In this document: positions 1 through 64,000 of the stretch, piece after piece
Layout of the letters: the number at the start of each line of letters is the position of its first letter
Position numbering within the stretch: the stretch's first letter is position 1
Assembly (NCBI GenBank): GCA_938007965.1
Contig: CALLMH010000025.1
Span: 36,069 to 100,068, forward strand
DNA: 64,000 nucleotides
Origin: an uncultured Saprospiraceae bacterium
GTDB lineage: Bacteria; Bacteroidota; Bacteroidia; Chitinophagales; Saprospiraceae
Reading direction: 5' to 3'
The notes under the pieces: generated by a model
Told to the model about the DNA's origin: nothing
The model's database searches: none
What the model saw: only the letters and a program-made list of their open reading frames with translations
Translations under genes and position numbers: made by a program

Positions 1-810
1 CAATGCGGTAAATGGATGACCTAGTAATGTAACTATATTTATAATACTAGGATTAGTGATTTCTATAAGACCAGATTTCATCATTGTGCCCAGCAATATG
101 AGTACGATCGGAACTAATATAATCGAGATTATGAGTGCTATGTTAGGAAGATTTTTGGTTTCATTATTTTGATCGTCGCTTACTAGATGAGGCGCTTTGA
201 TATGAATTTTTTCAGCTATATATCTGCCATAAAGTAGTCCGCTTAAAATAGCGGTAGGAATTCCCGCTAAAAAACCAACTAATATGACCCATCCTAGATC
301 AGCATCGAGTATATCCGCAACGGCTACGGGACCCGGCGTAGGAGGTATGAAAGCGTGCGTGATGGCTAATCCTGCCAATAGTGGAATCGCATAAAGAAGT
401 AATGACTTGCCCGTTTTTCGCTGTAGTGCATATATGACGGGAATCAGTATGATGAATGCCACGTCGAAGAATACAGGAATAGCCACTACGAATCCAGTCA
501 ATAGCATAGATGTCGGTGCATTTTTGATCCCCATGGATCGGATCAGCCACTGAGCTATAGCTTCTGCTCCGTTTGATTTTTCTAATATAGCACCAAACAT
601 AGCTCCTAGACCCACGACTACTGCCACGAATCCCAAGGTTGATCCCATACCTTTTTGTATGGTTTCGATTATAGTAAGTGCATCCAGCCCAGCGAATAAC
701 CCTGTCAATATACTCGATATCAGTAAGGATATAAACGCAGGAAGCCTCAAGGCCAATATTAAAATAAGTAGTATAATGATTCCGACAAGTACGCTTAATA
801 TTATGCTCAT
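1..810 (-). CDS. gntP: GntP-family gluconate/H+ symporter, 3' end beyond window edge
   Basis: Manual minus-strand translation from ATG at 808-810: MSIILSVLVGIIILLILILALRLPAFISLLISSILTGLFAGL...GLGAMFGAMLEKSNGAEAIAQWLI...ITHAFIPPTPGPVAVADIL, open to position 1. Not in the ORF track because it has no stop in the window. Lies downstream of gntK-gnd. Confidence 0.9.
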   Translation of the reverse strand, partial: MSIILSVLVGIIILLILILALRLPAFISLLISSILTGLFAGLDALTIIETIQKGMGSTLGFVAVVVGLGAMFGAILEKSNGAEAIAQWLIRSMGIKNAPTSMLLTGFVVAIPVFFDVAFIILIPVIYALQRKTGKSLLLYAIPLLAGLAITHAFIPPTPGPVAVADILDADLGWVILVGFLAGIPTAILSGLLYGRYIAEKIHIKAPHLVSDDQNNETKNLPNIALIISIILVPIVLILLGTMMKSGLIEITNPSIINIVTLLGHPFTAL

Positions 811-838
811 GGACTAGATTTTTTATTAGAAATGTAGA

Positions 839-2242
839 TTATCGATTCCAGATTGTATGGTGCGATGGGCCATTGGGATCATCTATTCGTTGGTATCTGT
901 GAGCTCCAAAGTAATCTCGCTGGCCTTGGATGATATTAGCCGTAGATTGTTCATTTTTGTAGGTCTCGATGTATGTCAATGCGGCACTGAGACATGGAAC
1001 TGCAGACCCTGACAGCATAGATTGTGCACATATTTCTCTTAGTGAATTTAGTCCTTCGGATACGATATTCACATATGTAGTATTATTTAGTAAGGTGGGC
1101 TCTTCTTTTAGTTTTACCTTCATATCTTCCATTAATTCAGACCTTATGATACATCCGTTGGTCCAGATTCTCGCTACCTCAGGCATATCAATATTCCATT
1201 GATAAGTATCAGAAGCTGCGTAGATCAGCTCTAAACCTTGATGATGATTGATGATTCTTGCTATCTTGTAAGCTTCGGCAAGTGTATTAAGATCGATATC
1301 TTTTTTATTGATAGACGTAGCATATAGTTTGTTGGCAGCTATCCTTTCGTCTTTGAATGCGGATTGGTACCTAGCGAAGAGAGCGGCAGTAAGAGTATTG
1401 ACTGGTATGCCTAATTCGCAAGCGGCGATGGTTGTCCAGCTACCTGTCCCCTTATTTCCAGCCTTATCTAGGATGATGTCTATGAGGTGAGTATCTCCTT
1501 CTTTTTTTCTAAGGACTTCGACTGTGATTTCTAGTAAGTAACTATTTAGATCTGTCTTGGTCCATGATTCGAATACATCCGCTATCGAAGAGGAGTCATA
1601 GCCCGCGGTATATCTTAAGAGTCCATATATCTCAGCAAGGAATTGCATCTCAGCGTACTCTATGCCATTGTGTACCATCTTGACAAAATGTCCAGCACCA
1701 CCTCTCCCTATATAGCCACAACATGCTCCTCCATCCTTGTCTTTGGCAGCTATTGATTCTAGAGCATCTTTGCAGATTGCATATGCTTCTGGCTCTCCTC
1801 CTGGCATGATCGATGGTCCTTTTAGTGCGCCTTCTTCACCACCAGATACTCCCGTACCTATGAAGTATAGGTCATGTTTGGCGAGTTTGTTATTTCTTTC
1901 TTGAGTCAATTTGTAATGAGAATTACCACCATCAATAATCAAATCGCCTTTGTCCAACAGTGGAATCAGTGAATCGATCGTACTGTCTACAGCTGACCCT
2001 GCAGAAATCATCAGAAATATGGTCCTAGGAGTCTTTAGAGATCGTACAAATTCGTCCAAGTCTTCATGGCCTTCTACTCCTGTAAGATCAGGATATGCGT
2101 GGATAAATTTTTGAGCCACTCTTTCTTCGGAGTCCTTCACATATCTGTTATATAAGCTTAAGCTTACTTGCTTGTCTGCAAAATTTCTAGCTAGACTTTT
2201 CCCCATTACGCCTAATCCAATAAGTCCAAGTTGTTTTTTCAT
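839..2242 (-). CDS. gnd: 6-phosphogluconate dehydrogenase (decarboxylating)
   Basis: GLIGLGVMGKSLARNFA NADP-binding start, GTGVSGGEEGALKGPSIMPGG, KMVHNGIEYAEMQ, GNKGTGSWT motifs; 467 aa. Confidence 0.97.
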   Translation of the reverse strand: MKKQLGLIGLGVMGKSLARNFADKQVSLSLYNRYVKDSEERVAQKFIHAYPDLTGVEGHEDLDEFVRSLKTPRTIFLMISAGSAVDSTIDSLIPLLDKGDLIIDGGNSHYKLTQERNNKLAKHDLYFIGTGVSGGEEGALKGPSIMPGGEPEAYAICKDALESIAAKDKDGGACCGYIGRGGAGHFVKMVHNGIEYAEMQFLAEIYGLLRYTAGYDSSSIADVFESWTKTDLNSYLLEITVEVLRKKEGDTHLIDIILDKAGNKGTGSWTTIAACELGIPVNTLTAALFARYQSAFKDERIAANKLYATSINKKDIDLNTLAEAYKIARIINHHQGLELIYAASDTYQWNIDMPEVARIWTNGCIIRSELMEDMKVKLKEEPTLLNNTTYVNIVSEGLNSLREICAQSMLSGSAVPCLSAALTYIETYKNEQSTANIIQGQRDYFGAHRYQRIDDPNGPSHHTIWNR

Positions 2243-2766
2243 GATTTGCTCTCTTTTATTATAGTATCTATAATCTGTTCTACAGTATTATTAATATCGC
2301 ATCTGATGGCATATTCTGGAATATCCAATATTTCAAACTGCGAATGTAACAAACTCGGCGGCATGAAATGATGTGTTCTTGAAGTGATTCGCTTATAGAT
2401 CAAATCAAAACTACCATCTAGAAATATCCAATGAATTTGTCTCTCAATGTCCTCAGACAATTGAATTCTATACATTTCCTTCAAGGCAGAGCACGCTATG
2501 ATTAATCCTGATTCGGTTTTTAAAATAAACTGATTCATAGCTTGTAACCATCCTTTGCGATCTGTATCGTCAAGGGGCAGACCAGATTTCATTTTGGCTA
2601 CATTGTCAGCTGGGTGAAAATCATCTCCATCATAAAATGGTATAGCAAGAATATCAGAAAGTGCCTGACCGATGGTACTCTTTCCACTTCCTGATACTCC
2701 ACAGATGAAGTAGATCTTGTTACCATAAGAACAGTATGGTGATTCGGACATATAGTTAATTATCAT
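2239..2766 (-). CDS. gntK: Gluconokinase
   Basis: P-loop ICGVSGSGKSTIGQAL, FYDGDDFHPADNVAKMKSGLPLDDTDRKGWL; overlaps gnd start by 4 nt. Confidence 0.95.
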   Translation of the reverse strand: MIINYMSESPYCSYGNKIYFICGVSGSGKSTIGQALSDILAIPFYDGDDFHPADNVAKMKSGLPLDDTDRKGWLQAMNQFILKTESGLIIACSALKEMYRIQLSEDIERQIHWIFLDGSFDLIYKRITSRTHHFMPPSLLHSQFEILDIPEYAIRCDINNTVEQIIDTIIKESKS

Positions 2767-3068
2767 TTACAAGATACACTGATTAGGATAAATGAAAAGA
2801 TGTACCAAAGTTAAAAATGAAGGTTGAAATAGAAATGTGAATTTGTATTCCTAAAATTAAATAAACGAGCGGTTACATATCATTTTGACCTTAGTTCTTT
2901 CAATTAATTAGGTATAAAAAAATGAAACTAAGAAAGAAAATGAAAGAAGACAATTATTATCACCTAAAAATAATAGATATGCAAGTGCATTTTGTAGCAC
3001 ATATTTGATGTGGGATAGAAATGTAGCTTCTTTAAATAATTTGTAATATTGCACACTTGGTTCAATAT

Positions 3069-4265
3069 ATGAAAGACAGAAAAAGAAAAATAAAAATCGC
3101 TTTTTTCGCTGACATCTTGGTCAAAGACTTTGACGGGGCGTCTCGTACTATGTTTCATATTATAGAGCGGATTCCGAAGGATGAATTCGAATTTGTTTTT
3201 TTCTGCGGGATGCCACCTAAGCGAGATATAGGTCATGAGGTCTTCGTAGTGCCTTCGATTCCGATTCCATTTAATAGTACATATAAGTTGGCGATTCCCA
3301 TGTTCAGTTGGTTTTCAATGAGGAAGCGATTGAAGGAATTTCGTCCGGATGTGATTCATATAGCTTCGCCTTCTCCATTGGGGGATTTTGCATTTCAGTA
3401 TAAGCGCAGTAGAGATATTCCAGTGATTACAATCTACCACACTCATTTTCTATCTTATATAAGCTATTACTTGAGGCCACTTCCTTTTTTGTCAAATCCA
3501 GCGGTTAAAACAATCGCCTATGGACAGAAAAAATTTTATGATCAATCTTCTTTGATGTATATTCCAACCATGCAGATGGTCCATGAATTGCATAGATATA
3601 AATTTGATACGTCGAAGATGAAAATATGGCAACGAGGAATGAATCACGAACTATTCAATCCTAATAAACGAGACATACCACGAATCAAGTCGATAACTAA
3701 AAATGATAAACCTAATATTCTTTTTGCTTCCAGGCTCGTATGGGAGAAAAATCTTGCTACCCTAATCAGGATTTATAGAAAGAGTAAGATCGAAGGGGAT
3801 AAGTATAATTTTATCATAGCAGGGGATGGAGTAGCACATGATAAGCTGAAAGAGAAAATGCCGGATGCTTACATGCTAGGAAAAGTAGACCACGACAGTT
3901 TGGCTGCATTATATGCTTCTGCAGATATATTTTTATTTCCATCAGTATCAGAGACGTATGGTAATGTAGTGGTAGAGGCGATGGCGAGTGGCTGCCCATG
4001 TATCATCGCTAGAGGTGGTGGATCTCAGAGTCTAGTAGAGCACGGGAAGACTGGATTTTTGTGCGAACCAGAAGACGAAGCAGATTACCTCAGTAGGATT
4101 AATCAGGTACAAGAAGATCACAATCTTAGAGAGGATTTTATTTCCAATGGGATTGAATATACGAAAACCCTCAATTGGGATACACTCTGCGAGACTTATT
4201 TTGATGATATTGCCAGGCTTGGTAGTACGGGAGATCTGCCTTTAGATACAGTTCGGGTCCAATGA
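3069..4265 (+). CDS. Glycosyltransferase family 4 (GT-B)
   Basis: Track ORF 3057 uses TTG; ATG at 3069 is likelier. Motifs DVIHIASPSPLG, FASRLVWEKNL, FLFPSVSETYGNVVVEAMASGCPCI. Confidence 0.88.
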   Translation: MKDRKRKIKIAFFADILVKDFDGASRTMFHIIERIPKDEFEFVFFCGMPPKRDIGHEVFVVPSIPIPFNSTYKLAIPMFSWFSMRKRLKEFRPDVIHIASPSPLGDFAFQYKRSRDIPVITIYHTHFLSYISYYLRPLPFLSNPAVKTIAYGQKKFYDQSSLMYIPTMQMVHELHRYKFDTSKMKIWQRGMNHELFNPNKRDIPRIKSITKNDKPNILFASRLVWEKNLATLIRIYRKSKIEGDKYNFIIAGDGVAHDKLKEKMPDAYMLGKVDHDSLAALYASADIFLFPSVSETYGNVVVEAMASGCPCIIARGGGSQSLVEHGKTGFLCEPEDEADYLSRINQVQEDHNLREDFISNGIEYTKTLNWDTLCETYFDDIARLGSTGDLPLDTVRVQ

Positions 4266-5278
4266 TATCATTCTATCAAAAATATAAGAAGCCTATAAAG
4301 TGGAGCTTGTTGGTATTGGTCGTTGCTTTTGTAGGACAGTTTGTTTGGAATTCTGATCTAGAAGTGATTGGAGGATATCTAAGGAAGATGCCATTTACAT
4401 TTATAGGTATTGTGGGGCTTTCATTTTTAGCATACCTGAGTGCCACGTTATCGTGGAAGTTGTGCATGGGTTCTGATAGTGCTAAGACTGGATTGCTACA
4501 GCTGTTTATGATTCGGCATGTGGGAGAGATGCTTAGTGTGTTCAATCCTACGAGCGTAATCGCTGGCGAGACACTCAAAGTGCATTACTTGTCTAGAAAC
4601 GGAGTAGATAATAAGCGATCTGTAAGTTCGATATTGCTTTCTCGAATTTTGATTATTTTATCCGCTCTTTTATTGATTATTCTATCGGTGTTCTACCTAG
4701 TATTAGGAGTCATAGGTGATAATCAGGAGCTTCCGATCATCATTCTTGCACTGATTATTGTTAGTGGATTTGGGTATCTATTGGCTAGGTTTTTATTGCA
4801 TTCTAAGTTGTATTTATACCGATCTATGACTAAGATGCAGGAGCGATTTGGACATAAATATATTTCCGATAAGATTTTATTATCTATCAGGGAGATCAAT
4901 CAAGAAGCACATTTATTCTTTACTGATAATCAGGGTAAGTTTATCTTGGCATTTATATTATCTGTCATACATTGGATACTAGGAGCTGCCGAGTTTTATT
5001 TGATATTGCGCGTGTTGGGATTAGATATTTCCGTGGTCAATGCTGTAGCAATAGAGATGGGCGTGATCCTTTTCAAGACAGTCGGCGCTATCGTTCCGGG
5101 TCAGGTAGGAGTTGAAGAATATGCCAATAAAATAATGTTAGAAGCTGTAGGGATAGCTGGAAATGAAGTCTGGTTGGTCGTATCTATCATGCGTCGTGCG
5201 AGGCAGTTATTTTGGGTAGGTGTAGCGGGTATTTTTTATGTTTTTATGAGAAGGAAGTCACCTCAACCAAAAGGATAA
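4262..5278 (+). CDS. Lysylphosphatidylglycerol synthase TM region / UPF0104 flippase-like membrane protein
   Basis: Multi-TM protein with VGAIVPGQVGVEEYANKIML motif typical of the family; 4-nt overlap with the upstream glycosyltransferase. Confidence 0.8.
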   Translation: MISFYQKYKKPIKWSLLVLVVAFVGQFVWNSDLEVIGGYLRKMPFTFIGIVGLSFLAYLSATLSWKLCMGSDSAKTGLLQLFMIRHVGEMLSVFNPTSVIAGETLKVHYLSRNGVDNKRSVSSILLSRILIILSALLLIILSVFYLVLGVIGDNQELPIIILALIIVSGFGYLLARFLLHSKLYLYRSMTKMQERFGHKYISDKILLSIREINQEAHLFFTDNQGKFILAFILSVIHWILGAAEFYLILRVLGLDISVVNAVAIEMGVILFKTVGAIVPGQVGVEEYANKIMLEAVGIAGNEVWLVVSIMRRARQLFWVGVAGIFYVFMRRKSPQPKG

Positions 5279-5518
5279 CATTCAATTTATGTGCGTTCAT
5301 ATTGAACAAATATGAGTACGTATTCGTAATAGACAAAACACTTGAATAGTAAATCTGTGATTCGATCAGTTCGGCGATTTCGAAAAAATGGTTTTGTAAT
5401 ATATGAAGCCTATATTTTCTATGATGTGTATTTTGTCAAGTACCCGATTCTGTTTTGCCCTAGTTTATGTAATTCAATTGTATATTTGAATTTAATTTAG
5501 AAAATCAACACCCAAATT

Positions 5519-7180
5519 ATGGCCTCAAAAATATTAGATTTTAGCAATTTGAAAGGTGATTTTACTGGTGGATTAGTTGCCGGAATTGTGGCACTTCCAT
5601 TGGCATTAGCATTCGGAGTTCAGTCAGGCATGGGGGCTATTGCCGGACTCTACGGGGCGATCATGGTAGGAATATTTGCAGCTATATTTGGCGGCACGTC
5701 TACACAAGCAAGTGGTCCGACAGGCCCTATGACCGTTGTATCTGCAGCTTTAGTGGCGGCAGCTATTCAGATGACTGGTAGTCTAGAGTCCGCTATGGGT
5801 ATCATACTGTTGAGTTTTTTTCTTGGCGGAGTTTTACAGATTGTTTTTGGATTGATGAATATTGCTGGATACGTCAAGTATTTCCCATATCCAGTAGTTT
5901 CGGGTTTTATGAGTGGGGTAGGTTTGATTATAATCATCCTTCAGATATTTCCATTTATGGGTTTGTCTTCTGCAAAATCAACATTTCTCGTCCTACAAGA
6001 CTTGCCACGGTTATTTGCAGAGTTTAATATCTATGCATTAACTCTAGGAGTACTTACGGTATTGATCTATTACGTATTTCCTTATATTACCAAAGCTATT
6101 CCGAGTGCATTGGTTGCTTTAGTCGTTGCTACATTGGTTAGCTATTTCGTAGGGTGGGATGTGCCCATTATTGGTGAGATACCATCAGGGATTCCAGACT
6201 TACAAATCAAGACTATGTTTACCAATATTCCTGCCGAAGCATATTCTATGATTTTTGAATATGCGGCTGTTCTTGCGGTTTTGGGCAGTATAGACTCCCT
6301 ACTCACTTCAGTGATTGCGGACAATATGACGAAGACTAGGCACAATAGTAATAGAGAATTAATAGGTCAAGGGATAGGTAATATGCTCGCTGCAATGATC
6401 GGTGGTATTCCTGGAGCTGGAGCGACAAAGGGTACAGTAGTTAATATCAATGCAGGCGGTCGTACTAGGATCTCCGGGGCTATTCATGGTCTACTTTTAC
6501 TGGGGGTTCTCCTGGGTCTGGGATGGTTGGCGGCACATATTCCATTGTCAGTATTAGCGGGATTGCTTATACCTATTGGATTTAAGATTATAGATACGAA
6601 AGGTCTAAAGCACCTGTTCAAAGTTCCAAAAGCGGATGCGGTCGTGTTGGTATTGGTACTACTGATTACTACGTTTGGCAGTCTGATTCAGGCGGTAGGC
6701 ATAGGTGTGGTACTTGCTTGTATATTATTCATGAAGAAAGCAAGTGACCTTGGAGAAAAAGGGATCGTAATGGAATCTATAGCGGATCTAAAAGATGAAA
6801 AACCATGGCAAGACGAATTGCCCTTTTATGAACTGTATAAGAATAAGGTACTAATTAAGCACTTGAATGGTCCACTGTTTTTTGGATATACGACGCATCT
6901 CAAGAACCAAGTTGCCGATATGAGTAAAGATATAGAGGTGTTGATTATCCGTATGGATCAGGTGCCTCTCATCGATCAATCTGGATTGTATGCCCTAGAA
7001 GATATCGTATTTGATTTGGAATTAAATGGAGTGCAGGTATATTTTGTGAATCTCCAAGAGCAACCAATGGATATGCTCAGATCGATTGATATTATCCCAG
7101 ATTTAGTACATGAGAGTCACATTTTTGCAAATGTAAAAGATGCTTTTGCTTATATAAAGAACGTAGTCAGTACTCGATGA
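5519..7180 (+). CDS. SulP-family anion permease with C-terminal STAS domain
   Basis: DFTGGLVAGIVALPLALAFGVQSGMGAIAGLYGAI, STQASGPTGPMTVV, STAS region VLIIRMDQVPLIDQSGLYALEDI. Confidence 0.94.
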   Translation: MASKILDFSNLKGDFTGGLVAGIVALPLALAFGVQSGMGAIAGLYGAIMVGIFAAIFGGTSTQASGPTGPMTVVSAALVAAAIQMTGSLESAMGIILLSFFLGGVLQIVFGLMNIAGYVKYFPYPVVSGFMSGVGLIIIILQIFPFMGLSSAKSTFLVLQDLPRLFAEFNIYALTLGVLTVLIYYVFPYITKAIPSALVALVVATLVSYFVGWDVPIIGEIPSGIPDLQIKTMFTNIPAEAYSMIFEYAAVLAVLGSIDSLLTSVIADNMTKTRHNSNRELIGQGIGNMLAAMIGGIPGAGATKGTVVNINAGGRTRISGAIHGLLLLGVLLGLGWLAAHIPLSVLAGLLIPIGFKIIDTKGLKHLFKVPKADAVVLVLVLLITTFGSLIQAVGIGVVLACILFMKKASDLGEKGIVMESIADLKDEKPWQDELPFYELYKNKVLIKHLNGPLFFGYTTHLKNQVADMSKDIEVLIIRMDQVPLIDQSGLYALEDIVFDLELNGVQVYFVNLQEQPMDMLRSIDIIPDLVHESHIFANVKDAFAYIKNVVSTR

Positions 7181-7260
7181 TACCCATACCTACAGTATGA
7201 TCTTTAAACTACTAGGCTAGTTAAAAAAAAAGTAAGGCAGTCATGGTCTAGTGAATAAAA

Positions 7261-7285
7261 GGATATTCTATATTTTGCAATATCC
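7261..7285. repeat. Short palindrome GGATATT..AATATCC between convergent genes (possible bidirectional terminator or REP-like)
   Basis: ggatattctatattttgcaatatcc, flanked by aataaaa and ccctactttat; same family as 29756-29780 and 29876-29902. Confidence 0.6.
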
Positions 7286-7299
7286 CTACTTTATAGACA

Positions 7300-9792
7300 T
7301 CATCCATTTATCACGGTGTCATAATCCAAGAAGTAGACTACCTTGAGAGAGATACTGTTCGTCTGTCTGTAGTCGAATAAATTTGAGAAGTTGGAGAAGT
7401 AATTATTATCGAAGTTTCGATCACTGCCACTTATGTTGTTTTTCCATACGACTATGATATCGCTACCTTTGGTAAATCTCCAAGTATAATTAAGGTCTAG
7501 CGTAAAAAAATTGAAATTCACATCATAGATATCTTCTCCTGTTTCTGTCTTACCATCGAATGCTAGATCAGTAAGAGATCCATCATCCTCTAATCTGCCA
7601 AATTTCACATATTGGACTTGATCCCAATTGTGACGGATTCTAGTGGCAAGAGACATTTTATCATTGAATATATACTGTACTCTCAGACTATTGTCGAATG
7701 TCGATCTATTTCGTGTGCCATACATCACATCCCCGTCACTGATCCCAACTATGTCTTGGGGTGTAAAGGCCGTACTTACGAAGCCGTTATCATTTTTGGA
7801 TGTGGTATAGTTAGCCGATAAGAAAAACGATAATTGATCGTTGACTCTTACTCTAGGGCTGAAGTCTATATTGGTAAATTGTCTTCCCTCTTCTCCAAAT
7901 TTTCGATAGAAACCTCTGATATCTAGCGCGAATGTTTTCCTATAATCCGATGAAAAGAATGAGCTTGCAGAGAATGAAGTTGGAAACTCATAAAACTTAG
8001 AAAAATCTCTCGTTCGAGGTTCGAAATAATCAAATGAGGTAAATGGCTCATATCTTATATTTCCTCCGATAGCATTTCTACTTTTCCATAGTACAAAGCC
8101 TCTGAGCCCTAGGCCATAGTTTACAAATTTATTCGGACTGTATAATCGGTCATAATTTTGACTCACCCCTATTTCCCATCTTTGGACTTTATCGTTACCC
8201 GGTTTGAATTGATTGTAAGATACTTCAGAATAAACTTTTCTTTCGTTTGGACCAAATAATATACCTAAATCATTAGGATTGTAATTGTCAGATTCTTCAT
8301 TGTAGAATATTTCTCCTTGCCAATTTCCACTTATTTTGGCTGCGCTCAGAGAATAGGTATGGCCAGTATTGGTTCCGCTATTAAAAAATTGATTCGCAAC
8401 CACTGCTTTACCACTGATGGCATACGTCTGTGATTTATTTCTCAAGCCGAAGAATAGACCCGTTACATTGGCATTATAGTCATCGCCGAATCTCGTCACG
8501 TTGGTGTTTATCAGCGTCACTACACTATTATTAGGTAAGTTTTGATCCGCTACGGCGACATTATAGTTGGTCAGAGGATTGGTTCGTACTTGTCTTTGCA
8601 GCCCAGTTATAGTATCACGGATCACAGCAAATTCTTCTCCTTCTACTGCATTAAATAATCCTAACCCTGTACCGGAAGAAGTTCTACCTGATACTTTTGT
8701 AGCATTATACAGCTGTGCTTGGAGTGGATTGGCAGTGACAATTTCATTTGATTGAAGATTGGTGAATGCACTGAAGTAATTTATAGGCCTTCCACCTACT
8801 CTTCTGGTATAAAACAGATTTCCTTTATCGAATAGCTCTGTTCCTTCTTTGAAGAATTGCCTGTTCTCATCAAACTGTATTTCGAATGGAGATAGATTGA
8901 GAACTTCGTTATCAAAAATCACCTGACCAAAATCTGGAACTACTGTCATGTCTAATGTAAATGCATCATTGATTCCATATTTAAGATCCATTCCTCCAGT
9001 GTAGGCGGGTGTAACAGAGGTAGCTTGATTGATACTTGGATTTCCTATGGTGTTGATATAACCGGTCACAAATGGTATGATCGAAAGCCTCACGGGTGAT
9101 TCTATATTTGATATTCCTTCTAGCCGTCCTGCCTGATTTAGGAATCCGTCGATAGCTGGATTTACAGGATTCCAGTATACATTTTCTCGGAATCTTCTAA
9201 TCTCTCTTATGAATTGGATATTCCAGTTTTGTATATCTGCATTCGCAAATCTGAGGGAAAGATAGGGTATGAATAACTCCACGGACCATCCATTATCTAA
9301 GAATCGTACTTCACTATCCCAAATCGCATCCCAGCTGGAATCTTCATTTCCCGCTGAGATTTTAATATCCTGCTGTACTCCCGACGCAGTCACATTGAAT
9401 GAAAATCCATTCAGCCCATCTTGATACGTATCAAATACTACGCCAAACCAATCTGTGTTTCCTCTTTGATCTCTTGGCGATAGCTCTTTGAGGATTTTGT
9501 CGGGCTCTGTATCATACATCATGGCTCCTATGTATATACCTCTATCTGTATAAAGTAATTTTACTTCCGTCTTTTGAGAAACAGGATCTTCGAATACGGG
9601 GTCAGTCTGTATGAAATTGGTAGCTATTTCTGATTTGTCCCATGCCTTATCGGTAAGAAATCCGTCTATGTTTATTTTCTCTTCTTTACTTATTCTATTG
9701 ATTTGGATTACTTTTTTAGCTGCTTGGGCACATAGAGTATGGGAGAACATTCCAGTACAAAAGGTAAAAATAAGTAAGAACAGTTTTTTCAT
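7300..9792 (-). CDS. DUF5916 domain-containing outer-membrane protein with N-terminal CBM9-like sugar-binding domain
   Basis: Signal peptide, IDGFLTDKAWDKSEIATNFIQTDP, DTYQDGLNGFSFNVTASGVQQDIKIS, TRRVGGRP; beta-rich C-terminus. Confidence 0.85.
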   Translation of the reverse strand: MKKLFLLIFTFCTGMFSHTLCAQAAKKVIQINRISKEEKINIDGFLTDKAWDKSEIATNFIQTDPVFEDPVSQKTEVKLLYTDRGIYIGAMMYDTEPDKILKELSPRDQRGNTDWFGVVFDTYQDGLNGFSFNVTASGVQQDIKISAGNEDSSWDAIWDSEVRFLDNGWSVELFIPYLSLRFANADIQNWNIQFIREIRRFRENVYWNPVNPAIDGFLNQAGRLEGISNIESPVRLSIIPFVTGYINTIGNPSINQATSVTPAYTGGMDLKYGINDAFTLDMTVVPDFGQVIFDNEVLNLSPFEIQFDENRQFFKEGTELFDKGNLFYTRRVGGRPINYFSAFTNLQSNEIVTANPLQAQLYNATKVSGRTSSGTGLGLFNAVEGEEFAVIRDTITGLQRQVRTNPLTNYNVAVADQNLPNNSVVTLINTNVTRFGDDYNANVTGLFFGLRNKSQTYAISGKAVVANQFFNSGTNTGHTYSLSAAKISGNWQGEIFYNEESDNYNPNDLGILFGPNERKVYSEVSYNQFKPGNDKVQRWEIGVSQNYDRLYSPNKFVNYGLGLRGFVLWKSRNAIGGNIRYEPFTSFDYFEPRTRDFSKFYEFPTSFSASSFFSSDYRKTFALDIRGFYRKFGEEGRQFTNIDFSPRVRVNDQLSFFLSANYTTSKNDNGFVSTAFTPQDIVGISDGDVMYGTRNRSTFDNSLRVQYIFNDKMSLATRIRHNWDQVQYVKFGRLEDDGSLTDLAFDGKTETGEDIYDVNFNFFTLDLNYTWRFTKGSDIIVVWKNNISGSDRNFDNNYFSNFSNLFDYRQTNSISLKVVYFLDYDTVING

Positions 9793-9858
9793 CCTGCAAA
9801 AGTAATAAGCTACTTGGACTTAATTCATAATGTATTGCTAATTATTATAATATATTTC

Positions 9859-12093
9859 CTAAATGACATATTTGATATTTATACTGAATAGGGTATGTCT
9901 AGGACGACCAGCATAGTAGTGTCTAGGCGCATTGCCACCAAATGAGGATGCATTGACCAATGTCATCGCAGCATATTTTTCATCCCACAGATTCACAAAG
10001 TGGATTCTTGGAGATATCTGCCATTTGCCACGATTCCAGCGATAACCAGCAAGTGCATTGACCAATTGATAGGACTCTGATTGGATAGAGTTATCATCTC
10101 GCATTTGATATGCATCTACGAACTGATAGCGTAGATTAGCAAACCAGCCTTGGTGCACCCCAGAAATGATGGTCGTGAACACCTGTAACGGGGCACCTGG
10201 AATAGTGTTGCCAGAGAAATCAATTTCATTATCTATAAAGTTGATGTACCGATTTTGCATCACGTTATAGTTGACTTCTATATTGAGATTCTTCTGGTCT
10301 ATATTTCTTAGTAGTTTATATTTTAGACCCAGTTCTACTCCTGCATAATATGCATTTCCACTATTTGTATTTATGGGTTGATTGGTTTGATCTCTTTCTA
10401 TCGTGATGAGGTCTGTAGCCCACATAGAGTAGATCTCTCCTCTGTATTCTAGATGATCAGCGATGATTCCTTTGCCGCCTAGAGATACATTCCATGCGGA
10501 TGAGGGGAGTAGATCTTGGCTATACTGACCACTAGGCAGTAGCGCTTGTTGAGGACTAAAATAATTGACCCCTCGCCCTACAATAACATACAGTCGGTTG
10601 TAGCTGTTCAGTCGATAAGAAAATGTCGCTTCTGGTAATATGAATGCTCTGTCTAGTACATCACTACCTTCAGCAGATATGGATACGTATTGGGCATTTA
10701 GTCCTAGTTTGTAAGCCCATTTATGAGAGATCTCGGCATCGAGTTGGGTGTATAGTTCATATATAGATCTATGCTCGTCACCTTCTCCGAATTGAGCACC
10801 TTTCGAGTCGACATCAGTATCGAAGAGTTGAAAGTCGTACCCTTCATTTTGTAATCTGTAACCGACCGTATATACTTCATCATATCCCGGGCGCTCATAT
10901 GTAAACTTTCCTTTTACGCCATATGTATCTGCGGATTCGTCGATCGTATTGAATGGTCTAAGCTCTGAACTCTCAAATATCTGCCCATAGGCGGTATGAG
11001 ACATCGACCTCTTGTAGTCAAAAGCATAGTCAATATTTAAGCCGATCAATGTCCGATTATAATCTTCATTGCCTCGTGCTTTGTTCCATGTAAATGCAGC
11101 TTTCGAAGGCTCGTTGTCATAGTCTTCTCTATTAAGTGAGCTAGGTATGAATGCCTTCAAGTCTACGTGATTGAAAAGACCAGTAAGTTTTAATTTACCA
11201 CCCCTATTCATGGTATAATTAAGTGTAAGATTGCCTCTAGTGAATTGATTATTGTCTCGATAGCCATCATCAGTTACATGTGAATGATAGATAGATAGAT
11301 TATGCGAATTCTTCCTGTCGGTTCTTCCGAGGTTGATTTGATTTTGGGTAGTAAAGTGCCCCCATTTTCCTATTGTATTATTGGTAGTCAGTTCAGTTTT
11401 TTCTTCAGATCTAATATTCTTATTTTTTATTATGATGGCACCCCCGTAACCAGCTTCGTAATCACTTCCGGTTGTTCCTTTTATTATTTCTATGCGATCG
11501 GCCATATGTAGTCCTAGATCTTCTATGGCACTTTCCCCTATACTATTGTGTAGAGGTATATTATTATAAAAGGTTTTCACATCCGAGGTTGCGAATTGAG
11601 ATGTGCTTCCGATCCCTCTTATGGTCAGTTTATTGGTGTTGAACCCTCCTGATTGCATATGTAATCCTGGAACTATGTTCAGCACATCACTGGTACTGCC
11701 GGGGATGGTAATTTCGTTTATTTTCTTGGTAAGGGTTGTTGTGTTTTCGGCTTCGGAAATAATGTATTTAGCATTGATTTCGACTGGTGCATCGTGATAA
11801 TCCAATATCATTTTTTCGATCAATACGATCCGATATTTGTTTTGTCCATTGAGAATTAATTCTTGTTGTCGATAGCCTATATAGCTTATCTGTAGTGTGT
11901 CGCTCGATGTTAGAAGGGTAAAAGTACCATCGATGCCCGAGATGGTGCCATTTTCTGTTCCTTTTTCAATAATAGTTACGCCTATAAGTGGCTCACCGTT
12001 CCTATTTACTACTATTCCACTGACTACCTCCTGACCTAAAACTAAAGTTGGAAATAAAAATATTGAATAACAAATGATAAAAAATGACTTCAT
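9859..12093 (-). CDS. TonB-dependent receptor with carboxypeptidase-like regulatory domain
   Basis: VSGIVVNRNGEPLIGVTIIEKGTENGTISGIDGTFTL, plug domain LTIRGIGSTSQFATSDVKTFYNNIPL...DRIEIIKGTTGSDYEAGYGGAI. Confidence 0.93.
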   Translation of the reverse strand: MKSFFIICYSIFLFPTLVLGQEVVSGIVVNRNGEPLIGVTIIEKGTENGTISGIDGTFTLLTSSDTLQISYIGYRQQELILNGQNKYRIVLIEKMILDYHDAPVEINAKYIISEAENTTTLTKKINEITIPGSTSDVLNIVPGLHMQSGGFNTNKLTIRGIGSTSQFATSDVKTFYNNIPLHNSIGESAIEDLGLHMADRIEIIKGTTGSDYEAGYGGAIIIKNKNIRSEEKTELTTNNTIGKWGHFTTQNQINLGRTDRKNSHNLSIYHSHVTDDGYRDNNQFTRGNLTLNYTMNRGGKLKLTGLFNHVDLKAFIPSSLNREDYDNEPSKAAFTWNKARGNEDYNRTLIGLNIDYAFDYKRSMSHTAYGQIFESSELRPFNTIDESADTYGVKGKFTYERPGYDEVYTVGYRLQNEGYDFQLFDTDVDSKGAQFGEGDEHRSIYELYTQLDAEISHKWAYKLGLNAQYVSISAEGSDVLDRAFILPEATFSYRLNSYNRLYVIVGRGVNYFSPQQALLPSGQYSQDLLPSSAWNVSLGGKGIIADHLEYRGEIYSMWATDLITIERDQTNQPINTNSGNAYYAGVELGLKYKLLRNIDQKNLNIEVNYNVMQNRYINFIDNEIDFSGNTIPGAPLQVFTTIISGVHQGWFANLRYQFVDAYQMRDDNSIQSESYQLVNALAGYRWNRGKWQISPRIHFVNLWDEKYAAMTLVNASSFGGNAPRHYYAGRPRHTLFSINIKYVI

Positions 12094-12248
12094 GCGATGC
12101 GTTGAGATAAAGTAAAATTCTCATCAAAGATTCACATATATGATCTCTTTTTATCAAAAATAATGTTTTTCTTTTGTTATTTAAGCGCTAATCGTCCTCT
12201 GAACTCGGTAATTTATTGGATATTTATCATCAACTATATTTGAAATTT

Positions 12249-12674
12249 ATGAAAACAATACTTCAACTTATATTTATCTGTATTACTTCTTTTACCATCA
12301 ACGCGCAATCTGCGATAGGCACTTGGAAAACCATCGACGATGAAGACGGAAAAGTAAAGTCACACGTAGAGATCTATGAGCAAAACGGCAAGCTATATGG
12401 AAAAGTATCCCGACTAATCAGTACAAAGACTACAGTATGTAGTGATTGTAAAGGGGCAAAAAAAGGGCAGGCCATTGAAGGTATGGAAATCATATGGAAC
12501 CTTGAAAAAGATTCAGACACAGAATGGGAAGGAGGATATATACTAGATCCCGCATCGGGCAAAGAATATAAGTGTAAAATCGAACTTACTGATGCGAATA
12601 CATTAAATGTCAGAGGGTTTATCGGTTTTTCTTTATTGGGAAGAACCCAAACATGGTACCGTGTGGATAACTAA
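12249..12674 (+). CDS. DUF2147 domain-containing secreted protein
   Basis: MKTILQLIFICITSFTINAQ signal peptide, IGTWKTIDDEDGKVKSHVEIYEQNGKLYGKV, C-terminal WYRV. ATG at 12249 preferred over the track start. Confidence 0.85.
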   Translation: MKTILQLIFICITSFTINAQSAIGTWKTIDDEDGKVKSHVEIYEQNGKLYGKVSRLISTKTTVCSDCKGAKKGQAIEGMEIIWNLEKDSDTEWEGGYILDPASGKEYKCKIELTDANTLNVRGFIGFSLLGRTQTWYRVDN

Positions 12675-12817
12675 GATGTGTCCCTAAAATAATACGGAAG
12701 CGAAACGGAGTAAAAGATAAATTACTTTCGCTTTCTATTGAAGCTATTTTACGATAGTTTTTTAAATCACGACGTTGGGACAATGAGGAAGGCAGGTGAT
12801 TTTGGGGACAAAAAAAA

Positions 12818-12876
12818 GCAGGGTCTCAAATTAATGAAAGCCCCTGCATAACCCCAAAAAACCAATTGAAAACAAT
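12818..12876. ncRNA. Putative structured RNA element, tandem copy 1
   Basis: GCAGGG-tctcaaattaatgaaagc-CCCTGC then ATAACCCCAAAAAACCAATTGAAAACAAT. On the minus strand the hairpin is followed by TTTTTTTT (intrinsic-terminator-like). Confidence 0.5.
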
Positions 12877-12983
12877 CGTCTTTACTCCCGATTTGGAAGT
12901 GTATATTTTTAAATAATTACTTTTAACTATTGGATTTAATATCTTGATTTTTTGATTAAAATCAGATGGAGTTTTTAAAAACA

Positions 12984-13041
12984 GCAGGGATCCAAATTAA
13001 TGGACACCCTGCATAACCCCAAAAAACCAATTGAAAACAAT
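12984..13041. ncRNA. Putative structured RNA element, tandem copy 2
   Basis: GCAGGG-atccaaattaatggaca-CCCTGC then the same ATAACCCCAAAAAACCAATTGAAAACAAT; minus-strand tail TGTTTTT. Confidence 0.5.
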
Positions 13042-13519
13042 TATTCTTACTCTCTTAATGAGAGGATTTTTATTTTACATTTTATAGATTCGCTTTCGTA
13101 TCTATTTGTTAGACTTCATTATTGCAATTAAGTCACAAAAAAATTAAACATATTATAATTATTGCTTTTTAGTTCATAATTCAAAATGAATATTATTGAA
13201 TCTAATTCAAAATTTATAATTTATATGTTGTAAATCTTTTGATATATATTTAAGACAATACTTGATTACAGAAGTCACATTTTTTACAAAAAAAAATTAT
13301 TTATTTTAATTATTTATTCTGATCTATCATGTAAATAATTGATATACAATACATTGAGGTGGATGTAAATATTTTTTATGTATTTATTTAACCACTGTAT
13401 CGGAGTTGAATAGAAAATAATAAACAATTTTATATTGATTATTACGGTCTATAATTATCATCTTGTGAGAAATTACGAGACCCCAAAGAGTGAAATTAAC
13501 CGAGTAATAGTAGTTACTG

Positions 13520-14893
13520 ATGGCAAAGATAAAAAAAGCATTTTTTTGTGGAAATTGCGGATTCGAATCTGCAAAGTGGATGGGGAAGTGCACTAGTTGT
13601 AATGAATGGAATACCTTCACCGAAGAGATTTTACAAAAACCGACTAAGCAGGAAGAAAAAAGTGCAGTATGGAAGGATGATTCGGGCATGAAGAATAAGC
13701 CGAAAGAACTACATACAGTCGTCACAGAAAATAGATCTAGAATAATTACGCCGGATGGTGAGCTCAATAGAGTACTCGGAGGTGGCTTGGTCAATGGTTC
13801 TATTATACTTATCGGTGGTCAGCCAGGGATAGGAAAATCGACATTATTACTTCAGTTCGCAACGCGCACAGACCAGAAAGTACTCTATATCTCAGGAGAG
13901 GAGAGTGAAGAACAGATTAAAATGAGAGCGGATAGAGTAGGTATCAAAAATAAAAATAGCTACATATACGCTGAGACCAATATCAATTCTATACTCAAGG
14001 CGGCCAAGCAATTAGATCCAGGTGTAATCATCGTGGATTCGATACAGACGATATCATCTCCGTTTCTAGATAGTACTCCGGGGAGTATTTCTCAAGTAAG
14101 GGAATGTACAGGTGAACTGCAACGATTTGCCAAAGAGACCAACATCCCGATATTTATCATAGGACACATCACAAAGGATGGATCGATAGCTGGGCCCAAG
14201 TTACTAGAACATATCGTAGACGTTGTCCTCCAATTTGAAGGAGATAGAAATTATTCGTATCGGATTTTGAGAACGCTCAAAAATAGATTTGGATCAACGG
14301 ATGAGATTGGTATATATGCTATGGATCAGACTGGCCTTAGAGAAGTAGAGAATCCATCCGAATTACTCATCTCTCAGAACAATGAAATACTATCAGGAAG
14401 TGCTATCGCAGCATCTATAGAAGGGCTACGACCACTGATGATAGAGACACAGGCGCTGGTCACTCCAGCTATATATGGTACTCCACAGCGATCCGCTACA
14501 GGATTCGATCTCAGGAGACTATCTATGTTACTTGCAGTATTGGAGAAGAGATGTGGCTTAGCATTTGGTCAGAATGACGTATTTCTCAATATGGCGGGCG
14601 GATTGAAGGTTTCGGATCCATCCATTGATCTGGCTATAGTAGCTGCACTGATTAGTTCTCTGGAAGATATTAGTGTACATAAGAATATATGTTTCGCAGG
14701 TGAAGTAGGATTATCAGGAGAGGTTAGACCTGTGAGTAGAGTCGATCAGCGTGTGCAAGAGGCTGCTCGGTTAGGATTTGAAGTAATATTTGTTTCTAAG
14801 TTTAATTATAAAACAGAACCATCATACGATCTACAGATAGAAGTCAAAATGATCTCAAAAATCGATGACCTCCTACAGGAAGTATTTGCTTAA
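13520..14893 (+). CDS. radA: DNA repair protein RadA
   Basis: N-terminal zinc finger FFCGNCGFESAKWMGKCTSCNEWNT, Walker A GGQPGIGKSTLLLQ, KNRFGSTDEIG (KNRFG motif), Lon-like C-terminus. Confidence 0.97.
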   Translation: MAKIKKAFFCGNCGFESAKWMGKCTSCNEWNTFTEEILQKPTKQEEKSAVWKDDSGMKNKPKELHTVVTENRSRIITPDGELNRVLGGGLVNGSIILIGGQPGIGKSTLLLQFATRTDQKVLYISGEESEEQIKMRADRVGIKNKNSYIYAETNINSILKAAKQLDPGVIIVDSIQTISSPFLDSTPGSISQVRECTGELQRFAKETNIPIFIIGHITKDGSIAGPKLLEHIVDVVLQFEGDRNYSYRILRTLKNRFGSTDEIGIYAMDQTGLREVENPSELLISQNNEILSGSAIAASIEGLRPLMIETQALVTPAIYGTPQRSATGFDLRRLSMLLAVLEKRCGLAFGQNDVFLNMAGGLKVSDPSIDLAIVAALISSLEDISVHKNICFAGEVGLSGEVRPVSRVDQRVQEAARLGFEVIFVSKFNYKTEPSYDLQIEVKMISKIDDLLQEVFA

Positions 14894-15038
14894 CTATCCA
14901 TTATGGTCCATATACTGAACTTAACTCTCATTCGGATGATAGTCAGCAGATACAATACGCTTTGGGATAAGTATTTTGATTCTGTCGGTGGACTTTTTAT
15001 CGATCGTATACGAGCAACTTATTCGATTTCAAATTGTT

Positions 15039-15473
15039 ATGTCAAGGATGAAGAAATGGACTAAATCTGATCTTATTACCTTATCACATTCACATCCGAT
15101 CATTGCTTTTGATGGGGTTTGTAATCTGTGTGATGGCTTTGTTCAGTGGTTAATCAAAAGAGATAGCAAAAAAAAATTCAGGTATGTCACATTACAATCC
15201 GATCCTGGTGATATATTATTATCAATGACTGATATTAGGAAAGAATCGGTTATCCTCGCTTACAAGGGATCTATGTACACATACAGCGATGTAGGCCTGA
15301 CTAGTATGAAGATTCTGGGCAGAGGGTGGAAAGTATTATCATATATATCAATCTTGCCGAAAGGATTCAGAGATATGGTGTATCATATTATAGCTCGAAA
15401 TAGATATCGCTGGTTTGGAAAGAAAGATGAATGTATAGTTCCGTCAGTTGAATTGAGAGAGTTGTTTTTGTGA
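15039..15473 (+). CDS. DCC1-like thiol-disulfide oxidoreductase family protein (DUF393)
   Basis: IIAFDGVCNLCDGFVQWLIKRDSKKKFRYVTLQSD: the DGVCxLC motif defines the family. Internal ATG at 15039 preferred over the track start. Confidence 0.85.
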   Translation: MSRMKKWTKSDLITLSHSHPIIAFDGVCNLCDGFVQWLIKRDSKKKFRYVTLQSDPGDILLSMTDIRKESVILAYKGSMYTYSDVGLTSMKILGRGWKVLSYISILPKGFRDMVYHIIARNRYRWFGKKDECIVPSVELRELFL

Positions 15474-15752
15474 TTAGGAGGGAATATGTCCTGTAGCATG
15501 CAGCGTATCACACTTCAGCGTATCGTATCTATCCTGTATGTGGGGATTTTGGATAATCCACGTATTGCAGCATAATAAAAAAACCTTACCGAATTAACGA
15601 TGATGCTTTTGCGTTGAGAGGGAAATCGGACCCTGACTTGACATAATATATAGATCAAGCAAACATTTTCGAAACGGTCTCATTTGTTTTAATGAATAAG
15701 GGGAGTATAATTCGAGATTAAAATCATTTTGTTAAATAAAATAATATTTAGA

Positions 15753-18221
15753 CTATAGTATAGTAATCGGAACTCTAAGCTTAGTTGCGACTGGAATATG
15801 AATATCTATATCCTCGCTTGGCGTTTCAATAGAAACGATTAGAGAGTACCTTCCTACAGAATCATATTTTTTCAAGTGTGTACGCTCTTTCCACCAGCCT
15901 ATAACCGGAAAAATACCTACATATTTACAAGCTGCAAGTTCGGTGGCTGTCATATTAACAAAATCAGAGTGCACTGAACCTAAATTTCGTGATTGAGAAC
16001 CAATTTCCCAATTGGCGCCTGTTCCACCTACTCCTTCAGCACCCTCAACTGCAGCATTTACTCTTTGAGCAAACTCTTCCTCTGATTCTGCAGGTTTATT
16101 AATTTCAAATTTGAGCCCATGGGACCTATATCTATAGCGATCTTTCCAGCCAATTTCTCCAGGACCTGGCTCTATAAAATAAGAAATAGTTACTCTCAAT
16201 GTAACTGGAGTATCTCCTAATTCAAGCAACGCTTCTTCCGGCCAAGGTAGTTCATAAAAGTGCATGTCTTTAGTTGTAACATTTGGCTTTCCTTCGGCTT
16301 TGTGAAAAGGCTGGATCTCTGATTGAGAAACCAAAGTTAAATTGTTACTCATTGAGTAAAGTGCTTTGTCTAAATCGGGTACCCCATAACCGCATATTCG
16401 TAATAGATTTCTATAGTTGGCTTTTGAAGAACCATCTATAAGAAATTGCTCTTTCATAACATCAGTCCATCGTGCTGAATGAATGAGTAATGCTCTTATT
16501 GTTTCAGGCCATGCTTCTGGATATTGAATTTGAATTTGAGCGGCCATCCAAGAGCCTTTTGCTGTCGCCGCGCTACTCATACTAAATGAATCAAATTGTC
16601 TATTAGCCGGTCTATAGTGCGTAGTCAAAACAGACAAATCATAACAGCCAGATGCAAAATCACCTTGTCCGTTCCTTGCTGCGTTTCCACCTTCTAAAAC
16701 AATATCTGGTTTAAATGGCCATTTCTTATCTTCCCATGTTCTAGATGTAGAACTAAATGGAGATAATCCACCGGCAGGAGCTATAGCCTCGAAATCCTCT
16801 AATCCAGGTTCTTCTATATTTGTTTTTTCTGTATAAGCACCGATTGTTAAGGCATTCCAAGATTGACCTGGAGATTCAACAGATGTTACCAAATTGGATT
16901 CAGGGTATGTTAACCATAATGCATTAGATGTATTTCCGCTAGATAATAATATAAGCCTTCTCTCTTCATCTTCTGCACCAGAGCATAATGCATCAATAGC
17001 TCCAGAATATGATGTCGGACGACCTTGATCAAAATTAGTATCAACACTCACTGCCATACAAATGATTCTTTTTCTATTAGGATTGGCTATTTCTGCATAA
17101 CTAATTACTTGTTTTGTTATGAAACCATAAAGCTCAGGATCATTGTGCTCTGCACCAGGCGGCAAAATTTTTCCTGATTCGAGTTTATGAGAAATGCCAA
17201 TAGCATTTTGACTTTCTATTGCTTCTTGTAAATCTCCAAATATTGCAACTCCAGCCATTTGGGTTCCATGACCTTCATCGTCATCAATTCCCCATTCCTG
17301 AACATATGTATATTTATCTCTATCATCTAATATAGGACCAATAAGTGCATGACCGTTGTTAATTCCAGTGTCCAAAATACAAATGGCGGTGTTGGTGCCA
17401 TCATCGCCAATCGCAATTCTCTGGCTCAGTTCTTCAACCCATTCAGCCTGATCCACATTATTTTCACTCATTATAAAACTAAGAGCTGTTTTTGCCTTTC
17501 GTAATTCAGCTAAATAGTTAAAAATTTGAATGAACTCGTTTAATTGGTCTTTATTACATCTACCTATGACAACCAATCGCTCTGGGAAATTGATAACTCC
17601 CTCCTTTAGTTCTATTCCTATTTGTTGGCAGGTCTCATTAAATATTTCTAGTACATTGAATTGAGGCTCAGTTCTTAGCCAAAACTCGCACCAAATAGGA
17701 TGCTCGGTTGGAATCAAATCAGGGTTGTCTTGCCAAAAAGACTCAATAAAAGCGAGAGAAATATCTTGAATGGAATTTACTAAGTCCTGATTGTTATGTT
17801 TTTTTTGGTTTGCGTTTTTAGGTTCTAAGTATTTTTCAATCTTTGAAATAAAATAACCTTCTTTCCCCTCGGGAACATAGATAGTTGCTACTGCTTCATC
17901 AAGTTCAGATGTTCTGACATTTAATAACCTGATCCCTCGGGAAATGTTTTCAACAGATTTTTCCTTTAATTCATGTTCTGGTAAGCCTCGAATTTCAATA
18001 TAGTGACCCGATTTAGTTTGTAAAGCTTGAGCAACCCTTTGTTTGTTTTGATGATCAACGTCAGTCCACAGTCTTTTAAATTGACCAATTAACCTTGTTC
18101 CATGCGATTGTATATTTCTTTCTGGATATTTGCTAGAACCCCTTCCCGGTTGTTTAGTAGTATATTCAATGGCTTGATTTACGTTATTGAGAAAGAGAAT
18201 TGGATATTTGTGTAATGGCAT
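15753..18221 (-). CDS. ietS: S8 subtilisin-like serine protease, IetS-like
   Basis: Triad motifs: Asp AICILDTGIN, His DDEGHGTQMAGVA, Ser FSMSSAATAKGSWMAA; ~250-aa N-terminal region before the protease core; 12 nt downstream of an AAA ATPase gene. Confidence 0.85.
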   Translation of the reverse strand: MPLHKYPILFLNNVNQAIEYTTKQPGRGSSKYPERNIQSHGTRLIGQFKRLWTDVDHQNKQRVAQALQTKSGHYIEIRGLPEHELKEKSVENISRGIRLLNVRTSELDEAVATIYVPEGKEGYFISKIEKYLEPKNANQKKHNNQDLVNSIQDISLAFIESFWQDNPDLIPTEHPIWCEFWLRTEPQFNVLEIFNETCQQIGIELKEGVINFPERLVVIGRCNKDQLNEFIQIFNYLAELRKAKTALSFIMSENNVDQAEWVEELSQRIAIGDDGTNTAICILDTGINNGHALIGPILDDRDKYTYVQEWGIDDDEGHGTQMAGVAIFGDLQEAIESQNAIGISHKLESGKILPPGAEHNDPELYGFITKQVISYAEIANPNRKRIICMAVSVDTNFDQGRPTSYSGAIDALCSGAEDEERRLILLSSGNTSNALWLTYPESNLVTSVESPGQSWNALTIGAYTEKTNIEEPGLEDFEAIAPAGGLSPFSSTSRTWEDKKWPFKPDIVLEGGNAARNGQGDFASGCYDLSVLTTHYRPANRQFDSFSMSSAATAKGSWMAAQIQIQYPEAWPETIRALLIHSARWTDVMKEQFLIDGSSKANYRNLLRICGYGVPDLDKALYSMSNNLTLVSQSEIQPFHKAEGKPNVTTKDMHFYELPWPEEALLELGDTPVTLRVTISYFIEPGPGEIGWKDRYRYRSHGLKFEINKPAESEEEFAQRVNAAVEGAEGVGGTGANWEIGSQSRNLGSVHSDFVNMTATELAACKYVGIFPVIGWWKERTHLKKYDSVGRYSLIVSIETPSEDIDIHIPVATKLRVPITIL

Positions 18222-18233
18222 ATTCTAGTAATC

Positions 18234-19193
18234 TTATTTTCTTTTATATATTTCTTGCCTGTTTTGAAGCATAGATATAAATGCTTTCTTTTGGACCTGT
18301 TTTTTGCCACTTAATATCATGTCTTTAACCGCATCCTCGCAAGCTAATGATATTTCAGCATGACTTAGCCCCACAAAACTATCTAGTGATATATTTTCAA
18401 TTTTAAAACCGTATTTAAAATTAATTAGCTTATTTTTTATTAGCTCAAAAGCTTCTTCTTTCGATGGTAGGTTATAAAATAATGTATCATCAAACCTTCT
18501 AAATAATGCGGTATCTAGTAATCCAATATTATTTGTTGCCGCAAGAATAAAACTATTGGATTGATCTTGTTCCAAGAATTGTAAAAATGCATTTAAAACT
18601 CTCCTCATCTCGCCAACTTCATTATCTCTAGCGCGTTCAGTACCAATGGCATCAAATTCATCAAACAGATAAACTCCTTTATTTGATTCAATAAAATCAA
18701 AAACCATTCGTAATTTTGCCGCTGTTTCTCCCATATATTTAGTGACTATTTTATCAATTAATATCACGTAAATAGGGAGGTCAAGTTCATTAGCAATGAT
18801 TGATGCCGTAAAAGTTTTACCTGTACCAGGAGGACCAGCTAAAAGAACTTTCCGTCGATTGGTCATTCCATATTTAGACAATTTGGACTTTTGCTTGTAT
18901 TCTTTTAGAATTCTTTCTATTCTATTTTTTAATTCATCAGAAGCAACTAACTGCGAAAGTCTTGTCTCAGGCTCTACCCATTGCATTAGATCAGATAGAT
19001 TCTTTTTATTTGGTATTTTTCTTATTAGAGTTTTAGATCCGCTCTCAATAAGTTTTTTGATGTCATTTGCTAAATTACCATGACCATTTCTAGCTTCGGA
19101 AGCTGCCAACTGAAGAGCAATCGTCTTAAACCTATTCCCATCTTTATCAAAATGAGATTTTATTAAAGCCTTTATTTGGTCACTGTTTGCCAT
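18234..19193 (-). CDS. ietA: AAA+ ATPase, IetA-like
   Basis: Walker A LLAGPPGTGKTFTAS, Walker B GVYLFDEFDAIGTER, sensor 1 ILAATNN, DTALFRRFDD arginine-finger region. Confidence 0.85.
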   Translation of the reverse strand: MANSDQIKALIKSHFDKDGNRFKTIALQLAASEARNGHGNLANDIKKLIESGSKTLIRKIPNKKNLSDLMQWVEPETRLSQLVASDELKNRIERILKEYKQKSKLSKYGMTNRRKVLLAGPPGTGKTFTASIIANELDLPIYVILIDKIVTKYMGETAAKLRMVFDFIESNKGVYLFDEFDAIGTERARDNEVGEMRRVLNAFLQFLEQDQSNSFILAATNNIGLLDTALFRRFDDTLFYNLPSKEEAFELIKNKLINFKYGFKIENISLDSFVGLSHAEISLACEDAVKDMILSGKKQVQKKAFISMLQNRQEIYKRK

Positions 19194-19530
19194 TATAATT
19201 TTATTCCAAGTTGAATTCGTCTCTGGATTAATCTTATTGTAAAGATACTAATATTACTATAGATATTGAAGACTAAAATTCATTCGAAAAAGGAGTTTAA
19301 ATTTCAAGAGACTTAAAATAATTTATAAGTCAATTTCTAAGCAGATTACTCTGGATTTCTAATATGCTCAGATGCGCCTATAAAATTATGCATGTAGAAA
19401 CGAAACGAAATTTGATAATGATCTAGGTTCATTTGTTTAAACAATGATTTACAAAACTTTAGGCCACTATCAAAATTCAAAAAAATGAGTCATGAAACGT
19501 AAGTTCATAACTCATTCATGTCAAGAATTG

Positions 19531-19613
19531 TGCCCGGAGCGGGACTCGAACCCGCACGTACGTAGTACACATGTCCCTCAAACATGCCTGTCTACCAATT
19601 TCAGCACCCGGGC
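19531..19613 (-). tRNA. tRNA-Leu (anticodon GAG)
   Basis: Reverse complement GCCCGGGTGCTGAAATTGGTAGACAGGCATGTTTGAGGGACATGTGTACTACGTACGTGCGGGTTCGAGTCCCGCTCCGGGCA; acceptor stem, anticodon loop TTGAGGG, GGTTCGAGTCC T-arm, long variable arm. Confidence 0.95.
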
Positions 19614-19706
19614 TAAAATCGAAATGCAAATCTACATTTTCTTTTTAATTTAACGAATGAAGTTTTCACAATATTAAATACCTTCACTAATCCAACCAAA
19701 GACAAA

Positions 19707-20891
19707 ATGAAAATTTTATTTATCACTCATAAATATCCACCAACCATAGGTGGAATGGAAAAACAAAGTTTCGAACTTATAACCCGTACCGCTAAGCGTC
19801 ATGAGGTATTGATACATGCTTATGAGGGCGTGGGATCTAGATTAAAGTGGTTTTTTGACTTGAAAAAGAAAGTAAAGTTGATACTTAAGTCTCATCCTGA
19901 TATTCAATTGATCCATTTGAATGATGGGTTGATGGCAGCGGCAACATTATGGATGAAAAAATATACTGATAAGCCTGTGGTGGCTACGTTCCATGGATTA
20001 GATATTACCTTTCCATCTACTATTTTTCAGAATAGAATAGTCCGTAAATTGCATGCATTAGATGGTGCCATTTGCGTTAGTCGAGCGACGACGAAAGCTT
20101 GTTTAACTAGGGGTTTTGATGCATCTAAAGTATTCACCGTACTGAATGGCGTGGATCATGATTTAGCGGATATCGAAAAAGAAGAAGGCTTTATGACTAG
20201 GGTCAGAAATGAAGAGGGTATTAACCTAGAGGGTAAAAAAATAATAATGACCATGGGAAGGGCTGTAAAAAGAAAAGGCTTTTCTTGGTTTTTAGAAAAC
20301 GTAGTTCCTGAGCTAGATGAGGGAATTGTTTTTTTGATGGTTGGCCCTCTGAATACTAAGCCCGGAATTGAGGAAAAGCTCGTTAATCTGTTGCCTTCCT
20401 CGATACGTATGAAGATTCATCTGATGTTTGGAATGGCTACCGATGTCAAGGCGATTACAAAAGTACTGGCACATCCAACGACTAAAAACAGAGTATATCA
20501 CTTAGGAAAAGTGAGTTTTTCGGATCTGATGCAATATTTAGCAATAGCTGATGTATTCGTGATGCCTAATATCAAAGTGCCTGGTGACGCGGAAGGTTTT
20601 GGGTTGGTAGCATTAGAAGCGAGTCTTAGAGGTGCGCCCGTAGTCGCAGCGGGTATTGAAGGAATAACAGACGCTGTAAAAAATGGCGATAACGGTATCT
20701 TATTACCAAGCGAGGACGCAAATGCTTGGGGCGATACACTCAATTCATTGATGAAAGATGCGGATGAGCTGAAACGAATGTCACAATCAGCTATAGATAG
20801 TACACTGCGTAATTACGGTTGGGATAAGATGGTCGATGAGTATTTAGAGGTATTTGAGCAATTGATTCCAGAAGAAAAAACAGATAAGTGA
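19707..20891 (+). CDS. Glycosyltransferase family 4
   Basis: ITHKYPPTIGGMEKQSFEL, GRAVKRKGFSWFLENVV, FGLVALEASLRGAPVVAAGIEGITD. Confidence 0.9.
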   Translation: MKILFITHKYPPTIGGMEKQSFELITRTAKRHEVLIHAYEGVGSRLKWFFDLKKKVKLILKSHPDIQLIHLNDGLMAAATLWMKKYTDKPVVATFHGLDITFPSTIFQNRIVRKLHALDGAICVSRATTKACLTRGFDASKVFTVLNGVDHDLADIEKEEGFMTRVRNEEGINLEGKKIIMTMGRAVKRKGFSWFLENVVPELDEGIVFLMVGPLNTKPGIEEKLVNLLPSSIRMKIHLMFGMATDVKAITKVLAHPTTKNRVYHLGKVSFSDLMQYLAIADVFVMPNIKVPGDAEGFGLVALEASLRGAPVVAAGIEGITDAVKNGDNGILLPSEDANAWGDTLNSLMKDADELKRMSQSAIDSTLRNYGWDKMVDEYLEVFEQLIPEEKTDK

Positions 20892-21038
20892 TAGATTATT
20901 AAGGTCATAGAAAGATTAAAAATTACGGAAGGAAACAAATGATCAAAATTATAGGAAAAAATAATATCCAAACCCTGCAAAGAATAAATTAATATACTAT
21001 CTTTGCGACGCTTTAAGAAAAGAGATAGCTCTTTTAAT

Positions 21039-21123
21039 GCGGGTATGATGGAACTGGTAGACATGCTAGACTTAGGATCTAGTGCTTCACGGCGTGGGGG
21101 TTCGACTCCCTCTACCCGCACCA
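21039..21123 (+). tRNA. tRNA-Leu (anticodon UAG), CCA encoded
   Basis: gcgggtatgatggaactggtagacatgctagacttaggatctagtgcttcacggcgtgggggttcgactccctctacccgcacca; anticodon loop CTTAGGA. Confidence 0.95.
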
Positions 21124-21213
21124 AAGCGCTCTTCGCTTTATTTTTAAGATTCCACTTTTGCAAAACTTAGTGCTTTCCAAAATCGAAATTACTTCCTATG
21201 GAATATTTTGGAA

Positions 21214-21244
21214 TTTGATAACTACTTTAAGAACACTAGATTTG
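21214..21244 (+). promoter_or_regulatory. Bacteroidetes-type promoter upstream of tig
   Basis: TTTG (21214-21217) - 19 nt - TAGATTTG (21237-21244), matching the TTTG/TAnnTTTG consensus. Confidence 0.65.
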
Positions 21245-21291
21245 CACACTAAACAACATTATACATTTAATTTAAGCTCAATTTCAATTCG

Positions 21292-22689
21292 ATGAACATT
21301 GAAAAAAAATCAGTTGATAATCTCAACGCAACTATCTCTATTAACATCTCGAAAGATGATTACCAATCAAAATTCAAATCTGAACTAAGCAAAACGGCTG
21401 CAAAAGCTCAAATGAAGGGGTTCAGAAAAGGGAAGACGCCATTGTCTGTGGTAAAGAAGATGTACGGCAAAAGCATCCTAGCTGAAGTAGTGAATAATAC
21501 ACTGCAGACAGCATTGTCTGATTATTTAAAGTCTGAGGAGTTAGATATATTAGGTCAGCCGATCCCATCTGATGATCAAGAAGGAGATCTAGACTTTGAT
21601 GTAAATAATCTGATTGATTATGAATTTAAGTTTGATGTCGGTATTGCTCCGAAGGTAGAAGTATTAGGCGTCAGCGATAAAGATACTTATAAGATAGATA
21701 AGATTACGATCGCAGATAAGACTATCGACGAAGAAATAGAAAATGCTCTAAAGAGACATGGTGAGCAATCTCATCCTGATGGAGAAGTATTGGCTGGAGA
21801 TATCATCAAAATACAAGCGGAAGAATTAGATGGTAAAAAACCGAAAGAAAATGGTTGGGCTACTGAATTTTCTGTATTAGTAGATTCATTGACAAGTAAA
21901 TACAACAAGAAAGTACTCAAAATGAGTAAAGGAGATTCATTCTCTTTTGATGTGAATGAATTAGAGAAAGATAAGGGTGAAGACTATATAAGAAAATATC
22001 TCCTCAATGTCCCTAAAACAGAGGAAGGCGAAGAAGAGCCAGTAATCGGGAATATGTTTACTGGTAAGATCATAGATATCGCTAGATTAGTGAAAGCTGA
22101 AATGAATCAAGAGTTCTACGATAAAAACTTTGGACAAGGGACTGTAAGTTCTGAAAAAGAAGCAAGAGAAAAAGTTGAAGAAGGACTAAGTGCTCATTAT
22201 CAGAATCAAGCTTTACAGCTGATGTATAGAGATATAATGGATAAGTTAGTCGCTGATACTAAGGTAGAATTGCCAGAGGCATTCTTGAGAAAATGGCTTC
22301 AAATGACAAATGAGAATCTTTCAGATGAGGATTTGGATAGAGAATTTCCTAGTTTCTTGGATAATATGAAGTGGACGCTGATCAAATCTGAATTGGCTAA
22401 GAAATTCGAAATCGAAGTAACTCCAGAAGATATCAGGGAAGCGATGACTGCGAAAGTCAGAAATTACTTCGGGCAATACGGACAGCAAATGGATGATGCT
22501 ATGCTGAATGAAGTGATGGGCAAGATGTTCCAAAACCAAGAAGAAGTAAACAAGACATATGAGGAACTTCAAGCGGGTAGAGTTTTCAAAAAAATCGGTG
22601 AGACGATCAAGCAAAAAGAAGTTAAAATATCCATAGATGACTTTAATGCAAAAGTGAAAGCTGTAAATGAAAAACAACGAGCGCAATAA
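21292..22689 (+). CDS. tig: Trigger factor
   Basis: KAQMKGFRKGKTPLSVVKKMYG ribosome-binding motif, followed by clpP and clpX. Confidence 0.93.
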   Translation: MNIEKKSVDNLNATISINISKDDYQSKFKSELSKTAAKAQMKGFRKGKTPLSVVKKMYGKSILAEVVNNTLQTALSDYLKSEELDILGQPIPSDDQEGDLDFDVNNLIDYEFKFDVGIAPKVEVLGVSDKDTYKIDKITIADKTIDEEIENALKRHGEQSHPDGEVLAGDIIKIQAEELDGKKPKENGWATEFSVLVDSLTSKYNKKVLKMSKGDSFSFDVNELEKDKGEDYIRKYLLNVPKTEEGEEEPVIGNMFTGKIIDIARLVKAEMNQEFYDKNFGQGTVSSEKEAREKVEEGLSAHYQNQALQLMYRDIMDKLVADTKVELPEAFLRKWLQMTNENLSDEDLDREFPSFLDNMKWTLIKSELAKKFEIEVTPEDIREAMTAKVRNYFGQYGQQMDDAMLNEVMGKMFQNQEEVNKTYEELQAGRVFKKIGETIKQKEVKISIDDFNAKVKAVNEKQRAQ

Positions 22690-22776
22690 TTGCGTTTAAT
22701 GCCAGTGAATGGTAAAAATCATTTTGATTTAAAAATCCGTTTCTTGTAATTTAATTATTGACTAAAAACAAACATT

Positions 22777-23475
22777 ATGTTTCCACAAGATGAATTTAAG
22801 AAGTATGCAACTCAGCATTTAGGTATGAGTTCTATGCACTTAGAAAAATATATGCAAGCATCAGTTCCTAATATCACTGGATTTACACCACAGATAATAG
22901 AGGAGAGACAGATGAATATTGCTAGTATGGATGTATTCTCTCGATTGATGATGGATAGAATCATATTCATGGGTGTACCAGTAAATGATTACGTAGCTAA
23001 TGTTATCCAAGCACAGATGTTATTCTTAGAAGGAGTAGATCCTAAAAGAGATATACAGATGTTTATCAATAGCCCTGGAGGATCTGTAATCGCAGGTATG
23101 GGTATATATGATACGATGCAATACGTATCTCCTGACGTAGGGACTATATGTACTGGGCTGGCAGCATCTATGGGTGCTGTATTATTGACAGCGGGTACTA
23201 CTGGAAAGAGGACTTGTCTAGAGCACAGTAGAGTGATGATCCATCAACCATCAGGAGGTATGCAAGGTCAATTTACTGACATGGAGATTTCTTATAATTT
23301 GATCAAACAGTTGAGACAGGAGTTGTATGATATTCTAGCTCACCACTCAGGTAAAACATTCGAAGATATCGAGAGAGACTCTGAGCGTGATAAATGGATG
23401 ACAGCTTCAGAAGCAAAAGAATATGGATTGATCGACGAAGTATTGTCAAGAGATAATCCTAGAAAGAAATCTTAA
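22777..23475 (+). CDS. clpP: ATP-dependent Clp protease proteolytic subunit
   Basis: MFINSPGGSVIAGMGIYDTMQYV, CTGLAASMGAVLL (Ser), RVMIHQPSGGMQGQ (His). Confidence 0.98.
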   Translation: MFPQDEFKKYATQHLGMSSMHLEKYMQASVPNITGFTPQIIEERQMNIASMDVFSRLMMDRIIFMGVPVNDYVANVIQAQMLFLEGVDPKRDIQMFINSPGGSVIAGMGIYDTMQYVSPDVGTICTGLAASMGAVLLTAGTTGKRTCLEHSRVMIHQPSGGMQGQFTDMEISYNLIKQLRQELYDILAHHSGKTFEDIERDSERDKWMTASEAKEYGLIDEVLSRDNPRKKS

Positions 23476-23492
23476 AGATTTCTATAATCTTA

Positions 23493-23556
23493 AGAGCTCA
23501 ATAATCTTGAAATGTGTCGACCGCGGTGCATTTTTTAGATTATTGAGCTCTTTTTG
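23493..23556 (+). terminator. Intrinsic terminator between clpP and clpX
   Basis: Perfect 15-bp stem AGAGCTCAATAATCT (23493-23507) / AGATTATTGAGCTCT (23537-23551) followed by TTTT. Confidence 0.85.
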
Positions 23557-23586
23557 GTTGAGGTCGGTCGAAAAGTCCTAACTTTG
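23553..23586 (+). promoter_or_regulatory. Bacteroidetes-type promoter for clpX
   Basis: TTTG (23553-23556) - 22 nt - TAACTTTG (23579-23586). Confidence 0.55.
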
Positions 23587-23661
23587 CACCGAATATATTT
23601 CAAACAACGGTAATACAACAAATTGATACTTTCGAGGGTATCATTTATAAAAAATAGACTT

Positions 23662-24903
23662 GTGGCTAGACAGAAAGAAAATATAAAGTGTTCGTTTTGC
23701 GGAAGAGATAAAGGTGAGGCATTAGTACTTATAGCGGGTATAGATGGTCACATATGCGAAGTCTGTGTCGAGCAAGCGCACGATATCATCAATGATGAGA
23801 TAGATCAAAAAGAACCAATCGGAACAAAATCTGATTTTTCTCTTCCTGCAAATGTAACCCCTCAACACATCAAGACTTACTTAGACCAGTACGTTATTGG
23901 TCAGAAAGAGGCAAAGAGATATCTATCTGTTGCAGTATACAATCACTACAAAAGGCTAAATCATAAAGCCGGAGATGATGTAGAGATCGAAAAGTCTAAT
24001 ATCTTATTCGTCGGAGAGACGGGAACAGGAAAGACATTATTAGCGAAGAGTATCGCTAGTTTTCTTGATGTGCCTTTTGCTATTGTAGATGCTACTGTAT
24101 TCACCGAGGCAGGATATGTAGGGGAGGATGTGGAGAGTATGCTGAGTAGATTACTACAAGCATGTGACTACGATGTAGAGGCAGCTCAAAAGGGAATCGT
24201 ATACATCGATGAGATGGATAAAGTAGCACGTAAGAATGATAATCCTAGTATCACGAGGGATGTCTCTGGTGAAGGAGTACAACAGGCTATGCTCAAAATG
24301 CTCGAAGGTACAGAAGTAAACGTACCGCCACAAGGAGGAAGGAAGCACCCAGAGCAGAAGATGATCAAGCTCGATACTAGCAATATCTTATTTATATGTG
24401 GAGGAGCATTTAGTGGTATCACGAAGAAGATCGCTCAAAGGCTTAATACCCAAGTAATAGGATTCAATAAAGAAGATAAGGATGTAATAAATAGAGAAAA
24501 CCTTCTCCAGTATGTAACGCATCAAGACTTAAAGTCTTTCGGCCTTATTCCAGAATTAATTGGAAGATTGCCGGTACTTACATATCTAGATCCATTAGAT
24601 AGAGAGACGCTTATTGCTATCTTGACTGAGCCCAAGAATGCAATTATAAAGCAGTACCAGAAATTATTTGAATTCGAAGGAATCAAGTTGATCTTTACAC
24701 AGAAAGCACTTGATACTATCGCAGAGAAAGCCCTAGAATATAAGTTGGGTGCTAGAGGACTGAGATCTATATGCGAAGCCATCCTGACAGATGCTATGTT
24801 CGAGTTGCCATCTAAATCTGAGGTCACTACTTTTGAAGTCGATGAACATTATGTATTGGAGCAATTGAATAGGAGTAAGCTCGGTAAATTGCGTGCTGCA
24901 TAG
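23662..24903 (+). CDS. clpX: ATP-dependent Clp protease ATP-binding subunit ClpX
   Basis: Zinc finger [26 protein letters not shown], Walker [34 protein letters not shown] at 23662 ([13 protein letters not shown]) is a better start than the track's 23623. Confidence 0.96.
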
Positions 24904-24952
24904 TTCTGTCCTCTCTCCAGTGCTTTTCATCTCTATTTTATTAGCTAGAAAC

Positions 24953-26926
24953 TTAGATGCCTAGATCAGATTTGATTAGAGGGTCTACACTCTTATAGCC
25001 AAGATTTACAGCATTGATGATATCTACTTTTGCTTCAGCTTTCTTACCTAAGTAATAATACGTTCGACCTCGCTCGTAGTGGTATATGGCTTTACCTACA
25101 TTGATTTTTATAGCTCTTGAGTAGGCAGGGATGGCATCTTTTAGTCTATTGAGCATTCTGAGCGCCCTTCCTTTTTCGTACCAGATATCTGCATTGTATG
25201 GTTTCAGTCTTAGATAAGAATTTATATCCTGGAGTGCAGCTTGCACATTACCTTGCTGATTATACATTACAGATCGATTAAGGTAGCCTACAGCATGATC
25301 TGGCTTATATTTGATGCCCAGCGACATGTCATTTATAGCATTTGCAGCGTCTCCGAGTCGGGCATAAGTCGCCCCTCTATTTACATAAAACTCTCCATTT
25401 TCGGGGGCCAATTGGATTGCCTTATTATAATCATTTAGGGCTAGTAGCAGTGTGTCTTGCGTCTTTGCAATGTCAAAATAGAGTCTCGCTCGACTATTGT
25501 ACGCTTGTTCTCCGTCTGGTTTTAGTGCGATAGTTTTCGAATAATCTGATAATGCTTCTTGGATTCGACCTACACTTCGTAGGTAATTGGCCCGATTACC
25601 ATAGGGTAGTGTTGAGTTTTGATAGTACTTCAATACGTGAGACCAGAGTGTATCACTATTTTTCCAGACCTGATTTTGATTTATAGTTATATATCCAAAT
25701 ACTGACATAATCAGTACTGCACCCACTATGAGTACAGGTTTTAGTTTTGAAGACTCATGTAAGAACTTGTCAAAGAAATAACCAACTATAAAGAATAATC
25801 CAAAATAAGCGATATAGGTAAATCTATCTGCAAGAAATCCTTGACCCGCACCTAATATCTGTAGTAGAAACATGATATTGACAGTGAAAAAAGAAATCCC
25901 GAAAAACCATACTCTCAAGTCGTTCTTATAGGTATAATATAGACTGTAAATAACAGCTGGGCCAAGCAAAATAGTAGGATAATAATAGGTAGGAAGTTCT
26001 GGAGCATATGGATACAATGGTGACAATCTATATGGAACTATGGCCTTGATGATATAGATAAGATAGCTGTATGAACCTACGAATATTCGCTGCCACGCTG
26101 GATAAGTAGCGGCACTCTCTAGCGAACCTTGATCATCAAGTATAAATACTCCAAGTAATCCAAATACTATTGACAGTATCAAGTAGGGAGCTTTATGTAG
26201 AATATCTTTTTTTGTGATCTTACCGCTCAGATAAAAGTCAATAACAAGCATTGATAATGGTAATATAACCGCTTGTATTTTTGAGAAAAGCGATAGGAGA
26301 AAAAGCAACATGATCGCAATGTGCCGTACTTTTCCTGTCAATTTGCCCTTAATATAAAGATACAAAGCTGATAAGTAGAAAACTCCAAATAGTACATCTT
26401 TTCGTTCTGTGACCCATGCTACTGACTCTACCCGCATGGGATGTATGCCAAAGAGGAGCGCTACTAATAGAGAGCCCTGCCATCGAAGTCCTAGAAGTAG
26501 TGAAAAACGATATACAAATAACACGCAAAGAAGGTGCAAGATTACATTAGTACCATGCCACGGTCCAGGGTTATCGATGCCATATAGACGGTTCTCAATA
26601 GCGAATGTCCATATCGTAAGTGGATTATAGTTACCGATTACAGTAGATGAAAAAATCTCATAGGTATTACTCCAAAAATTATCAGCATTAGTTGTGAATA
26701 CATTTTCATTTTCGTAGAAATTTCGGTCATCGTCCCAGTTTACAAATTCGTTCTTGGTGGTGTTGAAAAAGCAGACGAAAGTGATAAGAATCGCAATAAT
26801 TGCTGGAACTATGCCTTTTTTTTCAGTCCAGAATGCAGGCAACTTCGCTTCTGTTCTTTGAGGCGCATTTTTCTTTAGTTCTTTAGATCTTTTTTTCTGG
26901 TTTGATTTGGCAGATTTCTTAGACAT
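24953..26926 (-). CDS. Multi-TM TMTC-like protein with C-terminal TPR repeats (candidate O-glycosyltransferase)
   Basis: NEFVNWDDDRNF, LLFGIHPMRVESVAWVTERKDVLFGVFYLSALYLYIKG (TMTC/DUF1736-like loop), then several TPR units (e.g. ALSDYSKTIALKPDGEQAYNSRA). Confidence 0.75.
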   Translation of the reverse strand: MSKKSAKSNQKKRSKELKKNAPQRTEAKLPAFWTEKKGIVPAIIAILITFVCFFNTTKNEFVNWDDDRNFYENENVFTTNADNFWSNTYEIFSSTVIGNYNPLTIWTFAIENRLYGIDNPGPWHGTNVILHLLCVLFVYRFSLLLGLRWQGSLLVALLFGIHPMRVESVAWVTERKDVLFGVFYLSALYLYIKGKLTGKVRHIAIMLLFLLSLFSKIQAVILPLSMLVIDFYLSGKITKKDILHKAPYLILSIVFGLLGVFILDDQGSLESAATYPAWQRIFVGSYSYLIYIIKAIVPYRLSPLYPYAPELPTYYYPTILLGPAVIYSLYYTYKNDLRVWFFGISFFTVNIMFLLQILGAGQGFLADRFTYIAYFGLFFIVGYFFDKFLHESSKLKPVLIVGAVLIMSVFGYITINQNQVWKNSDTLWSHVLKYYQNSTLPYGNRANYLRSVGRIQEALSDYSKTIALKPDGEQAYNSRARLYFDIAKTQDTLLLALNDYNKAIQLAPENGEFYVNRGATYARLGDAANAINDMSLGIKYKPDHAVGYLNRSVMYNQQGNVQAALQDINSYLRLKPYNADIWYEKGRALRMLNRLKDAIPAYSRAIKINVGKAIYHYERGRTYYYLGKKAEAKVDIINAVNLGYKSVDPLIKSDLGI

Positions 26927-27123
26927 ATTACGTATTTACAGTATGTGTAAAAGTACTGATTATTATGGATTTTTTATATTTGAGTTATTTTTTTAGAGTT
27001 TAATCGCTACAATCCATACTTCAAGATGATACTTTTAATAACGAATGTCTTTATAGCTACAGTGGATTCAATTGTATTTATATTACATTTGATCATTCAA
27101 AATCAATCAGAAATTCAATTTTA

Positions 27124-27816
27124 GTGCAACAACCTATTATAGATGTCATTATCCCAGCTTACAATGAGGAGCAATCTATAGGTAATGTAGTGCGAGACAT
27201 ACCCAAAGATTTTGTAAGGAATATAATCGTTGCCAATAATAACAGCTCAGATAATACAGCGGCTGTAGCGGAAGGCGCGGGGGCTACTGTTGTATTTCAG
27301 CCATTAGCTGGATATGGCAATGCCTGTTTGAAGGGTATGGAATATGTAGCCAATCAGAAAGTTAAGCCAGATATTATAGTCTATTTGGATGGAGATTATT
27401 CTGATTTTCCAGAGCAGATGATAGAGTTATCAACACCTATCTTCGAGGATGGATATGATATGGTTATAGGGTCGAGAGCACTTGGAAATATGGAGAAAGG
27501 CGCTATGATGCCACAGCAGATATTTGGCAATTGGCTGGCTACGAGTCTGATCAAGTTGATCTATAAATATGATTTTACAGATCTTGGACCTTTTCGGGCG
27601 ATAAGATATGATCGGTTGATGGAGATTGATATGCAAGACAAAACATTTGGATGGACGGTAGAGATGCAAGTGAAAGCAGCTAAAATGAAGCTCAGATGCC
27701 TTGAAATACCAGTAAAATATAGAGTTCGGATTGGTGTATCTAAAGTGTCGGGTACCATTAGAGGGACGATCTTAGCGGGGCACAAAATCCTTTGGACAAT
27801 ATTCAAATTGATTTGA
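27124..27816 (+). CDS. Glycosyltransferase family 2, DPM1-like (polyprenyl-phosphate sugar synthase)
   Basis: GTG start; DVIIPAYNEEQSIGNVVRDIP, YLDGDYSDFPEQM, DLGPFRAIRYDRL. Confidence 0.85.
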   Translation: MQQPIIDVIIPAYNEEQSIGNVVRDIPKDFVRNIIVANNNSSDNTAAVAEGAGATVVFQPLAGYGNACLKGMEYVANQKVKPDIIVYLDGDYSDFPEQMIELSTPIFEDGYDMVIGSRALGNMEKGAMMPQQIFGNWLATSLIKLIYKYDFTDLGPFRAIRYDRLMEIDMQDKTFGWTVEMQVKAAKMKLRCLEIPVKYRVRIGVSKVSGTIRGTILAGHKILWTIFKLI

Positions 27817-27865
27817 CAAAGCCTATATCTATGTTGAACAGAAAAAAGATTAATAAAACGAAAAA

Positions 27866-29353
27866 GTGACAATGGTTATATCAATATTGGGTTATACGCT
27901 TCTTGGAGTCTATGTGCTGGCTCTGACCTATATTACGTTTTATTGTTTGATGCAATTTCATCTTCTTTATCATTATCAGAAAAAACGAAATGTGGTAGAT
28001 CATGAAGCACTGATGGATTTGGAAGCGGATGTTCCATTCGTCACTATACAATTGCCGATATTTAATGAACTTTATGTAACTGAGAGGTTGATCGATAATA
28101 TTACAAAATTTGATTACCCAAAAGATAAGTATGAAATCCATGTTTTGGATGATTCTACAGATGAGACGCTAGAAATTAGTAAGCGAAAAGTTGAAGAATA
28201 TAAGGCTAAAGGATTCAATATCGAGCTTATTCGAAGAGCGGGTAGAGAGGGATACAAAGCTGGTGCATTAAAGTATGGGATGCAGTTTGTAAAAGGTGAG
28301 TTTATAGCTATTTTCGATGCTGATTTTTTACCTAATCCTGATTTTTTGAGGAAGACCTTGCCGTATTTCAATGATGAGAAAATAGGTGTAGTACAGACTA
28401 GATGGGAACATATAAATGAAAACTACAGTCTTATAACCAGATTGCAAGCATTCCAATTGAATGTGCACTTTACTGTAGAACAAAAGGGAAGGGATGCTGG
28501 TGATTTCCTACTACAGTTCAATGGGACAGCTGGAGTCTGGAGACGTGAGACGATAGATAGTGCCGGAGGTTGGGAAGCGGATACACTGACAGAGGATCTT
28601 GATTTGAGCTATAGAGCACAGCTGAAGGGATGGAAGATAGCGTTCCGAGAAGACATTGGTTCTCCGGCTGAGTTACCTGCCGAGATGAATGGCTTGAAAT
28701 CCCAACAGTTCAGATGGATGAAAGGAGGTGCAGAAACAGCAAAAAAGATGTTGCCAACTGTATGGAAGTCTAATATACCATTGTCAAAGAAAATTCACGC
28801 AAGTACACATTTGTTATCTAGTACAGTATTTTTATGCGTATTTATTATGGGAGTATTTAGTGTTCCAATTCTATATTTTTTAATTCCATTGGGTATCAAC
28901 AGTAATTATTTTGGAGTGTTTTTACTTTCTTTAATCTCTATTATTATAGTTTATTATATAGCCAATGTGGATCAAGAATGGAAAGAGGGAAGTAGATTAT
29001 GGTTATTGATGAAGTTTATTTTTATCTTCCCCGTATTCCTTGCGCTATCGATGGGATTATCGTTGCATAATTCTGTGGCGGTCATGCAGGGTTATCTGGG
29101 ACGGAAGTCAGCATTTATCAGGACGCCTAAGTTTGATATTAAGGGCTTATCTGATTCTTTCAAAAAAGAAAAATACCAAGCGAAGAAGATCTCTTCTGTT
29201 ACGGTATTGGAGGGCTTGCTATCGCTTTATTTCATGGCGGGCGTTTATTATGGATACTCTATTGGGAACTACACATTTTTGATGTTACATATATTATTGA
29301 CACTTGGCTACGGCGCTACGTTCTATTATACAGTGAAGCATAGGGGAGTGTAA
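27866..29353 (+). CDS. Cellulose synthase-like glycosyltransferase family 2
   Basis: VTIQLPIFNELYVTERLIDNI, HVLDDSTDETLEI, FDADFLP, TEDLDLSYRAQLKGW, QQFRWMKGG (QxxRW). Confidence 0.92.
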   Translation: MTMVISILGYTLLGVYVLALTYITFYCLMQFHLLYHYQKKRNVVDHEALMDLEADVPFVTIQLPIFNELYVTERLIDNITKFDYPKDKYEIHVLDDSTDETLEISKRKVEEYKAKGFNIELIRRAGREGYKAGALKYGMQFVKGEFIAIFDADFLPNPDFLRKTLPYFNDEKIGVVQTRWEHINENYSLITRLQAFQLNVHFTVEQKGRDAGDFLLQFNGTAGVWRRETIDSAGGWEADTLTEDLDLSYRAQLKGWKIAFREDIGSPAELPAEMNGLKSQQFRWMKGGAETAKKMLPTVWKSNIPLSKKIHASTHLLSSTVFLCVFIMGVFSVPILYFLIPLGINSNYFGVFLLSLISIIIVYYIANVDQEWKEGSRLWLLMKFIFIFPVFLALSMGLSLHNSVAVMQGYLGRKSAFIRTPKFDIKGLSDSFKKEKYQAKKISSVTVLEGLLSLYFMAGVYYGYSIGNYTFLMLHILLTLGYGATFYYTVKHRGV

Positions 29354-29363
29354 GAATCTTAAT

Positions 29364-29534
29364 TAGGGCTATTCAGAAGTAAGGACAATACTAAAATTAT
29401 ATCACTTACGAGGAGCATTAATTTGTGGTAGAGATTAAATCGACCTTAGCTGGCTTAGGTATTTGGATTTCATTTTGGCGTTAAAAACTTGCAACTGTCT
29501 GAGCGTAAGCGAGTTTTGTAAGTTTAGTCAAAAT
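29364..29534 (+). repeat. Dispersed non-coding repeat, copy A
   Basis: tagggctattcagaagtaaggacaatac...ctgtctgagcgtaagcgagttttgtaagtttagtcaaaat; ~95% identical by eye to 63831-64000. Confidence 0.9.
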
Positions 29535-29610
29535 GTGATCCCAATAGCGTTAAAAGTCAGGTAAAGTCTTGATATAAGAGATGGCTTGTTTAGCAAACAC
29601 TCGTTTTTTG

Positions 29611-29640
29611 TTTCGTTTTTGGATCAAGCCAAAAATGAAA
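29611..29640. repeat. 12-bp-stem hairpin within non-coding region
   Basis: TTTCGTTTTTGG-atcaag-CCAAAAATGAAA. Confidence 0.7.
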
Positions 29641-29755
29641 GCCCGAACGGCGAGTGGAAGTTTAGGTTGAAATTTATTACTTCTTATTTACGTAAAATCA
29701 AGCGTAAACGGGGTATTCATTCAGCAGTAAGCGGAGTGAAGGGCTATATAAATAA

Positions 29756-29780
29756 GGATATTCAGATCTACTGAATATCC
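29756..29780. repeat. Short palindrome GGATATTCA..TGAATATCC
   Basis: ggatattcagatctactgaatatcc, preceded by aataa and followed by ccctaattta. Confidence 0.7.
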
Positions 29781-29875
29781 CTAATTTATATGTGAGTAGC
29801 TGCTGACTGATATTGCCTAGAGAATATCAATAGGAGACTTTTCAGCAGTAAGGATATTATAGTAAAATGAATAAA

Positions 29876-29902
29876 GGGATATTCTGTATTCCAGAATATC
29901 CC
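29876..29902. repeat. Short palindrome GGGATATTCTG..CAGAATATCCC
   Basis: gggatattctgtattccagaatatccc; same family with altered, still paired stem bases. Confidence 0.7.
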
Positions 29903-30048
29903 TGTGTATCACGAAGAGTAAATTGTTATTTATATCGGTAGTTTTTTATCTCCTCTAGAAGCTACATTTTGCCTCTCAAGACCTTATTCTTTAGAGGTGT
30001 AAGTAAATGCTCTTATTTTATTAATGCTGAGTGAAATATTTATGGTTT

Positions 30049-30612
30049 TTAGACCGTCATTATGTCTTTCTCTTTCGCACTTACGATGCCATCTACAGTT
30101 TTGGTATAGGTATTAACCATATTTTGCACTTCTTCTTCTTTTTTCTTTCCGGCGTCTTCAGGAAATCCATCTTTTACTTCTTTTTTGATGAAGTCGAGCA
30201 TTTTATGTCTAGAGTTACGGAAGCTTACTTTTGCATCTTCGCCATAGCTTTTTGACTGTTTAGCCATTTGTTTTCTTCTGTCTTCAGTGAGTGGCGGTAT
30301 TATGATTCGTACAAATTCACCATCATTCATCGGAGTGAGACCTAAGTTGGCCTCGAAGATAGATCTCTCGATTGGTCCGAGCATATTTTTTTCCCAAGGC
30401 TGTATGCTTATAGTCCTAGAGTCAGGAGTACCTAGATTGGCAACTTGTGTCAGTGGTGTAGGGTTTCCATAATAATCGACCATTATACCATTTAGCATAG
30501 CCGGAGTTGCTTTACCCGCTCTTATTTTTGACAGTTCTGATTTTAGATGATCGACTGCTTTTTCCATCTCTGCTTTTCCTGTTGCCAATGTACTTTCTAT
30601 AGTGTCAGCCAT
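30049..30612 (-). CDS. frr: Ribosome recycling factor
   Basis: LSKIRAGKATPAMLNGIMVDYYGNPTPLTQVANL, FVRIIIPPLTEDRRKQMAKQ. Confidence 0.98.
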   Translation of the reverse strand: MADTIESTLATGKAEMEKAVDHLKSELSKIRAGKATPAMLNGIMVDYYGNPTPLTQVANLGTPDSRTISIQPWEKNMLGPIERSIFEANLGLTPMNDGEFVRIIIPPLTEDRRKQMAKQSKSYGEDAKVSFRNSRHKMLDFIKKEVKDGFPEDAGKKKEEEVQNMVNTYTKTVDGIVSAKEKDIMTV

Positions 30613-30733
30613 GATGCTTATATTTTCTTCTTTTTTTAAAATGTTGTTTTGATGTTATCTCACTTATATGAAGCGTTAACATATTTGCAAATGTAACAAA
30701 AATGATGTTTTATCAAAATCGTATATTTTACTG

Positions 30734-31420
30734 TTAATCTCGTGATGTAGCCATCATGAGGAAGTATAAGAACATAACCAATGCACTTAGCGCTTGAGCC
30801 ACATATGTCATAGCTGCCCACCAAAGAGCATCTTTGGCACCATCATATTCTCTACCTTGAGTGATTCCTGTTTCGTCCAACCATACCAGTGCTCTCTTAC
30901 TTGCATCAAACTCGACAGGTAATGTAATAAGACTAAACAAAGCAGTAGCTCCAAAAGTAGCTGCCAATATCATGATCATCCAACTGCCTCCGATACCACT
31001 ACCTAATCCAAATATCACACCCATAAATAAGAATTGCTGTATCTTAGAGCTGAATTGAACAACAGGAACAAGGTTTGATCTCATAGCTAAGAATTTGTAT
31101 GCCGTAGCATGCTGTACAACGTGACCTACTTCATGCGCAGCTACTGCAGCCGAAGCTATCGACCTGCCTTGGTATACAGCTGGAGAAAGTGATACTGTCT
31201 TAGTCCTTGGATTGTAATGATCCGTCAGTGAACCTTGGCCCTGTACGATTTTCACACCATTAATTCCGTAGTGATCCATCATAGCCAAGCCTACTTCGTA
31301 CCCTGTCATACCACTTGTGTTTGGCAATGTAGAATAATGCTTAAATTTCGACTTTAATTTGTTACTTACGAACCATCCAACTGCTGTGAATAATCCTAGT
31401 ATTACATAATATCCTATCAT
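30734..31420 (-). CDS. Zinc metallopeptidase, YugP-like
   Basis: LSPAVYQGRSIASAAVAAHEVGHVVQHA (HExxH), flanking TM segments. Confidence 0.9.
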   Translation of the reverse strand: MIGYYVILGLFTAVGWFVSNKLKSKFKHYSTLPNTSGMTGYEVGLAMMDHYGINGVKIVQGQGSLTDHYNPRTKTVSLSPAVYQGRSIASAAVAAHEVGHVVQHATAYKFLAMRSNLVPVVQFSSKIQQFLFMGVIFGLGSGIGGSWMIMILAATFGATALFSLITLPVEFDASKRALVWLDETGITQGREYDGAKDALWWAAMTYVAQALSALVMFLYFLMMATSRD

Positions 31421-31482
31421 AACTTATTTTTTTCTTTTTTATAAAACCCAAATTGATAACGGAATAATTGCCATATATGTTA

Positions 31483-32763
31483 CTAGGCAATAATGTCAAA
31501 TCCAGTATAAGGTATCAATACTTCAGGGATCTTTATGCCATCTACTACTTGATTATTTTCAAGAAGAGCGGCCACTATTCTTGCTAGCGCCAATGCACTA
31601 CCGTTGAGTGTATGAGCCAGTTGAGTTTTACCATTTTCATCTTTATATCTGCACTTCATTCTATTTGTTTGGTAAGTTTCAAAGTTCGAAACTGAGCTTA
31701 CTTCCAACCATTTATCCTGTGCTGCAGAATATACTTCAAAGTCATATGTCAATGCAGATGCAAAGGTCAAATCTCCACCGCATAAACGTAAAATTCTATA
31801 TGGCAGTTCCAGTTTATTTAGAATTCCTTCCACATATGTTACCATTTGATCCAACGTCTGATGAGATTTGTCAGGATGCTCTACCTGTACTATTTCTACT
31901 TTGTCAAACTGGTGAACCCTATTCAGTCCTTTGACATCAGATCCATACGATCCAGCCTCTCTTCTGAAGCATGGTGTGTATGCACAAAACTTAATTGGAA
32001 AATCTGATTCCTTTAATATGACGTCTCTTACGATATTGGTCACAGGTATCTCTGCGGTAGGTATCAGATATAAGTTATCTTTTTCCATATAATACATCTG
32101 CCCTTCCTTATCTGGCAGTGATCCAGTACCGATACCACTTGCTTCATTTATAAGATGTGGAGGTAGGATCTCTTCATACCCTGCATCTCTAGCTTCATCT
32201 AAGAAGAAATTGATCAATGCTCTCTGCAATCTAGCGCCTTTACCTCTGTAAAGCGGAAATCCTGCACCCGTTATTTTGACGCCCAATTTGAAGTCAATTA
32301 TATTATGCTTTGTTGCTAGATCCCAATGAGGTAGTGCATTATCTATCAATGTAGGCAATGGATTAGTCCAGTCTTTTACTACTACATTATCGTCCTCAGT
32401 CAATCCTTCGGGCACTTTACTGTGAGGTGTATTAGGTAGTTTGAATAACAATTCTCTGATGCCTTCGATGGCTGATTTTAGGTCATTTTCGAGCGGTTCA
32501 GAACTTGTTTTAAGTTCTGCGACCATTGATTTCATTTCATTTGCCTCTTGCGTTTTTCCTGATTTGAAAAGACTGCCAATAGAATCTGAGTGTTTTTTTA
32601 TTTCTGACAGTTTTGCATCTAATGAAGTTTGTGCAGCTTTTCTGATGTCATCAAGTCTTATGACTTCATCAATAGATTTTATCGCCTCCTCATTATAGCC
32701 TCTCTTTTTTAGACCCGCTTTGATTAAATCTGTATTTTCTCGGATTACTTTTACTTGAAGCAT
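31483..32763 (-). CDS. serS: Seryl-tRNA synthetase
   Basis: N-terminal coiled coil, motif 2 FCAYTPCFRREAGSYGSDVKGLNRVHQFDKVE, motif 3 LNGSALALARIVAALLENNQ. Confidence 0.98.
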   Translation of the reverse strand: MLQVKVIRENTDLIKAGLKKRGYNEEAIKSIDEVIRLDDIRKAAQTSLDAKLSEIKKHSDSIGSLFKSGKTQEANEMKSMVAELKTSSEPLENDLKSAIEGIRELLFKLPNTPHSKVPEGLTEDDNVVVKDWTNPLPTLIDNALPHWDLATKHNIIDFKLGVKITGAGFPLYRGKGARLQRALINFFLDEARDAGYEEILPPHLINEASGIGTGSLPDKEGQMYYMEKDNLYLIPTAEIPVTNIVRDVILKESDFPIKFCAYTPCFRREAGSYGSDVKGLNRVHQFDKVEIVQVEHPDKSHQTLDQMVTYVEGILNKLELPYRILRLCGGDLTFASALTYDFEVYSAAQDKWLEVSSVSNFETYQTNRMKCRYKDENGKTQLAHTLNGSALALARIVAALLENNQVVDGIKIPEVLIPYTGFDIIA

Positions 32764-32848
32764 CTTTTATTTATTTAATATATGAACTATTAAAGTCCGA
32801 TTTAACGTTACTTTATTATCGAATTGTATGAAGCGGCAAAGATAGTAT

Positions 32849-32878
32849 TTTGATATTCAAATTATAAATGTATTTTTG
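32849..32878 (+). promoter_or_regulatory. Bacteroidetes-type promoter for rho
   Basis: TTTG (32849-32852) - 18 nt - TATTTTTG (32871-32878). Confidence 0.6.
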
Positions 32879-33013
32879 CATCACGATTCAAAAACGTTAG
32901 TAGATTTTTCTTCTATTAAAGTTCCTTCAATAAATAAGTTTATCCACATTAACATAACGACCTTTTTTGGATATTCATTTCAAACAAAATTTTATTTCAA
33001 ACTTCCTAACACA

Positions 33014-34696
33014 ATGTTGGACATACTACAGTTAAATGATATGCTCGTTCCAGAGCTTAAGGCACTCGCTGAGAAAATAGACCTGAAAGGTTATAAAAGA
33101 CTAAGCAAACAAGATTTAATATATAAAATTCTAGACCATCAGGCACTAGTTGGCAAGACAGAAGTTGAGAGTTCAGCTCCTGCTGCCAAAAAAGCCCCTG
33201 CTAGAAAGGCTCCCGCTAAGAAAACTCCTGCACGAAAAGCACCAGTTAAAAAAGCTCCTGCCAAAAAAACAGAAACAAAATCTTCTGAAAAAGAGGATAA
33301 AAGCAAAGCTAGCCCGACTGCTCAAACATCAAAGAAAGGAGCAAAGCAAGATGCTGCAAAAGCTGAGAACAAAGATGTGGCTGCTGAAGCTCCTAAACCA
33401 AAGAAAATCCCAAAACACATACGAGAGCAAATGGAAGCTGAGGCTGCTGGGATGCCAGCTCCTAAGCCAAAAGGGAAAAAAGCTGATTTGTCTGCAAACA
33501 AATCACAAAATCAGAGGACTACGCCAACTCCTCCAGCAGCACCAGTCAAAAAAGAACCAAAGTTCAATATTGATTTCGATGGTGTGGTAGAGGGTGAAGG
33601 TATCTTGGAAATGATGGCTGATGGTTATGGATTCTTAAGGTCTTCAGATTATAATTACTTATCATCACCTGATGATGTATATGTATCTCCATCTCAGATC
33701 AAATTATTTGGTTTGAAAACAGGGGACACGGTACTAGGAGCTGTAAGACCACCAAAAGAAGGTGAAAAATACTTTGCACTACTTAGAGTTTCCAAAATTA
33801 ATGGTCGTGAGCCATCTCAAGTGAGAGAAAGAGTACCCTTCGATTATTTAACACCATTGTTCCCAGACGAAAAATTCAACCTAAACAGTAGGCCTGATGG
33901 TAAGGATTATGGAACACGTATGATCGACTTGTTTACTCCGATCGGGAAAGGTCAGAGAGGGTTGATCGTGGCACAGCCAAAGACGGGTAAGACCTTCCTA
34001 CTAAAAGATATTGCCAATGCGATATCAACGAATCACCCAGAATGTTATCTAATCGTTCTTTTGATAGATGAAAGACCAGAAGAGGTGACAGATATGAGGC
34101 GAAGCGTAAACGCTGAAGTTATAGCATCTACATTCGATCAGACTGCTGAAAATCATGTAAGAGTAGCAAATATCATTCTCGAAAAAGCGAAAAGATTGAC
34201 AGAATCTGGACAAGATGTAGTCGTGTTATTAGACTCTATTACTAGGTTAGCTAGAGCGTATAATACTGTAGCACCTACCAGCGGTAGAGTACTGTCCGGT
34301 GGTGTAGAAGCAAATGCACTTCACAAGCCGAAAAAGTTCTTCGGTGCTGCAAGAAATATCGAGGGGGGAGGATCATTGACTATCTTGGCTACTGCGTTGA
34401 CAGATACAGGGTCTAAGATGGATGAAGTGATCTTCGAAGAATTCAAAGGTACAGGTAACATGGAGCTCCAATTGGATAGAACATTAGCCAATAAGCGTAT
34501 GTATCCTGCAATCGATCTTACAAGATCATCTACTAGAAGGGAAGAATTGCTTCTAAATGAAGATTCGTTGAAGAAAATGTTCGTTCTTCGAAATCACTTG
34601 GCAGATATGAAACCTGATGAAGCAATGCAGTTTCTGAGAAAGCACATGGTTGGAACTCGTAATAATGAAGAGTTTATTGCTTCCATGAACGGATAA
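33014..34696 (+). CDS. rho: Transcription termination factor Rho with Lys/Ala/Pro-rich N-terminal insertion
   Basis: [40 protein letters not shown], low-complexity [15 protein letters not shown], then [42 protein letters not shown] at 33014 preferred over track 32876, which sits in the promoter -7 box. Confidence 0.96.
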
Positions 34697-34909
34697 TAGG
34701 ATGTCTTAGGTCAGAAATCTAGTCTAAATTCAGGAGACAAACACAGATATTTTGGACACATGACAAAAACCTATATGTATAAGTTCCTTATTATTTAAAA
34801 CTTCGACAATTTAAAGGATTAAGTAAAACTTAGGGTGGTGCAATTGGAATATTCTTCGTACATTTGCACTCCCAAAACAAAATAAAATATAATTTTTTAA
34901 AGATATATT

Positions 34910-35068
34910 ATGAGTAAACGTACATTTCAGCCATCAAGAAAGAAAAGAATCAATAAGCACGGGTTCAGATCAAGAATGGCTTCGAAAAACGGAAGAAAGG
35001 TTCTAGCTAGAAGAAGAGCTAAAGGTAGAGCAAAACTTACCGTGTCTGACGAAAACAGAATAAAGTAA
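34910..35068 (+). CDS. rpmH: 50S ribosomal protein L34
   Basis: Manual translation [52 protein letters not shown]; below ORF-track length cut-off. Confidence 0.98.
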
Positions 35069-35118
35069 AAAAGGTATGATTAGTTAGTTCTAATCTACAC
35101 TAGTTTTTAAGTTATATG

Positions 35119-35163
35119 ATTCTGAGTAGGAGCGTACTGTTCTTACTCAGAATTTTCTATTTA
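35119..35163 (+). terminator. Putative intrinsic terminator/attenuator between rpmH and rnpA
   Basis: ATTCTGAGTA (35119-35128) / TACTCAGAAT (35144-35153) perfect 10-bp stem, then TTTCTATTTAT. Confidence 0.6.
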
Positions 35164-35170
35164 TACCTAA

Positions 35171-35548
35171 GTGAAAGAAGATTTTACATTTCCGAGAGTA
35201 GAGAAACTCAAAAGCCGAAAGATGATTGAAAACATCTTCAAAAACGGTTTTGCGGTAAAATCTTATCCAGTAAGAATACAGTTTGCATTTCATGAAATTA
35301 CTGATTTTCCTAGATGCCAAGTTGGTGTTTCTGTGTCAAAACGCTACCTAAAAAAAGCCGTAGATCGTAATCGTGTCAAACGACTATTAAGAGAAGCATA
35401 TAGGCTAAATAAGGGAGGCCTAATGGAGAAGTTGACTGCGGTCGATAAAAGACTTGCAATGATGATTATTTACACCAGTAGCGACAAGCTAGATTTTGCT
35501 TCGGTCGAAACCAAATTACTCAGTGCAATGTGTAAAATAAGGGTCTAG
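35171..35548 (+). CDS. rnpA: Ribonuclease P protein component
   Basis: FPRVEKLKSRKMIENIFKNG, GVSVSKRYLKKAVDRNRVKRLLREAYR. Confidence 0.96.
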   Translation: MKEDFTFPRVEKLKSRKMIENIFKNGFAVKSYPVRIQFAFHEITDFPRCQVGVSVSKRYLKKAVDRNRVKRLLREAYRLNKGGLMEKLTAVDKRLAMMIIYTSSDKLDFASVETKLLSAMCKIRV

Positions 35549-35806
35549 TGTCCGTCTGATTGTTGCCAGCTTCGAAAGTATACTATTTATTTCCATTTTT
35601 AATATTATAATTATTAGATTTAGTCGTCGATTAAAAATGATGGATTAGCTCATAATTTCCATCTGTATTATTGGAATAAAGTTTCTTGTAGGGGTTATCA
35701 AGTGTCGAATTTTTATAGAGTAGAATAATTAAACTCATAGGGATGAGTTTATTATTGTAATTATGAATCGCGATTGCCAAGGAAACTTTGTATTAAGTAC
35801 ACCGTT

Positions 35807-38800
35807 ATGTTATTAAATTGGAAATCAACGATAACAATTACACTTATTCTACTGTTTTCCTTGGTTAGAACTGATTTAGCCGCTCAGTTTGATGTGCTTC
35901 CTTGTACAGACCCTGATAATAATGGTGTGGGGTGTTTGTGTAGTACGGCGGGTGTCCTTTGTACTCCTGACTTGCTCGATGGATTTAAATTTGAAATGTC
36001 AGATATTGAAAATGACGGGGATTTTCCTTCATTCCCTTTTCCTGGGTTTTTTGACTTATGTCCAGGTGATGCTTCTCAAGATGGCTTTCCGAATAACGTA
36101 AACTTCTTCGCTTTTGTAGTATGGTGCGAATCTATAACTTTTGATGTTTTTCTTAGTGACTGTGTCGATTATCCAGGTGATCCAGTTTCCTTTGGTGTTC
36201 AGATGGCATTATTTGCAAGTTGTGGATCAGGGAACAGTGGATGGGATCCAGTCGCTTGTATTACTAATGGTAACGAAACGTGCTATGATAATGAAGCTGA
36301 CGTGCCAGCAGTACAAACCTTTTCCGCTTCTGGATTAGAAATAGGAGATACGTATTATTTTATGGTGGATGGTTGCGGACGATCAACTTGTACTGTGACA
36401 ATAGATGTGATAGGGACTTGTGGTACCGGCGTAATAGATCCATGGACTACTGGTATCACAGGTGAAGAAGAAGTTTGTGTAGGAGACGTTGTTACATACA
36501 CCAGTGAGGATTTGGATGGAGCAACTAGTTTCTACTATTATTTAGATGGAACATTAATAGATGATGGAGAAGAATTATTGTTCACAGATATCACTTGGGA
36601 TACCGAAGGTACTTATGAACTATGCGTCGATGTGGCTAACCTTCCATGCATAGTAGAATCAGATGATCCACCTCAGAATTGTATGACCATCGTGGTTACA
36701 GACCCAGGTGATGGTGAGATTACTGCAGATCCCGCATTACTTTGTCCTGATGGATTAAGTACTATTACTGTAACTGATAATAATACAAATCCAGATCTGT
36801 CACAATATATAATCATCATCGGTCCGGATGGACTTGTCAATCAAGTGGTCGAGGGATTAACGACAACTCTCACTTATGACATGTGCGGTGAGTTCACTGC
36901 CTACTATTACAGCTTTATTACTTTAGATAATCCTATTGTTCCGATGGTAGGTGATTCCTGGATGCTTCCTGATTGTTCTGGAAATTGTTGTTATTTAGAT
37001 GAAGTACTTATAACTTTTGAAGATACTGAAGCTCCTGTTTTTGATATAGAACCAGATGATATTACCCTAGATTGTGCAGATGATATAGCTCCAGATGAAT
37101 CACTTACTTGGACGGATAATTGCGCAGGAACAGGAGATGTGATGCCGTTAGTAGTTGAAGATTTCACTTTATGTGATGGTGGCTCGGTGGTAAGAACGTG
37201 GAGTTTTACAGACAGTTGTACCAACAGCGTAGAACATATACAGACCATAACAATAGATCCGATTCCATTACCCGTATTTACTACACTACCTGGTGATAGC
37301 ACTATCAATTGTGATACTGCACAGATTTTTGAGCCTCTAATTTTGGAGTATACAAACTCAGCAGTCGGAGCCTGTGATATTTCAGGATCTGTAATGCCTA
37401 CATCTGTGGGTACATTTGATCTATGTGGAAGCTCAGTTACTTATTCTTGGGAGTATACAGATATGTGTGGCCGTACCATAGATCATACTCAAGTAGTAAC
37501 TGTAGAAGAAGTCGGAGCTGCAAATGATTTTATAGATCCACCTGAGGATATCACGATATCTTGTATGGATTGGCAGTCATTTACTCCTGAAATACTAAGC
37601 TATACAAATGATCAAAATGGATCTTGTGAAATCAGCGGAACTGTAGATGCTGTTACCACAGATACCCATGAGCTATGTGGAAGTTCTATCACTTATAATT
37701 GGGAGTTTACAGACGTTTGCGGTAGAACGATAATGCACGAACAAGCGGTAACTGTAGAGCTTGCTCCCGAAGCGGCATTTGTAGATCCTCCCTCGGATGT
37801 GACGATTACCTGTGACGAATTACAGACCTTCACGCCTGCAGTATTGACTTATACGAATGGTGGTACAGGCGCATGTCAGATAGAAGGGACAGTAGACCCA
37901 GTCGGCGATGGCACATTAGATATCTGTGGAAATTCCGTGACCTACACGTGGGACTTTACAGACGATTGTGGGCGACCGATCACGCACAGTCAGACGGTGA
38001 CAGTAGATCCAGTTCCTGAGGCTGCATTTGTAGATCCGCCAGGAAGTATTACTATTAATTGTGATGACTTGGAAACCTTTTCTCCCGTAGTGCTCAGTTA
38101 TACGAATGGAGGAATAGGGGCTTGTTTGATTGAAGGAACCACAGATCCAGTAGCGGATGGCACATTAGACCTTTGTGGAAATTCAGTGACCTACACATGG
38201 GACTTTACAGACGATTGTGGGCGACCGATTATGCACAGTCAGACGGTGACAGTAGATCCAATATCACCTCCAGCCTTCATAGATATACCAATGGACGAAA
38301 CTTTGGATTGTAACGCGAAACCAAATGAGGGAGAAGGGCCACTGCTCAATTATATAAACGGGGGTGTGGACGCTTGTGAGATTGCGGGAGAAGTTACTCC
38401 GACAGAAGTATATAATGTTACTGAGTGCGGAGGCTCGATTGTTTATACTTGGACATTTACTGACGACTGTGGCACGACGATAACAGAATCTCAAACGATT
38501 ACTGTAGCTCCAGCTCCGCAAGCCCAGTTCGAAGATTTACCGCCATCAAGTATTACAATCGAATGTAATGAAAATACAAATACAGGCCCAGATTTAGTGA
38601 TCACGAATGGTGAAACTGGAGATTGTTTGATAGAGAATACTGTATCACCAACTAAAGTAGGTGACGCTGATATATGTGGTGGTTCGTTCGATTTTGTTTG
38701 GGAATTCATGGATGATTGTGGACGTACTACATCATTCTCTCAGACGGTAAATGTGAATCCATCACCAATTGCGGTATTTGACAATATTCCTATGGATATA

Positions 38801-41800
38801 GACATCGATTGCAGTTTGAATGGTGATACACCGGATAATCTAGGATACTCTAATGGACAAACTGCTGATTGTGGGATATCAGGGGAAGTTTCTGGGGTAA
38901 GATCAGGAACAGTAGATTATTGCGGTGGTACATTGATTGATTCTTGGGAATTCATAGATGAATGTGGGCGATCGATAATGACATCGAGAAATGTAAACGT
39001 CGCGCCTGCATCTCCTGCAGAATATGTAAATCCTCCAGCGGATGTGACTGTACCATGTGCGAATGTAAATACTATTTCCACCACGCTAAATTATACTAAT
39101 AGTGGGGCGGGAGTTTGTAGTATCTCAGGAGTCAGTACAGCCGTGGTAAGTGGTAATTATGATGTATGTGGAGGGTCGCTTATATACACATGGAGTTTTG
39201 TAGATGATTGTGGACGATCGATTTCTTATTCACAGAATATAACGGTAGATCCAGCACCTGACCCTGCATTTATCAATCCACCTGGAGACTTGACGATTGG
39301 TTGTAATGATACTTATAACGGCGCAGATATACTCGATTATACCAATGGTGCTTCAGGAGTATGTGAGTTATTTGGTGCGATCATACCGATAGAATCACAA
39401 ACAGATAATATTATTACGAATACTTGGGAATTTGAGCTTCCTTGTTCGGGAGATTTTCTATCACATGTACAGACTGTGACGCTTAGTACCGTACCAGATA
39501 TATCGATCAGTCCTGGTAGTGTATTTTTATGTTTGGGTGATAGTTATGATTTGCAAGACGTGATTGTAGATGATGCTGCGGGCACGGATATTACGATTAC
39601 TTATCACGATGCATTTCCACCTACAGCTGCTAATGAAATACCACCAGTCATCAATCCGACTTCGGACTTTAATTATGTGATCAATGCGACCAATGAATTT
39701 GGATGCGAAGATTTTGAGTTGATAAGTATACTCATCGAAGAACCGCCATTTGCTGGAGAAGACCAATCGACGACGGTTTGTAGTGACGGGTTCCCTCTTG
39801 ATCTATTTAGTTTTATTCCTCCGTTTGCGGATCAGAATGGATCTTGGTTGGATCTTGACGGTATCGGAGCTAATATATCTAATCCATTTGGAGTGACATT
39901 TAACAATGTGTCACCAGGTAATTATATGTTGTATTACATTGTGTTTAGTTCTACAGTATGTGAGAATGATACGATGATACTTAATGTAGAAGTGATAGAG
40001 GATGTGATGTTTGATATTACAGAGATTACGTGTATTAATGACAATAATTTTTATGAAGTATATTTAAATTCTAATGGATTCGATATACAAGCGACAGAAG
40101 GTATATTGACGAATATTACGGGTAATGAATATGTTGTAACAGATATTCCGATTACGACTGGAGTATTTATCAGTGCTTTTGAATCTGTCAGTGGATGTTC
40201 CGTTACGATATTTGTAGATATACCTAATTGTGATTGTCCTGATATAAGTCCTCCTAATGGTGATAATATAAGTATTTGTATAGATGAGCAACCTCAGACA
40301 CTGTCAGTCTCCGTACCTGCAGGGATGACTGCAAATTGGTATGAAACACAGAATTCAACTACTGCCATTTTGGAAGGATCGGTTGATTTTATTATTCAAG
40401 GGTTATCGGCGGGAGTGTATAGTTACTATGTAGAGACTTATGATCCTGCAACTGATTGTACCAGTAATACGAAATTAAAGATTGACGTAGAAATCAATGA
40501 TCTTCCTGAAGTAAACGATACAACAATAATTATTTGTGATCTTGATAATGATGGAACGGAGACTATATCCTTACAATCATTTAATGGATCAGTCAGTAGT
40601 AACCCAGCAAATACATTTACATACTTTGCACTATCTGCGAATGCCGAGACTAACACTGGAGCACTTGCAGATAATCTTGATATCAGTCTAGGGCTAAGTA
40701 TTTTTTATGTAAGGGTAGAAAACTCAGCTAGTTGTATCAGTATCGCAGAGCTAAGACTTATTTTATCAGATTTACCCGAAGCTACTGTCACAGCTACAGC
40801 GCCTTCTTGTATAGCGGATCAAGACGGAGTTATAGACATCACACCAACGAATGTTGATGGTGTGATGACGACTAGTCTTGATGGGGTCACGTATACGACT
40901 GATACCCAGTATAATGGGCTCCCGTCAGGTGTGTATACTGTCTTTGTACAAGACGAGAATGAGTGTCAATCTTCCTATGATGTCGTAATTCCTGATGGAT
41001 TGGAGATTGTATTCACAACATTCGGCTTTGAGTGTAATGATAATGGATCTAATACAGATCCTTCCGATGATTTTTATACCTTTTCTTTATTAATAGAAAA
41101 TAATATAGGAAACACTGGAAATTACAATGTAATATTCAATGGTTCGACGCAGTATACTTATTCTTACGGAAGTAATGAATCATTTACAATACCAGTCGAT
41201 CAAGGGAATAATATAGATATAGTGATTGCAGATGTTGAATTTTTATGTACACAAAACCAGACTTTTGGTCCATTGAATCCATGTTCTACGAATTGTGAAA
41301 TAAGTATAGATGAACTAGGTTTCATGTGTAGTGACGGAGGTACGGATACTGATCCATCTGATGATTTTTACACCGTTATGATCAATGCATCTGCGATGAA
41401 CGGTTCGGCTAATAATACATATAATGTATTCCTAGACGGAGTACTTTTATATAATTTTGACTATGGAATAAATGAAACATTCCAAGTCCCTGCATCAGGC
41501 AATAATCTAAGTATCACTTGTCAAGATAATGAAGATGTACAATGTCAAACTTCTCAAGAAATAGGTCCTTTGGTAGTATGTAGTGGTGGATGCCAAATTG
41601 CACTTGATATTATCTCCTCTGAATGTTCTGATAATGGAAGTGCGACAATTCAAACCGATGATTTCTATACCTATACTATAAATGGTAATATCATTAATGG
41701 CGATGGCCTTACGCAATTCGAATTATTCGTCGATGGTATAAGTCAGGGTTCATTTAACTATGCGGAGGATGTGGTATTCGATATTCCCACGGATGATATG

Positions 41801-44800
41801 ACTCACATTATTTCTATAAGTGATAATTCTAATGCGGGATGTGTAGATGCATTTACTACTGAAGTTTTGACCAATTGCTCGACAGACTGTGAGATAGTAC
41901 TCAATGAAATAAATGAAGAATGTATCGATAATGGCACTCCGCAGGATCCTAATGATGATTTTTATGAAATCACCATCAATGCAGCAGCTACTAATGGAGC
42001 ATCAAATCTGATGTATAACCTGATTGTAGATGGTACTTTCTTGGGCGCGTATTCTTACGATCAAGATAATGTGATAAGTATTCCAGCGGATGGCGTAGTC
42101 CATACCATCTTAATCCAAGACAGTGAAGATCTCGCTTGTGAATTAGAAGTCCAGACCATGATCTTAGCTTCATGTTCTAATAATTGTCAAAATCAGTTGA
42201 CGATACAAGATTTCGAGTGTTTTGATAATGGAACGGCTACTGATATAACTGATGATTTCTATGAATTTACTTTGTCGGGAACATTGATAAATGGTAGTAG
42301 TAATTCGAGTTTCCAATTATTTATAAACGGAATCTTGGAAGATACTTATACTTATGCAGAAGAGATCAGTCTTACATTGCCAGCCGATGGTGTGATCTAC
42401 ACATTGATGATGCAGGATGTAGATGATTCATCTTGTACTTCAGAGGTACTTACTGATGAACTGGTATCATGTTCTACAGATTGTGAGATTGTATCTGAGG
42501 AATTAACTTATCAATGCTTCGATAATGGAACGCCTACCGACCCCACGGATGACTTTATCGAAGTTACTGTCAATGCGTCCGCTACCAATGGATCAACGAC
42601 GGGAATGTACAATCTATACTTCGATGGTGTACTCGAAGGCATATTTAGTTACGGTGCTCCACATACATTTTCACTGCCCGCGAATGATCAAGTAGTAACG
42701 ATAAGATTCCAAGATAGCCAAGATCTACAGTGCGATTTAGAGCTAGATACTGAGTCATTATCTCCGTGTTCTGATGGGTGCTTGATCGGTTTGAACGTTA
42801 TAAATGTCGAATGTTTCAATAATGGAACGCCAACTGATGTAGGAGATGACTTTTACGAGATTACAATTCAGGGAGAGATTCTCAATGGCAATTCATCTAT
42901 AGATTTTGAAATGTTTGTAGATGGAATATCCCAAGGAGATGGCGATTATGGATCCACGTATGTATTGATGATTCCTGCGGATGGCATGCTTCATGAAATA
43001 GAAATAATAGACAAAGAAGATCTCACATGCACTGCCTCATATACGACGGATGTACTCACTTCGTGCTCTACAGATTGTGAAATATCGCTGATAGATTATA
43101 CTTCTACATGTTTTGATAGCGGAACATTAGATGATCCAAGTGATGATTTCTATGAAATTAGTTTCTCTACGAATAGTATCAATGGATCTAGTGGATATAG
43201 CCTAACTATTGATGGAATAATAGAAAACAATTATAACTACGGAGAAGTAGTTAATCTATCATTTCCAGCGGATGGATCTAGTATTATATTGGCCCTTGAA
43301 GATTTGGTAGACGATCAATGTAAGGTCAATCAGGTAGCTGGTCCATTCGATCCTTGTTCTAATCTATGCACGATCGAACCTATGGTTATGAATTCTGAGT
43401 GTTTTGATAATGGAAGCCCGATAGATCCGTCAGATGATTTTTGGGAGATTACATTATTTGTAAATCCTGCCAATGGAGAGACAGCACCGACCTACGATCT
43501 TAGTATTGATGGGGTGTCAGAAGGCACATATGCATATAGTCAGGATAATATCATCATCATTCTTGCGGATAATGACACGCACGTGATTACAGTCAGTGAC
43601 AGTGATGATCCTACCTGTCAAGCAACGATATCTACAGAATTATTAGGATTTTGCAGTACACCATGTGAGATAGCTGCCAGCTATAATAATGTCTCATGCG
43701 AAAACAATGGTACCAATGATACTTCGGACGATGATATATACTTTGTGGATTTATTAGTAACTAATCCGAGTGCAGGAGAATATAATATCCCTATCTACAC
43801 TATCAATGGAGCGTACAATGAAGTCATGAATATTGGTCCATTTAATATCTCTGATGGACCTCTAACCATTCAAATTATTGATATGGAACAAAATTTATGC
43901 TCCATAGAACTAGAACTGATTCCTCCGGCTCCCTGTAGTGATTGTGTACAGATCGCGGAAGCAGGAACAGGGGGTGTATTATCATGTGAAATCTCAGAAA
44001 TTATATTGACAGGAATCTCATCAGAAGAAGGAGATTACGCTTGGTTTGGACCCGCAGGAAATTTAGTAAGTGAAACATTAGAAACTTCCGCGGTGAGTGT
44101 CGGTACTTACACATTTATCGTGACGTATAGTGATGGATGTACTGCTGAGGATCAAGTAGAGGTTACAGCTGATGTTGATCTACCCATAGCCTTACTTACT
44201 AGTGATGGAGATATTACGTGTAATAAACTTACTACATCCTTAGACGGGAGTGAATCAGGAAGTACGAGTGATTATCTATTTTATTGGTTTGATGAAGATA
44301 ATAACCTATTGTCCCAAGATCAGATATTTGAGACAGATATAGCGGGTGTGTATTTCTTACAAGTGGAATCAGTCGACAATAATTGCAAGTCAGCATTCGA
44401 ACCAGTCATAGTAGAATCACTGATCAATGAGCCTGTAGCAATCATCTATGCTGAACCAGATAGTGTGATAGATTGTGTGATTCAGTCCATTACACTATTC
44501 ACAGATCAAGAAGAAAATGTGGGTTACACATGGACACTAGAAGGCAATCCTGTGATGAATGCAGTGCAGCTTGAGATCTCTGAGATTGGCACATATGGTT
44601 TGCTCGCTATAGATTCCATAACCGGTTGTGCTGGAGAAGCAAATATTCAGATATCTAGCCTGGTCGGATATCCAAACATAAGTCTAGAAGCACTAGAAAT
44701 GCTCGATTGTGAGAATGAAGAAGTGGTCATCACTGCAAGTAGCCTACAGTCTGGGCAGAACTTCAGTTCTTATTGGCAAGATTCAGATCAGAATATAATC

Positions 44801-45460
44801 TTAGAGAACGTGGATGAATTGACAGTGGATCAACCTGGTGAATATATCTTCACATTAATAGACAATGATAACGGCTGTGAGAATGCGGATACGATCAATA
44901 TATCACTATTAATCACGGAAGTAGATGTCGAGACGACTCCCGAGGTAACGTATATAAATGGTCAAGGCGTAACCTTATCTGCAACTGTGAATTTGACTAC
45001 ATCGGAGATCGCTGCGATACAGTGGTCTCCTGGTGATAATATGAGTTGTCCTACTTGTCTGACTACGCAGATAGCGAATCCGACGGATAGTATATATATC
45101 ATCTCAATTACTGATATCAATGGATGCCAAGACAGTGCTCAGGTAAGATTGATCAGAAAAGAAAAGCCTGAATTATATATCCCTAATGTATTTAATCCGA
45201 ATAGTAATGCAGGGAATGATAGATTTAGAATCTTCGGAAATGAAGAAGTGGATCGAATTCTTTCTATGAAAGTATTTGATAGATGGGGCAATGCGGTCTA
45301 CATCTCTACAACAGTGGAATTGAATAACCTCTCGAGTGGCTGGGACGGAAAATTCAATCAGAAACCAGTGGAGCAGGGAGTATATGTTTATCTGATAGAA
45401 GTGCTTTTTGCGGATGGTTCTGTTGAGATCTTTCATGGAGACTTGACAGTTTTAAGATAA
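35807..45460 (+). CDS. Giant secreted surface protein with two tandem repeat families and gliding-motility/T9SS type B C-terminal domain
   Basis: Signal peptide MLLNWKSTITITLILLFSLVRTDLAAQ from ATG 35807; ~10 units of [AVEQ]F.[DN].PP.D.T..C...CG.S..Y.W.F.D.CGR; ~10 units of ECFDNGTPTDPSDDFYEIT; C-terminus LYIPNVFNPNSNAGNDRFRIFG...VFDRWGNAVY...GWDGKFNQKPVEQGVYVYLIEV. Confidence 0.9.
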   Translation: MLLNWKSTITITLILLFSLVRTDLAAQFDVLPCTDPDNNGVGCLCSTAGVLCTPDLLDGFKFEMSDIENDGDFPSFPFPGFFDLCPGDASQDGFPNNVNFFAFVVWCESITFDVFLSDCVDYPGDPVSFGVQMALFASCGSGNSGWDPVACITNGNETCYDNEADVPAVQTFSASGLEIGDTYYFMVDGCGRSTCTVTIDVIGTCGTGVIDPWTTGITGEEEVCVGDVVTYTSEDLDGATSFYYYLDGTLIDDGEELLFTDITWDTEGTYELCVDVANLPCIVESDDPPQNCMTIVVTDPGDGEITADPALLCPDGLSTITVTDNNTNPDLSQYIIIIGPDGLVNQVVEGLTTTLTYDMCGEFTAYYYSFITLDNPIVPMVGDSWMLPDCSGNCCYLDEVLITFEDTEAPVFDIEPDDITLDCADDIAPDESLTWTDNCAGTGDVMPLVVEDFTLCDGGSVVRTWSFTDSCTNSVEHIQTITIDPIPLPVFTTLPGDSTINCDTAQIFEPLILEYTNSAVGACDISGSVMPTSVGTFDLCGSSVTYSWEYTDMCGRTIDHTQVVTVEEVGAANDFIDPPEDITISCMDWQSFTPEILSYTNDQNGSCEISGTVDAVTTDTHELCGSSITYNWEFTDVCGRTIMHEQAVTVELAPEAAFVDPPSDVTITCDELQTFTPAVLTYTNGGTGACQIEGTVDPVGDGTLDICGNSVTYTWDFTDDCGRPITHSQTVTVDPVPEAAFVDPPGSITINCDDLETFSPVVLSYTNGGIGACLIEGTTDPVADGTLDLCGNSVTYTWDFTDDCGRPIMHSQTVTVDPISPPAFIDIPMDETLDCNAKPNEGEGPLLNYINGGVDACEIAGEVTPTEVYNVTECGGSIVYTWTFTDDCGTTITESQTITVAPAPQAQFEDLPPSSITIECNENTNTGPDLVITNGETGDCLIENTVSPTKVGDADICGGSFDFVWEFMDDCGRTTSFSQTVNVNPSPIAVFDNIPMDIDIDCSLNGDTPDNLGYSNGQTADCGISGEVSGVRSGTVDYCGGTLIDSWEFIDECGRSIMTSRNVNVAPASPAEYVNPPADVTVPCANVNTISTTLNYTNSGAGVCSISGVSTAVVSGNYDVCGGSLIYTWSFVDDCGRSISYSQNITVDPAPDPAFINPPGDLTIGCNDTYNGADILDYTNGASGVCELFGAIIPIESQTDNIITNTWEFELPCSGDFLSHVQTVTLSTVPDISISPGSVFLCLGDSYDLQDVIVDDAAGTDITITYHDAFPPTAANEIPPVINPTSDFNYVINATNEFGCEDFELISILIEEPPFAGEDQSTTVCSDGFPLDLFSFIPPFADQNGSWLDLDGIGANISNPFGVTFNNVSPGNYMLYYIVFSSTVCENDTMILNVEVIEDVMFDITEITCINDNNFYEVYLNSNGFDIQATEGILTNITGNEYVVTDIPITTGVFISAFESVSGCSVTIFVDIPNCDCPDISPPNGDNISICIDEQPQTLSVSVPAGMTANWYETQNSTTAILEGSVDFIIQGLSAGVYSYYVETYDPATDCTSNTKLKIDVEINDLPEVNDTTIIICDLDNDGTETISLQSFNGSVSSNPANTFTYFALSANAETNTGALADNLDISLGLSIFYVRVENSASCISIAELRLILSDLPEATVTATAPSCIADQDGVIDITPTNVDGVMTTSLDGVTYTTDTQYNGLPSGVYTVFVQDENECQSSYDVVIPDGLEIVFTTFGFECNDNGSNTDPSDDFYTFSLLIENNIGNTGNYNVIFNGSTQYTYSYGSNESFTIPVDQGNNIDIVIADVEFLCTQNQTFGPLNPCSTNCEISIDELGFMCSDGGTDTDPSDDFYTVMINASAMNGSANNTYNVFLDGVLLYNFDYGINETFQVPASGNNLSITCQDNEDVQCQTSQEIGPLVVCSGGCQIALDIISSECSDNGSATIQTDDFYTYTINGNIINGDGLTQFELFVDGISQGSFNYAEDVVFDIPTDDMTHIISISDNSNAGCVDAFTTEVLTNCSTDCEIVLNEINEECIDNGTPQDPNDDFYEITINAAATNGASNLMYNLIVDGTFLGAYSYDQDNVISIPADGVVHTILIQDSEDLACELEVQTMILASCSNNCQNQLTIQDFECFDNGTATDITDDFYEFTLSGTLINGSSNSSFQLFINGILEDTYTYAEEISLTLPADGVIYTLMMQDVDDSSCTSEVLTDELVSCSTDCEIVSEELTYQCFDNGTPTDPTDDFIEVTVNASATNGSTTGMYNLYFDGVLEGIFSYGAPHTFSLPANDQVVTIRFQDSQDLQCDLELDTESLSPCSDGCLIGLNVINVECFNNGTPTDVGDDFYEITIQGEILNGNSSIDFEMFVDGISQGDGDYGSTYVLMIPADGMLHEIEIIDKEDLTCTASYTTDVLTSCSTDCEISLIDYTSTCFDSGTLDDPSDDFYEISFSTNSINGSSGYSLTIDGIIENNYNYGEVVNLSFPADGSSIILALEDLVDDQCKVNQVAGPFDPCSNLCTIEPMVMNSECFDNGSPIDPSDDFWEITLFVNPANGETAPTYDLSIDGVSEGTYAYSQDNIIIILADNDTHVITVSDSDDPTCQATISTELLGFCSTPCEIAASYNNVSCENNGTNDTSDDDIYFVDLLVTNPSAGEYNIPIYTINGAYNEVMNIGPFNISDGPLTIQIIDMEQNLCSIELELIPPAPCSDCVQIAEAGTGGVLSCEISEIILTGISSEEGDYAWFGPAGNLVSETLETSAVSVGTYTFIVTYSDGCTAEDQVEVTADVDLPIALLTSDGDITCNKLTTSLDGSESGSTSDYLFYWFDEDNNLLSQDQIFETDIAGVYFLQVESVDNNCKSAFEPVIVESLINEPVAIIYAEPDSVIDCVIQSITLFTDQEENVGYTWTLEGNPVMNAVQLEISEIGTYGLLAIDSITGCAGEANIQISSLVGYPNISLEALEMLDCENEEVVITASSLQSGQNFSSYWQDSDQNIILENVDELTVDQPGEYIFTLIDNDNGCENADTINISLLITEVDVETTPEVTYINGQGVTLSATVNLTTSEIAAIQWSPGDNMSCPTCLTTQIANPTDSIYIISITDINGCQDSAQVRLIRKEKPELYIPNVFNPNSNAGNDRFRIFGNEEVDRILSMKVFDRWGNAVYISTTVELNNLSSGWDGKFNQKPVEQGVYVYLIEVLFADGSVEIFHGDLTVLR
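37907..38011 (+). repeat. 105-bp intragenic near-identical repeat, copy 1
   Basis: gatggcacattaga...gacggtgacagtagatcca; about 7 mismatches to 38156-38260. Confidence 0.85.
38156..38260 (+). repeat. 105-bp intragenic near-identical repeat, copy 2
   Basis: Same as copy 1. Confidence 0.85.
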
Positions 45461-45572
45461 TGACAGATTATTATTAAATTATTGAACTAGAAAGCTAATA
45501 GACCATTATATCCGTTGTAAGAATGAAAAAGTGCCAGTTGAAAATTTCAATTGGTAAAAATGTAAAGCTAAC

Positions 45573-46118
45573 ATGAGTGATATTCAAAACAAAGCTATTT
45601 GGTGGGTTCGTCTGTTTGTAATCATATCAGGTGTGATTATGGTTTCAGAGTCGGACGCACAAGTAGTGCTCTATATGGAGATGATGGGCGAAGAAAAACC
45701 GATCAAGTACTACGAGGGGCAATCCTTATCATACAAGTGTGTGGCATATCCTGATGAATGGCAAGAAATAATAATAGACAGAGTCGTAGATGAGGAAAAG
45801 CTCATCCTATACCCCGGTGGAATGCTCAAGTTGAGTGATATTACTGAAATACGGCGTACCAGAGGATGGGCCAATACAATAGGCTATATGCTTCAGACTT
45901 TTGGGACGGCTTGGCTGGCGTTTGGAGGGATAGCACATTTCTCTTATGCTACTTTTACATTTGGTGTCGATACATTGATTATCGGCGTTACAGCCATGGC
46001 TACAGGGTGGCTGATTAAAAAATTGCTCAAATATAAAAAGTACAAAATTGGTCGGCGGAATAGGTTGAAAATCCTGGACCTTAGTTGGCCCGCTCCCGTT
46101 GGTGCCAGTGGACCATAG
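45573..46118 (+). CDS. Hypothetical membrane protein
   Basis: 181-aa ORF with N-terminal signal/TM and two central hydrophobic segments; family not recognised. Confidence 0.6.
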   Translation: MSDIQNKAIWWVRLFVIISGVIMVSESDAQVVLYMEMMGEEKPIKYYEGQSLSYKCVAYPDEWQEIIIDRVVDEEKLILYPGGMLKLSDITEIRRTRGWANTIGYMLQTFGTAWLAFGGIAHFSYATFTFGVDTLIIGVTAMATGWLIKKLLKYKKYKIGRRNRLKILDLSWPAPVGASGP

Positions 46119-46198
46119 AGGAAAGAGTATCTTTTATGTCCATTTCAATTTCAATTTTACATGTGTCATATCTAACAAAAGCTTACCTTTGATAATCA

Positions 46199-46780
46199 AT
46201 GACTGAGACGAAAAAGCGTTTGCCTAACATATTGACTATGATTCGAGTCGTGCTAGCTATAGCATGTACATACTTCGCGATACAAGGAGATAAGCAGTCA
46301 TTAACGATAAGTCTCATTCTTTTTTTGATCGCAGGGTTTACGGATTTTTTAGATGGTTACTTAGCGAGGAAGTGGAAGACAGAATCCAATTTTGGACGGA
46401 TTACTGATCCAATCGCGGATAAGTTATTGATTCTAGGAGTATTTTTTTCGTTTTCGATGCATGATGTTGTCCCGCTATTGTTCACATTGATTATTTCATT
46501 TAGAGAGATCTTACTTACGGTTATTCGTTTGGTTTTGGCACCTAAGAAGGTAGTGATTGAAGCAGCTCCTAGCGGTAAGTTCAAGATGTTTTTCCAAGGA
46601 GGCGCATTGATTACGATCTATTTGATGATGATATTCAATAAGCCACTGAAAGAGACATTTAGTGTTAAAACCTTCGAATGGACGATCTATGGATTACTAC
46701 TTTGTGTAGTTGCTATTACTTTGTATTCTGGATTTGAATTTTTCATAAAGAACAAAAGAGCAATTAAGAAATTAATTTGA
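46199..46780 (+). CDS. pgsA: CDP-alcohol phosphatidyltransferase (phosphatidylglycerophosphate synthase-like)
   Basis: LPNILTMIRVVLA, FTDFLDGYLARKWKTESNFGRITDPIADKLL (DGx2ARx8Gx3Dx3D). Confidence 0.92.
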   Translation: MTETKKRLPNILTMIRVVLAIACTYFAIQGDKQSLTISLILFLIAGFTDFLDGYLARKWKTESNFGRITDPIADKLLILGVFFSFSMHDVVPLLFTLIISFREILLTVIRLVLAPKKVVIEAAPSGKFKMFFQGGALITIYLMMIFNKPLKETFSVKTFEWTIYGLLLCVVAITLYSGFEFFIKNKRAIKKLI

Positions 46781-46856
46781 CCTCAGTTTTTTGGATTTGT
46801 TCACTATCTTTATCCTGTATATACCGTATATTATTTAATTATATTGATCATTCTCA

Positions 46857-47735
46857 TTGAACGAAGACAAAAGATATAGTTCTAAAATTTTACTCTTTGG
46901 AGAATATACGGTGCTTCATGGCTCTAAGGCTTTAGCGATGCCCTTTCCAAAGTATTTTGGAAAATGGATCTATGACACGTCGCATCGCAGTAGACAACAG
47001 ATCGCAAAACTGAAACAATACCTACTTACGATTTACAGAGCTGGAAAGATTGATGATTTTGATTTTGATGAGTTAGAACGGCTAACATCCCGCGGTCTCG
47101 CATTCGAATCCAATATACCTCAGGGGTACGGTGTAGGCAGCAGTGGTAGTGTAACCGCAGCCGTGTATGATTTGTTTTACAAGCGCAATAATGGAGTCAC
47201 AATCACTGAATTGAAGTCGGTACTGGGATTGATAGAGTCGTGTTATCATGGAGAATCCTCAGGAGTAGATCCGTTGGTCTCTTATCTCGGGCAGCCGATA
47301 TTATTGCATAATAAAGAAACCGTAGAATTGCTCGATAATGTAAATCATGAAATCAATAAATCGATCTACCTTATTGACACTAAAATACAAAGAAGCACAG
47401 CGGCACTGGTAGAAGCATACCAGCTAACAAGACGGGAGAATGAGGAGTTTATCATGCAGATGCAGATTATCGCTGAGATCAACGATGAATTGATAGACAG
47501 CTACCTGTTAGATGACCGGACGAGATTCGCTAAGAAAATGAAAGAGCTAAGCGAGTACCAATATAATACCATGAAAATGTTGATTCCTGAAAAGTATTCT
47601 TCAATGTGGAAAAAAGGACTAGAAACTGGCGAATACAGTATGAAGATAAATGGCGCTGGAGGAGGTGGATTCTTGATGGTCATGAAGCATGATCAATCGT
47701 GTCTGTCAGATCAGGATTTGATTCCTATAGTATGA
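46857..47735 (+). CDS. GHMP kinase, mevalonate kinase-like
   Basis: TTG start; KILLFGEYTVLHGSKALAMPF, NIPQGYGVGSSGSVTAAVYD, ESCYHGESSGVDPLVSYLGQPI, MKINGAGGGGFLMV. Confidence 0.85.
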   Translation: MNEDKRYSSKILLFGEYTVLHGSKALAMPFPKYFGKWIYDTSHRSRQQIAKLKQYLLTIYRAGKIDDFDFDELERLTSRGLAFESNIPQGYGVGSSGSVTAAVYDLFYKRNNGVTITELKSVLGLIESCYHGESSGVDPLVSYLGQPILLHNKETVELLDNVNHEINKSIYLIDTKIQRSTAALVEAYQLTRRENEEFIMQMQIIAEINDELIDSYLLDDRTRFAKKMKELSEYQYNTMKMLIPEKYSSMWKKGLETGEYSMKINGAGGGGFLMVMKHDQSCLSDQDLIPIV

Positions 47736-47748
47736 TTTAAATACGGTT

Positions 47749-50217
47749 TTAAAATTTTGCATTTAGGCTTACTACCAAGTTCCGGCCAGGAGCGCTCACC
47801 CCAGAAGCAAACGGTCTGTAATGGATATCAGTAATATTTTCGAGACCTAGACTAGTAGAAAATTTATCATTGATCTGTCTCTGATAGTAGATATTGAATG
47901 TGACCCAAGCGGGAGTTCCATCGGGCGTAGCGTTTTCTAAGTTATCCGCTGATCCACCATATAATGATACTGGTTTTTCCCCGTTGTATCTGATGTTGAA
48001 ATTTAATTTCTGTTTACTATCCGAATATGTAGCGGTCACTCTACCATATATAGGAGGGATATGAGCGAGAGGAGATTGATTGTCTAATTCATCGAATGTA
48101 AGTCCTTTGATATAGTTGAATGATCCCCCAAAGCTTAAGTTTTCATTTATTACTGTTTTAGTATTTATAGATATCCCATGGACTTGAGCTTTATTGGCAT
48201 TGATGTTGGAGACAGTACGGAGGGTGTCCGATTCATCGATGAGAAATGCGGTTCCATCAGGTAGTGTGAAATCATCTCTGATAATAGCGCTGCTCAATAA
48301 AGTGTAAAATCCTGTAGCCGATATATTGGTATGGTTTCCGATCTGCCTTGCTATAGAAACTTCTCCATTGATCGAAGTTTCTGGTAGTAGTCCGATATTT
48401 GGCACTTGGATTTCATCAGCTCTGACCCGTATCTTGGCTAGGTCATCAATATTAGGTGATCTGAATGCTGAAGAAATTTGGCCACTGATCTTCCACCCTG
48501 AGATAGGCTTTAATGCAGTACCTACTGACCAGCTCAATGCTTGATTGCGTGTAGATATTCCTGAATAATATTCCTCAGGCCACGGGAGATTATCACTTTC
48601 TAGATATCGGACATCGAGACCGTTGCTACTATATCGTAGTCCGCCAAAAAGGTCAAGTTTTGAATACTCTTTCTTTAGTAGTGCATATACAGCTGCATTA
48701 TCAGTCTCCCCGCCGCCAGATGGGTACCTGGTAAGGATATCTCTCGTGATTTCATCCGTTAGTATGTTAGTTCTGAATGCGGTGGATGTCAGTATATTCT
48801 TATTATATTCCGCGCCATAGTTTATTTCGAATGATTGATCAGTATTTAGATATTTGTGCAGATCTGCTGTGAAGCTGAGCACATCCACATCTTCTTCTTG
48901 GCGGTCTAGATTATTACTTCCGAATCGTCTATCGATTCTATCCTCATCTATCTTCTGATAAGCGGCGATAAGTATTATTTTATCGGTCAATGTGGAGTTG
49001 CTTTTTATATCCGATCTGAGACTAGCGAAGAACCTAGTTTGTGGTCCATAGTACCATTCTGCGAAAGCAAGTCCTTCTCCATCAGGCTCCGATAGAGCAT
49101 CATATCTCGGCACATCGGTGCTGGTAGAGTATTGGATATTGGCGATTATCCTAGCATTTTCATTAGGCTGATATAAGAACTTCTGCAGCACATCTACTTG
49201 ACTATATCCGGTTCCTATCTGTAGATTCGGATTTTCGTTTTCTACTAAGATGTCTTGACCATTTATCCTATCTGCATAGATAAGCCGCTTCCCAAAGTCG
49301 GGATATTTTTCACTTCTTCTTGAACCTGTAACTAGATCTCCAAACTCCGAAGTGGTCAGAGAAGTTAAGGATCCAAATTTTTTGCCTGAGATATTGAAAT
49401 CTATGTGTGCACTTTTTTCATTATTGGCGGTGGCAAATCTTGCGTAACTATTACCATAGAAATTTACCTTTTTGTCATTGTCGAAATTAAGATTGGGATT
49501 CTTACTTCTGAAGTGAACTACCCCGCCAATAGCATCGCTCCCATAGATAAGTGACCCTGGCCCATATAGAACCTCCAGGCGCTCTAGCATGGCATTATCT
49601 ACTGTGATGGCACTCTGCAGATGGCCACTGCGGTATATGGCATTATTCATTCTCACACCATCGAGAACTAAGAGCACTTTATTAGCTTCGAAACCTCTTA
49701 TTACTGGGCTACCTCCGCCCATTTGACTTTTTTGAATGTATACATCAGCGTGCTGACCTAGAGCATCGGCAGCGGTTTGTGGATTGGTAAGTTGGAATAT
49801 CTTAGTATTTATACTTTCTACTCTTCCCGGAAGGTCCCGACTTCTATTATCCGTCCTGCCGAACATCGTGACTTCTTCTAAGACGAGACCTTCGAGCATC
49901 CTTATGATCAATCCATCTGACAGTTCGGATTTGCTCATTGATACATCTTGGTAGCCTAAGAAATTGAAAGTGAGATTAGCGTCAGAACTCAATCTGGCGG
50001 GGATCTCTACCTGACCAGCATCATTGGTGACACTGGTGAAACTGAAATCAGAGGTGTACACATCTACGTAGGGCATAGGTGTGTCATCTTCGTCTACTAC
50101 ATGTATGACCAGTTGAGCATTCATATAATATGAAATCATTACAAATAGAATCACAATTAGACTTCTGCCCATATATAATAGCTGATGTTGATACTGATAG
50201 AATCCTTGTTCTATCAT
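47749..50217 (-). CDS. TonB-dependent receptor
   Basis: Carboxypeptidase-like N-domain, plug IQKSQMGGGSPVIRGFEANKVLLVLDGVRMNNAIYRSGHLQSAITVDNAMLERLEVLYGPGSLIYGSDAIGGVVHF, C-terminal barrel. Confidence 0.96.
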   Translation of the reverse strand: MIEQGFYQYQHQLLYMGRSLIVILFVMISYYMNAQLVIHVVDEDDTPMPYVDVYTSDFSFTSVTNDAGQVEIPARLSSDANLTFNFLGYQDVSMSKSELSDGLIIRMLEGLVLEEVTMFGRTDNRSRDLPGRVESINTKIFQLTNPQTAADALGQHADVYIQKSQMGGGSPVIRGFEANKVLLVLDGVRMNNAIYRSGHLQSAITVDNAMLERLEVLYGPGSLIYGSDAIGGVVHFRSKNPNLNFDNDKKVNFYGNSYARFATANNEKSAHIDFNISGKKFGSLTSLTTSEFGDLVTGSRRSEKYPDFGKRLIYADRINGQDILVENENPNLQIGTGYSQVDVLQKFLYQPNENARIIANIQYSTSTDVPRYDALSEPDGEGLAFAEWYYGPQTRFFASLRSDIKSNSTLTDKIILIAAYQKIDEDRIDRRFGSNNLDRQEEDVDVLSFTADLHKYLNTDQSFEINYGAEYNKNILTSTAFRTNILTDEITRDILTRYPSGGGETDNAAVYALLKKEYSKLDLFGGLRYSSNGLDVRYLESDNLPWPEEYYSGISTRNQALSWSVGTALKPISGWKISGQISSAFRSPNIDDLAKIRVRADEIQVPNIGLLPETSINGEVSIARQIGNHTNISATGFYTLLSSAIIRDDFTLPDGTAFLIDESDTLRTVSNINANKAQVHGISINTKTVINENLSFGGSFNYIKGLTFDELDNQSPLAHIPPIYGRVTATYSDSKQKLNFNIRYNGEKPVSLYGGSADNLENATPDGTPAWVTFNIYYQRQINDKFSTSLGLENITDIHYRPFASGVSAPGRNLVVSLNAKF

Positions 50218-50339
50218 TTTTTTTCTTTAGAACGTGCAAAACTAAAAAAGTTGTTGTCTACGAGTGACACCTTCGGGTAAAAGTTGGGTATTTGTCTCTA
50301 GCTAGTATATTTAGAAAATAATTAACAGCGCTAGTTCGA

Positions 50340-51782
50340 TCATAAGCTACTGTAAAGATGCTCGAAAATGTCTTCGACTTTATTTTTTACAGCGGCATTT
50401 CCATGCGAATGGTTATTAGAAATGAAACAAATCGTATACCAATCTCCTGATCTTCCTTGGAATAGACCAGAAAAGGAAAGTACGCTACCCATAGACCCAG
50501 ATTTTAGGTAGAATTTCTTTTGTGAAGTTTTTTTTGCTAAGAGATTGGATACTGTCCCTGATACTCCTGTTTGTGGTAAGTATTTTAATAAGTTCTCTCG
50601 ACCTAGCTGTTTTTCCGCATAATTGATAAATCGAGTGAAAGCCTGAGGTGTGATATTGTTTCGGGGAGAGAGACCACTTCCATCCTCTAGGTTATAGCTA
50701 TGCTTATCTATTTCGGCCGAAGTCAAAGTCTGAATTATTACCTCTATTCCTGCATCGATAGACCCTTCGTTTTTCTCTTTTTTGCCCATCAACCTGAGGA
50801 TGGCTTCACAATATAGATTTATACTTTCGTAGTTTGCTTGTCTTACTATTTTAGAAAGTGTTTCTGATTTTATAGTGAGTACTTCGGTGAAGTCTGTGTT
50901 CTTTATCGGATTATTATGGACTGTGATACCATTATTATAGATATAATTATTGTGGAGCGCTGCACTCAATAATGCGGCGAATGATAAGGGTGGGTTAGGT
51001 ATAGAGCCTCTTATTTTAAATGATTTTGAAGTGTACGGGATGCTGCCTCTCACAATTTTATTGTAGTGGTATTGATCACCATAGATATAAGCGTTATCTC
51101 CAGTGTTCTTCCCCTTTGTTATTACTTCGCTGGTAATTTTCAGGTAAGGAATTTCAGGGTCAGTACGATCTATTTGAGCCGTTTGGCCTTCTTTTATTTT
51201 TGGTTTGAAGTATAGATCATATTCATTTTCATTGAAGTTGAATGCCCACGCGCCACTGCCATAGTAGTTGGCCACATCTCCATATGGCCATGATCCGGGG
51301 ATAGGCTGTCCGGAGAATACATTGGTACGTATATCTATCTTGCCGTCGATACATTTTATTCCTTTTGCTTTTATAGCGTTGACTATATCTGAGAGCGTTT
51401 TATTCCAGTTTTTTCCAAATCGTTTTGAGCCCAATGTAGGATCACCGCTTCCTATGATCACGATATTGCCCTCTAGGGTTCCAGATTGGTCTATATTTCC
51501 TGTGTATCCTATTCTTGTTTTGAATCGATACTCTTCGCCTAATACCTTGAGTGCAGTGAAGTTGGTAATCAGTTTTAGAGAGCTGGCAGGAATTAGCTTT
51601 TTATCGCTGTCGATATTGACTATCTCTTTTCCATCTAATGATCTAACAGATACTCCAACCGACGCATAATCGAAGGCTTCACTGTCCAATATTATATTTA
51701 TTAATTGGAGCTTATCTTCGTTTTGTGAATTTGCTGAGAAGAATTGTAATACTATTATTATAATCAATAAACATAGTCTCAT
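50340..51782 (-). CDS. dacB: D-alanyl-D-alanine carboxypeptidase/endopeptidase (PBP4, DacB family)
   Basis: LIPASSLKLITNFTALKVLG (SxxK), LEDGSGLSPRNNITP (SGL/SxN region), YLKSGSMGSVLSFSG (KSG). Confidence 0.93.
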   Translation of the reverse strand: MRLCLLIIIIVLQFFSANSQNEDKLQLINIILDSEAFDYASVGVSVRSLDGKEIVNIDSDKKLIPASSLKLITNFTALKVLGEEYRFKTRIGYTGNIDQSGTLEGNIVIIGSGDPTLGSKRFGKNWNKTLSDIVNAIKAKGIKCIDGKIDIRTNVFSGQPIPGSWPYGDVANYYGSGAWAFNFNENEYDLYFKPKIKEGQTAQIDRTDPEIPYLKITSEVITKGKNTGDNAYIYGDQYHYNKIVRGSIPYTSKSFKIRGSIPNPPLSFAALLSAALHNNYIYNNGITVHNNPIKNTDFTEVLTIKSETLSKIVRQANYESINLYCEAILRLMGKKEKNEGSIDAGIEVIIQTLTSAEIDKHSYNLEDGSGLSPRNNITPQAFTRFINYAEKQLGRENLLKYLPQTGVSGTVSNLLAKKTSQKKFYLKSGSMGSVLSFSGLFQGRSGDWYTICFISNNHSHGNAAVKNKVEDIFEHLYSSL

Positions 51783-52771
51783 AGTGGGGTGAGATTATAT
51801 CCAATATGAAACAGCGCGTCACCTTGATTCACTACAGAAGCATTACTATGACCGATAATGTGGCCGTCTCTGGTGGCTGATACCGTTATTGATTTGCTAC
51901 CATAAGCGTCTTTGAGTTCGCCTATAGGTTCTCCTTTTTTGACGTATTCGCCAGAATCTTTAGACCATATGAATATACCAGAATACGGAGCTCTTAACCA
52001 AACAGTTTTTTCTACTAGGATTGATTTTACTTGAGAATCAAATTCTACTTCATGTTTCATTTCCAGGTGTGCCAATACTCGTTTGATCCCTTGGATTGCT
52101 ACAGAAATCGAATGTCCGTCAAGACGTACACTTTCGCCACCTTCGAATACGATTGTCGGAATATTCATTTCATGGCTTGTTTTTCTAAATGACTTTGGAA
52201 TAAATGGCTTCTGAATGATATACTTTGTGCCGAAAATGATAGCGAGCTCTTCGGCTTTTTTATCAGATTTGTGATATCGAATTTGAGGATAGTTGAATCG
52301 AGATGACCCGCCTGTATGGAAGTCCATTGCAAAATCGATGTACGGGAGGATCTTCTTGGTAAGTGTATTGGCTACTCTCGAAGCTAAGGAGCCTGTACTT
52401 ATGCCTGGGAAAGATCGGTTGACATCTTTTCCATCGGGAACTTCTCTGCTAAAATTTATAAATCCAAAAACATTCAATAAAGGAATCGCGATGATACTTC
52501 CTCTTTCCAAATTACTGAATATATCTTCTTCTATAGATCTTCTTACTATCTCGATGCCATTAATCTCATCACCATGGACACCACCTAGTACAAGAATGCA
52601 AGGACCAGGATTTTTACTTCTAAAAATATGTGCTTTGATATCTATCCTCGTATCTGAGGGCAATCTTCCGACATTGATATTAGCGAGTGCATATTCTCCT
52701 GGGAATACCGTTGCTCCTCCTATTACTATTGGCTCTTCGAATGTGTGTTTTATTTCCAGATTTTCGATCAT
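51779..52771 (-). CDS. Succinylglutamate desuccinylase/aspartoacylase family (M14-like) protein
   Basis: ILVLGGVHGDEINGIEIVRR (HxxE), IDFAMDFHTGG, biotinyl-lipoyl-like C-terminus SKDSGEYVKKGEPIGELKDAYG. Confidence 0.9.
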   Translation of the reverse strand: MIENLEIKHTFEEPIVIGGATVFPGEYALANINVGRLPSDTRIDIKAHIFRSKNPGPCILVLGGVHGDEINGIEIVRRSIEEDIFSNLERGSIIAIPLLNVFGFINFSREVPDGKDVNRSFPGISTGSLASRVANTLTKKILPYIDFAMDFHTGGSSRFNYPQIRYHKSDKKAEELAIIFGTKYIIQKPFIPKSFRKTSHEMNIPTIVFEGGESVRLDGHSISVAIQGIKRVLAHLEMKHEVEFDSQVKSILVEKTVWLRAPYSGIFIWSKDSGEYVKKGEPIGELKDAYGSKSITVSATRDGHIIGHSNASVVNQGDALFHIGYNLTPL

Positions 52772-53649
52772 ATATAGTTGTAATTTTTTTCGACATATTT
52801 TATGATTTTGCCGGCTATGTCGCGGCCAGTCGTAGTCTCTATACCCTCTAGTCCTGGGCTTGCATTTACTTCCAGTACCATAGGGCCTTTTGATGTTTGG
52901 AGCATGTCTACTCCAGCTACATGAAGTCCCATTACTCTAGCTGCTTTGCGCGCCACTTTCATTTCTTCTTCAGAGAGCTGGATCACTTCTGAGGTTGCTC
53001 CTCTATGCAGATTAGAGCGAAACTCGCCTTCTGCCGCTTGTCGTTTCATAACACCTACGACTTCATTGTTTACGATGAATACTCTGACGTCGGCTCCCTT
53101 AGCTTCTGCTATAAACTGCTGCAAAAATACTTTTTGTTTCGTCTTATGGAAGGCTTCTACTATAGATTCTGCCATCTTCTTTTTTTCAGCTAGCATAACA
53201 CCTAGCCCGTGGGTCCCTTTGACCATCTTTATGACTACGGGCAGTGGAGACACTTCATCTATCATCTGGCCGATAGTCATCATATTATTAGACAAGGTAG
53301 ATTTAGGAACTGCTATGCCATTGGCCGCTAGTATCTGCATACATGATATTTTATCTCTGGCTTTCAAAAGCGGATCAGATTTTAGAGTACTGAATACTTT
53401 CATCAGCTCGAATTGTCGGATTACGCTCGCTCCATAAGTAGTCGCCGAATTTCCTATTCTTGGTATTACAGCTTGGATGTTTTTTATCTTCTGTCCATGA
53501 TAATATATACAAGGACTGTTCTCTTCTATGACTAAGTCACAGAACATATGATCAAAAACGCGTACAAAATGGTTTCTCTTTCTTGCAGCATTGACTAGAC
53601 TCTGGGTACTGTATAAAGCAGGATTTCTTGATAATATAGCTATGTTCAT
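52768..53649 (-). CDS. rimK: RimK-family ATP-grasp alpha-L-glutamate ligase
   Basis: MNIAILSRNPALYSTQSL, PLPVVIKMVKGTHGLGVMLAEKK, DVRVFIVNNEVVGVMKR, PMVLEVNASPGLEGIE. Confidence 0.92.
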   Translation of the reverse strand: MNIAILSRNPALYSTQSLVNAARKRNHFVRVFDHMFCDLVIEENSPCIYYHGQKIKNIQAVIPRIGNSATTYGASVIRQFELMKVFSTLKSDPLLKARDKISCMQILAANGIAVPKSTLSNNMMTIGQMIDEVSPLPVVIKMVKGTHGLGVMLAEKKKMAESIVEAFHKTKQKVFLQQFIAEAKGADVRVFIVNNEVVGVMKRQAAEGEFRSNLHRGATSEVIQLSEEEMKVARKAARVMGLHVAGVDMLQTSKGPMVLEVNASPGLEGIETTTGRDIAGKIIKYVEKNYNYI

Positions 53650-54127
53650 CTAAATGTAAAATGTAGAATGTTGGAATATATGCAAACGCATCATCAATAA
53701 TAATGATTTTAATTTTTAGTCCGTTCAGATTTTAATAATAAATTTAGATGGTTTAATCCGAACTACGTGTTGGGGAATCTATTGCAGCTTGAGTTAGTTT
53801 CAAATATGGTGCTTTGATTTATTTACTTTCTTCATCCTAGCAGGGACTGCACCTCAAACAATAGAAGCCATTTATTTTACTATTCTGGCGATCCTCATAA
53901 TGAAATTCCAATGTGTACTGTTGGTTGAAAAATCGAACGGATAATCCACGAGTTCCAGTACTTCTGTAGGATCTAAAAATCATAAATTGATAATAATTAT
54001 AAAAAAGAAGTAACCGATCGAGAAATCTTCCGTCTTAACTATTCATTCTGGTTGGACTGAAATCATTTATATTTCGATATTCTTTGATATCTTGTGTCCC
54101 CAAGTTGATTTAATAATTAAGTTATCT

Positions 54128-54601
54128 ATGAATATACGCCCTGTTTTAAATACACAATTGGATGCTGTAGTGCATTTCATTACCAAGCTAGATGCTGAGA
54201 TGGTCTCTACACTGATAGATGATAAATATACTTACCAAGACTATATTAAATCACAGTTTATCAGAAAGTTAGGAGACTTGTTTTTTGAGTTTTCTCAATT
54301 AGGAGATAGTTATTTACATGTAGAAAAAGGGGAGTGCTATGGATGCACATGTGGTGTATCAGGCTATACATTCATAGGTAATAAGTCTCACGCATATATC
54401 GATTTCGTTTTTAAAGCTGATGCAGAAGGCAATGTGTCTGACATCTATGATTGTGGTGAGTTTTTTAATAAAAGAGCTAAAATCAAAAAAGATAGCCGTC
54501 TATTTCTAGATAAACAAGTCGATTTTGATTTTGAGGAAGATGAGGATGATTTATGGAAAGGAGGTGATCCATTTTTTGGAGATGATGATATGCCATTTTA
54601 A
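54128..54601 (+). CDS. Hypothetical cysteine-containing protein with acidic C-terminus
   Basis: MNIRPVLNTQLDAVVHFITKLD...GECYGCTCGVSGYTFIGN...DFDFEEDEDDLWKGGDPFFGDDDMPF. ATG at 54128 favoured over the track's 54092 TTG. Confidence 0.6.
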   Translation: MNIRPVLNTQLDAVVHFITKLDAEMVSTLIDDKYTYQDYIKSQFIRKLGDLFFEFSQLGDSYLHVEKGECYGCTCGVSGYTFIGNKSHAYIDFVFKADAEGNVSDIYDCGEFFNKRAKIKKDSRLFLDKQVDFDFEEDEDDLWKGGDPFFGDDDMPF

Positions 54602-54688
54602 ATATAGAAAGTCAGATTCTAAATATGTTCTATGCTTAGCTAAACAACTTAATCAGCTAGTGGTTAGTTTATCTAAATCATATTTATT

Positions 54689-55198
54689 TTGAGGAAAACA
54701 AATTTTACTAAGTTTGTCAACTCTCTCAGCGAAGAAGAATTGAGAGAAGAATTGGATAAACTATACACCAAGTACAAGCCCATCAAAGAGTACTACACTA
54801 TGGAGTTGGGGTCTGATGATGATAGGAAAAAGTTATTAGATAAAGCGAAAAATGGAATCGACAAGCTGTATGAGCGATTCCGTACTAGGTCACGACTAAC
54901 CAAGGTAAATAACATCCTCAAAAATATATCCATGATTTCGATTTTTGATCATGAATTGGCGGATGTGTATATCAATCACGTAGAAGCGGCTACTAATCAT
55001 CTCCTTTATTTTGGATGGGCGAGAGAGGCTGATTTTAATCATTTGGAAAAAAGTTGGAACAAAGCTATAGATCTGGTCACTTCTTCACAGTCCAAGGACC
55101 AATTTGATGATCGGCTTCAGTCCGTGCTTAAGCAGTTGAAAAACTATAGAACATTTGTTTTAGATCTGGAAGTATATTATGATGACAATCTTGTGTGA
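54689..55198 (+). CDS. Hypothetical protein
   Basis: 169-aa ORF with TTG start (RKTNFTKFVNSLSEEELREELDKLYTKYKPIKEYY); downstream of 54128-54601 on the same strand. Confidence 0.55.
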   Translation: MRKTNFTKFVNSLSEEELREELDKLYTKYKPIKEYYTMELGSDDDRKKLLDKAKNGIDKLYERFRTRSRLTKVNNILKNISMISIFDHELADVYINHVEAATNHLLYFGWAREADFNHLEKSWNKAIDLVTSSQSKDQFDDRLQSVLKQLKNYRTFVLDLEVYYDDNLV

Positions 55199-55348
55199 GA
55201 GAGGGTTAGAGATGTGTAGTTAGCACGAGTAGTTGTATCCAACATTTTTCCCTGCCTTGGTTTCCATCATATCCTATAATTCTTTCAATTGACTTTCAAA
55301 ACCAAGGGTCTGAATCTGCTACTTAGCCCTGGCGGATTTTATATGATT

Positions 55349-56653
55349 TTACTTCATGTGCAGTCCATATCTATTGTAATATATCCACTGGAATATTGCC
55401 CGAGCTACTAAGAAAATCGAAAGTGCTATCCATATATTGGATCCAATCTCAGATTTCGGGAGTATGTAGAAGGATACAATATAGATGATGAGTGATAGGA
55501 ACATGGCATTGCGCATACTATTCGTAGCGGTCAGTCCTACATAGATACCATCCCATATATAACTTGCGAATGCCAATACAGGGAAGATGGAGATGAAGAT
55601 TAAGAGTTCTTCTCCGATTGTCAACAATGATGTGTCGTCACTAAATAAACCAAAGAGCTGTACTCCAAATATATAATATACAGCTGCATACAACAAGCTT
55701 ACCAATCCACCCCATAAGAAAGATTGACCGATCACAAGTTTTACTTCTGTTTGTTTATTGGCACCTTTATATTTACCGACGAGGCTTTCTGTAGCATATG
55801 CAAATCCATCAATTCCATAACTCATCCAATTTATGAATTGCATCAGGACTACATTTACTGCCAATATGCTATCTCCAAGCTTAGATGATTGGCGGTAGAA
55901 AAATCCAAACGAAAATGTGAGACAGAGGGTCCTCAGGAATAAATCAAAATTTACTTTTAGGAATCGACCATATGCTGATAGGGTAGTAAGTTCGGAAATG
56001 AGGGACATGTCGATGTAATCTCTATATTTTTTCAGAATTAGAATAATACCCAATATTAGACCGATATACTGAGCGATAACGGTGCCTAGCGCTACCCCTT
56101 TAACGTCCATTCCGACTACTTTCACTAGATAGTAGCTGATGCCTATATTCACTATATTGATCACGGCAGTAAGGATCAGCGGATAGATGGCATTCTGCAT
56201 TCCGAAGAGCCACCCCATTACGACCATAAGCAATAATCCTGCGGGTGCGGCCCATATCCTAATATTGAAATATTCTAATATAAGTGGGTCATTTTCACTA
56301 CTTACCATCAGCGCAGACTTGGCTAGATCGTAGATAGGATTCTGAAAGATCAGCAGTAGTATAGCTAATATTATGGCGAGCACTCCAGCTTTTAATAGCG
56401 ACAACCATACCTCATTCTTATCGTCTGCACCATAGCTCTGTGCGGTCATGCCAGTTGTGCCCATACGCAGAAAGCCGAAATTCCAATAAATAACATTGAA
56501 CAAAAAAGACCCTAATCCGACTGCAGCAAGATGTATACTCGATAATCCTCCCATGAGTATGGTATCTACAGTCGATAATAATGGTGCTGAGATATTGCTC
56601 AAGATATTAGGAATCGAGAGCCGGATGATTTCTTTATTGATCTTTTTTTTCAT
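55349..56653 (-). CDS. MATE-family efflux transporter
   Basis: 12-TM-type protein; SIPNILSNISAPLLSTVDTILMGGLS, FLRMGTTGMTAQSYGA. Confidence 0.94.
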   Translation of the reverse strand: MKKKINKEIIRLSIPNILSNISAPLLSTVDTILMGGLSSIHLAAVGLGSFLFNVIYWNFGFLRMGTTGMTAQSYGADDKNEVWLSLLKAGVLAIILAILLLIFQNPIYDLAKSALMVSSENDPLILEYFNIRIWAAPAGLLLMVVMGWLFGMQNAIYPLILTAVINIVNIGISYYLVKVVGMDVKGVALGTVIAQYIGLILGIILILKKYRDYIDMSLISELTTLSAYGRFLKVNFDLFLRTLCLTFSFGFFYRQSSKLGDSILAVNVVLMQFINWMSYGIDGFAYATESLVGKYKGANKQTEVKLVIGQSFLWGGLVSLLYAAVYYIFGVQLFGLFSDDTSLLTIGEELLIFISIFPVLAFASYIWDGIYVGLTATNSMRNAMFLSLIIYIVSFYILPKSEIGSNIWIALSIFLVARAIFQWIYYNRYGLHMK

Positions 56654-56868
56654 GAGGGAGCAAGATATATAGATTTATGTGGTTTATGAAGGTAGATGAG
56701 TGAATGTACATACACGGGCACGTCACTACACTCTATCAATATATTCAATACCATAAGTAATATGGTATCTTGTACAGATAATAGATATATAACACCGGAT
56801 AATATAATAGCGGTAGATGCACTAGTAATCCATTTACCTTTGGATTTATATATGATTATTATAAGTTT

Positions 56869-57282
56869 ATGATAGGATACTATTTATTTCCGATGGCATT
56901 GGCAAGTTGTATTTTGAGTCTTTTGATCTTTTGTCGTCGCAGATTGATAGGCATGATAGGATATTCTTGGTGGATACATATAGTTGGTTTTGTGGCTATT
57001 TATATTTTAATTGTATGGATAGTTTTGTGTGAGGAATTGTTGCTTACCAGTCGATTGGAGAGATTAGATGTCAATCAAGATGGATTCTATAATGGCTTAG
57101 AACTTACAGATGAATATTATGAGACACTAAAAAAGATGACAAAAGACACTGCTAGGAAATTCTCAATCTATACAGGAATCATCTATTCTGCAATGATCAC
57201 AACCTTACTTTTTATAACAGATTTAGTAAGAATCCATCTGTGGGATAAATATATAAAGAAGACAAATGCGTTAGACATATAA
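56869..57282 (+). CDS. Hypothetical membrane protein with an EF-hand-like loop
   Basis: Three hydrophobic segments and DVNQDGFYNGLE (DxNxDGxxxxxE). Confidence 0.6.
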   Translation: MIGYYLFPMALASCILSLLIFCRRRLIGMIGYSWWIHIVGFVAIYILIVWIVLCEELLLTSRLERLDVNQDGFYNGLELTDEYYETLKKMTKDTARKFSIYTGIIYSAMITTLLFITDLVRIHLWDKYIKKTNALDI

Positions 57283-57352
57283 CATATATTCAAAATGTAT
57301 TACTTTCGCAATTAATAATCGTCTTATAGCCTAGAGTATACAATCAGAAACA

Positions 57353-58162
57353 ATGAAAGATTTTTTTAAGTTTATAATCAGTAAGCCTTTTCTTAAACAG
57401 CTGATATATGTAATTATATTTTTAGCTCTTGTATTGTTGATGGTCCTTCTTTGGCTTAGATTTTACACAAATCATGGTCAAAAACTAGAATTGCCGGACT
57501 ATATTAATCAAGAATTAGTCGACGCACAAAAAGATGCTGATAGTAAGACCTTCGAGATCATAGTCACAGACTCTATCCATAAAGTCGGTAAGCCTGGAGG
57601 ATTGATAATAGATCAAAATCCAACACCTGGATCTATGGTCAAGGAAAAAAGAAAAATATATGTAAACGTTACTAAATACGCTGCGGATAGGATCAAAGTT
57701 TCGGATCTTCCGGTATTGTATGGAAGTGAATATGATCAAAAAAGAACCGAGCTAAAGTATCTTGATATTTCCTCAAGAATCAAAGCTGAGAAATTTGATA
57801 GAGGTGAACCCAATCATATACTCGAAGTATGGTATAATGGTAAGCTGATTATTGATAATAAAATAATAAAGACTGATCTAGAAATTGAGAAAGGAGGCGA
57901 ATTAGAATTTGTAATTAGTAAGCCAGAAGGCGGAAAAGACTTCATCCCTGATCTTGTTTGTCAAGAGTTTATTGCTGCAGAGTCCAAGTGTATGTTGTCT
58001 AAATTTCAGATAGGACGGGTAACAGAAATAGGTGAGATTACCGATAGGAATACAGCATTCGTAGTGTCTCAGGTGCCAGCATATGATGGAAGCAGTATGA
58101 TAAGTCATAATTCTGCTATTGCTGTAACTATCAGCCAAGAACGACCAGACGAATGCAAATAA
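57353..58162 (+). CDS. PASTA domain-containing membrane protein
   Basis: N-terminal TM helix then repeated PASTA-like units (LELPDYINQELVDAQKDADSKTFEIIVTDSIHKVGKPGGLIIDQNPTPGSMVKEKRKIYVNVT). Confidence 0.85.
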   Translation: MKDFFKFIISKPFLKQLIYVIIFLALVLLMVLLWLRFYTNHGQKLELPDYINQELVDAQKDADSKTFEIIVTDSIHKVGKPGGLIIDQNPTPGSMVKEKRKIYVNVTKYAADRIKVSDLPVLYGSEYDQKRTELKYLDISSRIKAEKFDRGEPNHILEVWYNGKLIIDNKIIKTDLEIEKGGELEFVISKPEGGKDFIPDLVCQEFIAAESKCMLSKFQIGRVTEIGEITDRNTAFVVSQVPAYDGSSMISHNSAIAVTISQERPDECK

Positions 58163-58195
58163 ACATAGATTAAAATATACTAAATAGAAATAAGA

Positions 58196-58501
58196 ATGAC
58201 AGATATCACAACGGAAGAACTCAAAACCAAGTTAGACAATAAAGAGGACTTCGTATTTATTGATGTACGGGAGCCATTTGAATTTGAAGAGTTTAATCTT
58301 GGTGCTCGTTTAATCCCGCTGGGCAATATTCCAGGTGCGCTAAACGAATTAGAACAATACAAAGATCAAGAAATTGTTATCCACTGCAGATCGGGTGCAA
58401 GAAGTGGAAACGCTAAACAGTACCTAGTAGAGATGGGATATAAGAACGTAAGAAACCTATTGGGAGGTGTTGTCAGATGGCAGCAACTATATAGTGTATA
58501 A
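58196..58501 (+). CDS. Rhodanese-like domain protein
   Basis: FVFIDVREPFEFEEFNLGARLIPLGNIP, IVIHCRSGARSGNAKQYL (active Cys). Confidence 0.94.
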   Translation: MTDITTEELKTKLDNKEDFVFIDVREPFEFEEFNLGARLIPLGNIPGALNELEQYKDQEIVIHCRSGARSGNAKQYLVEMGYKNVRNLLGGVVRWQQLYSV

Positions 58502-58508
58502 AGCGGTC

Positions 58509-59435
58509 TTATAGAATACGTGGTTTGTTTTTCTTTATAGCTATGTAATTATATGCACGGATGCCTTGGAGTCCACCGGTATGAATCCATAGATATGATT
58601 TTGTATTGTCGACTAATCCTTGGTCTATCATGTCAAAAAATCCACACATCAATTTCCCATTGTAGATTGGATCTACTGGGATTCCCGTTTCTTTTGTGAA
58701 TTCATTGATGAAAGAGATCAATTCTATTGGTGTCTTTCCATAGCCTCCAAAATGATATCTATCAATAAATTTTAGTTGGTCGTGTTTGGGAGTTGGTATA
58801 TTTTTAAGGATCTCATTTTTTAGATAATCGCTCTTTAGACTTGAAAATACCCATAGTTCTTTGTCCTTGCGTAAATTCTTAATGATGCCAGTCGCTGTAG
58901 CACCAGTTCCAGCGGATACTAAGATCACGTCATGGTGTGATTGGTTTATTTCATTTGATAATTCTGATAAGCCTATTTGAGCCAATTCATTTGATCCCCC
59001 TTCTGGTATCAGTATATGATTAGGGAATTCGGATAGGATAGATTTTACTGCGGGACTATTGTTTTTATCTCGATATTCATTCCGACATACGAATCTTAGT
59101 TCCATGCCACATTGTATAGCGTACTTTGTAGTAGGATTTTTCTCATCGTATTCTCCACGTATAATACCTACAGACTTGATACCTATTACTTTACATGCGG
59201 AGGCTAGTGCATATATATGATTAGAGAATGCACCACCGAAAGAGACTACCGTCGGAAGTTCTTTGTCAACAGCTGCTTTGAGATTATATTTTAGCTTGCG
59301 CCATTTATTCCCAGAAATATCAGGATGTATAAGATCTTCCCGCTTTACTGATAGTGATATCCCTGTATTGATCAGTTGACTAGAATCTACTCTAGCTATA
59401 GGACTAGTAACTTTAGTATCGAAAATATCACCCAC
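58509..59435 (-). CDS. 1-aminocyclopropane-1-carboxylate deaminase/D-cysteine desulfhydrase family (PLP enzyme)
   Basis: VKREDLIHPDISGNKWRKLKYNL (PLP Lys), VVSFGGAFSNHIYALA, ILVSAGTGATATGII. Confidence 0.88.
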   Translation of the reverse strand: MGDIFDTKVTSPIARVDSSQLINTGISLSVKREDLIHPDISGNKWRKLKYNLKAAVDKELPTVVSFGGAFSNHIYALASACKVIGIKSVGIIRGEYDEKNPTTKYAIQCGMELRFVCRNEYRDKNNSPAVKSILSEFPNHILIPEGGSNELAQIGLSELSNEINQSHHDVILVSAGTGATATGIIKNLRKDKELWVFSSLKSDYLKNEILKNIPTPKHDQLKFIDRYHFGGYGKTPIELISFINEFTKETGIPVDPIYNGKLMCGFFDMIDQGLVDNTKSYLWIHTGGLQGIRAYNYIAIKKNKPRIL

Positions 59436-59444
59436 AGTATAGAA

Positions 59445-60995
59445 TTAGTCCATCCTAAGCTCATCATCCATGTTGTCATAGAATTTATATTCTAGCATTT
59501 GGAAGTCATTGTTACGTTTGACTGTAATCCATGATTTGAATTCTTTGTACCATCTCACTTGTTCGGATATTATACCTTTCGTGAGATAAGAATATATGAA
59601 TGGATGCACGACAAGTTTCAACTTAGACTTAGGTCTACTAGACAATATATGGTTGATATCACGCTTGATATCTTCTATGATGAGGATTGAAGCTTTTGCT
59701 TTTCCTGATCCGAGACACGTAGGGCAGGTTTCTGATGTGTCGATTTTCACCTCTTCTCTTACTCTCTGCCTTGTAATCGCCATCAAGCCGAATTTGCTCA
59801 GAGGCAATATTGTATGTTGTGCACGATCATTTCTCATGAAGTCCTTCATCTTATTGAATAGAGAAATCTTGTGTTCGGAGTTTCTCATATCTATAAAATC
59901 GATAATGATGATACCGCCGATATCTCTCAATCTTACCTGCCTTGCTACTTCTTCTGCCGCTTCGAGATTTACAGATAGAGAAGCATCTTCTTGCGATCTT
60001 TTGTTGGCTTTGGGACCACTATTCACGTCTATGACATGCATAGCCTCGGTGTGTTCTATTACGAGGTAGGCACCACTGTGCATAGTGTATGTCTTACCGA
60101 AAGAAGATTTGATCTGAGTCGTCACACCAAACGCATCAAATATGGGTCTTGAGCCAGTATGATGTTGGATGATATTTACTTTTTCTGATCCGATAGACTT
60201 TAGATATTCTCTGCTGCTATTATACAGCTCTTTATCATTGATCACTACTTTATTGAAGTTGTCTGATAGTACATCTCTTAAGATACTAGATGTCTTATCT
60301 ATCTCACTGAGTAGTTTTCTAGGACTGTTTGCTACTTTGAGTTCGTCGAATATCGTTTTCCACTTTTCTGTAAGTCCGCGAATTTCGGAATGTAAATCTG
60401 CCACCATCTTACCCTCTGCAGCGGTACGTACGACTACACCGAAGTCTTTTGGTTTGATGCTTTCGACAAGCACCTTTAGTCTTTGTCGTTCTGCATTGTT
60501 ACTTATTTTTTTAGATATGGAGACTACATTATTGAATGGTGTCAATACTACATATCTGCCTGGAATAGTAATCTCACAGCTAAGTCTAGGACCTTTGGTT
60601 GAGATAGGTTCTTTCAGTACTTGAACCAATACGTAGTCATTCTTGGTAAACACCTGATCGATTTTACCATTTTTCGGATTGTCTCCTAGAATCTCAAATT
60701 TTTCAAGTAGGTGAGTATTAAGACTTTTACCCATTACCTCCTTCGTGTATTTCTTGAGAGATAGTATCTGGGGGCCCAGATCAGTGTAGTGTAGAAATGC
60801 ATCTTTTCTATGTCCAAGATCTACGAAGGCTGCATTGAGACTAGGTCTCATCTTCTTAACCACACCCAAGAATATATCTCCTACTGTAAACTTGCTGTTG
60901 GTCTTTTCATTATGAATCTCGACCAAACGATTGTTCTCCATTAACGCGATTTCTACTTCGGTAGGTGAGGAGTTTACTATTAATTCTTTATCCAC
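59445..60995 (-). CDS. rng: Ribonuclease E/G family
   Basis: S1-like N-terminus FLGVVKKMRPSLNAAFVDLGHRKDAFLHYTDLG, MHVIDVNSGPKANK, IIDFIDMRN, TCPTCLGSG zinc link. Confidence 0.96.
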   Translation of the reverse strand: MDKELIVNSSPTEVEIALMENNRLVEIHNEKTNSKFTVGDIFLGVVKKMRPSLNAAFVDLGHRKDAFLHYTDLGPQILSLKKYTKEVMGKSLNTHLLEKFEILGDNPKNGKIDQVFTKNDYVLVQVLKEPISTKGPRLSCEITIPGRYVVLTPFNNVVSISKKISNNAERQRLKVLVESIKPKDFGVVVRTAAEGKMVADLHSEIRGLTEKWKTIFDELKVANSPRKLLSEIDKTSSILRDVLSDNFNKVVINDKELYNSSREYLKSIGSEKVNIIQHHTGSRPIFDAFGVTTQIKSSFGKTYTMHSGAYLVIEHTEAMHVIDVNSGPKANKRSQEDASLSVNLEAAEEVARQVRLRDIGGIIIIDFIDMRNSEHKISLFNKMKDFMRNDRAQHTILPLSKFGLMAITRQRVREEVKIDTSETCPTCLGSGKAKASILIIEDIKRDINHILSSRPKSKLKLVVHPFIYSYLTKGIISEQVRWYKEFKSWITVKRNNDFQMLEYKFYDNMDDELRMD

Positions 60996-61507
60996 TTTTA
61001 TTAGATTTAGTGGACAGTCATTATAGATATCTCATTATTGTGTATACACGTAGTCATTATCACATTCTCGGTAGAGTATGTAAGTACTACAGATTTTATT
61101 AGTATACGGAGTCGATAGAAAGCGGAAAATATCCGAAAAGTGAAGTATATATAAGTGAAAATTTACGCTAACTAATTGAATTATTCTAAAAGGATAATCT
61201 TAATTACAATAGTTAACTCAAACAGCCAAAACTCTTCAATCGTGCTTTTATGCCGATTGTTTTTTAATTACTCGTCATGAACGATGCTCTTTATGGCATA
61301 TAGAGCATTCAGTTTTTCTAATTGATGCTCCGTAATAACTAGAGATTTGTCAGGATTTCTTTTTGTCTGATTTGATTTATATTTGATATATCTCTATATC
61401 TATCAGACGTATAATCTTTCAGTTTAGATTATGTTTTATTTTTTATTCGCGTACAAATGAAGCGAAATTAATAGTCACTTTTCTTTCTTCTAGACGACTC
61501 GTCATAA

Positions 61508-61549
61508 CGAAAAAGTGCTTGATGGTATATTTACAATACCATCAAGCAA
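61508..61549 (-). terminator. Intrinsic terminator downstream of the mS38-like ORF
   Basis: Minus strand TGCTTGATGGTATTGTAAATATACCATCAAGCA-CTTTTTCG; perfect 13-bp stem (61517-61529/61537-61549) plus T-run. Confidence 0.85.
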
Positions 61550-61568
61550 TATAGACTGTCTAGATTAA

Positions 61569-61664
61569 TTATCTATTTTTCTTCTTATGTCTGTTTTTTC
61601 TAAGTCTCTTCTTTCTTTTGTGAGTTGAGATCTTATGTCTTTTTCTTTTTTTACCGCACGGCAT
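61569..61664 (-). CDS. 31-aa basic AURKAIP1/COX24 (mS38)-like small protein
   Basis: Manual translation MPCGKKRKRHKISTHKRKKRLRKNRHKKKNR*; resembles the small KKRKRH..THKRKKRLRKNRHKKK ORF next to rng in Bacteroidota (recall, not searched). Confidence 0.8.
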   Translation of the reverse strand: MPCGKKRKRHKISTHKRKKRLRKNRHKKKNR

Positions 61665-61689
61665 ATTCTACAGTTTTAAAAATTATAAA

Positions 61690-62478
61690 TTATTTTTTAC
61701 ATTTATTTTGAAACTCCTTAGCCTTCGTGTCATTCCCTGCTTGCGCATAGGCTTGTGCTAGAAGACATATTGAGTTATTATTTTCTGGTTCTAAACCTAT
61801 GGCTTTTTCCAATCTTTGGATAGCTTTCTCGGTCTGATTTGTTCTCAGAGCCAGTCTAGCTAGCTGATTCATTACCTGAACGTTATCAGGATTCTTTTCG
61901 TTCAACTTGAGCAACATTTGTATACCCTGCATAGGAGTCGTATCAGGATTGTCTACATAGATTAGAGCAAGATTAATCTTATCATCTATATTATCATCTG
62001 ATAAACTGATCGCATTTTCAAATGCTTTTACAGCCCTTCCCTTGGCAAAGAGTAGTTCTTTTTCCACGGTAGCACTTTTCATTCCTATCTGATAGGTTGT
62101 CCCCGCTATTGACCAAGCTTCTTTGGTTTTTTGGATCTTAGCGATCTCCTCTGCAAAATATCCTGAGACGATTGGCGATCCATATTCATACCATTTAGAT
62201 GCCATATTTTTTGCTCGTTCTACCTTGTCGGCATCATCTGCGGCATCATGATATTCAGTCTGCAATGCTTCTATGATATTCAGCTGATCTTTGGACAGTG
62301 TTTTCTTAGCATTGGAGACTATATTTTGAATACCTGTTGCCTCTATGTTATTAGCTCTTGAGATTCCAGCTTGCTTTTGTTCTTTTGGGATGGTACTCAT
62401 GCCAAAATAAATCAAGCAAAATAGTGCGATAGCTGATACAACAAGGATTGACTGTGATTTACTAATGTTCATGGTCAA
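61690..62478 (-). CDS. TPR repeat protein, membrane-anchored
   Basis: N-terminal TM VVSAIALFCLIYFGM; PDNVQVMNQLARLALRTNQTEKAIQRLEKAIGLEPENNNSICLLAQAYAQAGN. Confidence 0.85.
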   Translation of the reverse strand: MTMNISKSQSILVVSAIALFCLIYFGMSTIPKEQKQAGISRANNIEATGIQNIVSNAKKTLSKDQLNIIEALQTEYHDAADDADKVERAKNMASKWYEYGSPIVSGYFAEEIAKIQKTKEAWSIAGTTYQIGMKSATVEKELLFAKGRAVKAFENAISLSDDNIDDKINLALIYVDNPDTTPMQGIQMLLKLNEKNPDNVQVMNQLARLALRTNQTEKAIQRLEKAIGLEPENNNSICLLAQAYAQAGNDTKAKEFQNKCKK

Positions 62479-62520
62479 ATATTTTTTTGTTGTTTCAAGA
62501 TATAATTATCGCTTGGAATT

Positions 62521-62829
62521 TTACTTTTTACTTTCAGATGGCAATTCATTCACATTTTCCTTCACCTGCTCTACGAATATTTTTGCTGGTTTGAATGAAG
62601 GGATAAAGTGCTCAGGAATTTCGATTGCTTCGTTTTTCTTGATGTGTCTACCTATTTTCTTAGCTCTCTTCTTGATTACAAAAGATCCAAATCCTCTGAT
62701 GTATACATTCTCACCGTCTGCTAGAGAGTTCTTTACTTCTTTAAAAAACATTTCTAAAGTCACTAAGACGTCAACCTTAGGTACTCCTGTTTTCTCTGAT
62801 ATCGATGCTACTAAATCTGCTTTTCTCAT
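62521..62829 (-). CDS. HU/IHF-family DNA-binding protein
   Basis: MRKADLVASISEKTGVPKVDVLVTLEMFFKEVKNSLADGENVYIRGFGSFVIKKRAKKIGRHIKKNEAIEIPEHFIPSFKPAKIF. Confidence 0.96.
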   Translation of the reverse strand: MRKADLVASISEKTGVPKVDVLVTLEMFFKEVKNSLADGENVYIRGFGSFVIKKRAKKIGRHIKKNEAIEIPEHFIPSFKPAKIFVEQVKENVNELPSESKK

Positions 62830-63305
62830 TAATTCTTTGGTTTTTAATTAGTTATGACCAAATTACCGCTTCTTTTAATAAAGCGACGCAAATTTCGCAA
62901 TAAAAGTGAATAAGTGAAATAATTCATTGCTTTTTTGTGATAAAATATCTATTACTATCTATTTTAATCTATTCATTTACAATATTTTAAAATATGTAAC
63001 CCTATTTTAGTTTGTTGGACCAACTACTTTTCAGTCTATTATGACTATACGCCTATAGGTACATCGCTATTTTCTCTCTGAATGATGGGCGCATTTCAAT
63101 TTGTCGTTTTTCGAATTCAAAAATAGTATTTGACCAACGACATACAGTCATTTAGTAAATCATGTCTTGCAAAGAATTAGTAGATCTTTATGGAATCGTA
63201 GATTTTGAAAATCATAGAAAACGACATTATGAAATACACTCAATGGTATAATCGAATTAGGATGTAATTAAAGATGGTTATATTCGCACTGTAATTTTTA
63301 AGTTT

Positions 63306-63809
63306 ATGACATTAGGAGATTTTTTTCAAGCGCTTTCAGATAACCCATCTGTGGTCTGTTTTTTATTCATTTCTGTTCCCTTGACGGCATTTTTAGCATC
63401 CATATTCGGTAAGAACGAAGGAGCTGTGAGCCCTTGGAAGGAATTGTATTCTGTGCTAGTATATCTGACTTGTGTGCCGGGCATATTTGCTGTCACGCTC
63501 AATGTTTATCTGTTTCTTTTCGAAAGACAACGGGTCAATGACATAAACTTATACACACAAGTGCTTCCCATCATCAGTATGGTGATTACGCTTTGGTTGA
63601 TCAGGAAGAATGTAAAACTTGAGCAAGTACCAGGATTCGAGAAGCTCGGCGGATTGATATTAATATTATTTGCGTTGATAGTATTCATGTGGATTCTTGA
63701 GAAGACCCATATTTTTGCGATCACCATTATCCCATTTTCTTATTTTATAATATTATTTGTGGTGCTTTTAGTTGGAATAAGGTTCGGATGGAAGAGAGTG
63801 ACTAAGTAG
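63306..63809 (+). CDS. Hypothetical multi-TM membrane protein
   Basis: 167-aa ORF with about five hydrophobic segments. Confidence 0.65.
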   Translation: MTLGDFFQALSDNPSVVCFLFISVPLTAFLASIFGKNEGAVSPWKELYSVLVYLTCVPGIFAVTLNVYLFLFERQRVNDINLYTQVLPIISMVITLWLIRKNVKLEQVPGFEKLGGLILILFALIVFMWILEKTHIFAITIIPFSYFIILFVVLLVGIRFGWKRVTK

Positions 63810-63830
63810 GCTGTTATCCACTTTGTTAAC

Positions 63831-64000
63831 TAGGGTTATTCAGAAGTAAGGACAATAGTAAATTATATCACTTACAAGGAGCATTAATTTGTGGCAGAGA
63901 TTAAATCGACCTTAGCTGGCTTAGGTATTTGGATTTCATTTTGGCGTTAAGAACTTGCAACTGTCTGAGCGTAAGCGAGTTTTGCAAGTATAGTCAAAAT
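63831..64000 (+). repeat. Dispersed non-coding repeat, copy B (runs off window)
   Basis: tagggttattcagaagtaaggacaatag...ctgtctgagcgtaagcgagttttgcaagtatagtcaaaat; matches 29364-29534 in the same orientation. Confidence 0.9.

Follow-up and report, generated by a model that had tools for sequence, protein, structure and literature searches.

The AAA ATPase and S8 subtilase genes described here most probably constitute a horizontally acquired, toxin-antitoxin-like IetAS module of the branch represented by plasmid pTiC58, in which the protease would be a toxin restrained by the ATPase; we put the probability of this reading at roughly 70%. The two genes form a cassette within the window, i.e. the whole analyzed stretch of 64,000 nucleotides from a Saprospiraceae contig. 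Both are intact, with no broken motif, but the cassette is an ordinary one for the IetAS family.

Cassette organization and family assignment

The compact bicistron recognized in the initial annotation was recovered exactly: on the minus strand, the ATPase gene comes first and the protease gene second (Table 1). The terminator-like hairpin that follows the tRNA gene is common to the window and congener G002, and marks one side of the insert. A segment at 15571-15613 is possibly a remnant of the DCC terminator marking the other side, with a borderline alignment score (46, the shuffle maximum also being 46). No confident promoter was assigned in the region upstream of the cassette, which holds no exact match to the Bacteroidota-type pattern; in the whole window this pattern (TTTG-N17-23-TAnnTTTG) occurs 10 times (2.6 expected), with no occurrence directly upstream of the cassette. 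Folding of segment 15630-15770 was no better than that of shuffled sequences, so no terminator was found at the 3′ end of ietS.

Table 1. Features of the cassette and its borders (window coordinates)
Feature	Position	Strand	Basis or remark
ietA-like gene (AAA ATPase, 319 aa)	18234..19193	minus	start ATG; ORF, PADLOC, Pfam
intercistronic gap (12 nt)	18222..18233	minus	ORF coordinates
ietS-like gene (S8 subtilase, 822 aa)	15753..18221	minus	start ATG; ORF, PADLOC, Pfam
intergenic remainder between DCC1-like gene and ietS	15476..15752		
upstream region of cassette, presumably with its own promoter	19200..19475	minus	beyond tRNA terminator; inference
terminator-like hairpin AATGAGTTATGAA...TTCATGACTCATTTTTTT after tRNA-Leu	19480..19517	minus	folding z = -3.3
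tRNA-Leu (GAG)	19530..19613	minus	cassette immediately downstream of tRNA 3′ end

The ATPase matched the Pfam AAA model (8e-30), and the protease covered the whole 288-position Peptidase_S8 model (1.9e-61). Conservation of motifs was scored over the 64 ATPases and 58 proteases gathered in this study, the window pair included. The Walker A motif (GPPGTGKT, residues 120-127; G120, G123, G125, K126 and T127), Walker B D178 and E179, sensor-1 N221 and the arginine fingers R232/R233 are present in all 64 ATPases, and the subtilase residues D284, H318 and S550 with the oxyanion N430 in all 58 proteases. The Walker A/B and Asp/His/Ser motifs are thus intact, as had been annotated, and their conservation is far beyond chance.

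IetAS was reportedly first described by Yamamoto et al. in 2009 (as cited in PMC8562856 and PMC5006074), on plasmid pTiC58 of Agrobacterium fabrum. The AAA and S8 pair of this plasmid (NC_003065, 97873-101373; WP_012655016.1 and WP_010974867.1), which we infer to be pTiC58 ietAS from its composition, served as a yardstick and was run through the same PADLOC and NCBIfam libraries. In PADLOC both proteins of the window were matched (IetA 4.3e-71, 238 bits; IetS 6.8e-32, 108 bits), the pTiC58 pair scoring about the same or lower (239 and 86 bits, respectively). The two ATPases align end to end (143/316 positions, 45% identity, E 2e-89). The alignment of the proteases (304 of 840 columns, 36% identity, E 2e-167) spans residues 2-815, so that the C-terminal domain and the first ~270 aa are both covered. 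The proposed match of the pair to IetAS therefore holds.

The outcome was different for the NCBIfam IteA/IteS antiphage equivalogs (NF042959/NF042956), whose cut-offs are 510 and 900 bits. The window pair reached 190.1 and 57.0 bits, below these cut-offs, with significant E-values (6e-56 and 1e-15); the pTiC58 pair also stayed below them (198.8 and 39.9 bits). The suggested comparison with IetA and IetS models is thus borne out for PADLOC but not for the NCBIfam antiphage models, which the pTiC58 pair misses as well. Given the end-to-end homology and the like scores of the pTiC58 pair on the family models, the window pair, judged from its sequence, belongs to the pTiC58 branch over its full length. 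The NCBIfam antiphage branch comprises the same two protein families, but it is separate and distant from both pairs. An IetS of the more typical PADLOC type, from viral contig L202 (329 bits against PDLC02198), could be aligned with the window protease in the catalytic part only, at 24% identity, which points to a deep split between the IetS branches.

The initial annotation had attached both a toxin-antitoxin and an antiphage label to the pair. Toxin-antitoxin behaviour is the better supported of the two, because the window and pTiC58 pairs both fall far below the NCBIfam antiphage cut-offs; the antiphage label comes from a different branch, and phage defence would here be an extension by homology. 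Since the window pair and the founder miss the NCBIfam models, antiphage activity may not reach the pTiC58 branch.

Two further features of the window concern other genes. A 3228-aa ORF (35774-45460) combines domains of HYR-like and Ig-like type with a type IX secretion signal domain (CHU_C) at its C-terminus. The rho gene carries a 15-nt tandem repeat in 5.7 copies (33183-33268), placed between the N-terminal and RNA-binding domains of rho.

Insertion site and distribution

The cassette is a mobile accessory element, horizontally acquired, located between a DCC1-like gene and tRNA-Leu, as indicated by an empty site, the lowest GC3 in the window, sporadic presence in relatives, and frequency on plasmids and viral contigs. 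In the nearest congener (G001) the interval between the DCC gene and tRNA-Leu is 128 nt, versus 4056 nt in the window, where it holds nothing but the cassette. The gene order in G001 is radA, DCC1-like, 128 nt, tRNA-Leu(GAG), glycosyltransferase, tRNA-Leu(TAG), tig, clpP and clpX. The window cassette is likewise flanked by radA-DCC on one side and by tRNA-Leu, glycosyltransferase, tig, clpP and clpX on the other, in agreement with the housekeeping neighbours annotated initially. In G003 the DCC gene and tRNA-Leu are 78 nt apart, the relative orientation of the tRNA is reversed, and the pair is absent from this site. GC3 of the cassette genes is 0.23-0.25, the lowest of the 17 window genes measured (0.30-0.42 in the fifteen others).

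The ATPase was found in 3/41 near relatives and in 18/396 genomes of the phylum, and the protease in 10/399 genomes of the order, the source genome being counted each time. Congener G002 has no pair beside either flanking marker; its pair lies on a different contig and belongs to a different clade (ATPase 44%). A conserved housekeeping protease of the lineage, a reading to which the housekeeping neighbours would lend themselves, is refuted by the empty site in G001, the absence from the same site in G003, the sporadic distribution and the displaced copy of G002, and can be regarded as extremely improbable. The view of the cassette as an isolated accessory insertion is in turn upheld by the empty site and by its absence from most relatives.

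Plasmid records are frequent among the matches, with 485 for the protease and 724 for the ATPase, and 340 of the 485 protease-bearing records are predicted to be conjugative. In IMG/VR, 51 loci encode the protease. Such a distribution would suit a selfish addiction or stability module that kills cells losing its carrier and has no specific antiphage role, in which case the window copy would be a stranded chromosomal passenger. Stability and incompatibility were the original functions reported for pTiC58 ietAS and for SgiAT (PMC5006074, PMC8562856), and the window pair belongs to the pTiC58 branch. However, the pair is chromosomal here; integrases, plasmid genes and repeats are all missing from its surroundings, and although a mobile carrier is apparently lacking, both its genes and its catalytic residues remain intact. 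Moreover, IetAS of a Pf phage is associated with phage resistance, by a mechanism stated there as unknown (PMC11878078). We consider a role in addiction alone rather unlikely.

Integrase-mediated insertion into the tRNA gene was rejected: neither a duplicated tRNA 3′ end nor an integrase, transposase or terminal repeats were detected. No att-like repeats or plasmid genes were found around the cassette, and no word of at least 9 nt is common to the tRNA region and the intergenic region on the far side. Membership of a defence island was also rejected, as the neighbours in the window are housekeeping genes and enrichment around relatives is weak. Compared with random positions in the same genomes, a small control, type I specificity genes occurred at 4/139 vs 1/137 and methyltransferase genes at 5/139 vs 2/137.

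Several observations concern the tRNA and radA sides of the locus. Partial, decayed duplicates of tRNA-Leu(GAG) flank the intact tRNA in G002 (L124:6215-6686), where the tRNA terminator is duplicated too, and in G001 (L123:4336-4594), which suggests that the tRNA-Leu(GAG) locus is a recurrent recombination site. In two of 28 related loci (L070 and L087) a tRNA of the same strand likewise lies a short distance upstream of the ATPase gene start, and the toxin-antitoxin regions of mycoplasmas are bordered by tRNAs and repeats (PMC8562856). Upstream of radA the window contains a 46-nt direct repeat (12842-12887 and 13007-13052; 91% identical, 165 nt apart), and similar repeats occur upstream of radA in three congeners.

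Gene pairing and predicted protein structures

The paired relatives examined all have the two genes on one strand with the ATPase gene first; the spacing between them ranges from -110 to +53 nt, apart from L180, where it is 309 nt by mechanical ORF start. The protein distance matrices of IetA and IetS are correlated over 35 pairs (r = 0.91; maximum of 2000 label permutations 0.26), a value uncorrected for ancestry that the loci have in common. The main groupings recur in both trees (the window with G018, an Alteromonas plasmid with G600, and pTiC58 with G710), which are discordant for a few long branches (Segatella and L093). Together these data show tight pairing and coevolution of IetA and IetS.

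Departures from this arrangement were also observed. In L081:3340-6379 (minus strand) IetA is followed by Septu ptuA and ptuB (PADLOC 2e-134 and 3e-82) instead of IetS, with a 28-nt overlap. This IetA is 94% identical to that of L080, from the same genus; if real, the locus would represent partner exchange, but the contig is short (6.8 kb) with a flank order unlike that of L080, and an assembly cause is possible. L094:362-5987 and L095:348-5969 encode a divergent IetA (36%) without IetS, beside genes for the specificity and restriction subunits of type I restriction systems. An IetA (50% identical) with no IetS detected lies in L085:8592-9548, and an OLD-like ATPase and genes of restriction type share its region. 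The IMG/VR contig L196 (1-12798) carries, amid many ankyrin-repeat genes, an IetA-like ATPase of 269 aa that is devoid of the N-terminal helices, and no IetS.

No solved structure of IetAS was found, and both proteins were modelled with AlphaFold2. The ATPase model (alignment of 41 sequences, mean pLDDT 89.9) comprises a three-helix N-terminal bundle (residues 4-53), a low-confidence linker and a single AAA module, whose nearest fold matches are 26S Rpt, FtsH and PAN. A Vps4 structure was also among the fold matches of the whole model, and the bundle might conceivably correspond to the three-helix MIT domain of Vps4-like ATPases. Pore loop 1 is Y153-M154-G155 (F/Y-M/L-G in the family), with the aromatic residue conserved in 62/64 and the glycine in 63/64 aligned ATPases; judged from these residues, IetA keeps a protein-threading pore loop.

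The fold and the canonical aromatic-hydrophobic-glycine loop might point to an ATP-dependent protease machine, with IetA as an activator that unfolds substrates and threads them into IetS for degradation of phage or aberrant proteins. Unlike FtsH, 26S Rpt and PAN, which share this fold and loop, IetA has no membrane segment and no metalloprotease or proteasome partner; its partner is a separate S8 subtilase, for which no proteasome-like compartment is predicted. Furthermore, the protease of characterised relatives is toxic without the ATPase, and the ATPase either neutralises it or becomes essential only in its presence (PMC8562856, PMC5006074). A protease machine is therefore quite improbable.

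The protease model (alignment of 38 sequences, mean pLDDT 86.0) contains the catalytic domain (residues 275-613), a C-terminal beta-rich domain (~620-800) and, N-terminally, elements ordered as two ferredoxin-like folds (~72-156 and ~176-242), the beta-alpha-beta-beta-alpha-beta order being predicted in the first and a similar one in the second. The best PDB fold matches of the model are pro-subtilisins with their propeptide, ProN-Tk-SP being at the top, in an output that gives no residue ranges. Viral fold matches include subtilases, an I9-annotated protein and, at weak E-values, RRM proteins. The latter have a ferredoxin-like fold. Inhibitor_I9 of Pfam matched none of the 38 member proteases, and profiles of the two N-terminal domains gave nothing significant against PDB sequences. 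W181 of the second ferredoxin-like domain is invariant (58/58 proteases), so this domain is functionally constrained.

Predicted secondary structure and fold matches make two N-terminal ferredoxin-like domains probable, the second of them propeptide-like. The initial annotation had proposed an N-terminal sensing or ATPase-interaction region of ~250 aa. A distinct pre-catalytic region does exist, with a length of ~270 aa instead; it appears closer to ferredoxin-like domains of the subtilisin-propeptide type than to a dedicated sensor, and may still contact the ATPase. No signal peptide is evident by eye, and IetS is thus presumably cytoplasmic.

The pore loop of the ATPase and the propeptide-like N-terminus of the protease suggest an ATPase-controlled, zymogen-like enzyme. 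In a speculative elaboration, the tandem ferredoxin domains would serve as a brake that the pore of the ATPase ring holds or resets, and loss of ATPase function would unleash the protease; such gating is unlikely on present evidence. That the trigger would be lost ATPase function, and not simply a lost binding partner, is equally doubtful. If true, such gating would introduce a novel mode of regulation among toxin-antitoxin and defence proteases.

Proposed mode of action and significance

Experimentally studied relatives have the same two protein types. SgiAT of Salmonella genomic island 1 (SGI1) consists of an AAA antitoxin followed by a subtilisin-like toxin, and in E. coli the protease is toxic while the ATPase protects; it is reported to be 50% and 36% identical to IetA and IetS of pTiC58, values comparable to those of the window pair (45% and 36%) (PMC5006074). 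It differs in being located on a mobilisable resistance island, the comparison drawing on its published description. For TA132/133 of Mycoplasma mycoides, toxicity of the protease and its neutralisation by the ATPase were shown, and deletion of the ATPase alone was lethal (PMC8562856). This pair is also chromosomal, but it is presumably distant in sequence and its protease has 757 aa. The pTiC58 pair shares gene order, spacing class, end-to-end homology, motifs and family-model scores with the window pair, but it resides on a Ti plasmid, whereas the window pair is chromosomal, tRNA-adjacent and deeply diverged in sequence. According to a review, ietAS is one of the systems that phages overcome through mutations in their functional proteins (PMC10286901).

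By analogy with these systems, the protease of the window pair would be the toxin and the ATPase the antitoxin. IetS would be a cytoplasmic subtilase, toxic when free, and IetA, made in step with it, would keep it inactive. Infection or element loss would upset IetA, either because it is depleted or because the complex senses a trigger, and release IetS, which would cleave cellular proteins and cause growth stop or cell death. Phage would thereby be limited, or loss of the element penalised. Defence against phage in the present host could be proposed by the same analogy only.

What this analysis adds is a branch assignment, an empty site, a calibration of the family models on the pTiC58 founder and two leads from structure. 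It extends the pTiC58 branch to a Bacteroidota chromosome, with a clean empty-site comparison, and the pore loop and the propeptide-like N-terminus are testable leads on the mechanism of IetAS. As the founding branch escapes the NCBIfam antiphage models, the branches of this family must be kept apart in automated calls and in functional claims.
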